Shown here one piece after another: positions 1 through 31,469 of a stretch of 31,469 nucleotides of DNA (position 1 is its first letter; each line of letters begins with the position of its first letter). The notes under the pieces were generated by a model. The model did not search any database, was not told the origin of the DNA, and worked only from the letters and a program-made list of their open reading frames with translations. The DNA is taken from IMG/VR virus record IMGVR_UViG_3300032050_000533, positions 1 to 31,469 of that record; one strand, written 5' to 3'. The position numbers were made by a program, and so were the translations under genes. The DNA is from a virus.

Positions 1-1393
1 CAACATTTCCAACAGGACTTATGTATAAAGAATTTATGTACCCTTGTTGCTGAAATAATACCGCCCTTGATAAAAAGAATAAATCTCTATAAGCAACACC
101 AGGTGATAAAGATATTAACTTACTTGCAAATGCACCACCTAAAGTATTGTCTGCTGAATAATCCAACTTTAACCCTTCATTTTCTGCACTTGTTGGTAGT
201 TGAAGTAATACTTGACCTTTAGTCCTCAATCCGTAATTATTAACCCCCGTAAATGCACCATTGGTAAATGTTGGGTTAATATCAAGTCCAACAAGCACAT
301 CACTATTTGCAGATGCAATAAGTGTAGTAGTTAAATTTGTTCCCCTTGCAATCGCACTCGCAGCCGTTACACTATTATTTATAAGTAGTGATGTTGTTGG
401 TGTATATGTTAATGTTGCACTCCCCGTCTGCGAACTCGTTCCATTCCAATATGCAACCTGTCCCGATGTACCGCTACCACTTATAGGTGTGTAACCTAAC
501 GCAGTTGCGATTGTCTTGTTCTTCCAAAGTGAGGTAGATGATTCGTAGATTAATGCCTCATTATTTGCAGGGTTAACTATAGAAACATCATGGAGTTCAT
601 CTAACTCCCATCCGTTCATCACCTTCACATAAATTTTTCCATTGTTCTGATGAGCATACTCAACGTACCCAATTACAACAATATGACCATTCCCCGTAGG
701 TTTGACCTTTGTGATTACTCCTGCCGTTGTAGGACTTAAATAAAGCACATCTCCATCTGCCCACGTTTCGCCTTGTAGACTGCCAGTTGTGTTTATGTTC
801 TCAAGTTGCCCGACAGTCATAATGAACCCTTCTTGGTTCGTTGTAATAGTCTCAGTAACAAGTCCAATCGTGTCAGCACTATTTGCATCGTTATTCGCTT
901 GAGCAAGTGCAACCGCTAACCTTTGCCCTTGCGCACCGCTTACCCTTACCGCTTGGTATGCTGCCTTTGTTAGTGTAGTATTTGGTGATACCTTATTTAC
1001 CACCCTTGCAACCAAGTCAATACCATTCTTTAAAATAACGCTACCACCCTTTAAGGTTGTTTCGCTAACTCCATTAGTATCGTTCCACCTTGTTGTACCA
1101 ACCGCAGCCGTTCCCGTTGGGGAGGTGTCAAGTGTTAACTGACCTGCCGTTAATCCATGCTCACCTAAATTCACATCACCCGTTGCACCGCTATAAGGAA
1201 CACCTCCTCCATCTAATGCCCAATAAGTATCGTAATTGGTATTGCTTAACTTCTTTAACACCTGACCCGTAGTGCCACCAGTAGGAACACCAACACCCGC
1301 AGGACCTGCTGCATTGCTTACGTTTACCGTTATGTCTTCACTGCTTTCTGTTACAATGACTAAATCATTCTGAACATTTACATCAATACTCAT
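1..1393 (-). CDS. tail fibre / distal tail structural protein, 3'-truncated by the window edge
   Basis: The frame starts at an ATG at 1393 (MSIDVNVQNDLVIVTESS) and stays open to base 1, so at least 464 codons are present and the C-terminus is missing. Near the N-terminus there is a short Gly/Pro-rich stretch (NAAGPAGVGVPTGGTTGQV) followed by a phrase of the type 'LKKLSNTNYDTYWALDGGG'. A second such phrase, 'SGSGTSGQVAYWNGTSSQT', lies about halfway along. Repeats of this GQV-x-YW type are common in Bacteroidota phage tail fibres and adhesins. The body is rich in T, S, N, G and V, as expected for beta-structured fibres. It is the last gene of the structural block and begins 3 nt after the previous stop. 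Receptor binding is inferred, not shown. No catalytic motif was seen. Confidence 0.75.
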   Translation of the reverse strand, partial: MSIDVNVQNDLVIVTESSEDITVNVSNAAGPAGVGVPTGGTTGQVLKKLSNTNYDTYWALDGGGVPYSGATGDVNLGEHGLTAGQLTLDTSPTGTAAVGTTRWNDTNGVSETTLKGGSVILKNGIDLVARVVNKVSPNTTLTKAAYQAVRVSGAQGQRLAVALAQANNDANSADTIGLVTETITTNQEGFIMTVGQLENINTTGSLQGETWADGDVLYLSPTTAGVITKVKPTGNGHIVVIGYVEYAHQNNGKIYVKVMNGWELDELHDVSIVNPANNEALIYESSTSLWKNKTIATALGYTPISGSGTSGQVAYWNGTSSQTGSATLTYTPTTSLLINNSVTAASAIARGTNLTTTLIASANSDVLVGLDINPTFTNGAFTGVNNYGLRTKGQVLLQLPTSAENEGLKLDYSADNTLGGAFASKLISLSPGVAYRDLFFLSRAVLFQQQGYINSLYISPVGNV

Positions 1394-1396
1394 CTC

Positions 1397-1744
1397 TTAT
1401 GGTTTTGTAACATCATCATAAACAATAAAATCACCCTCTAAGTAAGTCTTAACAACACCACTTGTAAAGGTAACCTGCATATCCCAAACGTAATTACCCT
1501 TGGCAATATCTACCAACTTGTTCACTGTGATTTGGTTATTACTTCCTCCCCCGATAGTCACACCGCTTCCATTAGTCAAAGTCAATGCAAGAGTACCTGC
1601 ACATCCTTTGCGGACTTGAATGTAAACAGTTGCACCTGATAAGTTGATTGGTGTAGTATCTGCAAGAAGAGTAAACACTTGCTGCCAAGTGTCATTCCTC
1701 CACATTTGTATATCAAGTTTCCCTGGTCTGAAATCTGATGCCAT
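1397..1744 (-). CDS. small beta-sandwich virion protein, BppU-N-like
   Basis: 115 aa with ATG at 1744. The order of motifs is a short N-terminal strand (LDIQMWRNDTWQQVFTLLAD), 'INLSGATVYIQVRKG', a central 'LALTLTNGSGVTIGGG' and a C-terminal 'VWDMQVTFTSGVVKTYLEGDF'. This follows the scheme of the immunoglobulin-like N-terminal domain of phage baseplate/receptor-binding proteins (BppU type), in which an 'L-x-G-A-x-V-x-hydrophobic' strand precedes a 'Y-x-W/L-x-hydrophobic' strand and a terminal 'G-x-F-x-V' strand. It lies directly upstream of the tail-fibre gene (3-nt gap), which suits an adaptor or accessory tail protein. The family match is by pattern only. Confidence 0.6.
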   Translation of the reverse strand: MASDFRPGKLDIQMWRNDTWQQVFTLLADTTPINLSGATVYIQVRKGCAGTLALTLTNGSGVTIGGGSNNQITVNKLVDIAKGNYVWDMQVTFTSGVVKTYLEGDFIVYDDVTKP

Positions 1745-1765
1745 TTTCTTTTTCTTTAAATAGTA

Positions 1766-2215
1766 TTAAGAAGGATATGTGTAGTCTGTTGGAACTTCAC
1801 ACCTATTCTGTAAGTAAGGTAAATCAAGAGCAATGGTCGCACTAACTCCTGCAAGATATTCAGGTGTGTCCTCCGTAAAGAAGTCAAGTGTTACCGCATC
1901 TTGAAGAACAAAGTCATAGTTATTGTAATGCAACTGAGCAATGATATCTTGAGCAGTCAGTAACTGGTCAGATAATACCTCTTGCTCATTTGATTGCTCA
2001 GGAAGTACCCTATCACAGAAAAACAAGGTAAAGTTGATAGTTGAACTCTTTCCATTAATGGAAGCACCCGTTAAATCAAAGAATAAAGCAGGGTAGACAT
2101 TGTCTGTACCCTTGCTCAAGAAATCAAAAGCGTTTCCGTAGAATGTTGTCTTGATTTGTTGATGGGCATTTCCCAAGTCCTCTATTGTCTTTATCAGATT
2201 GTTTAGGGTTGTCAT
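1766..2215 (-). CDS. candidate tail terminator / head-tail joining protein
   Basis: 149 aa, ATG at 2215. The protein begins with a helix (MTTLNNLIKTIEDLGNAHQQ), continues with 'YPALFFDLTGASINGKSSTINFTLFFCDRV', a region with several acidic residues and then helices around 'LLTAQDIIAQLHYNNYDF'. It ends with an Asp/Glu-bearing beta segment and 'GVSATIALDLPYLQNRCEVP'. A short protein with 'P-A-hydrophobic-x-hydrophobic' after an N-terminal helix and an alternating helix/strand plan is typical of siphophage tail terminators (lambda gpU class) and neck proteins. It lies after portal and connector, where neck genes usually sit. No enzymatic motif is visible. Assignment rests on position and secondary-structure style. 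Confidence 0.45.
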   Translation of the reverse strand: MTTLNNLIKTIEDLGNAHQQIKTTFYGNAFDFLSKGTDNVYPALFFDLTGASINGKSSTINFTLFFCDRVLPEQSNEQEVLSDQLLTAQDIIAQLHYNNYDFVLQDAVTLDFFTEDTPEYLAGVSATIALDLPYLQNRCEVPTDYTYPS

Positions 2216-2282
2216 TTTTTATTTTTTCAAGATACACACGCAGTTTCTCTTGGTTCTTTTTAGTGTATGTTTTATTCGCCAC
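2124..2282 (-). CDS. possible 52-aa charged mini-protein with GTG start
   Basis: A frame beginning with GTG at 2282 and ending with TGA at 2124-2126 fills the otherwise empty gap 2216-2271 and overlaps the end of the upstream gene and the first 92 nt of the downstream gene. The reading starts VANKTYTKKNQEKLRVYLEK and is strongly Lys/Glu-rich in the gap part, which looks more protein-like than random AT-rich sequence. The second half, which overlaps the tail-terminator candidate, is less convincing. The start codon is non-ATG and the overlap is large for this genome, so this is a weak call. Confidence 0.22.
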   Translation of the reverse strand: MANKTYTKKNQEKLRVYLEKIKNDNPKQSDKDNRGLGKCPSTNQDNILRKRF

Positions 2283-2865
2283 AACAACGATTTATATCTC
2301 CTTGATACTTTTCTTCAAATGTTTTATACCTTCCGCAGTCATAATCCCCCAACCATATTGTAGTAGTGTAGGCATCATTGTCGGGAACGATGGTATCAAC
2401 ACCAGTGCCAGGGTTTATGTACTCAGGATATTTCCCACTCGCTTGAGATTCTTGCTTTAAATACTTGATTAACCTTTGTTTGTAGAACTCTGCCCTTGCT
2501 CCGTACCTATTCGCTACATCTGCCAACTCTGATGCACTCGGTTCAGTTTGATTATCTCCTGACTTCCTTACTACTCCTTTGTTGTAGAATTGGTAAGACA
2601 ATGCCATTGGCAGTTCACTCATAACATAGTAAACAAGGCAAGGTGTTATGTAGGTGTTCAGCAAAGTTTCTTCATCACAATTCAAGTCACCGCATTCAAT
2701 TCCCGTTTGCAACTTCTCATAAAGTGCAGTTCCAAGTGCAGGAAGAATATAGGCATCCTGTGCATAAAGGATATCAGGAAAAACCAATTTAGGGTCTACA
2801 TTAACGTGAAGACCTGTTCTGTCCTTTATCGTATCAACTGAGATAAAAAGTATATTTCTGCTCAT
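2272..2865 (-). CDS. head-tail connector/adaptor-like protein
   Basis: 197 aa, ATG at 2865; the start shares one base with the portal stop (TAATG), so the two genes are probably translationally coupled. The sequence starts with beta-like 'NILFISVDTIKDRTGLHVNVDPKLVFPDI', followed by helices 'AQDAYILPALGTALYEKLQTG' and 'TLLNTYITPCLVYYVMSELPMAL', a 'NKGVVRKSGDNQTEP' linker, a long charged helix 'RYGARAEFYKQRLIKYLKQES' and a Cys-containing tail (CGRY, CCGE). Helical proteins of this size directly after the portal are commonly head-completion or connector proteins; the type with 'ILPALG..LY..L' recurs in Bacteroidota phages. Function is inferred from position. Confidence 0.6.
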   Translation of the reverse strand: MSRNILFISVDTIKDRTGLHVNVDPKLVFPDILYAQDAYILPALGTALYEKLQTGIECGDLNCDEETLLNTYITPCLVYYVMSELPMALSYQFYNKGVVRKSGDNQTEPSASELADVANRYGARAEFYKQRLIKYLKQESQASGKYPEYINPGTGVDTIVPDNDAYTTTIWLGDYDCGRYKTFEEKYQGDINRCCGE

Positions 2866-4853
2866 TATTTTTTCTTTTTAACTACTACGTTCCTTCTCCA
2901 TTCGTGTCTGCAAGAGGGAGAATCTCCCCACCAACCACCGCCTCTGTCAAAGACTGAATACCCAAGTCTTGCACTTAGCATCTCAATTCCGCTTCTACTC
3001 CAAAGCCTTTCCTCTGATATCAACTTTCTGCAAAAGGTCCTTGAAGGATGCTCAGGTGTATCTCTTTGTGAACTTGGTACAATAGGTTTCCACTCGTAGG
3101 AATACTTAACCTCAAAGGTGGTAACATCCATATCATCAACCAACTTGCTTAATGGTTTGGTCAGCTTCCTTTCTTCTATCTTTGGGTCATAAGTTACCGC
3201 ACCCGATTCAACCAAGTAACTCAATCTCCCTTGTACCACTTCCCTGCTTTTCCTTACCGCCTTCGCAATGTCATCAATGCTTATCTTCCTATCCTTGTCA
3301 ATTAATGCAAGGATTTGCTTATCAAGTGTCTTGTCTATCAAATCACCCTCTGCAAACGCATCCCGACTGCTAAAAACCGCCTTTGATTGTATGATATTGT
3401 AATCTGCCTTAGGTTCGCCAACCTCTCTAAATAAGCCTATAACAGTATCCTCATCAAGTGCAGAAAAACTGAAGTCTTCTGTCATTGGGTCATCATCTAT
3501 GCCAAGCATAGCATTTACCTCATTGTCAGTCATCCCAAGACCCGACTTGAGCATAGTAACTGCAATCTCTTTGGATATCTTACCTTGAGAAAACTGCCTA
3601 ATCACCCTCATCAAGTGTTGGTATTGTCTACCGCTTAGATTCTTGAGATTATCATTTGTTTCAATCTGTTGCTGATTTGTTGATGGTTGGACCGCTTCAG
3701 TTGGTGCATATTTTGCAACATCTATCCCTGCTTTCTCCAATAACCATTCTTTAGGAGCAATCTGCATCAATGCCGATTCACTCAACTCAAATCCGATAGG
3801 TTCTACTGGTATGATTGTAATTTCAGAAGTTGCACCTTTTAGGACCGCTAACTGATTGAATATTGATTCAAGGAACTGTTGTTTATCGTTTACATAAGTG
3901 TTCTTGAAGATTTCATAAGAATCCCTTATCTGCGTTCTGCTTCCCAACTGACCAGGTTCTGCAATACCGAAAAGACTTGGTGAGGTAATCTGATGACCTG
4001 CGAAAAGATTATTCTGTATAATCAAGTCAACCCTTGTGAAGTCCTCCTTAGTGATATCACTTGCACCTAAGTCTTCTATGATTGGTTTCCTTGCAGGGTC
4101 AGTGGTAAAGGATAAGATAAACTTTTTACCATCACTACCACTAAACCTATCTGTAAACCTTCTCTCAATGTTTCTCTTCTCATCGGGTGATGGTTCACCA
4201 TTTGGAAGGGTAATAAGTTTGGATGCACTGAATCCCGTTTGAGCATTGCCAAGAACGTGCCGTGAGACTTCTATATCAGATTCAATATAGTTCAATGCAC
4301 CCATGTAACCTGGAAGAGCATAAGTGTCCAAACCTGGTCTATACTCTTTTATGTAAAGTATTTGCTTACCTTGACGGACTTTTGTGTTGAATGCCATCAT
4401 AGGTATTAACTCATCCTTTCTCTCGTTCCAATCCTTCTTGTACCAAAACTGTGTATTATCCGTGTTGGACCTTATTTTAGTATAGTCAATGTGAAGAACA
4501 TCTGTTAACTGCCCACCTGTAACAGACCAAATCACCTCAAGGTAAGCACCTCCGAATATCTCAATATCAATAGATACTTTCCTTGTCAAATCTGCTAAAG
4601 ATTCAAACTGATTAGGTTGAGCAATGAACTGCTCTGCTATCGGGTCTGCCTCATCTGCCTTCCATCCGTTTCCGATGATGTAATTAACCTTGCCTTTAAC
4701 GATAGCATTATGCTTTGCACTCTTGTTGTAAAGTGCTAAAAGATAGTTTGGGTAATCATTCTTTTCACCAAACTCAATATACCCTTTCCCCCTCTTTTCT
4801 CTATATTCAGGTTGCCTTGCTTCTTGGAAGTTTAATATTACTAAATCATTCAT
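2865..4853 (-). CDS. portal protein with C-terminal winged-helix-like and Cys/His domains
   Basis: 662 aa, ATG at 4853, overlapping the upstream stop by ATGA. Residues ~1-360 match a phage portal: an N-terminal stretch with 'NDYPNYLLALYNKSAKHNAIVKGK', the beta-rich 'IEIFGGAYLEVIW', a stem/clip region with 'YIESDIEVSRHVLGNAQTGF', and 'NNLFAGHQITSPSLFGIAEPGQLGS' followed by a helix. The portal is the dodecameric ring through which DNA is packaged and ejected. Beyond the usual core there is an extra ~300 aa. It includes a helix-turn-helix-like segment at ~505-570 (KISIDDIAKAVRKSREVVQG then RLSYLVESGAVTYD, a winged-helix pattern). A final ~75 aa module carries 'RTFCRKLI', 'RGGGWWG' and 'CRHEW', which resembles the Cys/His C-terminal segments of MuF-type head morphogenesis proteins. 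Ends in a Lys-rich tail. Confidence 0.85.
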   Translation of the reverse strand: MNDLVILNFQEARQPEYREKRGKGYIEFGEKNDYPNYLLALYNKSAKHNAIVKGKVNYIIGNGWKADEADPIAEQFIAQPNQFESLADLTRKVSIDIEIFGGAYLEVIWSVTGGQLTDVLHIDYTKIRSNTDNTQFWYKKDWNERKDELIPMMAFNTKVRQGKQILYIKEYRPGLDTYALPGYMGALNYIESDIEVSRHVLGNAQTGFSASKLITLPNGEPSPDEKRNIERRFTDRFSGSDGKKFILSFTTDPARKPIIEDLGASDITKEDFTRVDLIIQNNLFAGHQITSPSLFGIAEPGQLGSRTQIRDSYEIFKNTYVNDKQQFLESIFNQLAVLKGATSEITIIPVEPIGFELSESALMQIAPKEWLLEKAGIDVAKYAPTEAVQPSTNQQQIETNDNLKNLSGRQYQHLMRVIRQFSQGKISKEIAVTMLKSGLGMTDNEVNAMLGIDDDPMTEDFSFSALDEDTVIGLFREVGEPKADYNIIQSKAVFSSRDAFAEGDLIDKTLDKQILALIDKDRKISIDDIAKAVRKSREVVQGRLSYLVESGAVTYDPKIEERKLTKPLSKLVDDMDVTTFEVKYSYEWKPIVPSSQRDTPEHPSRTFCRKLISEERLWSRSGIEMLSARLGYSVFDRGGGWWGDSPSCRHEWRRNVVVKKKK

Positions 4854-5227
4854 CTTGTTATATATGTATTGTCAACCTCGTGTTGTGTGTACTCAAATGT
4901 GGTTGATGGTGACAGTTTCATTATCCCTTCTTCAAGTAATCCCGTTGCTTGGGTATAGTCTACATTATAAGCACTTGATTGCTCATAGACATAATACAAC
5001 CACTCTCCAATGTTACCCAATCCAAAGTATTTTGGTACTTTAATACTAAACTTGTTGTACCTATCCTTGAAAGGTGATACATCAAGAGCATTCAGCAAAA
5101 CAAAAACAACCTCATCCCGTGTGGTCCTATTGACAAAACGGAAAAGATAATTAGGTGAAGTCAGTGTCTGCTTCTCCGTTAATGTTAGGTAAATGAACTC
5201 AGTTGCCCCTTGTGTCAGTTGTATCAT
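4850..5227 (-). CDS. conserved phage structural-module protein of unknown function
   Basis: 125 aa from the ATG at 5227 (MIQLTQGATEFIYLTLTEKQ). The frame is open a little further upstream, but only through a TTG that lies inside the terminator T-tract region, so the ATG is preferred. The protein is beta-rich with the phrases 'YLFRFVNRTTRDEVVFVLLN', 'RYNKFSIKV', 'GEWLYYVYEQSS' and 'LLEEGIMKL', consistent with a small single beta-sandwich domain. It sits between the tube/decoration candidate and the portal and overlaps the portal start by 4 nt (ATGA). It is probably a virion or assembly protein; I do not recognise a functional family. Confidence 0.7.
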   Translation of the reverse strand: MIQLTQGATEFIYLTLTEKQTLTSPNYLFRFVNRTTRDEVVFVLLNALDVSPFKDRYNKFSIKVPKYFGLGNIGEWLYYVYEQSSAYNVDYTQATGLLEEGIMKLSPSTTFEYTQHEVDNTYITR

Positions 5228-5261
5228 TATGTCTAAATAGGTAATCCTTTGACTTTTACCC

Positions 5262-5293
5262 AAAAAGAAAGGGCATCCGAAATGGACACCCTT
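5262..5293 (-). terminator. Rho-independent terminator after the tube/decoration gene
   Basis: On the minus strand a 10-bp stem (AAGGGTGTCC / GGATGCCCTT, with two G-U pairs) and a 5-nt loop ATTTC are followed by TTTCTTTTT. It lies 23 nt after the stop at 5316 and separates the capsid-tube block from the gene starting at 5227. Confidence 0.8.
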
Positions 5294-5315
5294 ACTTCAT
5301 TCTAAACCTTCATAT

Positions 5316-5828
5316 TTACGCGGTTAATCCCGCAATTATCGCACTTGAAACTTCAGGAGCAAGTGCAGGTTCATTGCCTGTGAAGGTCAATGTGTAACCA
5401 TTCCTATCTCCGAAAGCAGTACCAGTTGCACCATTACCACCAGTTAAATCAGCACCGTTTACCTTACCAAGCAACCAATATTTATCGTTACCATCCTGAA
5501 CTACTGCAAGGAGATTGTTTTTTGCAAGAAGCAAAATCTCATTTCTTGTGTTCGCTTGTAGTTTATTGAGGATGATTGATAATTCTTGAGCATAGAATAC
5601 AGTGCCATTCTCAACAGAGGCAGTGATATTCTCAGTAAGTGAAGAGGTTTGCTTTACAAGTTGATACTTATAAAAAACCTTTCCTGCTGATTTTGTAATA
5701 GTAGTAACAACACCTGATGCTTCTGTAATTGCAGTAACATCAGCGAATGGAATGAACCAAACCGCTTTGATGCCACCTATGGATTCTTTACAATCCAAAA
5801 CATATCCTTGAGTTAAAGCACACGGCAT
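5316..5828 (-). CDS. virion protein, candidate major tail tube or head decoration protein
   Basis: 170 aa, ATG at 5828 (MPCALTQGYVLDCKESIGGI). The central part 'VENGTVFYAQELSIILNKLQ' followed by 'RNEILLLAKNNLLAVVQDGN', 'KYWLLGKVNGADLTGG' and 'FGDRNGYTLTFTGNEPALAP' follows the tube-protein scheme: two beta sheets, a helix, then a 'D-x-N-G-Y-T-L-T-F-x-G-x-E' strand near the C-terminus. No other tube protein candidate is visible in the window although a tape measure is present, which favours tail tube. Its place right after the major capsid gene would also suit a decoration protein. It is flanked by strong hairpins on both sides (5850-5876 and 5262-5293), so it may be made as a separate short abundant mRNA. 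Confidence 0.7.
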   Translation of the reverse strand: MPCALTQGYVLDCKESIGGIKAVWFIPFADVTAITEASGVVTTITKSAGKVFYKYQLVKQTSSLTENITASVENGTVFYAQELSIILNKLQANTRNEILLLAKNNLLAVVQDGNDKYWLLGKVNGADLTGGNGATGTAFGDRNGYTLTFTGNEPALAPEVSSAIIAGLTA

Positions 5829-5849
5829 AATTATAAAATTTAAAGTGAA

Positions 5850-5876
5850 GGCAAGGGATGGATGCCACCCCTCACC
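5850..5876 (-). promoter_or_regulatory. strong hairpin between capsid and tube/decoration genes
   Basis: On the minus strand GGTGAGGGGTG pairs with CATCCCTTGCC over 11 positions (three wobble pairs) around the loop GCATC. The tail is TTCACTTTAAATTTT, a poor U-tract, so it could be a leaky terminator or an RNA-processing/stability element that sets the ratio of capsid to downstream protein. It lies 12 nt after the capsid stop and 22 nt before the next start. Confidence 0.6.
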
Positions 5877-5888
5877 ATCAATGATTAT

Positions 5889-6839
5889 TTAAACAAAGAA
5901 TTTAACTACCTCATCTGGAAATGCCAGGTTGATTCCCATTTTGAATTCCGATACAAACCTTACTTGGTCTGCTTCTTTAGCGTAGAAGATTTCAAATCTT
6001 TCCTCTTCGTTCAAAAGGTCAGTTCCGATGAACAAGTTAGAAATCCTTGTTGCTACGATGTCATTAGTTCCGTTAAGACCTTGTACTGCGATTACACGCA
6101 CGTTTGTACCTGGGAGGAAGAATTGACCGTTAGCAGCCTCATCGTATTTGTAATGGAACAAGTTAGAAGACTTCAACTTCACAGTGTAAGTTCTAAAAGT
6201 GTCCATACCGCAGAAGATTGCCATGTCATCCTTGTCTACAACTTGGGCAGGGATTGCCTTGTAGATATCATCAAAGATGCTTACTACGTTGGTATCAGTG
6301 ATGGCAGTTTCAACTACTCCATGATATGCTACGCTATTTGCATTTACAACAGATGCACCTGCGGCAGTAATCAAAGAAATCAAACCTTGAAACTTGTTGA
6401 GGTTTACGTCTACACTTGCAGTGTTACCTTGCCACAATGCTTTTTCAAGTTGTGAAGATATTTTCTCTGTTTTACGCTTAGAATATTCTTCTGCATAAAT
6501 CATTGAATCATACATAGAACCTGCAGGAAGTGCTTTCTGCAAATACTTTGCTTCAAGGTCTTTCAAACACAATGCTTCGTTAACCTTGATTTTACCAACA
6601 GTCACAGTCCTTTGTGTGAATGAAGTCAGACCTGATGCGTTGAATCCGCAAGATGAACCATCTTGGAAGATTGCATCTGTGTCCATAATGTTGATGGTTT
6701 CGGCAGACTTAACACCTACCATCACGTTTCCTTGCTCTTTAATCAAAGAAGCAGTTTTGCTACCAAGTACAGAAGATGCAACAAGCAGTTGCTCGTTCTC
6801 TTTAGTATAGGCTGCCAATGTTCCTACTGAAAAACTCAT
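5889..6839 (-). CDS. major capsid protein (HK97-fold type)
   Basis: 316 aa, ATG at 6839. It follows the scaffold gene by 30 nt, the usual scaffold-capsid order. Features consistent with an HK97-fold shell protein are an N-terminal arm (~1-40), 'TSFTQRTVTVGKIKVNEALC' (a spine-helix/E-loop-like region), helices around 'YAEEYSKRKTEKISSQLEKAL' and a P-domain-like 'DDIYKAIPAQVVDKDDMAIF'. The A-domain-like C-terminal half has 'FFLPGTNVRVIAVQGLNG', 'NLFIGTDLLNEEERFEIFYA' and a final beta segment 'EFKMGINLAFPDEVVKFFV'. Phrases of the type 'N-L-F-x-G-T-D-L-x-x-E-E-x-x-F-E-x-F' near the C-terminus recur in capsid proteins of Bacteroidota phages. No maturation cleavage site was identified. Confidence 0.85.
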   Translation of the reverse strand: MSFSVGTLAAYTKENEQLLVASSVLGSKTASLIKEQGNVMVGVKSAETINIMDTDAIFQDGSSCGFNASGLTSFTQRTVTVGKIKVNEALCLKDLEAKYLQKALPAGSMYDSMIYAEEYSKRKTEKISSQLEKALWQGNTASVDVNLNKFQGLISLITAAGASVVNANSVAYHGVVETAITDTNVVSIFDDIYKAIPAQVVDKDDMAIFCGMDTFRTYTVKLKSSNLFHYKYDEAANGQFFLPGTNVRVIAVQGLNGTNDIVATRISNLFIGTDLLNEEERFEIFYAKEADQVRFVSEFKMGINLAFPDEVVKFFV

Positions 6840-6869
6840 TTTATTTAATTTTTATTGTTTGAGAAATTT

Positions 6870-7463
6870 TTACTTAATAGATTTTGCAAAATCAAGAAAG
6901 CGACTAATTTTATCTTCTTTCTTTTCAATGTGCTGATTAAACTTTTCTTTTGGTGCTTCAGTTGCATTTGCAGATGGTGTGTTCAAAAGTTGAACCAATA
7001 CATCTGAAATATCACTCATGCCCTTGCTGAACTTTGCTTCTTGAGAGGCTAATTTGGCATCGTATGCCATCTTAATTTCATCAAGTTGCTTCTGCATTTC
7101 TTCAATCTTCTTCTTCATCATGTCCTCTTCTACCTTCTTAGATTCTACTGAAATCTCAACCTCAGGAACTTCAGGAAGTTCTACCTCAGGGACTTTGATT
7201 TCAGTGATGATAGAATTTTCATCAAGAAGAATAACTGAACCATCAGCAAGTTCATGTTCACCAGCAGGAGCAGGAACTTCGTTACCACCCTCGTCAACCA
7301 GTGTAACCTTACCACCGACTTCAAACTTATCAATCATAACCTTCGCTCCACTCTTCAGAGTATATTCCGCAAAAGACTGGAGAGGTTCAGCAGATGCCAC
7401 AGGCAGTTGACCTGCGTCTGTGAACATTTGTTTAATCTTGTTAATTGCTTCCAAAGTTGTCAT
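6870..7463 (-). CDS. capsid scaffold protein
   Basis: 197 aa from the ATG at 7463 (MTTLEAINKIKQMFTDAGQL). An in-frame upstream extension runs through the terminator and is not used. The protein has an acidic, V/E/P-rich middle (EVELPEVPEVEISVES), a heptad-like coiled coil at ~125-165 (VEEDMMKKKIEEMQKQLDEI) and a basic C-terminus (KEDKISRFLDFAKSIK). A coiled coil followed by a basic C-terminal helix is the usual scaffold plan, the C-terminus contacting the capsid inside the procapsid. It sits between the protease and the major capsid gene. A small beta segment at ~35-80 (VMIDKFEVGGKVTLVDEGGN) is an addition not expected in the simplest scaffolds. Confidence 0.75.
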   Translation of the reverse strand: MTTLEAINKIKQMFTDAGQLPVASAEPLQSFAEYTLKSGAKVMIDKFEVGGKVTLVDEGGNEVPAPAGEHELADGSVILLDENSIITEIKVPEVELPEVPEVEISVESKKVEEDMMKKKIEEMQKQLDEIKMAYDAKLASQEAKFSKGMSDISDVLVQLLNTPSANATEAPKEKFNQHIEKKEDKISRFLDFAKSIK

Positions 7464-7510
7464 AATAACTTTTGGTAATAAATAGAAGGCATTAATCAAT
7501 GTACCATATA

Positions 7511-7543
7511 AGAAAAAAGGCAAGATATAGAAATACCCTGCCT
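7511..7543 (-). terminator. Rho-independent terminator between protease and scaffold
   Basis: On the minus strand AGGCAGGGTAT pairs with ATATCTTGCCT (11 bp, two G-U) around loop TTCT and is followed directly by six T residues. It lies 23 nt after the protease stop and 48 nt before the scaffold start, so expression of scaffold and capsid must depend on readthrough or on a promoter in the short interval 7464-7510, where I could not identify a clear one. Confidence 0.85.
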
Positions 7544-7566
7544 CAATCAAATGCTATGAAAAAATG

Positions 7567-8463
7567 CTACTTGACTTTAGATAGCACTTCAAGGACATTT
7601 TCCCAAAGTTGCTCAATCTTTTTATCTCCTGTCTTCTTGTAATTAAACTGACCCTCTACGGAGAACCCTCTGACATTTCCTGCCTTTATCTCTGCCCATA
7701 CTTCAGGATTGTCTACCTTGAACGAACCGAACCAAGACCCATCAGGTACATCCTCAAATCCTTTCATCGGATAGATACCCCTCACTTTGTCGCTTATAAA
7801 AGATTCAAACATTGTCACACCTTCAACATACTGCCCTGAATCGTGCATCAAGTTTACATTTGCTTGATACCCTTTCTTAAAGTAGCGTTGTGCTATCTTT
7901 TTTATCGTTTCCTTTGTAAAGACTACATAATACTCCCCATTGTGGTCATTGCGATAAATTGGGGTATCTGCTAACATTAGCGGACCGCTTATGATTTGTT
8001 GCTCTTCATCTTGGATGACAAACTTTTGTTTATCAATCTCCTTCAGTTTATTACTTGCCCACTCCATCATGGAAGTGCCTCCCCATGCATCCCACATCAG
8101 ACCACCGCATCCTTCTGAATATGGGACATCTTTATTCTGTTGATGCCTCTTGAATCCGCTAATCCTTGCAATTGTTTCCCTTGTAATCGGTTCACCCTTT
8201 GCGATTTGGTTAGCACGAATCTTACCAGTTGCCTCACCACAAGAACCCCATCCGTGCTTTTCTACCCAATCCAATGCCCTTTGTGCGTTATTCTTTGCAC
8301 TTTCGGGATAGTCTGTGTAGGATTCCGCAAACTCATCTTCATTGAAGGCAAGGAAGGACCGCTCTATGGCAGGTCTGTCAACCAAACTTATTACGTCTAC
8401 TTCCACATCATCTTCAAGGTCATTTGTGATTTCAAGATTAAATATTGGAATATTCTTTTCCAT
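7567..8463 (-). CDS. prohead maturation protease, XkdF-type (S78-like), with an inserted helical domain
   Basis: 298 aa, ATG at 8463. Residues ~145-275 form an XkdF/S78_2-type protease segment: 'ISGPLMLADTPIYRND', 'GEYYVVFTKETIKKIAQRY', 'NVNLMHDSGQ' (a His expected in the catalytic site) and 'SWFGSFKVDNPEVWAEIKAG' followed by 'VRGFSVEG', in which the Ser of 'GFSVEG' is the likely nucleophile. This is the usual order of prohead proteases. Between an acidic N-terminus with 'EVDVISLVDRPAIE' (the strand that normally opens the protease) and the main domain there is an insert at ~55-135. It has Cys, His and Trp residues (KNNAQRALDWVEKHGWGSCG, RISGFKRHQQN, CGGLMWDAWGG), a helical module also seen in other phage head proteins. 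It precedes scaffold and capsid, its substrates. Confidence 0.75.
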   Translation of the reverse strand: MEKNIPIFNLEITNDLEDDVEVDVISLVDRPAIERSFLAFNEDEFAESYTDYPESAKNNAQRALDWVEKHGWGSCGEATGKIRANQIAKGEPITRETIARISGFKRHQQNKDVPYSEGCGGLMWDAWGGTSMMEWASNKLKEIDKQKFVIQDEEQQIISGPLMLADTPIYRNDHNGEYYVVFTKETIKKIAQRYFKKGYQANVNLMHDSGQYVEGVTMFESFISDKVRGIYPMKGFEDVPDGSWFGSFKVDNPEVWAEIKAGNVRGFSVEGQFNYKKTGDKKIEQLWENVLEVLSKVK

Positions 8464-8486
8464 TGTTACTTTTTTTATTGTTTATG

Positions 8487-10391
8487 TTATCCAAGTCTTG
8501 CTGCTCGGTTTATTCTTACTATCTTTTCTTGTTGGTTAGTAATGTCAGATTCCACAACGTATGCCCTATTGGTAGCAGACCCAAGTTGATTGATACTTTG
8601 TTGGTCCAACCTTGTTACACTTGCCGTTTGAAATAGTGAATTAGGTGAAATAGGTGCAGCACCTCCTCCATCTGTTGATGGTGTTTTAGGTTGCTCAGAT
8701 GACCCACTTTTGAACTTAGATATTGTACTTCCCACAATACCTGCAATCTGTGCAGCAGCGTTAATTTTTAAACCTGCTATCTTCTTAGCACCTATCGCAC
8801 TTGCAATTGCAAAAGCAGGATTTGGAATACCTGGTGGAAGAATGGCAGGAATTGCAGCAGTTTGTGCAGCAACTTGAGTTATCGCAGAACTTGTTGAAGT
8901 AAATATCTTTCCTATTTCAATTGCCTTCTGTATGGCAAAAATTATGTTTGCTAACTTTTCATTCTCTCCAACCAATGATGCTAAAGTATTTAATCCTTGT
9001 ACTGCAAGGTTTGTCTTTGCATCTTGCAACTCTTTAAACGCATCCCTATCGGATTGGTAAAGTTCTTTTAACTTAGTATAAAACTCAGTCTCTTTTTCTA
9101 ATTTTTTAGTCTGTATCTCACTATCAGATGCAGCAATCTGAATCTCTATTTCACTTTTTTTCTGAGCAAAAGCAATTTCTGCCTCTGCCCTTGCAGCCGT
9201 TCCTGCTGCCGTGTTATTAATGTTAGTCTGTAACCTTATCAGTTCAAGTTCTGCCTCTTCTTCAAATATCTGCCTCTTTGCCTCTAACCTTTCTACCTCA
9301 TCTTGTATGAGTTCAGCACTTGCTTTCCTTTGGTCTAACGCAATCTTGTTATTACTCTCACTGATTGACTTGTTTATGTCAACTTGCTCCCTAAGTAAGG
9401 AGTTTTGATTTACTAACTGTTCAGATGCAAAAGCGGTGTACTTTTCCTCTACATCTTTTTTCTCACCTTGTAGTCTTATTATTTCAGCATCAAGTTCAAC
9501 TCTTTTGCCAGTTAATGCGATTTCATTATTTACTTTATCAATCCTTGTGTTTATTAAATCTAATTCCTGTTGCTTTCCTGTTTCTAATACTTTACCTAAA
9601 TCTTTATTTGCCTTAATCCTTTCTTCAATATTTATTAACTCATTGTCTCTTGTTTGTCTTAACTTTTCCGCAGCAATTTCTGTTTCCTTTACTGCATTCA
9701 ATAAAGATGCCTCCGCTAATACTGCATTATTTGTTGCCTTGGTAAGTGCTTTTGCTTGGTCTAACTTCTTAGAGAAGTAATCCCCTGCTGCATTTGTTAA
9801 GTCAGTAAGTGCAGTTGCAGTCTTATCAAAGGCATCATCTACCCCTGTTGCAACATCAAGCATCTCCTTTCCAAAGAGTTTTGCTGATTCTGCTGCTGCA
9901 TCAAAGTCACCAGTGAATATGTTCTTTAATGTCTGCCCCAATAAACCGAATGCCTCAATAGCAGAATTAACTCTTTCAAGTAGGTTATTCTTGATTGCAG
10001 TTGCTAAATCAGTAACTAATTTTTTAGGATTCTCAAATATTTCCTTAAAGAAGTCAACTACCTTATCTGTATTGTCTACAAAGAAAGATATTAAATCAGA
10101 AAAAACTCCACTCAGGAAGTTCATTGATGTACTAAGTAAATCTGCTACCTTTTGATTCTTTCCAAGTACTTGCTGAAAGAACTCAAACCCCTTGTTAACT
10201 ACATTGATGACTCCAAGAGTTTTGATTGCATTACCTATTGACCCGAATGCACCTGCTGCCTGTTTCGCCTCTTTACCTGCATCTTTAGCACTCTTACCTG
10301 CACTATCTATCTTTTTACCTAACTCATCAACGCTTTTACTCGCATTGCCTGAGTCTACCGATATCGTTATACCTACCTTCTCATTTGCCAT
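8487..10391 (-). CDS. tail tape measure protein
   Basis: 634 aa, ATG at 10391, contiguous with the upstream stop. It begins 'VGITISVDSGNASKSVDELG' followed by an Ala/Lys-rich helix, as tape measures do, then hydrophobic segments at ~85-120 (FLSGVFSDLISFFVD). A long coiled coil rich in A, E, K, Q and L spans ~215-470, followed by an Ala/Ile/Pro-rich hydrophobic region at ~490-560 (IPAILPPGIPNPAFAIASAI). The tape measure sets tail length and is ejected at infection. With about 0.15 nm per residue, this length would give a tail near 95 nm, an estimate only. It is the final gene of the tail module and is followed directly by the head protease. Confidence 0.85.
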   Translation of the reverse strand: MANEKVGITISVDSGNASKSVDELGKKIDSAGKSAKDAGKEAKQAAGAFGSIGNAIKTLGVINVVNKGFEFFQQVLGKNQKVADLLSTSMNFLSGVFSDLISFFVDNTDKVVDFFKEIFENPKKLVTDLATAIKNNLLERVNSAIEAFGLLGQTLKNIFTGDFDAAAESAKLFGKEMLDVATGVDDAFDKTATALTDLTNAAGDYFSKKLDQAKALTKATNNAVLAEASLLNAVKETEIAAEKLRQTRDNELINIEERIKANKDLGKVLETGKQQELDLINTRIDKVNNEIALTGKRVELDAEIIRLQGEKKDVEEKYTAFASEQLVNQNSLLREQVDINKSISESNNKIALDQRKASAELIQDEVERLEAKRQIFEEEAELELIRLQTNINNTAAGTAARAEAEIAFAQKKSEIEIQIAASDSEIQTKKLEKETEFYTKLKELYQSDRDAFKELQDAKTNLAVQGLNTLASLVGENEKLANIIFAIQKAIEIGKIFTSTSSAITQVAAQTAAIPAILPPGIPNPAFAIASAIGAKKIAGLKINAAAQIAGIVGSTISKFKSGSSEQPKTPSTDGGGAAPISPNSLFQTASVTRLDQQSINQLGSATNRAYVVESDITNQQEKIVRINRAARLG

Positions 10392-12425
10392 CTAAATATA
10401 GTTTAATTCAATTACTTTAAGAAGTTCCACCTTTGTCACGTTAAAGTCCATAGGGTTATAATCCAAGACCTTATTCAACCTCCAAAGTGAACCATCAATA
10501 TAAATCAGTTTACTAAAATCAAGATTGTAAATATCAATCTCATTCAATTTCAATGAACAGGTCAGTAACTTGCTATCTTTGTCAGTTATCTCTGCAATGT
10601 ACTCGGACCAGTACCCATTGAACAGATTCGCAGCCGTGACAGATGTTGGATTATAGTAAACCTCTTTAGTTGCTCCCCAATTGATATCCGCTTGAGGATT
10701 ATACGGGTCATCTAAATGCCCTGCATAACCATAATCGCCATAGGATGCTATCACGCTTCCCCCAATTCCGTTTATCATATTCCAAGAACTCACACTGCTA
10801 ATCTTCTTTGCTTGAAGAATCCTGATAACAGAATCCATCTTATCTTCTTTGGTGTTCTCGTTGGATAGTTTGTAAATAGCAGGATATATCTTATCTGTTC
10901 CTGTTTTTCTGTAAAGCACAGTACCTGCAAAGATTATCTCTGTCGCATCCACCTCCTTTACAAACTCATTCTCACTATCATAAATGAAATCACCATACCC
11001 CTCATTAAACTTCTTGCGGTAATTCTCTGCATAGAAGTCATTGTCTTGCTTGTACTTGTAATCGTAATACCTTGCAGTAAACTCACTCATTGGTTTCAAC
11101 CTCATTACACTTCCTCGGTCTACCTTATCGGTCCAATCAATTTGACTACCATCATAGAAGTCTATGAAAGGTTTAATGATTAGTTTCTTCTCTACAAGTT
11201 TGTCCTCATAGACATAAAGGTTGAACATCTTTACAATAGATGCAAAGAAGTCCTTCTGAAAGACCCCTTTAGGTATCGTGTTATTGATTACAATACTATC
11301 CCCATAGTTAACAGTAACCTCTGTTGGATTGCTTGAGATTACGCTAAAGTTTCCCGATTCAATATCTAAATCTGAGAAGTTGCCTACCAAATCAACATCT
11401 AAAGTATCAGTATTGACAAGGGTAACCAATGCAACACTGAGGTCAGCGTTGAAGTTGTAATTGCTCCCAGGGGTAGTGTAAGTAACACCCGAAATCGGTG
11501 TGCCATTCTTCCTGAGTTGTATAGTAAAGTCGCTTGATGGACTGATTGCATTTATCACCCCTGATATGTTCAAGGTAATGCTCCCTAAGAATGCCGTTGC
11601 TGAATTATAGGTAAAGTCGCTACCACTTCCCGTGATGGTGAAGTTTCCTGCATTAAGAATGTCAAATTCTACATTTCCACTGGCATTGATATAGTTTTTA
11701 ACCTTTGCCGTTGCAAGTAAGTTAAGTGCAGTGCTTTTGGTTAATGTCTTCTGATTGTGAGGAATGACCAACCTATTCATCAATGCCGTACTAAGCAAAG
11801 GAAAGTCATAGGTATAACTTGACCCGTCAAGTATCTTTGTCAAGTATTCTTTTACATACAAAGCAGGTCTGAAGGCATCAAAGGAAAAGTCTACCTTGTT
11901 GGTTGATTCTACCCCATAGTCAATCAATGGGAAGTAAACACCAGTTCCACTAATATTGTCCCAACTATTTTGGATGTTGGTATAGTTCCAAGTAGTATCA
12001 GCAATACCAAAGTCTATGTCTTCAAGTTTCTTGTTTCCAAGTGCGTTAATGAATCCACCCAACTCACCAAAAACTGCAACCTCATATTCTATGCTCCTAT
12101 CATCAATGATAATCTCAAGCAACCTTAAAACTCCCTTAAATATCTGAATCTTATCTACCAAGATAATACAAGGAACTGACTTGGTAGCATTGAAGTTGTA
12201 ACCCACATTTGGTTGTCCTTCATTGTATAGATTGGCATTCCCGAACTCAAATATATTACCGAATAACTTATTATTTGTATCATTTCCAGGTAGTACTATT
12301 GTTTTACTAAATGAGGTGTTCCTTGTTGCAAAGTCTTGGATTTCATCAATCGCATAGGTAAACTCTGCGGAGATGTTTTTTGTAAGGTCAAGTCTGTAGT
12401 TATCTATGTAAATTTCAGTCCTCAT
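10392..12425 (-). CDS. large tail-tip / baseplate-hub-like protein
   Basis: 677 aa, ATG at 12425, overlapping the upstream stop by ATGA. It starts 'MRTEIYIDNYRLDLTKNISA' and continues with 'RNTSFSKTIVLPGNDTNNKL', 'IFEFGNANLYNEGQPNVGYN' and 'CIILVDKIQIFKGVLRLLEI', a beta-rich scheme of tail-tip hub proteins. An insert at ~240-390 is rich in S, G, N and T, like an immunoglobulin-type domain. The C-terminal third is a mixed region with many Tyr and Asp residues ending in 'LNKVLDYNPMDFNVTKVELL'. This closing phrase, of the type 'W-R-L-x-K-V-x-D-Y-x-P', is frequent in tail proteins of Bacteroidota phages. It lies between a smaller tail protein and the tape measure. Exact role (hub versus fibre attachment) is inferred. 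Confidence 0.7.
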   Translation of the reverse strand: MRTEIYIDNYRLDLTKNISAEFTYAIDEIQDFATRNTSFSKTIVLPGNDTNNKLFGNIFEFGNANLYNEGQPNVGYNFNATKSVPCIILVDKIQIFKGVLRLLEIIIDDRSIEYEVAVFGELGGFINALGNKKLEDIDFGIADTTWNYTNIQNSWDNISGTGVYFPLIDYGVESTNKVDFSFDAFRPALYVKEYLTKILDGSSYTYDFPLLSTALMNRLVIPHNQKTLTKSTALNLLATAKVKNYINASGNVEFDILNAGNFTITGSGSDFTYNSATAFLGSITLNISGVINAISPSSDFTIQLRKNGTPISGVTYTTPGSNYNFNADLSVALVTLVNTDTLDVDLVGNFSDLDIESGNFSVISSNPTEVTVNYGDSIVINNTIPKGVFQKDFFASIVKMFNLYVYEDKLVEKKLIIKPFIDFYDGSQIDWTDKVDRGSVMRLKPMSEFTARYYDYKYKQDNDFYAENYRKKFNEGYGDFIYDSENEFVKEVDATEIIFAGTVLYRKTGTDKIYPAIYKLSNENTKEDKMDSVIRILQAKKISSVSSWNMINGIGGSVIASYGDYGYAGHLDDPYNPQADINWGATKEVYYNPTSVTAANLFNGYWSEYIAEITDKDSKLLTCSLKLNEIDIYNLDFSKLIYIDGSLWRLNKVLDYNPMDFNVTKVELLKVIELNYI

Positions 12426-13609
12426 CGGAATTGAGAATATTTTTTGTTCGCAATCTGCACATCAAGTTCAAGATTAAACATCTTGTCTGCAATCCTCTTC
12501 TTTTCTTCCCAATTGCTTGTCATAGTGACAATAGGATAGTAGTACCCACCTTGTTCAAAATAGACCTCAGGTGATTGGATTAACTCCCTCAACCAATTGT
12601 AATCAGTCACATTTAAATAATTACTTCGCAGTTTGTACATTGTTGTATGCTCCACAACATATTTAGTTGCACCAGGGTTGATTCTGTTATAATCATCATA
12701 GGACCGCATTGCAGTTGCAGAAGCATTGTACCTAAACTTACTACCTTCGTACTGCTTTGATTCCACATTCCTTGATTCCTTATTTACCAATCTAAAGTGC
12801 ATGGTATCATACCCTCCTAACTGATTCAAGAAATGCAATGCTATCGGTGTGTAGTTAGGATTGCAAACAAGTTTAACCCTTACCTCATCCCCGAAACTTG
12901 TCCCATTGTGCAACTTGATTCCATAAGAGTAAGCAGTTGAAGGGATGACTGTTGAACCATACCAAGAATTAATGGCAGTTGGTGAGATGTCAAGCAGACT
13001 AAAAGATTCTTGTGGGTCTGTTGAGGTTGTTACTGCACTTCCGTTTGTAGTACCATTCTCGTTATATAATTGTACTGAAGGATACACATTTGTAGTGACT
13101 CCTGATGCGTACATATACCCAATGTGCAACTTATCCGTAAAGGCACATTCAACATTGCTCAAATCTCTATTGGTCAACCATTCATTGATGTATGACTTAA
13201 AATAGGTCGGAGATTGTGCAGGATTGTAAAAGTCGGGATAGTAGAAGTTGAATGCTACATAGGTCTGCTCAAGAAGATTTGTGTAAGTAGTTCCACCGTA
13301 TTCCTCTCCGTATTTTATGGTATATTCCTTGTAAATGTTGTCAGTAGATGAACTGAAAAGGGTAGTGGCAGTATTGGGAGTAAAGTATGAAGAAGCATAG
13401 TTCCTCATAATGTTTCCTGCATTAAATATACCCTTGGTACTGGTCACATCAGGGAACTGCTTAATCCTTGCCACCAAGACCGCATCTACATAGACATCAA
13501 AGACATACTTAAAATTGGTTGATGCCTTATTTGTACTATCCACCACGAACCAAAGGTCATCGTGAAGGGATGCGTATTGTTCGGGTATGCTATTAACTGT
13601 TATTGCCAT
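12422..13609 (-). CDS. tail protein, probable tail-tip component
   Basis: 395 aa, ATG at 13609, 2 nt after the upstream stop. Recognisable phrases are 'LHDDLWFVVDSTNKASTNFK' with 'YVFDVYVDAVLVARIKQFPD', 'GIFNAGNIMRNYASSYF' and 'LHFLNQLGGYDTMHFRLVNK'. This reads as an N-terminal beta-sandwich followed by a larger beta domain ('NQLGGYDTxxF' recurs in phage tail proteins paired with the next gene). The C-terminus 'LELDVQIANKKYSQFR' runs into the start of the next gene. The paired arrangement with the 677-aa protein and the tape measure suggests both are tail-tip components. I cannot say which is Dit-like. Confidence 0.6.
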   Translation of the reverse strand: MAITVNSIPEQYASLHDDLWFVVDSTNKASTNFKYVFDVYVDAVLVARIKQFPDVTSTKGIFNAGNIMRNYASSYFTPNTATTLFSSSTDNIYKEYTIKYGEEYGGTTYTNLLEQTYVAFNFYYPDFYNPAQSPTYFKSYINEWLTNRDLSNVECAFTDKLHIGYMYASGVTTNVYPSVQLYNENGTTNGSAVTTSTDPQESFSLLDISPTAINSWYGSTVIPSTAYSYGIKLHNGTSFGDEVRVKLVCNPNYTPIALHFLNQLGGYDTMHFRLVNKESRNVESKQYEGSKFRYNASATAMRSYDDYNRINPGATKYVVEHTTMYKLRSNYLNVTDYNWLRELIQSPEVYFEQGGYYYPIVTMTSNWEEKKRIADKMFNLELDVQIANKKYSQFR

Positions 13610-13611
13610 AA

Positions 13612-14319
13612 TTACTTGTTGTCTTTGTTAATTAGCAGATTCCTTGATTTTATGACTACCGCAATGTCTGCCACCATTGCCTTGGCAATTGTCTGAGTAA
13701 ACAAGTCCCCAAAGTATTCATTTACTGCATCATCAAAGAACCCTGTTCTCTTTAATCCTTGTTGCTTAATCTTCCTTGCTATAAGATAGGCGGTAGTTCT
13801 TCCCGTGTTTAAATCTGAGACTGATTTACGCTTCCTTTGCAGTCCTGAGGTATTATATTTTTGGTCTTCCCTTCTTGATGCACGGGCATTCCTTTTGACC
13901 CACTTCTGAATGGCATTTACCATCGGTCCATTCATCTTAGGGAAAGCAGATTGATATTTGTATGGTGAGTTAGGTTGCTTAGATATAAAACCCTGCACAC
14001 CCTTATTGACATAATCATAGTACTTTGAGGCAGGATTGCTTGGGTCATAACCTACCTGCAATTCATACTTTGACTCTTTTCTTGTTAGTTCTCCACTGCT
14101 AATACCATCAATCAACCCACCTGTGTCTATGACATTTGCATTGGTTATGTTCTCTTTGACCTTCTCAATAAAGGCAAGAGCAAACTGAATGATAGCATCT
14201 TGAACGAATGTGAGTTCAGCAATTTCTGCATCTCCTTTACGTTCTAACTCTTTGACAATGGCATTAATTGTCCCATCGTTTACAAGTTCATTCTGTATCT
14301 GACTAATGCTTTTTGCCAT
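13612..14319 (-). CDS. tail completion protein, HK97 gp10-like
   Basis: 235 aa, ATG at 14319, overlapping the chaperone-extension frame by 17 nt. The N-terminal helices 'IIQFALAFIEKVKENITNAN' are followed by 'IDTGGLIDGISSGELTRKES', 'YDPSNPASKYYDYVNKGVQG' and 'FPKMNGPMVNAIQKWVKRNA'. The C-terminal part contains 'AYLIARKIKQQGLKRTGFFD'. A 'helix - T/S-G-x-L - beta - Y-x-x-x-v-x-x-G - ... - A-x-x-I-x-x-x-G-x-x-x-x-x-F' plan is that of gp10-like/HK97 tail-completion proteins, although the basic loop (RASRREDQK) is longer than usual. It belongs to the tail module between chaperone and tail-tip genes. Confidence 0.65.
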   Translation of the reverse strand: MAKSISQIQNELVNDGTINAIVKELERKGDAEIAELTFVQDAIIQFALAFIEKVKENITNANVIDTGGLIDGISSGELTRKESKYELQVGYDPSNPASKYYDYVNKGVQGFISKQPNSPYKYQSAFPKMNGPMVNAIQKWVKRNARASRREDQKYNTSGLQRKRKSVSDLNTGRTTAYLIARKIKQQGLKRTGFFDDAVNEYFGDLFTQTIAKAMVADIAVVIKSRNLLINKDNK

Positions 14320-14566
14320 TCTTTATGCTTTGCTCCCTATCAAGTTCTGCCTTTGCTTTAATGTAGGATAAATCATTTAGGAAGTTGATGGTTGATAATT
14401 TAAAGGATTGCTCAAGTGTAATCTTTTCATGCTCTGCAACCAACTTGCATTGGTAAATCCATCCATACTGTCGCATAAAACCTGAATTATCATCTCGGTG
14501 TGCCTCTCTGTCATCTTCATCTTCTTCGTGTCCTTTTTCAAATAATCCTGAGAAACTTTTATCCAA
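14303..14566 (-). CDS. out-of-frame C-terminal extension of the tail assembly chaperone
   Basis: This frame overlaps the 3' part of the gene at 14377-15063 in the -1 register and runs on to TAG at 14303. The first ~30 codons are a shadow (acidic, low quality). From the ATG at 14473 on, the reading 'MRQYGWIYQCKLVAEHEKIT', 'LEQSFKLSTINFLNDLSYIK' looks like a true helical domain, whereas the overlapping zero frame there looks poorer. An upstream gene with a second frame joined by -1 slippage just before the tape measure and tail genes is the gpG/gpGT arrangement of siphophages. The segment is probably made as a fusion, or possibly from the internal ATG. Start given is the first codon of the open frame (TTG), not a proven start. 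Confidence 0.6.
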   Translation of the reverse strand: MDKSFSGLFEKGHEEDEDDREAHRDDNSGFMRQYGWIYQCKLVAEHEKITLEQSFKLSTINFLNDLSYIKAKAELDREQSIKNGKKH

Positions 14567-15063
14567 GTTCTGAATACAAGATAAAAAAAAACCACGCTAC
14601 CCATTACATCGGCAATAGATGCAGTTAGTAAATCATCTGCATACACATCATGCTTACTTGCATCGTATTCCTCATCCTTCCACCCAAATATGGTAAATCT
14701 TTGAGGTATGACCATTGAGGCAGCAATCTTATGTATGTTACCTGCAAAGTCTCCTGAGAAGTATTTAGTCTCAATATACCTTGCTGCTTCCATGTCCTTA
14801 ATATTGTAATTGCAACGATACCTCTTGCCCTTTACCTTTATGTAGTCAACCTTGTTAACTGGTACATCAGTTTTCAAAAACTCAATCTTTTTGGCAAGTT
14901 TGATGGTCTTGTTTAAAGGTAGGTTCATCACCTCGGTTTCTGTCTTGCCTGTGATTATGGAGATTACCTTTATTGATACAGTCTCTATGTCCTCATTGTC
15001 AGACTGACTAAATAAGTTCATTAATTGCTGCCATTGGAAGACTGTTACGTTGGACCAATTCAT
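14377..15063 (-). CDS. tail assembly chaperone (gpG-like)
   Basis: 228 aa, ATG at 15063 (MNWSNVTVFQWQQLMNLFSQ). It is an alpha-helical protein with 'VSIKVISIITGKTETEVMNL', 'KRYRCNYNIKDMEAARYIET', 'FAGNIHKIAASMVIPQR', 'YADDLLTASIADVMGSVVFF' and 'LVFRTWIKVSQDYLKKD'. The 'V-Q-W-Q-x-L' opening and the helical body match a class of Bacteroidota phage chaperones; they bind the tape measure before tube assembly. The frame is overlapped by a second open frame (14303-14566) and has a canonical slippery heptamer 9 codons before its stop. It is the first gene after the 643-nt noncoding region, so its transcription start probably lies there. Confidence 0.65.
   Translation of the reverse strand: MNWSNVTVFQWQQLMNLFSQSDNEDIETVSIKVISIITGKTETEVMNLPLNKTIKLAKKIEFLKTDVPVNKVDYIKVKGKRYRCNYNIKDMEAARYIETKYFSGDFAGNIHKIAASMVIPQRFTIFGWKDEEYDASKHDVYADDLLTASIADVMGSVVFFYLVFRTWIKVSQDYLKKDTKKMKMTERHTEMIIQVLCDSMDGFTNASWLQSMKRLHLSNPLNYQPSTS
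14398..14404 (-). promoter_or_regulatory. candidate -1 frameshift heptamer T TTA AAT
   Basis: On the minus strand the zero-frame codons TTA AAT preceded by T give TTTAAAT, which re-pairs as TTT AAA in the -1 frame; this is a canonical X XXY YYZ heptamer. It lies shortly before the zero-frame stop (9 codons counting the stop). A slip here would join the chaperone to the last ~33 codons of the second frame. A second, weaker site, G GTT TTA at 14476-14482, would give a longer and more natural-looking extension. Confidence 0.5.
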
Positions 15064-15140
15064 GTTAGTATATAGTTTAAATGTGGTTTAGTGTATAAGG
15101 TAATCTTAATCTACTCCCGAACAAGGTTATGAGGGAAGTT

Positions 15141-15190
15141 GGTCAGAACAGAAGTTGCCCCCTACCCCCAATAGGAAACAACTACTGACC
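15141..15190 (-). other. G-rich two-part stem-loop
   Basis: On the minus strand GGTCAG pairs with CTGACC (outer stem, 15185-15190 with 15141-15146) and AGTTG with CAACT (inner stem, 15179-15183 with 15153-15157). The loop contains GGGGGTAGGGGG (15158-15169), an unusual run in this AT-rich genome. No T-tract follows, so it is not a simple terminator. Confidence 0.5.
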
Positions 15191-15384
15191 ATCTACTCCG
15201 TCACATAGGTAATCGGGTTAGTCGGCTGAAAAGGGAAAAAGTTACATCCTTCTTTTCATTTAACAGATTTAAACTCCTTGAATTCAGAACTTTGAGAGGT
15301 AGGCGACTACTTGCAAAAAAATTTGCTGTCTTTCCAGCTGTCACCAACTTTTTCTTTCAATGTTTCGGGGTTGGCACCTTCAGT

Positions 15385-15504
15385 AGTCAGGACAGGATTC
15401 GAACCTGTATGAAGAGTATGTGTGTCTCTTCTCCTATGGGTTTACCTCAAGGGTTTCCACCTGCCATCGCACGTTGTAGCATCTACCAATTCCGCCACCT
15501 GACT
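15385..15504 (-). tRNA. atypical tRNA-Leu-like gene, anticodon arm unresolved
   Basis: On the minus strand the ends are a clean class-II tRNA. A 7-bp acceptor stem (AGTCAGG / CCTGACT) is followed by TG, a D arm of the leucine type (GCG GAATTGGTAGA TGC) and a perfect T arm (ACAGG TTCGAAT CCTGT). A 6-bp variable-arm stem (GAAGAG / CTCTTC) precedes the T arm. The total is 120 nt, about 30 more than normal. The 45 nt between D arm and variable arm contain no standard 5-7-5 anticodon hairpin. The stretch TTGAGGT resembles a Leu(GAG) anticodon loop, but its flanks (AACCC and AAACC) do not pair. No CCA is encoded. It may be a degenerate tRNA, a tRNA with a short insertion, or a tRNA mimic. Confidence 0.6.
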
Positions 15505-15526
15505 TAAATCATTCCAAAGTTAGGGT

Positions 15527-15561
15527 AAAAAAAGAACCCACACTGGTAGAGCAGTATGGGT
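15527..15561 (-). terminator. intrinsic terminator with a possible alternative 5' arm
   Basis: On the minus strand ACCCATACTG pairs with CAGTGTGGGT (10 bp, one G-U) around CTCTAC and is followed by TC and seven T. A second upstream arm, GAACCCAC (15571-15578), is also complementary to the 3' arm extended by TC (GTGGGTTC, 15534-15541), so two folds compete. It lies 23 nt before the tRNA-like element. Confidence 0.8.
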
Positions 15562-15676
15562 CTAATCGTAGTGGGTTCACTAAAATCAAACCCGAAACAT
15601 ACTCTACTATCTTTCGGATTGACAAAGCAAAAATACTAAATATTTTAGAATACTAACTTTTTTAGCAGATTATTTT

Positions 15677-15701
15677 AAAAAAAAGGGAGGCGAACCTCCC
15701 T
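15677..15701 (-). terminator. intrinsic terminator of the 101-aa gene
   Basis: On the minus strand AGGGAGG and CCTCCCT form a perfect 7-bp stem closed by a TTCG tetraloop and followed by T residues (8 T from the end of the stem). It lies 6 nt after the stop codon at 15707. Confidence 0.93.
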
Positions 15702-15706
15702 ATCAC

Positions 15707-16012
15707 TTATTTGTAACTTACTAAATCTCCCCAACCTGCATTATGAATGTTGGTTATTGCTTCTCTTAAAATATTTGTAGTAAGCAAATTTGCACCATAT
15801 CCTGAACCTGCTCTTGTTGCATAATAATAACCATCAGATTTTTTAATTTTTTTGATGCATCCGTGTCTGAATTGGATATGCTTAAAACCTTGTAAAATTA
15901 GATTAATTGACTTTGAGTGCTTGTCTTCAATTGCTGCATTAGTGTAAGCATTCCTAATACCTTCTGAAGATGCCATCAATTCTGCGTGAGTCATTTCAAG
16001 TAAGTTGTTCAT
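15707..16012 (-). CDS. 101-aa hypothetical protein in its own transcription unit
   Basis: 101 aa, ATG at 16012 (MNNLLEMTHAELMASSEGIR). The N-terminal half is helical; the C-terminal half has 'IQFRHGCIKKIKKSDGYYYA', 'TRAGSGYGANLLTTNILREA' and 'NIHNAGWGDLVSYK'. It is basic and Gly/Tyr-rich at the end. I do not recognise a family and see no TM segment or metal motif. It has a good Bacteroidota promoter 30 nt upstream and a near-ideal terminator 6 nt downstream, so it is expressed as a single short mRNA. The arrangement is shared with the 79-aa gene at 27972-28211, which has the same promoter core. Such units in phages often carry early host-takeover or regulatory proteins; this is an inference only. 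Confidence 0.75.
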   Translation of the reverse strand: MNNLLEMTHAELMASSEGIRNAYTNAAIEDKHSKSINLILQGFKHIQFRHGCIKKIKKSDGYYYATRAGSGYGANLLTTNILREAITNIHNAGWGDLVSYK

Positions 16013-16041
16013 TTTGTTTGGTTTAATTGTGATTTGTTACA

Positions 16042-16071
16042 CAAAGATAATACATTATTCCAAACTGCAAA
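16042..16071 (-). promoter_or_regulatory. Bacteroidota-type promoter of the 101-aa gene
   Basis: On the minus strand a TTTG (16068-16071) is followed after 18 nt by TATCTTTG (16042-16049), matching the -33 TTTG and -7 TAnnTTTG consensus with normal spacing. The start of transcription should fall near 16035, about 25 nt before the ATG. Confidence 0.8.
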
Positions 16072-16112
16072 ACTTTTTCTCAATTATTTTAAAAAATATT
16101 TCAGTTTTAGGG

Positions 16113-16133
16113 AACCCTACAAAAACCCTACAA
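16113..16133. repeat. 10-bp direct repeat at the terminase gene end
   Basis: AACCCTACAA occurs twice (16113-16122 and 16124-16133) with a 1-nt spacer, the second copy covering the terminase large-subunit stop codon. It may be incidental; no function is evident. Confidence 0.4.
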
Positions 16134-17300
16134 GAAACTATACCTCCCACTTCCCACATTCTTCTGAAGGTGTTGCCAAGCAAGGGAAAGACTAACCACG
16201 CAGTCATCATGGAATCCCTGAGGTGCTGAGTACTTTACCCCAAATGATGTGTATTGGTATTCAAAGATTTCAAGTTCATCCACAATAGGACCTGGGGGGA
16301 AAGTGATTTTCCTTTGATGTATAGCGGAGGCAAGTCCCTCCATTAGCATCTGTTTACTTGTACTGCTAAACTTATACCCTTGAACATCAAGACCCTCCCG
16401 TTGCATATCCTCAAAGATTGGGTCACCTACCCCTGTGCTATCCATCAGGATAGGTGCTTTAGGTAAATTGATGATATATTCCTTAGTCTGCCTCCAATCC
16501 CTTTGGAAGCGTTCATAATGGCACACAGACCCATTCTTGTCTAATCCTATGACTACGGTCCAGTCAACCGCTTTGGCAAGGTCAATACCATAACAGGCAA
16601 CAGGATTGGTAGACATCGGGAAGATGCATTGCCTAATGTAAGCAGACCCAAAAGGATTGGCAGCATTCTCGGCAGGGTTTGCCATGTACTCTTGCTCAAA
16701 GACCACCTCAGGCAGTTGCATCCTTGCACTATCAACCTCACTCTTATCTATGTACGGATTGTCATAGGTGCTAAACTTAAAACTCTGCCAATCTTCCTCA
16801 CCTCCGTTCCCTTTCATAAACAAAGAATAAAAGTAGTTTTTCCCCTTTGGAGTAGACAAAAACAATGCCTTGCCCTTGTAATCCGTTAGGGTAGGTCTGA
16901 TTGAGTTTAACCACCCATCTTCAAGGTTAGGAATGAACGATGCCTCATCAATTATGCAAAGGTGAAACTTAAGACCTCGGAGATTATCCAACCTCTCACC
17001 CGTGAAGAATCGGATTGTCCCACCAGTTATGAAGGTGATTACCAAGTCTGCCTCATTCTTTTTGTATATTTCATTGGGTAGAATCTCTAACAACTCTTGA
17101 AAGAATATCTTTCCAAGTTGATAGGTTGGTGTGATGTATGCTACCTTCTTACCCTCTATTCCGCTTTCTAAGGCAATTGTCTGACTGATTAAGGACTTGC
17201 CAAACCTTCGCCCTGCCATCATCACAATAAACCTTTTATTGCAATCTATGACCTTCCTCTGAGCATCGTGTGGATTGTGAAGTTTTACATTTACTTGCAT
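16128..17300 (-). CDS. terL: terminase large subunit
   Basis: 390 aa from the ATG at 17300 (MQVNVKLHNPHDAQRKVIDC); an in-frame TTG two codons earlier is less likely. The ATPase domain has Walker A GRRFGKS (~30-36), a Walker B-like 'HLCIIDEASF' with the catalytic Glu, and a coupling motif 'ALFLSTPKG'. The RNase H-like nuclease domain shows 'ACYGIDLAK' (first Asp), 'ILMDSTGVGDP' (second Asp) and 'GFHDDCVVSLSLA' (third acidic site). The enzyme translocates DNA through the portal and cuts the concatemer. It follows the small subunit by 24 nt. The packaging mode cannot be assigned by eye. Confidence 0.95.
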   Translation of the reverse strand: MQVNVKLHNPHDAQRKVIDCNKRFIVMMAGRRFGKSLISQTIALESGIEGKKVAYITPTYQLGKIFFQELLEILPNEIYKKNEADLVITFITGGTIRFFTGERLDNLRGLKFHLCIIDEASFIPNLEDGWLNSIRPTLTDYKGKALFLSTPKGKNYFYSLFMKGNGGEEDWQSFKFSTYDNPYIDKSEVDSARMQLPEVVFEQEYMANPAENAANPFGSAYIRQCIFPMSTNPVACYGIDLAKAVDWTVVIGLDKNGSVCHYERFQRDWRQTKEYIINLPKAPILMDSTGVGDPIFEDMQREGLDVQGYKFSSTSKQMLMEGLASAIHQRKITFPPGPIVDELEIFEYQYTSFGVKYSAPQGFHDDCVVSLSLAWQHLQKNVGSGRYSFL

Positions 17301-17324
17301 ATTCAACTGTCAAGGAATCCTTTA

Positions 17325-17780
17325 CTATCTATCCCTCGTGATTTTTATTTCACTTACCTCATGTTTGTTCTCGGTCTTCTCTACCAGGTTGTTCAATCTT
17401 TGCGTGATGCTTGGGTTAAATATCCCTGCCATGCCTCCCTTAATTTGGTCATCTCTAATTATTCGCCTTATATTAGAGCAGATAGATACAAATTCTTCGT
17501 ATCTGCCTTCCCGATTGGCAAAATATTGGTCTAATCCTATGACATATCCTTGTCTAAATCCGTAAATCTCAAACCCCTCCATAGTCAAAGGAACTTCTTT
17601 TTCCCTTACAACAGGTTTCGCCATTCCTCCGACCCAATCCTTAACCTTGATTGGATTTGCTTTGGTATATTCGCAATACTCTTGAAAGAGTTCATACATC
17701 ACTTCAGGTGATTCTATTGCCTTAGGTCTGCCATCTGTCTTCCTATTTTTATAATATTGGTTTCCTTTTGCTGCTGCCAT
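17325..17780 (-). CDS. terS: terminase small subunit
   Basis: 151 aa, ATG at 17780, one base after the upstream stop. The N-terminus 'AAAKGNQYYKNRKTDGRPKA' is basic, followed by 'SPEVMYELFQEYCEYTKANP', 'KEVPLTMEGFEIYGFRQGYV' and 'IGLDQYFANREG', an HTH-like pattern typical of one class of TerS in Bacteroidota phages. The middle forms helices for oligomerisation ('FVSICSNIRRIIRDDQIKGG') and the C-terminus is 'NPSITQRLNNLVEKTENKHE', the usual end of this family. TerS recognises the packaging site and stimulates TerL, encoded directly downstream. Confidence 0.88.
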   Translation of the reverse strand: MAAAKGNQYYKNRKTDGRPKAIESPEVMYELFQEYCEYTKANPIKVKDWVGGMAKPVVREKEVPLTMEGFEIYGFRQGYVIGLDQYFANREGRYEEFVSICSNIRRIIRDDQIKGGMAGIFNPSITQRLNNLVEKTENKHEVSEIKITRDR

Positions 17781-17781
17781 C

Positions 17782-18453
17782 TTATTTCAGTTTTGTAAGT
17801 ACCCTATTATGTACCAAGTTTAACTCATGCTTCCAATGTTCTGTCTGTCCTTCTCTTGGGAGGAATTGGTCCACTGCGTTTGATACCGATTGGATACCTG
17901 CGAAATAACCCCAAGGCATTGGGATAGCATTGTTGCAGTCATCAATTACCAGTGTACCTCCTACCTTTAGGATTGGCAGATAGTTCTTGAGGTCTGCCAT
18001 TACCACCTCATAAGTATGTCCTCCATCAATGTATAGGACATCAGGAGGATTCTGAGATGCAAGTTTGACCGCTACGGGATTGGTTGAATCTAAGGTGATT
18101 AGTTCGTAATCATCGGGAATGTAAAAGGTATCATGCAGTTTCTTGATGTCTGCTTCATAGTCAGACTCCCAATGTCCATCGGATGTATCAAGCGGAGTGA
18201 TTCCGATTCGCCTAATCTTCTTGCCGTGTCGGTCTGCAAGTAGTTTAACAAGTCCAAGTATCTGTCCTCTGAAGACCCCTATCTCCATAAAGGTAAACTC
18301 TTCAGGCATTCTCTTGATTATATCGTTCCACATCCAAAGAAAGCATCTTTCACCGAATCCGAAAGCGTTTGCTTCTATCCAGTCCCGATATGCTTTTAGT
18401 TCTGTGTCTGCGTTTACCTTGTCGGTATATTCTTTAACTATCCATTCCATCAT
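17782..18453 (-). CDS. class I SAM-dependent methyltransferase
   Basis: 223 aa from the ATG at 18453, which overlaps the upstream stop by ATGA; an in-frame TTG further upstream is rejected because it lies inside the 58-aa gene. Motif I is 'FTFMEIGVFRGQI' (~53-65), and 'DVLYIDGGHTYEVVMADLKN' followed by 'YLPILKVGGTLVIDDC' supplies motifs II-III and the typical strand 5. This layout is that of the Methyltransf_24 type, often acting on sugars or small molecules next to glycosyltransferases. It is the last gene of the glycosyltransferase cluster and is followed directly by terS. The likely role is capping or decorating a glycan; the substrate is unknown. Confidence 0.8.
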   Translation of the reverse strand: MMEWIVKEYTDKVNADTELKAYRDWIEANAFGFGERCFLWMWNDIIKRMPEEFTFMEIGVFRGQILGLVKLLADRHGKKIRRIGITPLDTSDGHWESDYEADIKKLHDTFYIPDDYELITLDSTNPVAVKLASQNPPDVLYIDGGHTYEVVMADLKNYLPILKVGGTLVIDDCNNAIPMPWGYFAGIQSVSNAVDQFLPREGQTEHWKHELNLVHNRVLTKLK

Positions 18454-18626
18454 ATTGCTTCTATTTCTTTTTTTACTTCTTGCCAAAATTCAACTCCTCT
18501 GTCTGCACCCATGTGACCAAGAATCTCATCAACTGCTATCAATGCACAATCTTTTGCCACATATTTACTTATAACCTTTGACATTAACTTTGATACCAAT
18601 TCAGATGCTTTCTCTTTTGGGGTCAT
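18450..18626 (-). CDS. 58-aa conserved phage mini-protein
   Basis: An ATG at 18626 opens a 58-codon frame (MTPKEKASELVSKLMSKVIS, then KDCALIAVDEILGHMGA and EFWQEVKKEIEAI). It overlaps both neighbours by exactly 4 nt (ATGA at each end), which strongly supports translation. Small helical proteins with 'MTPKEKAxEL', 'CALIAVDEI' and 'YWQEVKxEI' occur widely in Bacteroidota phages; their function is unknown. Confidence 0.85.
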   Translation of the reverse strand: MTPKEKASELVSKLMSKVISKYVAKDCALIAVDEILGHMGADRGVEFWQEVKKEIEAI

Positions 18627-19246
18627 AGTGCATAAAATTTAGTCATGTCGGTTTTACCATTCCCGTGAATGAACATCGGGAAGGTATGTGTCTTATTGTT
18701 ATATAACCTATTGTAAGTTAAACTAAAGTCACCTTCCACCTCAAATGCAACGGATTGGAAGATATTGCAGTAATCAAGACCTATCTTGTCAGGCATAGCA
18801 AGGAAGCGTTCTGTGTACCATCTTTGGTCATCATCCTCAAACCTCGGAGGATTGCTATGATAGATATCAAGGAAATCTTTTTTATTTCCGTAAATCTGCC
18901 CACTATTTAAGAACTTCCATTCATGGTCTACCACAGGGAACTTACCCATATTATGTACATCAGGATAGCATCCTTTCTCTGAACTTATAATCAGACCGCT
19001 TTGCCCTCTGTGCTTATAGTTAAACTCATCAGGATTAGAGATGCAATAATTATCATAAGCATCAAGGTAGATAAAGTCATCCGTATCTGTTGCACATAGA
19101 TACTCATAAAGTCCTATAATCTTAGTGCCGAACCCTTTCCACTCTCTGACTATTGGATGATAGGACCACCCGTGTTGCTTGAGGGATTCTTCCAACTTTA
19201 ACCAACCTGCGTGGTTAGGATTGTCAAGTGATACGATTACTTTCAT
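18623..19246 (-). CDS. glycosyltransferase, GT25/PLOD-like GT-A fold
   Basis: 207 aa, ATG at 19246. It has the metal-binding DxxD in 'DDFIYLDAYDNYCI' (~56-69), 'FLNSGQIYG' (~112-120), 'DDQRWYTERFL' (~139-149) and 'FIHGNGKTD' (~192-200). This motif order is that of the galactosyltransferase domain of procollagen-lysine/GT25-like enzymes, in which 'LNSG', 'DDQ' and a 'H-x-N-G' close the active site. It overlaps the downstream 58-aa gene and the upstream GT2 gene by ATGA. Acceptor and sugar donor are unknown. Confidence 0.75.
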   Translation of the reverse strand: MKVIVSLDNPNHAGWLKLEESLKQHGWSYHPIVREWKGFGTKIIGLYEYLCATDTDDFIYLDAYDNYCISNPDEFNYKHRGQSGLIISSEKGCYPDVHNMGKFPVVDHEWKFLNSGQIYGNKKDFLDIYHSNPPRFEDDDQRWYTERFLAMPDKIGLDYCNIFQSVAFEVEGDFSLTYNRLYNNKTHTFPMFIHGNGKTDMTKFYAL

Positions 19247-20025
19247 TGGAATGGGTTATAATATATTGGTCTTGTTCCGTGATAGTATTCATGGGTCATC
19301 TTAATAACTTGCTGAGTAACCTCTGCACTATGTTTCTCCTTCCACGTTTGGTATTCCGTTTCCCCTTTGTCTATGTGTTCTATCTCAATATGAGGCAAGA
19401 ACACATTCCACATCCCTGCTACTGTTGACCTATGAGATGCAAGAACATCATCATACCCGTACAGATTAGGTTGGCAAAGATACCCTATTTTATCAAGCAA
19501 AGCGGAGGAATACATTTGACAAGTACCTATAATGTGGTGACATTTCTCAACTATTATCCATCTTTGCCCTGCGAAGTGTGGTAGCATAATTAACTCACTT
19601 TTCCAATCGGGAAGTGCGTGATTCGGTTCTTCCCAACAATCTTTACGCTTGAGTCCTACTATTCCTATCCTTGCCTCACGTTCTATTGCTTCCACCATTT
19701 CTTTCACCCAATCAACATTGTCTATAATTACATCATTATCCATCTTGATGCAGTGCTGACCTGTTTTGCGATGCTTCCAAGCAAGGTTAACCGCTTCAGC
19801 AGTTCCAATGTTTTGCTCGTTGGTGATAAGGTTTATGTATCCATCCTCTGCCCAAGATTCAAGGACCTCTTTAGTTGCATCGCAAGAATTGTTATCTACT
19901 ACCCAAAATTCATGGTCTGTAAATATATCCTGATTGTATAATGAGTTCAGTACTCTCTCAGTAAGTTCTGACCTTTTATTCTCTTCAGTGTCATGCACTG
20001 CCATTGCGATTAGTACCTTATCCAT
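19243..20025 (-). CDS. family 2 glycosyltransferase
   Basis: 260 aa from the ATG at 20025 (MDKVLIAMAVHDTEENKRSE). The frame is open 20 codons further upstream, but that part overlaps the 55-aa gene, and the 8-nt overlap at AATGGATAA makes ATG 20025 the natural start. GT-A features are an N-terminal 'VLIAMAVHDTEENK' nucleotide-binding strand, 'VVDNNSCDATKEVLESWA', the metal-binding 'KMDNDVI' (~94-100) and 'PHFAGQRWIIVEKCHHIIGT'. A later 'HIEIEHIDKGE' provides the His/Asp site expected near the C-terminus. It ends 'YYHGTRPIYYNPF'. It transfers a sugar from a nucleotide donor; the acceptor is unknown. Confidence 0.82.
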   Translation of the reverse strand: MDKVLIAMAVHDTEENKRSELTERVLNSLYNQDIFTDHEFWVVDNNSCDATKEVLESWAEDGYINLITNEQNIGTAEAVNLAWKHRKTGQHCIKMDNDVIIDNVDWVKEMVEAIEREARIGIVGLKRKDCWEEPNHALPDWKSELIMLPHFAGQRWIIVEKCHHIIGTCQMYSSALLDKIGYLCQPNLYGYDDVLASHRSTVAGMWNVFLPHIEIEHIDKGETEYQTWKEKHSAEVTQQVIKMTHEYYHGTRPIYYNPFQ

Positions 20026-20185
20026 TGCGTTTGGTTTTTGTGTTCTTTTCCTTTGGTTTCTTGTCTGCATACTTACCTCCTGCAAGGATTGCGGTCCATA
20101 CCTCAGTCGCTTTCTCTTTGGTTGAATAGATGCATTGACCTGACCCGATGCGATACTTTCCGTTACTACATTTAATTACTGGCAT
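20018..20185 (-). CDS. 55-aa mini-protein with paired Cys
   Basis: ATG at 20185 opens a 55-codon frame starting MPVIKCSNGKYRIGSGQCIY, followed by 'STKEKATEVWTAILAGGKYA' and a very basic tail. The 'V-I-K-C-x-N-G-K-Y-R-I-G-x-G-x-C' start is a recurrent phage mini-protein pattern with two Cys that could bind metal or form a disulfide. It starts 2 nt after the 80-aa gene and overlaps the GT2 gene by 8 nt. Function unknown. Confidence 0.8.
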   Translation of the reverse strand: MPVIKCSNGKYRIGSGQCIYSTKEKATEVWTAILAGGKYADKKPKEKNTKTKRNG

Positions 20186-20187
20186 AT

Positions 20188-20430
20188 TTAGTAAATTAGT
20201 TTATCAATGTCTATGTTTGATTCATCCAATATCTCCCAAAATTGTTTGTAAACCAAACTGATTGAATCTTCTATATCAAGATTTTGATTCATTGCATTCT
20301 GTGTCAACTTCTCTTTTGTATTGTTCATAAATTCCCAAACTGCACTACATAAATCTCCTGCCTGAACACATCTTAAATGCTCTATCTTATCATCATAATC
20401 ATCAAGGTCAAAGGATAATTGTGCCTTCAT
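20188..20430 (-). CDS. small acidic hypothetical protein
   Basis: 80 aa, ATG at 20430. It starts 'MKAQLSFDLDDYDDKIEHLR' and ends 'FWEILDESNIDIDKLIY', with helices between. The opening 'MKAxLSFDL-acidic' is a recurring phage small-protein signature. No TM, metal or enzymatic motif is seen. It lies 12 nt after the GT-B gene and 2 nt before the 55-aa gene, so it is part of the same message. Function unknown. Confidence 0.75.
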   Translation of the reverse strand: MKAQLSFDLDDYDDKIEHLRCVQAGDLCSAVWEFMNNTKEKLTQNAMNQNLDIEDSISLVYKQFWEILDESNIDIDKLIY

Positions 20431-20442
20431 TTGAATTGTGTT

Positions 20443-21447
20443 TTATTTATATGATTCAAAAACTTGTCTTCTTAACTTATTTACCTTGACTAAATCAAAA
20501 TTCTCCCTGCACCACTGCCCATTAGCAAGACCCATCTCTTGTCTATATATAGCATCTTTGACAACTTTTTTAATATTTGTGAACCAATCCGCTTGATTGT
20601 TCACTCGGATGATATGTTTACACTCTGAATAAGGTTTCACATTTGAACAGATGACAGGTGCATTCTTAGTTGCTGCCTCCAAGACCTTGAGATTAGATTT
20701 CATTGAGTTGAACTTGGAATCTACCAAAGGAACAAGACAAGCATCTGCCTCATTATAAAAGTTCATGTATTGGTCCACTGGTAACGCACCCCGTATGTAA
20801 CCATCAACTTTAAACCCACACATATAATCATTAATCATCCTTCCCCAAGGTTCTGCTACTTGCTTATCCTCTGAGTAACCGCAAAGGATAAAAGTTGAGT
20901 TATTCTTTACCATTGAATCTCCTGCAACTCTTTTCATTGGATTCTTGAGTATTGCGATATCTTTCTCATGTGTTACTGAACCTGCATAAACAAAGCGGAC
21001 CTTCTCTGATTCTGTCTTTACATCCGTGAACTGGTCCTCGCCATAAGGCAATGCGTTTGGTATTACTATCCAATTTTTGTTTAGTTCATCAACGTGGACC
21101 GCTAAATCATTATTGGAGCAAGTTACCAAGTCTGCTACCTTGATATGGTCAATGACCTTTTTGGTAGGATATTTGCCGTAAAGGATATGCCAAGGGTCTA
21201 AGTTCCAATAATCATCCACATCCACTACCAACTTGAATCCGTACTTATCTCGTAATCTTACAACCTCTTCTACCTCCATCCCTGCGATATACCGATTGAT
21301 AAAAAGTATGTCATATCCTTTTTCAAGTTCTTCCTCGGTAAGCACATCTGTCATCATTGCGTATTCTTTTGGCAGATAGATTACGGGATTGAACAACCTA
21401 TGAAAAGATACCCCTGAGTTTCTTTGACCGACTGTTATGATTCTCAT
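20443..21447 (-). CDS. glycosyltransferase, GT-B fold, group 1/GT4-like
   Basis: 334 aa, ATG at 21447, overlapping the upstream stop by ATGA. The N-terminal Rossmann half has 'YDILFINRYI' and 'FKLVVDVDDYWNL'; the linker is followed by 'VRFVYAGSVTHEKDIAILKN', the typical start of the donor-binding half. Next come 'NFYNEADACLVPLVDSKFNS' and 'KSNLKVLEAATKNAPVICSN', which holds the E-x(n)-A region that contacts the nucleotide sugar, and a C-terminal 'NGQWCRENFDL'. It is longer than minimal but of ordinary length for the family. With two GT-A enzymes downstream it suggests assembly of a short glycan. Confidence 0.85.
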   Translation of the reverse strand: MRIITVGQRNSGVSFHRLFNPVIYLPKEYAMMTDVLTEEELEKGYDILFINRYIAGMEVEEVVRLRDKYGFKLVVDVDDYWNLDPWHILYGKYPTKKVIDHIKVADLVTCSNNDLAVHVDELNKNWIVIPNALPYGEDQFTDVKTESEKVRFVYAGSVTHEKDIAILKNPMKRVAGDSMVKNNSTFILCGYSEDKQVAEPWGRMINDYMCGFKVDGYIRGALPVDQYMNFYNEADACLVPLVDSKFNSMKSNLKVLEAATKNAPVICSNVKPYSECKHIIRVNNQADWFTNIKKVVKDAIYRQEMGLANGQWCRENFDLVKVNKLRRQVFESYK

Positions 21448-21746
21448 TGCTTATTTTTAAATGGTCTACCTTTCTTCTTTGGTTCTTGTACAGGTTCTTG
21501 CACAACTTCTGCATCAAGTACCTTCTTTGCTTGGTATTCATCCCAAAAGATAATCAGTCGCTTCATCATGCTACTTACACACGAACTGCACCAACTTGTC
21601 AGAATAAAACCAGGGTCAAGATATCTTCTATAAATCTGCTCATATCCTACCAAGATATGCAAGGGTAGGTTCTTCATAAACCCAATCTTTACACATTCAA
21701 AGTTGTAGATATTTTCTTCTATAAATTGTTCATCCTCTTTTGTCAT
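21444..21746 (-). CDS. hypothetical protein with W-C-x-x-C motif
   Basis: 100 aa, ATG at 21746. Helical, with 'HILVGYEQIYRRYLDPGFIL', 'SWCSSCVSSMMKRLIIFWDE' and a C-terminal low-complexity tail (PVQEPVQEP-like repeat then KKKGRPFK, reminiscent of an AT-hook-like GRP). The phrase 'YEQIYRRYLDPxFxLTxWC' with a CxxC occurs in other Bacteroidota phage proteins of unknown function. The basic GRP tail may bind nucleic acid. It lies at the boundary between the sigma/membrane genes and the glycosyltransferases. Confidence 0.7.
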   Translation of the reverse strand: MTKEDEQFIEENIYNFECVKIGFMKNLPLHILVGYEQIYRRYLDPGFILTSWCSSCVSSMMKRLIIFWDEYQAKKVLDAEVVQEPVQEPKKKGRPFKNKQ

Positions 21747-21751
21747 AGTGT

Positions 21752-22003
21752 TTATTTTTTAAAAAATATATTCATCATTAGGTTACTGAACAAAGGAGCA
21801 ATCACCCCTGAAACAGAGGCAACCAAAACACAATTAAGTACCCATACTGGAACTATGTAAAGTATGATAGCAACATAAAATGACAGACATAGATTACAGT
21901 TAATCGGTTTGAAGTTTAATTTTAACTTCTCAGGTAACCGTGTCATATCTATAAAATAAAATACCAAAAAAACAGAGGCAATTACAGTCTTAATCAATAA
22001 CAT
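21752..22003 (-). CDS. small inner-membrane protein with CNLC motif
   Basis: 83 aa, ATG at 22003, overlapping the sigma-like gene by 14 nt. It has an N-terminal TM (VIASVFLVFYFIDM), the motif 'KPINCNLCLSFY' and a long second hydrophobic stretch (VAIILYIVPVWVLNCVLVAS) followed by 'PLFSNLMMNIF'. The 'K-P-x-x-C-x-x-C-L-S-F-W/Y' motif between two TM segments is a recurring feature of small phage membrane proteins. A role in the envelope is likely; a holin role is possible but it is far from the lysis genes. Confidence 0.7.
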   Translation of the reverse strand: MLLIKTVIASVFLVFYFIDMTRLPEKLKLNFKPINCNLCLSFYVAIILYIVPVWVLNCVLVASVSGVIAPLFSNLMMNIFFKK

Positions 22004-22505
22004 AATTTTTAATTTTATATTTAAGTAAAGTGCGACTTTTTTTAATGGTCTTCATAAGGGACCGATAAGGAATACCAGTGTCCCGTGAAAGGGACATTAT
22101 ATTCTGTCCATTCTCTGAGTATAGTCTAAGTATCTCAAGTTCATACCAATGTAGAATCTTTAAAGAATTGTTCAGTTTAACAGTTATCTCATCGGTTTGG
22201 ATGGTATCACTCACATCAGGTGCATCGTGCTTCTCGGTCCATTCTGTGAACACCTTGCGGAACTTGTTAAAGAAGGTTGACCTATCAGACTTAATCATTG
22301 TCAGCATAGTTCGGACCAAGTAGAACTTTAAGAACCCACCTTTATGGTATGTCATAAACTTCTCTTCATCCATCTCACACAATACCATAAACATCTCCTG
22401 CCTCAAGTCATCTTGCAACTCAAATGGTTGCATCTTCTTGATGGCATTGTCTATATCCTTGTCTGTGTATAGACCTGCTATGATATCGTTCTTTGTCAGA
22501 CCCAT
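21990..22505 (-). CDS. sigma-70-like transcription factor (ECF/phage type)
   Basis: 171 aa, ATG at 22505. An N-terminal 'ELQDDLRQEMFMVLCEMDEE' resembles region 2.1-2.2 (the D-L-x-Q-E-x-F-hydrophobic signature), followed by 'FLKFYLVRTMLTMIKSDRST' as in regions 2.3-2.4. After a short linker comes 'LHWYELEILRLYSENGQNIM' with 'SLSRDTGIPYRSLMKTIKKS', a region-4 helix-turn-helix. It would direct host RNA polymerase to phage promoters or act as an HTH regulator. It is in the middle of the replication-side operon. Target promoters are not identifiable here; the structural module lacks clear host-type promoters, which would fit. Confidence 0.7.
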   Translation of the reverse strand: MGLTKNDIIAGLYTDKDIDNAIKKMQPFELQDDLRQEMFMVLCEMDEEKFMTYHKGGFLKFYLVRTMLTMIKSDRSTFFNKFRKVFTEWTEKHDAPDVSDTIQTDEITVKLNNSLKILHWYELEILRLYSENGQNIMSLSRDTGIPYRSLMKTIKKSRTLLKYKIKNYVID

Positions 22506-22804
22506 TCATTCAGTTCAGGGATGCCTTTATTGTCAGTTGCAAGGTAACACAAAGCACCTGCATTCTTTGCCCTATTGAGAAAAACTATCTGAAAGTCGCT
22601 TAATTTATCCTTAATAGTTTTAACCTCACAATAGACCGCCTTGCCTGTATTCTTGCAGAATCCTGTTATATCTGACACACCTCTTTCACCAATAAACTTA
22701 CGACCAGGTACAGAAAGATTGTTACACCTCCACACATAATAACCCATGCTTTCCAATTTCATTAATGCAAACTTTGTAATTTGTCCCGCTGAGATATCCA
22801 TCAT
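22496..22804 (-). CDS. VRR-NUC domain nuclease
   Basis: 102 aa, ATG at 22804, overlapping the upstream stop by ATGA. 'RGVSDITGFCKNTGKAVYCE' then 'VKTIKDKLSDFQIVFLNRAK' gives the PD-(D/E)XK core: Asp45, Glu60-x-Lys62 and Gln72, with a C-terminal 'NAGALCYLATD' strand. This is the stand-alone phage/bacterial VRR-NUC type, implicated in DNA-junction or flap cleavage. Size and motif spacing are ordinary for it. It lies in the replication operon. Confidence 0.82.
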   Translation of the reverse strand: MMDISAGQITKFALMKLESMGYYVWRCNNLSVPGRKFIGERGVSDITGFCKNTGKAVYCEVKTIKDKLSDFQIVFLNRAKNAGALCYLATDNKGIPELNEWV

Positions 22805-23562
22805 TTATCTTTTAAAATTTTATCAAAGTAGCAAGATACCGCCATTCTCATACACTGATGCTCCATGTAGTCATCATCTTTTAACTTGTTCTTGATGTCT
22901 ATCTTGTCTTGTCTGCTACCTTGAAACATTCTGTCATTCATTGCCTTGATTACCTTGTCATAGGTGTCTTCAACCTCTACAATGATTTTACCTCTTTTGT
23001 GCAGGATATGGAAGACATCAATACCGAACACTATGTTATCCCATTGCTTAAACTTAGAGTAGCAATCAAAAGCAGTTTCTATCTTTTCATCATCAGATAT
23101 GTACCTTGGTTGCCATTTAGATTCCTGCACTGGTTTAATCTCATTTAACTTCTGCATACCATACCTTGCGAATGACCTGAGTAATCTATGCAGATACAAT
23201 ACTGAAAAGTTCTGATAGGTTTCTGCTTCCATATCTAACTTCCCTTTACTTGCTAAATCAAAAGCAAGGGATAACTCACCGAACTTGATATTAGGGTATT
23301 CCTCAACGATTGACTTATACATAACAGATAGTTCCTCTTTGTTGGGTATCTTATCTCCCTTAATGCCAAGTTTATGCATTCCCCTTATAAGTTCATCAAC
23401 CACAAGAGCAATGCTTACAGTGTTTAACTTTTCCGATGACCTTGCAAGTTTAAATCGTTCCAAGTCCAGTTGCTCTGAGTCTGTCAATCTCGGAGAAGTA
23501 GTCATGGATTTCGTTTCGTTTCTCATTATAGATGTCAAAGTTTGACTTAGTGCTTGTTCCAT
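22801..23562 (-). CDS. replication-operon protein, unknown (loader-like position)
   Basis: 253 aa, ATG at 23562; its first ~38 codons overlap the end of the upstream gene in another frame (113 nt). Helical, with 'RFKLARSSEKLNTVSIALVV', 'LSVMYKSIVEEYPNIKFGEL' then 'SLAFDLASKGKL', 'ETYQNFSVLYLHRLLRSFAR' and a charged C-terminal half. The middle phrase of the type 'K-F-G-E-L-x-L-A-F-D-x-A-x-x-G-K' recurs in phage proteins next to replisome organisers. It may be a helicase-loader or primosome partner, judged by position only. No Walker motif is present, which argues against a DnaC-type ATPase. Confidence 0.65.
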   Translation of the reverse strand: MEQALSQTLTSIMRNETKSMTTSPRLTDSEQLDLERFKLARSSEKLNTVSIALVVDELIRGMHKLGIKGDKIPNKEELSVMYKSIVEEYPNIKFGELSLAFDLASKGKLDMEAETYQNFSVLYLHRLLRSFARYGMQKLNEIKPVQESKWQPRYISDDEKIETAFDCYSKFKQWDNIVFGIDVFHILHKRGKIIVEVEDTYDKVIKAMNDRMFQGSRQDKIDIKNKLKDDDYMEHQCMRMAVSCYFDKILKDK

Positions 23563-24142
23563 TTTTGGTATAATTTTTAGAGTTTTTAATCCAGTTTCTT
23601 GATGCTGCTTTCCAATCTTTCATAGGGTTCTTTCCTACCTTCCAACCATTGCTCTCATAGTAGTTAAAAAATCCCTCTGCTTCATTTAGGTTTCCAAGTT
23701 CTTCAAAATAGTTCTGTACTTCAAATAACTCAGGTTTTAAAAATCCTTTACCTTTTTGTATTTTATTTTTATTTATAACTTCATTTACATTTTCATTTTC
23801 ATTTTCCATATGTTTATCATATGATTCACATATGTTAGTCATGTGTTTAGATTCTATACCTTTTATCTTGTTATTCCTTCTTGATTCTGAGTATCTCTTA
23901 CGCTTTTCTGCTTCTTCATGCATTCTCTTATTTAAGAATCCTGCATCAGTTTTCTCAAACTTGCACCATATATCTTCATCATATGTTCCACATATGTGCA
24001 ACATATCTTTCTCAGTTAATGAACCATATTGATGCTGCATACAAAGAAGAGTAATGTATTTACCTACTTGCTCATAGGTCATTCTGCGTACTCCAGTCAA
24101 AAAATCAGAAGTATAAAAAAGCACTGCAGGGTCTTTTGCCAT
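23450..24142 (-). CDS. replisome organiser / DnaD-like replication initiation protein
   Basis: 230 aa from the ATG at 24142 (MAKDPAVLFYTSDFLTGVRR); the frame is open upstream but only through the terminator hairpin. The N-terminal ~90 aa (DFLTGVRRMTYEQVGKYITL, LCMQHQYGSLTEKDMLHIC) is a winged-helix domain of the DUF1376/replisome-organiser type. A charged, low-complexity Asn/Glu/Lys linker (MENENENVNEVINKNKIQKG) follows. The C-terminal domain has 'FFNYYESNGWKVGKNPMKDW' and 'KAASRNWIKN', a motif of DnaD/DnaT-like primosome proteins. It probably binds the origin and recruits helicase. The start codon lies 5 nt after a terminator T-tract, see 24147-24256. Confidence 0.8.
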   Translation of the reverse strand: MAKDPAVLFYTSDFLTGVRRMTYEQVGKYITLLCMQHQYGSLTEKDMLHICGTYDEDIWCKFEKTDAGFLNKRMHEEAEKRKRYSESRRNNKIKGIESKHMTNICESYDKHMENENENVNEVINKNKIQKGKGFLKPELFEVQNYFEELGNLNEAEGFFNYYESNGWKVGKNPMKDWKAASRNWIKNSKNYTKNGTSTKSNFDIYNEKRNEIHDYFSEIDRLRATGLGTI

Positions 24143-24146
24143 AAAT

Positions 24147-24188
24147 AAAAAAAGGGGATTCAGGTGTAGTGTGTTTACCCGATTCCCC
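24147..24188 (-). terminator. leader terminator/attenuator just before the replication gene
   Basis: On the minus strand GGGGAATCGGG pairs with CCTGAATCCCC (10 of 11 positions, one A-A mismatch, one G-U) around the 13-nt loop TAAACACACTACA, followed by seven T. The replication-gene ATG is 5 nt further. The loop contains CACACTAC, complementary to the loop of the hairpin at 24209-24240. Confidence 0.85.
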
Positions 24189-24208
24189 ATTTATGTCTGT
24201 ACTTACAA

Positions 24209-24240
24209 ACAAGCATCTGCACACTACCTCAAATGCTTGT
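24209..24240 (-). ncRNA. leader hairpin 1 with loop complementary to the terminator loop
   Basis: On the minus strand ACAAGCATTTG and CAGATGCTTGT form an 11-bp stem (one G-U) around AGGTAGTGTG. The loop octamer GTAGTGTG is perfectly complementary to CACACTAC in the terminator loop 20-odd nt downstream, allowing a kissing interaction. A -7 box lies just upstream (24249-24256), so the hairpin is expected to form near the 5' end of the transcript. Confidence 0.75.
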
Positions 24241-24248
24241 CTACTTTG

Positions 24249-24256
24249 CAAAGATA
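24249..24256 (-). promoter_or_regulatory. promoter -7 element TATCTTTG of the replication operon
   Basis: TATCTTTG on the minus strand matches TAnnTTTG and is identical to the cores at 16042 and 28242. It lies 5 nt after the stop of the 82-aa gene. A TTG at the proper -33 distance was not found (GGTTA is there), so the promoter may be weak or activator-dependent. Confidence 0.6.
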
Positions 24257-24261
24257 CAAAA

Positions 24262-24510
24262 TCATTCATTTGTAACCTCTTTTTTCTTCACTCGGACCGC
24301 ATAGGTTTTGCCATCAATCCTGCTGATTACCTTGCGACCAACCTGCCTTAAGTCGCTAATCTTATTAGGAGGATATCCCATAAAGTTACAAACGCACTTG
24401 CCTGACCGATAGGTGACCGCCTTTGCTCTGCGTTCATCTATGTCCTCAATGCTAAGGTCATAGACAAGATACTCAACTGCGTTCTCAAGATGATAGGTTA
24501 AATCTCTCAT
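24262..24510 (-). CDS. 82-aa hypothetical protein
   Basis: 82 aa, ATG at 24510, overlapping the upstream mini-gene by ATGA. N-terminal acidic helix (ENAVEYLVYDLSIEDIDERR), then 'VTYRSGKCVCNFMGYPPNKI' and a basic beta tail (GRKVISRIDGKTYAVRVKKK). A C-x-C and a basic C-terminus are visible but no known domain. It ends at the promoter of the replication operon, so it is the last gene of the recombination-side transcript. Confidence 0.75.
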   Translation of the reverse strand: MRDLTYHLENAVEYLVYDLSIEDIDERRAKAVTYRSGKCVCNFMGYPPNKISDLRQVGRKVISRIDGKTYAVRVKKKEVTNE

Positions 24511-24617
24511 TTGAATTTAATTTTAAGCATTAGGGCAATTGATGCTAAGATATGGACAATGATTGCAACTGGTATGGATACAAAGATGAAATAGACCCAC
24601 TCAAAGATTCTTTTCAT
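24507..24617 (-). CDS. 36-aa single-pass membrane peptide
   Basis: ATG at 24617 opens 36 codons: MKRIFEWVYFIFVSIPVAII, then VHILASIALMLKIKFK. One TM helix with a basic residue at each end. The stop overlaps the next start by ATGA and the start is 2 nt from the upstream stop, both typical of real genes in this genome. Function unknown. Confidence 0.7.
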   Translation of the reverse strand: MKRIFEWVYFIFVSIPVAIIVHILASIALMLKIKFK

Positions 24618-24618
24618 G

Positions 24619-24984
24619 TTATTTGATTAATTTGGTTAAAGGAATTAAAACCATTTCTGACCTATTGTTATCTCCACCATTTTTAATTCTACCTTCTTTG
24701 TAACATTCCCGTGCAATTGCTTTCAACTCATTTATCTCAATAAAAAATATCCGTAAATGATTATACAAAACAAATGCCCAATAGTCTGCCTCAGTTGTAC
24801 TGATTCCTGATGGATAACCTTTGTATCTAAATTCTACTGCAATGTTTCCTGTGAGGTGTGCAATCCTATCTGTTTTAACTTCTATTTTCTGACCTCCATT
24901 TAGAAGTGATAGTGCAATACTTTCCCCATCGTTACCAAAGCGTAAATCTATATCAAAGTTTTTTTGTAGGTGTCCAACTAACAT
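24619..24984 (-). CDS. PD-(D/E)XK-type nuclease
   Basis: 121 aa, ATG at 24984. The core motifs are 'IDLRFGNDGESI' (acidic, ~12-23), 'KIEVKTDR' (Glu35, Lys37) and 'GNIAVEFRYKGYPSGISTTE' with 'ADYWAFVL', in which a second Glu51 and the 'S-G-I-S-T-T-x-A-D-Y-W' phrase typify a group of phage endonucleases resembling Holliday-junction resolvases. It is short and complete. It follows the SSB-like gene with a strong hairpin (24996-25020) between. A resolvase or DNA-degradation role is likely. Confidence 0.75.
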   Translation of the reverse strand: MLVGHLQKNFDIDLRFGNDGESIALSLLNGGQKIEVKTDRIAHLTGNIAVEFRYKGYPSGISTTEADYWAFVLYNHLRIFFIEINELKAIARECYKEGRIKNGGDNNRSEMVLIPLTKLIK

Positions 24985-24995
24985 AGGAAAGAATT

Positions 24996-25020
24996 AGGAG
25001 AGGTCAATTTAACCTCTCCT
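24996..25020. other. perfect 9-bp inverted repeat between SSB-like and nuclease genes
   Basis: AGGAGAGGT and ACCTCTCCT flank a 7-nt loop. On the minus strand the tail is AATTCTTTCC, and on the plus strand TTGGTTTCTC; neither is a good U-tract. It could be an inefficient terminator, an RNA-stability hairpin or a protein-binding dyad. Confidence 0.55.
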
Positions 25021-25028
25021 TTGGTTTC

Positions 25029-25298
25029 TCAAAATGGGGCATCTTCAAAGTCCATAGACTGAGATGGTTTACTTCCACCTGCTGACATAAATTTGGCATT
25101 CCCGATAATTGTACCTTTCTGTCCTTTTTCTCTTTCTTCCTTTGTAATGGACTCAACGATAAACCCATTGTTGCCGTACTGGTCCACCTCTTCCTTGAGG
25201 AATAAAGTCGCGGACAAATATTGCCCTTTTTTACCCTTGTAGAGTCTCTTAGAATCAATTTTACTAACGTCAATGTTCAGACTAATTAACTTTTGCAT
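25029..25298 (-). CDS. SSB-like single-stranded DNA-binding protein
   Basis: 89 aa, ATG at 25298. The beta-rich body has 'LNIDVSKIDSKRLYKGKKGQ', 'YLSATLFLKEEVDQYGNNGF' and 'EREKGQKGTIIGNAKFM', a pattern seen in small phage DNA-binding proteins. The protein ends SQSMDFEDAPF, close to the acidic C-terminal tip of bacterial SSB (D-F-x-D-D-x-P-F), which recruits replication and repair partners. It is shorter than E. coli SSB and not clearly the classical OB sequence. It is next to the annealing-protein-like and nuclease genes. Confidence 0.7.
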   Translation of the reverse strand: MQKLISLNIDVSKIDSKRLYKGKKGQYLSATLFLKEEVDQYGNNGFIVESITKEEREKGQKGTIIGNAKFMSAGGSKPSQSMDFEDAPF

Positions 25299-25302
25299 AT
25301 TT

Positions 25303-25734
25303 CTATTTTTGTAGTTGAATTTTGAAGGTTGAAGTTACTGACTTAATTGGCAGGTCACCCTTGTGGTAGGTCTTTTCTTTGTCCTCTATTTCCTTTTGCT
25401 TTTCCTTTAACAAGGTAATCTGCTCTTCAAGTTCGGACCAACCAGGTAGGTCTGAGAAGTCATATTTAACGGAATCCATCTGAGAAACTGATGCACCAAG
25501 TACCTCTGCTTTTCCTTTAGGATGCTTCATTAGTTCTGAAAGAACATTGGCAGTAATTCGGGTCTTTACCGACTTAACCAATTGTTCCAAACCATTGAAC
25601 TTAATTGCCAGTTCTAATGGGTCAAGCAGTCCATCATTAACCTGCTCTTGGATAGCATCTGCCATTAACTCAATGCCAAATTTGGTAGGGGCAATATCCC
25701 CCACCTTTATTTCATTAACCTTTAAGGAGTTCAT
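25303..25734 (-). CDS. recombination-module protein of unknown function
   Basis: 143 aa, ATG at 25734, overlapping the upstream gene by 20 nt. Helical: 'PTKFGIELMADAIQEQVNDG', 'EQLVKSVKTRITANVLSELM', then a short Gly/Ser-rich turn, and a C-terminal coiled coil 'GWSELEEQITLLKEKQKEIE'. Similar proteins stand between phage annealing proteins and SSB in many genomes. It may be an exonuclease or SSAP partner. No catalytic residues are seen. Confidence 0.7.
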   Translation of the reverse strand: MNSLKVNEIKVGDIAPTKFGIELMADAIQEQVNDGLLDPLELAIKFNGLEQLVKSVKTRITANVLSELMKHPKGKAEVLGASVSQMDSVKYDFSDLPGWSELEEQITLLKEKQKEIEDKEKTYHKGDLPIKSVTSTFKIQLQK

Positions 25735-26434
25735 TCTTTCTTGCTTTTAGTTGGTCCTTGATAAAAGAATTAGTTTCTATTTTGTGTTTATTGGCATCAT
25801 ATACCGCCTTGAGTTCAACAATGTTACTTGCCTTCTTGATTGCGATTGCAAGTCTGCCAATGCTTAACTCTGCATCTTCCTCAATTACCTCAACCGCTTC
25901 AACCTCCATTTGTGGCAATGCTTCAACCATTGTTTGAAGTGCCACTGTGGTTGCATTAGGGATGCTTTCTGCCTCTGATTCATCAAGAACACCTAATCCC
26001 AAGAGGTCAAGTGTTGCCCTTCTCTTTGCCTTGGTTTCCGCTTTCATAATGGCATTGGCATACATCTCACCTTTAAGTCCTGCAATGTTTACTGCTCCGA
26101 TTGATTCAGTACATCTGCCATCAGGTAGAGATGCTTTGCTTGTTACAATATAAACACCTGCTTCAGCGTTTGTATCCCTTGAGGTAATCAAGTGTGATAC
26201 CTTGTGCAACTTGTTCAATTGCTGAGTTCCTGACCTTGTGCAGTAGAGTACCTCTTTGCCATTAAGTCTGAGGATGTCAAAAGGTTTGGTAAATGGGTCA
26301 AGTCCCATACGTTCACAATACCCGTTATAATACCTCACTTTGTCTCCTGCCGACAATTTCGATAAGTCCCCCTGCAAGATTAACTGGTTCGCAATAGAGG
26401 CTTGTTGGTCTTGATTCTTGTTCTGTTGTGTCAT
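25715..26434 (-). CDS. putative single-strand annealing / recombination protein
   Basis: 239 aa, ATG at 26434. The N-terminal domain 'DKVRYYNGYCERMGLDPFTK' with 'PFDILRLNGKEVLYCTRSGT' and 'QQLNKLHKVSHL' has the 'G-L-D/N-P-F-T-K' phrase of RecT/Bet-like annealing proteins. 'GRCTESIGAVNIAGLKGEMY' and 'ANAIMKAETKAKRRATLDLL' with 'GLGVLDESE' follow; the AETKAKRR-T motif is very common in this phage group. The C-terminal ~70 aa are helical and acidic (EALPQMEVEAVEVIEEDAEL). It is followed by an SSB-like gene and nucleases. Family assignment (RecT/Bet versus Rad52-like) is not certain. Confidence 0.6.
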   Translation of the reverse strand: MTQQNKNQDQQASIANQLILQGDLSKLSAGDKVRYYNGYCERMGLDPFTKPFDILRLNGKEVLYCTRSGTQQLNKLHKVSHLITSRDTNAEAGVYIVTSKASLPDGRCTESIGAVNIAGLKGEMYANAIMKAETKAKRRATLDLLGLGVLDESEAESIPNATTVALQTMVEALPQMEVEAVEVIEEDAELSIGRLAIAIKKASNIVELKAVYDANKHKIETNSFIKDQLKARKNELLKG

Positions 26435-26669
26435 TTTGTTGTGATTTTAGTAAATATGGAAAAGGTTTTTCTATCTTAAAAGGTGTGTTCTCTTTCATTG
26501 GTGAGATATGAGAAATGTAAATTTCCCAATCCTTAATGCTTTTCAAACCATAAAAGTAATACCATTGCCTTCTTTGTTTTGCTATACCTTCAAAGGTCCT
26601 TTGAGGGAATGCAGTTGCTCGGACTTCGCCTTTAACCTCAAGTGTCATCTCAATTCTATCAGATGGCAT
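26325..26669 (-). CDS. 114-aa hypothetical protein overlapping the recombinase gene
   Basis: From the ATG at 26669 (MPSDRIEMTLEVKGEVRATA), overlapping the upstream stop by 11 nt. It contains 'PQRTFEGIAKQRRQWYYFYG', 'LKSIKDWEIYISHISPMKEN' and 'TPFKIEKPFPYLLK', which look like protein. The last ~35 codons overlap the recombinase start in another frame (110 nt) and look less natural. A start further upstream is possible but would increase overlap with the 93-aa gene. Function unknown. Confidence 0.65.
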   Translation of the reverse strand: MPSDRIEMTLEVKGEVRATAFPQRTFEGIAKQRRQWYYFYGLKSIKDWEIYISHISPMKENTPFKIEKPFPYLLKSQQNDTTEQESRPTSLYCEPVNLAGGLIEIVGRRQSEVL

Positions 26670-26940
26670 AATCAGGATAGGTTTCGTAATCATACTCTGA
26701 ATCCATCTTGAACGTGTAAGCATCCATACACTTCTGCTCAACTAACTCATAAAAGGCAGAATGAAACTGAGGCATAATGTTTAAGCAGTGGTAACCTGGC
26801 ATAAGAATTTCTCTTACCTGCACATCTACCATATCCTCAGTGTCATTGATGGTAGCGGTAACCATAATCATAATGTCTGCAAGGGAAATCTTTAACCATT
26901 CCGCAGGTATGCGGACATTTGTTGTGACTTGTTTTTTCAT
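26659..26940 (-). CDS. 93-aa hypothetical protein
   Basis: 93 aa, ATG at 26940 (MKKQVTTNVRIPAEWLKISL). A beta-rich N-terminus ('IMIMVTATINDTEDMVDVQV'), then 'MPGYHCLNIMPQFHSAFYEL' and an acidic, Tyr-rich end (DSEYDYETYPDY). No known domain. It starts 28 nt after the HTH gene and belongs to the early small-gene cluster. Confidence 0.7.
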   Translation of the reverse strand: MKKQVTTNVRIPAEWLKISLADIMIMVTATINDTEDMVDVQVREILMPGYHCLNIMPQFHSAFYELVEQKCMDAYTFKMDSEYDYETYPDYAI

Positions 26941-26968
26941 TGCGTTTGTGATTTGATTTGTGTTAAAG

Positions 26969-27139
26969 TTAATTAATTTCTTCTAAAACTTGAAATAATT
27001 TTTGCATTGTACAAAGTCTGACCTTACCACTTTTTTCTGCTCGGTTGATTGTTGCCAGTGATATTCCTGAAAGTTCTGCTAACTTTTCCTGTGTAATTTC
27101 TTTTGCTCTTCTCAATCTTCTAAGTTCTTGCCTTGTCAT
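26969..27139 (-). CDS. Xre/Cro-family HTH regulator, 56 aa
   Basis: ATG at 27139 opens 56 codons: MTRQELRRLRRAKEITQEKL, then AELSGISLATINRAEKSGKV and RLCTMQKLFQVLEEIN. The pattern T-Q-E-x-L-A-E-x-S-G-I-S-x-x-T-I-x-R-x-E is a standard HTH_3 (helices 2-3 at ~17-38), and the protein is nearly a bare DNA-binding domain with no C-terminal dimerisation or cleavage domain. It could be a Cro-like repressor of early promoters. Its own promoter is not obvious; it follows the Zn-knuckle gene by 19 nt. Binding sites were not identified. Confidence 0.85.
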   Translation of the reverse strand: MTRQELRRLRRAKEITQEKLAELSGISLATINRAEKSGKVRLCTMQKLFQVLEEIN

Positions 27140-27158
27140 TTGTTTTGGTTTTTATTGA

Positions 27159-27335
27159 TTAAAATATTCTGTAAAGGTCCGCATAAGGGTCATTGTGCTT
27201 CTTGCTCTTAACTATCTTCTCACAGACCTTGCAACGATTGCTCAACTTGTCTACCCTTGTATTGCTTTTGTGAAAATCAGTTTTGAGTTTTTCTTTCTTG
27301 CACCGACCGCATACTTTTGTCGCTTGTTCTGTCAT
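27159..27335 (-). CDS. 58-aa Zn-knuckle mini-protein
   Basis: ATG at 27335 opens 58 codons: MTEQATKVCGRCKKEKLKTD, 'FHKSNTRVDKLSNRCKVCEK' and a basic end. The C-x2-C ... C-x2-C pairs (VCGRC and RCKVC) 18 residues apart match the zinc-binding module that precedes HNH nucleases in phages ('C-x-x-C-x(5)-L/F-x-x-F-x(n)-C-x-x-C'), but no HNH catalytic part is present. It overlaps the upstream stop by ATGA. Confidence 0.8.
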   Translation of the reverse strand: MTEQATKVCGRCKKEKLKTDFHKSNTRVDKLSNRCKVCEKIVKSKKHNDPYADLYRIF

Positions 27336-27559
27336 AGTTCTTCAGGTTTTAAAAATGTACAATCTTTGCATCCTCTTCCCTCACATTCGGGACAGGTTTC
27401 TTCTTGAACTGGTTCTTCTCCAATGAACTCATTAATCTTTTGGATGTACCTAATCAGACAAGCATCAAAACCATTATGCCATTCAGTGCGTTCTGTCCAT
27501 CCATAATCAAGTTCTTGCTGAAGGTATTCTTGAAATTCTTTTAATGTTTTTGGTTTCAT
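27332..27559 (-). CDS. 75-aa hypothetical protein with Cys cluster
   Basis: 75 aa, ATG at 27559, overlapping the upstream stop by ATGA. Helical N-terminal part (LKEFQEYLQQELDYGWTERT, then 'WHNGFDACLIRYIQKINEFI') and a C-terminal Cys cluster 'CPECEGRGCKDC', a DnaJ-type C-x-x-C-x-G-x-G-x-x-x-C zinc motif in short form. It may bind zinc. Function unknown. Confidence 0.75.
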   Translation of the reverse strand: MKPKTLKEFQEYLQQELDYGWTERTEWHNGFDACLIRYIQKINEFIGEEPVQEETCPECEGRGCKDCTFLKPEEL

Positions 27560-27744
27560 TGTTCTTCGTTTTGAGGTAAAATTACAGACCTAACATATCC
27601 CATCAATCGGAACTGCTCAACAGTTACTTTAAGGTGTTGTACCGCTTCTCCGCTATAAATCATAGCGTCTATAAGTTCACCGAGTAACTTGTGTCTCTCA
27701 AAGGTGTTTAAGTCGCCCCATTTAGGCAGTGGCATCTTGGACAT
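27556..27744 (-). CDS. 62-aa hypothetical protein
   Basis: From the ATG at 27744 (MSKMPLPKWGDLNTFERHKL). The frame is open further upstream, but that part overlaps the Zn-ribbon mini-gene, so the later ATG is chosen. Helical, with 'LGELIDAMIYSGEAVQHLKV' and 'EQFRLMGYVRSVILPQNEEQ'. It overlaps the Zn-ribbon gene by 37 nt and the next gene by ATGA. Function unknown. Confidence 0.7.
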   Translation of the reverse strand: MSKMPLPKWGDLNTFERHKLLGELIDAMIYSGEAVQHLKVTVEQFRLMGYVRSVILPQNEEQ

Positions 27745-27833
27745 TTGCTTTGTGTTTTTATTGTGATTGTGTAAAGTGACTTGCATAATCTGCATTTTAC
27801 CCATATTGGTTGCAGTATTTTCTTGGCATTCAT
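27708..27833 (-). CDS. 41-aa zinc-ribbon-like mini-protein
   Basis: ATG at 27833 opens 41 codons: MNAKKILQPIWVKCRLCKSL, YTITIKTQSKCPRCHCLNGA, T. Two C-x2-C knuckles (KCRLC and KCPRC) 14 residues apart give a compact zinc-ribbon pattern. The start shares one base with the upstream stop (TAATG). Its end overlaps the start of the 62-aa gene in another frame. Confidence 0.65.
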   Translation of the reverse strand: MNAKKILQPIWVKCRLCKSLYTITIKTQSKCPRCHCLNGAT

Positions 27834-27919
27834 TACCTACAAAATTGGTCTTGAATCTGCCCTACTACCCAAAGCATTGCGATAATTGTTGCCCAAGTGA
27901 TGATTCTTTTTGCTTTCAT
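27833..27919 (-). CDS. 28-aa membrane peptide
   Basis: ATG at 27919 opens 28 codons: MKAKRIITWATIIAMLWVVG, then QIQDQFCR. A basic start and one hydrophobic stretch suggest a single membrane helix. It is 19 nt after a terminator, and its stop overlaps the next ATG by one base (TAATG). Very short, so moderate confidence. Confidence 0.5.
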   Translation of the reverse strand: MKAKRIITWATIIAMLWVVGQIQDQFCR

Positions 27920-27938
27920 TGTTTTTAGTTTTTAATGT

Positions 27939-27963
27939 AAAAAAAGGGGAGGGTTAACTCCCC
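27939..27963 (-). terminator. intrinsic terminator of the 79-aa gene
   Basis: On the minus strand GGGGAG and CTCCCC (6 bp) flank a 6-nt loop TTAACC and are followed by seven T. It lies 8 nt after the stop at 27972. Confidence 0.9.
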
Positions 27964-27971
27964 GTGATTAT

Positions 27972-28211
27972 TTATTCTATTCCTGCTGCTATTAATACTT
28001 CCTCACTTGGGAAAAAGTTGCTTTCTTCATCTACCCCATTGTAAGAATCATAAATCAATCCCTTTTTAACAAGTGAACCAATTACACCTTTTTGACTTGG
28101 TGTGAGTTTTTGCTGATAGCAGATGTTATCATCTTCATCATAGAAAGCAACGATTTCGTTAAGCATTTCATTCTCTAAAGCAGTGAGGTCAAATTGTGAA
28201 AAGTTGTTCAT
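27972..28211 (-). CDS. 79-aa acidic hypothetical protein in its own transcription unit
   Basis: From the ATG at 28211 (MNNFSQFDLTALENEMLNEI). The frame is open upstream only into the promoter. Acidic, with 'VAFYDEDDNICYQQKLTPSQ', 'KGVIGSLVKKGLIYDSYNGV' and 'DEESNFFPSEEVLIAAG'. The middle looks like a small winged-helix ('T-P-S-Q-K-G-V-I-G-S-L-V-K-K-G-L-I' resembles the recognition region of MarR/penicillinase-type HTH proteins). It has a consensus promoter upstream and an intrinsic terminator downstream. A role as an early regulator or host-takeover protein is an inference. Confidence 0.75.
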   Translation of the reverse strand: MNNFSQFDLTALENEMLNEIVAFYDEDDNICYQQKLTPSQKGVIGSLVKKGLIYDSYNGVDEESNFFPSEEVLIAAGIE

Positions 28212-28241
28212 GGTTTGTGTTTTTGTTTGTGATTGATATAT

Positions 28242-28272
28242 CAAAGATAATACTTTTTTTCAAACAAACAAA
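28242..28272 (-). promoter_or_regulatory. Bacteroidota-type promoter of the 79-aa gene
   Basis: On the minus strand TTTG (28269-28272) is followed after 19 nt by TATCTTTG (28242-28249). Two further TTTG copies lie in the spacer (TTTGTTTGTTTG run). The core and flank (GTATTATCTTTG) are identical to the 16042 promoter, apart from the base before GTATTATC. Predicted leader of about 25 nt. Confidence 0.8.
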
Positions 28273-28315
28273 TCTTTTTTAATCTTTTTTAAAATATTTA
28301 TTTGCGATTGCCCAT

Positions 28316-28347
28316 AAAAAGAACCCCCAAAGTAGAAACAATGGGGG
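28316..28347 (-). terminator. intrinsic terminator of the lysis/accessory operon
   Basis: On the minus strand CCCCCA and TGGGGG (6 bp) flank a 12-nt loop and are followed by TTCTTTTT. It lies 31 nt after the stop at 28379 and before the promoter at 28242-28272. Confidence 0.8.
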
Positions 28348-28378
28348 AGAATCACATTAAAATAAACACAATGCACAG

Positions 28379-28618
28379 TCAAATGTCATTGGTAAATAGC
28401 ATTCCATGCATGGATTTTACAGAAAATTCAAGCATTTCCAAACAAAGTTGTTTAATTTCCTGCATTTTTTCAACCTCATCCCTTGTCATAGGATTAGCAG
28501 TTTCAAGCATTGTCAGGACCTCAACGGAACAAGATATGTACTCTGTGTACCTGTACCCAATCTCTTCCTCAACATATTCAACCTCTTCTCCTTCTCCTAA
28601 AATGAGGTCATCTTCCAT
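28379..28618 (-). CDS. 79-aa acidic hypothetical protein
   Basis: 79 aa, ATG at 28618, 2 nt after the phosphoesterase stop. Strongly acidic N-terminus (MEDDLILGEGEEVEYVEEEI), then 'LTMLETANPMTRDEVEKMQE' and 'LCLEMLEFSVKSMHGML', a helical C-terminal half. No known domain. Last gene of the lysis/accessory operon. Confidence 0.75.
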   Translation of the reverse strand: MEDDLILGEGEEVEYVEEEIGYRYTEYISCSVEVLTMLETANPMTRDEVEKMQEIKQLCLEMLEFSVKSMHGMLFTNDI

Positions 28619-28620
28619 AG

Positions 28621-29586
28621 TTATAGGACTTTGCCGTTATGTATACGTTTGTTCCTTACTTCGAAGTTTTGCCCATCAATATCAATTAATGCCATACCCC
28701 AATTCCATTTATTGATAGGCAAGTATGCAGGATGCAACTCACAAAGGCAACCAAGTGACCATGTTGTAGTTATTTCTCCATTCATATTGCTTTCCGTATG
28801 CTCACTGGTCTGATGGTTATGTCCTTGCATAGCAGATACCTTACCCTTCAAAAATAGACCTCTTGCAATGTTTACTGGACTAAAGACTGAACCTCCGAAC
28901 TCATGACCATGAATAATGTTCAAGTCACCTGCTTTCATTATTCGCTTGTCCTTTATTATCTCTATACCTTCTGCCCTTGACTTAATTATGTTCTCAAGTT
29001 CAAACTCCTCTACTCCAACTATCTCGTGTGCCTTCATCCAAAGAAAGTGAAAGTACCTTTCCTCATGGTTGCCAATCTTGAAGTAAATCTTTGCATTGAA
29101 TGTCTTTTTCAAGATATCCATAAACTCTTTGAAAGTCTTTAGTTCGTGTGCAAATGACCTTGCTTTTGGGTCTTTGGCAAACCTTGACAATCCAAAGAAG
29201 TCAAGTGTGTCACCATTCAAAAGAATGGCATCAGGCTTCTCATCTTTTGCATAATCGAATGTGCAAGTTAAAGCATCTATGGAATGATAAGGTATATGGA
29301 TGTCGGATAATACCAGTAACCTCTTAGCATCAAGATTGTAAGGTTCATAAACTGCTTCATCCGATTGAGGAAGGTTGTAGGGATTCCTTGGTCTTTCTTC
29401 AATGTCTTTTCTTATTGCGGTCCTTGACCCACTTTTACCTTCAATGCTTCTCAAAGCAGTCCTTGCCGTATCAAGTGAATTAAAAAGCAAAGGATTATCC
29501 TTGTAGATAATCCTTGCAAGTTTCATCGTTGGCATATCCCACCCATACTTCTCACGATATTCAACGCACGTTTGTACTTTTGTCAT
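28621..29586 (-). CDS. calcineurin-like metallophosphoesterase
   Basis: 321 aa, ATG at 29586, overlapping the endolysin stop by ATGA. After a ~85-aa helical N-terminal region come the metal-binding motifs: 'LSDIHIPYH' (Asp95, His97), 'NGDTLDFF' (Asp126), 'GNHEER' (Asn173, His174), 'IHGHEF' (His226, His228) and 'GHNHQT' (His256, His258). This is the complete set for a di-metal phosphoesterase. The N-terminal part with 'TARTALRSIEGKSGSR' looks like a small helical DNA-binding-like region. Possible roles are nucleic-acid or nucleotide phosphoester hydrolysis; the substrate is unknown. Confidence 0.85.
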   Translation of the reverse strand: MTKVQTCVEYREKYGWDMPTMKLARIIYKDNPLLFNSLDTARTALRSIEGKSGSRTAIRKDIEERPRNPYNLPQSDEAVYEPYNLDAKRLLVLSDIHIPYHSIDALTCTFDYAKDEKPDAILLNGDTLDFFGLSRFAKDPKARSFAHELKTFKEFMDILKKTFNAKIYFKIGNHEERYFHFLWMKAHEIVGVEEFELENIIKSRAEGIEIIKDKRIMKAGDLNIIHGHEFGGSVFSPVNIARGLFLKGKVSAMQGHNHQTSEHTESNMNGEITTTWSLGCLCELHPAYLPINKWNWGMALIDIDGQNFEVRNKRIHNGKVL

Positions 29587-30026
29587 TTAAAATAAAGATT
29601 TGCTTCTGCCTCCCTTCGCCTTGTAAGTCCTGCAAGAACCTTGCCTCCTGCCTTGTTCCACTTTAGGAATTCATCCTTTATTGTTGCATCATTGTGATTA
29701 GCAATAACCTTCTTCAACAAGGTTGACTTCTGAAGATTTGCTATTCCACAATTATATGCAAAGGAAACTAATGCACCGAATTGGTTTGGGGTTATATGCG
29801 ATGGCACTAATTTTGCAACCTTACCTGCAAAGTCACTTGCAATGAGTTCAAAGAGTTGCTCTGCTTTCTCTTGGGTGATAACGTGACCAGGCATTACTGG
29901 TTTACCATCCTCATAGAATGTATTGCCGTAACCGATAGTCCACTTCATTGCAGAGCATTGGTATGCTTTCAACTTGCACCCTTCAAATGCTTTAATCAGG
30001 TCCGCACCTTCCTTGTTAAGTTTCAT
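29583..30026 (-). CDS. endolysin, GH24 (T4-type) lysozyme
   Basis: 147 aa, ATG at 30026. The catalytic region is 'IKAFEGCKLKAYQC' then 'MKWTIGYGNT': Glu15, Cys24 and Thr30 correspond to the Glu/Asp-or-Cys/Thr triad of phage lysozymes with the usual spacing (8 and 5 residues). The C-terminal half has 'NQFGALVSFAYNCG' and 'AGLTRRREAEANLYF', also standard. No signal peptide is present, so it probably needs holin-mediated exit. It overlaps the spanin-like gene upstream and the phosphoesterase downstream by ATGA. Confidence 0.93.
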   Translation of the reverse strand: MKLNKEGADLIKAFEGCKLKAYQCSAMKWTIGYGNTFYEDGKPVMPGHVITQEKAEQLFELIASDFAGKVAKLVPSHITPNQFGALVSFAYNCGIANLQKSTLLKKVIANHNDATIKDEFLKWNKAGGKVLAGLTRRREAEANLYFK

Positions 30027-30514
30027 ATTTTAGATTTAATGTATAATGCTACTGCTATGATTGCAAGTATAAAAAACAACCATAATTGCCTTTGTTTTGC
30101 TTTTGCTTTCCATTCTATCACCTGTCCCGTTAAACGTGCTGAATCGGTCTGCAATAACCTCACACGGGCATTATCAACAATGAAGGACTTTATGGTATCA
30201 TGAATGGTGATAGACTTGGTGATGTCTCTTGTTTTCCACTTAGTGATGTAGGTTGTATCATTGAGGACATAAGTATCAGTAAGTGTATCAATCCTTACCA
30301 ATGTATCAACCTCAACCAAGGTATCAGACTTTACAATGAATGTAGTGTCTGAAGCACACCATCCACCCTTGACCACCACCTTTGCAACTTCTTCCAACAT
30401 CTCCTGATTGTTGAGAACTCGCTTAACTGGGTTGCACGATGTTAGGCAAAGAAATAACAAAAGCAATGCAATTGCAATGAGCAACAACCTTGGTGCATTA
30501 ATCTTTGTTCTCAT
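30023..30514 (-). CDS. u-spanin-like lipoprotein with C-terminal TM
   Basis: 163 aa, ATG at 30514. An N-terminal lipoprotein signal (LLLIAIALLLLFLCLTSC, lipobox LTSC with Cys27) is followed by an ectodomain rich in DT repeats (DTLVEVDTLVRIDTLTDTYV, 'ITIHDTI'), a predicted helix (LLQTDSARLTGQVIEWKAKA) and a C-terminal TM (QLWLFFILAIIAVALYI) with a basic end. Outer-membrane lipid anchor plus C-terminal inner-membrane TM is the topology of unimolecular spanins (phage T1 gp11), which fuse the two membranes. It overlaps the endolysin start by ATGA. It could instead be a lipoprotein/i-spanin hybrid of different function. Confidence 0.65.
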   Translation of the reverse strand: MRTKINAPRLLLIAIALLLLFLCLTSCNPVKRVLNNQEMLEEVAKVVVKGGWCASDTTFIVKSDTLVEVDTLVRIDTLTDTYVLNDTTYITKWKTRDITKSITIHDTIKSFIVDNARVRLLQTDSARLTGQVIEWKAKAKQRQLWLFFILAIIAVALYIKSKI

Positions 30515-30716
30515 CCTTCTTGAATATTTTCTCAGCAGATGTCAAACCAAGGCAACCAAACGCAAGAGCAGAAACAGAGTAAACAAGTGCTTCACTTGGT
30601 TCAGTTTCGTAGAATGAATTATGGTACATTGTAACGCAGATGATAATCACGCAGATAAAACCACATAACCTTTTCATTGATAGTCTGCCGTTTTCCTCGC
30701 AAAAGAATTGCTTCAT
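30498..30716 (-). CDS. two-TM holin candidate
   Basis: 72 aa from the ATG at 30716 (MKQFFCEENGRLSMKRLCGF), overlapping the upstream stop by ATGA; the upstream in-frame part lies inside the o-spanin-like gene. Two hydrophobic helices (LCGFICVIIICVTMYH and EALVYSVSALAFGCLGLTSA) and a basic/acidic C-terminus (EKIFKKDENKD). The opening 'M-K-x-F-F-x-E-x-N-G-R-x-S-x-x-R' is shared by two-TM phage proteins next to endolysins in Bacteroidota phages. It is probably a class II-like holin. Confidence 0.6.
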   Translation of the reverse strand: MKQFFCEENGRLSMKRLCGFICVIIICVTMYHNSFYETEPSEALVYSVSALAFGCLGLTSAEKIFKKDENKD

Positions 30717-31066
30717 TGATTTTCTGTTGAATCTATTGTTGATATTGAATCGGTAGAGGTTCTTTTCTTGCCCCAAAAATTAGTCTTTTCCTTAATGATG
30801 ATGGTATCCCTTATTGTAATTGTCTTGACTATTTTTGCATCCTCTTTGAGTTTAGCATTTTGCAATTTGATGCTTTGCACATTGGTCAACACTTCCTTCT
30901 CTGCTTTCTCTATTTGCTTGTCAACTTTTGGAAGGAACTTTACAACTGTGTCAATGTGTTCCTTTGATTGCATTAGGATTGTGTCAACCCCATCAAAAAG
31001 GATTTTATCCTCTTTGATAGGGGTTGCACATGATGAAAGAAATAGTATCGCAATTAATCGTTTCAT
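30713..31066 (-). CDS. o-spanin-like small lipoprotein
   Basis: 117 aa, ATG at 31066, overlapping the i-spanin-like stop by ATGA. The signal is very short (MKRLIAILFLSSC) with a lipobox LSSC (Cys13). The mature part is a charged helix (ILMQSKEHIDTVVKFLPKVD, then 'EKAEKEVLTNVQSIKLQNAK', 'LKEDAKIVKTITI') with a Ser/Thr-rich end. Short lipoproteins following a TM/coiled-coil gene fit the o-spanin of an i/o pair. It would be tethered to the outer membrane. Confidence 0.65.
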   Translation of the reverse strand: MKRLIAILFLSSCATPIKEDKILFDGVDTILMQSKEHIDTVVKFLPKVDKQIEKAEKEVLTNVQSIKLQNAKLKEDAKIVKTITIRDTIIIKEKTNFWGKKRTSTDSISTIDSTENQ

Positions 31067-31338
31067 TTGATTTTACCGAGTTCTTGAAGGACTAAGATTT
31101 TAGATGTTGTAGCCGAGAGCAATGAATCAGACCTCTTGAGTTGTATCCCAAGTGCATCTATCTTTGCTTCTAACTTCTCTATCTTTGAACCTTGACTCTC
31201 AATTTGCTCGGTGTACATTAACTTCTGGTCTACATATAAGTAACCAATCGCAATCAATGTAATGAACAGAAAACCTTTTACGGGGTCTTTGCTGAACTGC
31301 TCAAATGAAATCGGTAATGCACTAATTTTTTTATCCAT
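31063..31338 (-). CDS. i-spanin-like TM/coiled-coil protein
   Basis: 91 aa from the ATG at 31338 (MDKKISALPISFEQFSKDPV), which overlaps the 43-aa gene in the motif AATGGATAA. One TM (GFLFITLIAIGYLYV, ~22-36) follows a short cytoplasmic start, and the rest is a periplasmic coiled coil (IESQGSKIEKLEAKIDALGI, 'QLKRSDSLLSATTSKIL'). An N-in/C-out TM plus coiled coil immediately upstream of a short lipoprotein gene is the i-spanin arrangement. It could alternatively be a generic phage membrane protein. Confidence 0.65.
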   Translation of the reverse strand: MDKKISALPISFEQFSKDPVKGFLFITLIAIGYLYVDQKLMYTEQIESQGSKIEKLEAKIDALGIQLKRSDSLLSATTSKILVLQELGKIK

Positions 31339-31462
31339 TTTCGTTTTTCTCTTTTTGGAGTTCTTCTGCAATCTTTTGGTTTACCTCTTGGAGTTGCTTT
31401 TGAATGTACTCTAAGTTAGCGAGCAGGTCATAGGCAGCAGCCTTCATTTCTACAAGTGTCAT
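31331..31462 (-). CDS. 43-aa coiled-coil mini-protein
   Basis: ATG at 31462 opens 43 codons: MTLVEMKAAAYDLLANLEYI, then QKQLQEVNQKIAEELQKEKN and ENG. A continuous amphipathic helix. The pattern 'M-T-x-x-E-M-K-A-A-A-Y-D-x-L-A' recurs in small Bacteroidota phage proteins. Complete within the window; its start is 8 nt from the right edge. Overlaps the i-spanin start by 8 nt, as the 55-aa gene does with the GT2 gene. Function unknown. Confidence 0.8.
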   Translation of the reverse strand: MTLVEMKAAAYDLLANLEYIQKQLQEVNQKIAEELQKEKNENG

Positions 31463-31469
31463 AGTATTT

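Follow-up and report, generated by a model that had tools for sequence, protein, structure and literature searches.

The locus considered here raises the question of whether two hairpins in the leader of a phage replication gene pair with each other through their loops and, if they do, what this pairing might control. The leader, designated KL1, lies on the minus strand of the window, i.e., the whole stretch of 31,469 nucleotides of virus record IMGVR_UViG_3300032050_000533 that was analyzed. Its elements follow in the order TATCTTTG, P1, P3, T7, ATG:

24256-24140, minus strand: KL1 leader
24249..24256, minus strand: TATCTTTG, a Bacteroidota-type -7 box (TAnnTTTG) read from the sequence; a TAnnTT(T/C)G-like box is present in nearly all relatives
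about 24209..24240, minus strand: P1, the 5' hairpin, supported by sequence, folding, and compensatory changes in the stem
24220..24227, minus strand: L1, the kissing word GTAGTGTG in the P1 loop, which covaries with L3
about 24195..24210, minus strand: P2, a possible short spacer hairpin (GTTTGTA/TACAGAC) that overlaps the end of P1 and is an alternative to it
24154..24188, minus strand: P3, a terminator-like hairpin, supported by sequence, folding, and covariation
24166..24173, minus strand: L3, the kissing word CACACTAC in the P3 loop, directly adjoining the P3 3' arm
24147..24153, minus strand: T7 tract read from the sequence; a T-rich tract is present in nearly all relatives
24142-24140, minus strand: ATG of the putative initiator gene
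23450..24142, minus strand: putative replication initiator (replisome-organizer) gene of 230 amino acids (MAKDPAVLFY...), the first gene after KL1

An earlier note on this DNA had reported two hairpins with loops perfectly complementary over 8 nt, which direct reading and folding confirmed. Its coordinates were correct to within one or two bases, and the ATG, which it had placed 5 nt beyond the T tract, lies 4 nt past it. The spacer hairpin P2, a second element in the window (KL2), and the numerous relatives had been overlooked. Folding of KL1 recovered both hairpins at -32.4 kcal/mol, compared with -20.3 +/- 3.3 kcal/mol in shuffled sequences (z = -3.7), and none of 200 shuffles folded equally well. 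P3 is rich in G+C and runs straight into a T tract, as expected of a putative intrinsic terminator. Counterparts of P2 were found in relatives L012 (GTTTGAA/TTCAAAC) and L108 (GCTTG/CAAGC). The 8-nt word occurs at a single site in the whole window, and a window scan found no third copy that might act as a trans RNA. By arithmetic, a perfect 8-nt match between two loops of about 11 nt would arise by chance with a probability of about 3e-4; a chance match is removed as an explanation because the loop words covary perfectly in relatives.

The 230-amino-acid protein has DUF4373-type relatives in tblastn searches and is inferred to be a replication initiator because its homologues carry annotations for replication initiation. 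Pfam gave no match for it or its neighbors except the 56-amino-acid HTH protein. Its plasmid relatives were mostly from Piscirickettsia and Enterococcus, with no named Bacteroidota among the matches listed, and the terminase of the window had no near named relative. The initiators of the window and of L083, L087, L095, and L198 have exchanged N-terminal parts and similar C-terminal tails (DIYNEKRNEIHDYF, DIYAERRAELRQY), an exchange that resembles modular replisome organizers.

Relatives of the leader were gathered by scans with the initiator and with the 82-amino-acid upstream gene, not by loop complementarity. More than 60 leaders were found at the equivalent place, and they split into two sequence-unrelated classes, A and B, with 17 unique sequences each. 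Together with 15 KL2 sequences, this gave 49 unique sequences, all 49 of which had perfectly complementary loops in a scripted check. The window-like class A carries the words GTAGTGTG, GTAGTATG, GTAGTGAG, GTAGAGTG, and GTAGTGC, every one of them joined by an exact complement (for example, the natural pair GTAGTATG/CATACTAC). Class B carries GGGGAAC, GGGAAAC, and GTGGAAC, and its complement sits in a 3' bulge of a terminator-like stem of about 19 bp, followed by T8-ATG. Phages with initiators more than 90% identical may have either leader class, and the same leader was found upstream of different initiator genes. In L112, L135, and L136, the first gene after the leader reads as T5orf172/GIY-YIG-like and replaces the initiator.

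In an alignment of nine class A sequences, the kissing helix was paired in 100% of cells. Five of the 11 pairs of the P1 stem had changed on both sides with 99% of cells paired, and the P3 stem also covaried. The earlier note had proposed such an alignment across related phages as a check on whether the hairpins kiss and had named a change in one loop alone as the refuting case. Double changes in the loop words were found repeatedly, and a lone loop change was found in none of the 49 homology-collected sequences.

The second element was detected by an architecture scan of the window, and it also lies on the minus strand:

15635-15527, minus strand: KL2
15628..15635, minus strand: TATTTTTG, a promoter-like box read from the sequence
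15589..15620, minus strand: P1 hairpin with the L1 word GTAGAG at 15607-15602, from the architecture scan and relatives
15535..15562, minus strand: P3 terminator-like hairpin with the L3 word CTCTAC at 15551-15546, supported by covariation in relatives
15527..15533, minus strand: T7 tract, followed by the TAnnTTTG-like box TAACTTTG

KL2 was matched by blastn in 14 other phage records. The words of this family (GTAGAG, GATGCAA, GTTGCGG, ATTGCAG, GTAGAAG, TTCGCAG, GTCTCAG, and ATTACGG) always have the exact complement. In an alignment of the nine sequences whose words are 7 nt long, each of the seven kissing pairs had changed on both sides with 100% of cells paired, and 92.9% of cells were paired across the whole structure, compared with 30 to 43% in slid controls. 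No coding gene stands behind KL2; variable noncoding cassettes lie downstream instead, and a new TAnnTT(T/C)G box comes after the T tract in about 9 of 15 relatives. The conserved cassettes are about 300 nt long (about 15064-15384, minus strand, in the window and also in L497 to L510), belong to at least three unrelated types swapped between close phages, and have no Rfam match. Behind KL2 in the window (15384-15504, minus strand) is a tRNA-like gene of 121 nt with an unusually long middle (RF00005, 31.5 bits against a gathering threshold of 29), which was not called by ARAGORN and was not seen immediately after KL2 in the relatives looked at.

The words change fast. Thirty distinct words were found in 94 tabulated elements, none without its complement; a word matches its own complement over 6 to 8 nt, whereas mismatched words mostly share runs of 1 to 3. 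Words differed in 23 of 35 phage pairs with 90 to 97% identical downstream DNA, and at 80 to 85% flank identity the share was about the same (60%). Word identity is thus decoupled from flank relatedness. The word is the most variable part of KL2, at 0.36 per site compared with 0.12 to 0.19 in the rest of the element. The turnover pattern is consistent with rapid cassette exchange and word switching. Diversifying selection on the words is suggested but unproven, since the KL2 word distance does not exceed that of four-fold coding sites (0.42). A special orthogonality between the two words of one phage was considered and rejected, as they were estimated in 13 phages to differ no more than random pool pairs.

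Other phage contigs, in which the leader stands upstream of an MNTGQIVK-type initiator, repeat this plan with different sequences and make up classes C to G plus singletons. In each of them, P1 follows a TAnnTTTG-like box, the complement directly adjoins the 3' arm of a terminator-like stem, and a T-rich tract comes next, usually with an ATG within about 15 nt. Because part of the search for these later classes relied on a detector that accepts only complementary loops, their numbers cannot serve as an unbiased test. L444 and L483 escaped this detector and were complementary when read by eye. The 25 class C leaders showed covariation like that of KL2 and class A, including the P1 and P3 stems. 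In class G, contigs L460 and L462 are 97.0% identical over 5786 bases, and their leaders differ only at three word positions and the three partner positions (TGCGACC/GGTCGCA versus TCTCACC/GGTGAGA), which is suggestive of selection on the words in the sense discussed above. A second element was present in two class C phages, with a separate word in each (CTGGCACC/GGTGCCAG and CTGGTAC/GTACCAG) and a backbone of its own, the same in both, found by the architecture scan at L536:15414 (plus strand) and at scan coordinate 12705 of L540 (minus strand); no clear coding gene was seen beside either in the strand looked at. Around 1290-1387 of L276, the same architecture (GAGCGAG/CTCGCTC) precedes what reads as a DNA-methyltransferase-like gene and then an initiator-like gene.

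A candidate element was also found in a cultured phage, Flavobacterium phage 11b (NC_006356; L496:33621-33737), upstream of gene 62, where the record has no annotation. It has the words CGGGCAGG/CCTGCCCG, a TATATTTG box, P1, a terminator stem, and the ATG, and no comparable match occurred in 20 random genomes of equal size. Phage 11b probably carries a member of the family. Reversed sequence gave 14 detector matches compared with 42 in the real sequence, indicating that single weak matches are not to be trusted, and about half of the matches of one pattern scan were kissless and proved to be unrelated sequence. No convincing element was seen in Vibrio, Porphyromonas, Bacteroides, and fecal phage loci with related initiators or in the cultured phages 6H, C72C1, P12024S, P12002S, and phi18:1. 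The promoter boxes of the family are of the Bacteroidota type. Two scans of bacterial genome contigs gave no relatives, so no copy in a host genome or prophage was found.

These observations are best explained if KL1 and KL2 belong to a family of phage RNAs of about 90 to 140 nt, each with its own Bacteroidota-type promoter. In the family plan, a promoter-like box precedes P1, sometimes a small P2, an intrinsic-terminator-like P3, and a T tract; the word lies in the P1 loop, and its complement lies in the P3 loop or in a bulge just 5' of the 3' arm. This architecture is conserved across the sequence-unrelated classes A to G and others, before different replication-initiator genes. The two loops are complementary over 6 to 8 nt and are kept so by compensatory change. 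The covariation of the loops, the lack of any lone loop change, and the decoupling of words from relatedness strongly support an intramolecular kissing complex, which on this comparative evidence we regard as nearly certain (probability of about 0.95).

What the kiss does is less clear; control of termination and readthrough, by attenuation or antitermination, is the preferred reading of its main role and is given about an even chance (about 0.5). A Bacteroidota-type promoter and a T tract before the initiator ATG are compatible with an attenuator, whose terminating role is predicted. P1 would already be folded when the complement emerges from RNA polymerase. Because this happens just before the terminator 3' arm emerges, the kiss of 6 to 8 bp would form before or during the zipping of P3 and may determine what share of polymerases stop at the T tract. 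The kiss might either favor or oppose termination, and elongation speed, a factor, or a competing copy of the RNA might alter it. In KL1, the kiss would gate transcription into the replication operon. With only about 4 to 15 nt between the T tract and the ATG in KL1-type leaders, the initiator would be read by readthrough from the promoter of KL1 or one upstream. For KL2, the outcome would be either the end of a short, self-contained RNA or gated entry into the noncoding cassette behind it; since KL2 has no downstream gene and often a fresh box, its RNA may be a stand-alone product. The fast word turnover plausibly reflects the risk that RNAs sharing a word within a cell would cross-pair in trans. 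Also counted against termination control are the weak T tracts of some members (L107, TTTTACAATTATATG; L503 and L509, TTTTCTTTT) and the lack of a classical antiterminator alternative common to all classes. The kiss could instead serve RNA stability or protein binding.

The main rival, because KL2 looks self-contained, is a stand-alone RNA of about 100 nt acting in trans, whose words would determine its pairing partners (sister copies, co-infecting phages, or satellites) and hence a class of incompatibility or superinfection immunity, comparable to plasmid copy control. In its favor, each element has a promoter box and a putative terminator of its own, and KL2 is succeeded by another promoter-like box. 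The rapid word turnover, independent of flank relatedness, and the L460 and L462 leaders, which differ in the word pair alone, also speak for it. However, with word and complement in each RNA, intramolecular pairing should win, and the two words of one phage are no more different than a random draw; diversifying selection is unproven, and cassette recombination could explain much of the turnover. We therefore consider action in trans doubtful, and it is only tentatively that the words may be viewed as specificity tags for such a class, kept diverse by selection against shared words. After it we rank antitermination of the put type, start-codon control, and DNA operators, in this order. Nascent RNA that modifies RNA polymerase to pass its own and later terminators, as in phage HK022, would account for the presence in many phages of two elements, each just past a promoter and made mainly of two stem-loops, like putL and putR (PMC9378689). 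But put has no kissing word and is itself no terminator, and the classes have no sequence in common, unlike what would be expected for a contact with polymerase, which makes this reading unlikely.

The earlier note had suggested that kissing could alter termination or block the start codon, and the kissing itself was upheld. In KL1 leaders of the various classes, only about 10 to 15 nt separate the base of P3 from the ATG, so kissed hairpins might block or expose the initiator start codon; but KL2 and the second class C elements keep the architecture with no initiator open reading frame nearby. Start-codon blocking is not the function that the elements have in common, since no open reading frame follows KL2, and translational control appears quite improbable. 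The note's other suggestion, two inverted copies of a protein operator, can be considered together with a DNA structure at a replication origin. The words do form an inverted repeat in duplex DNA, and KL1 adjoins a replication gene. Against this, the words are confined to hairpin loops, covariation extends to the P1 and P3 stems, and the words, P2, and the spacing vary freely, with no fixed binding sequence independent of folding; the T tract and promoter box are kept, and KL2 lies far from the initiator. KL2 words also diverge within conserved DNA, so that the specificity of a repressor would need to change repeatedly. A protein operator is unlikely on these grounds, and of operators and origin structures together we expect very little.

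The elements form a structured RNA class in diverse phage contigs with Bacteroidota-type promoters, with unusually clean comparative support for an intramolecular kiss inside a putative terminator, and offer a testable route by which a phage could set transcription into its replication genes by means of RNA only. Since the words are interchangeable, they amount to double mutants made by nature and might be usable as orthogonal parts; why phages are driven to replace them so fast is a question that follows. Were they specificity tags, they would give phage replication an identity system coded purely in RNA.

At the gathering threshold, Rfam 15 had no family for the window, the class C to F loci, or the KL2 region except the tRNA family RF00005, and permissive thresholds gave weak look-alikes only, plus the tRNA match. 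Class C leaders weakly resemble the attenuators trpB (RF04312; 36.1 bits against a gathering threshold of 59) and Trp_leader (RF00513; 24.1 against 41), models that do not include kissing. The earlier note knew of no described phage leader of this form, and a limited search of open-access papers likewise turned up no account of a phage terminator with an intramolecular kiss. Attenuation controlled by kissing in trans is already known, as in icsA/RnaG of Shigella (PMC5394118); the intramolecular form with hypervariable words appears to be new. The put RNA of phage HK022, which is located just after an early promoter, has two stem-loops and occurs in two copies per phage (PMC9378689). The phages studied here show a similar arrangement, with two stem-loops near transcription starts taken from the promoter boxes and two elements per genome, while some have a single one. 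Unlike KL elements, put has no T tract within the element, and its protein-free action on polymerase is known, whereas for KL it is hypothetical.

Riboswitches of the purine type are also cis-acting leaders in which two hairpin loops kiss within one molecule, but KL has no closing three-way junction and no conserved ligand core, and its loops are hypervariable. ColE1 RNAI and RNAII kiss through fully paired loops of 6 to 8 nt that vary between types; that kiss is intermolecular, between sense and antisense RNAs, whereas the KL kiss is intramolecular. The rep leaders of plasmids of the pT181 and pIP501 type are, like icsA/RnaG, antisense-controlled attenuators, in which a leader RNA has an intrinsic terminator before the gene, an arrangement that KL1 resembles. 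In these attenuators, loop kissing decides between termination and readthrough, and the partner is a separate antisense RNA from the opposite strand. A search of the opposite strand for one box type (TAnnTTTG-like; CAAANNTA-like, -60..+200) found it in 8 of 64 leaders. In KL, unlike in the antisense-controlled systems, the word and its complement lie within one RNA.
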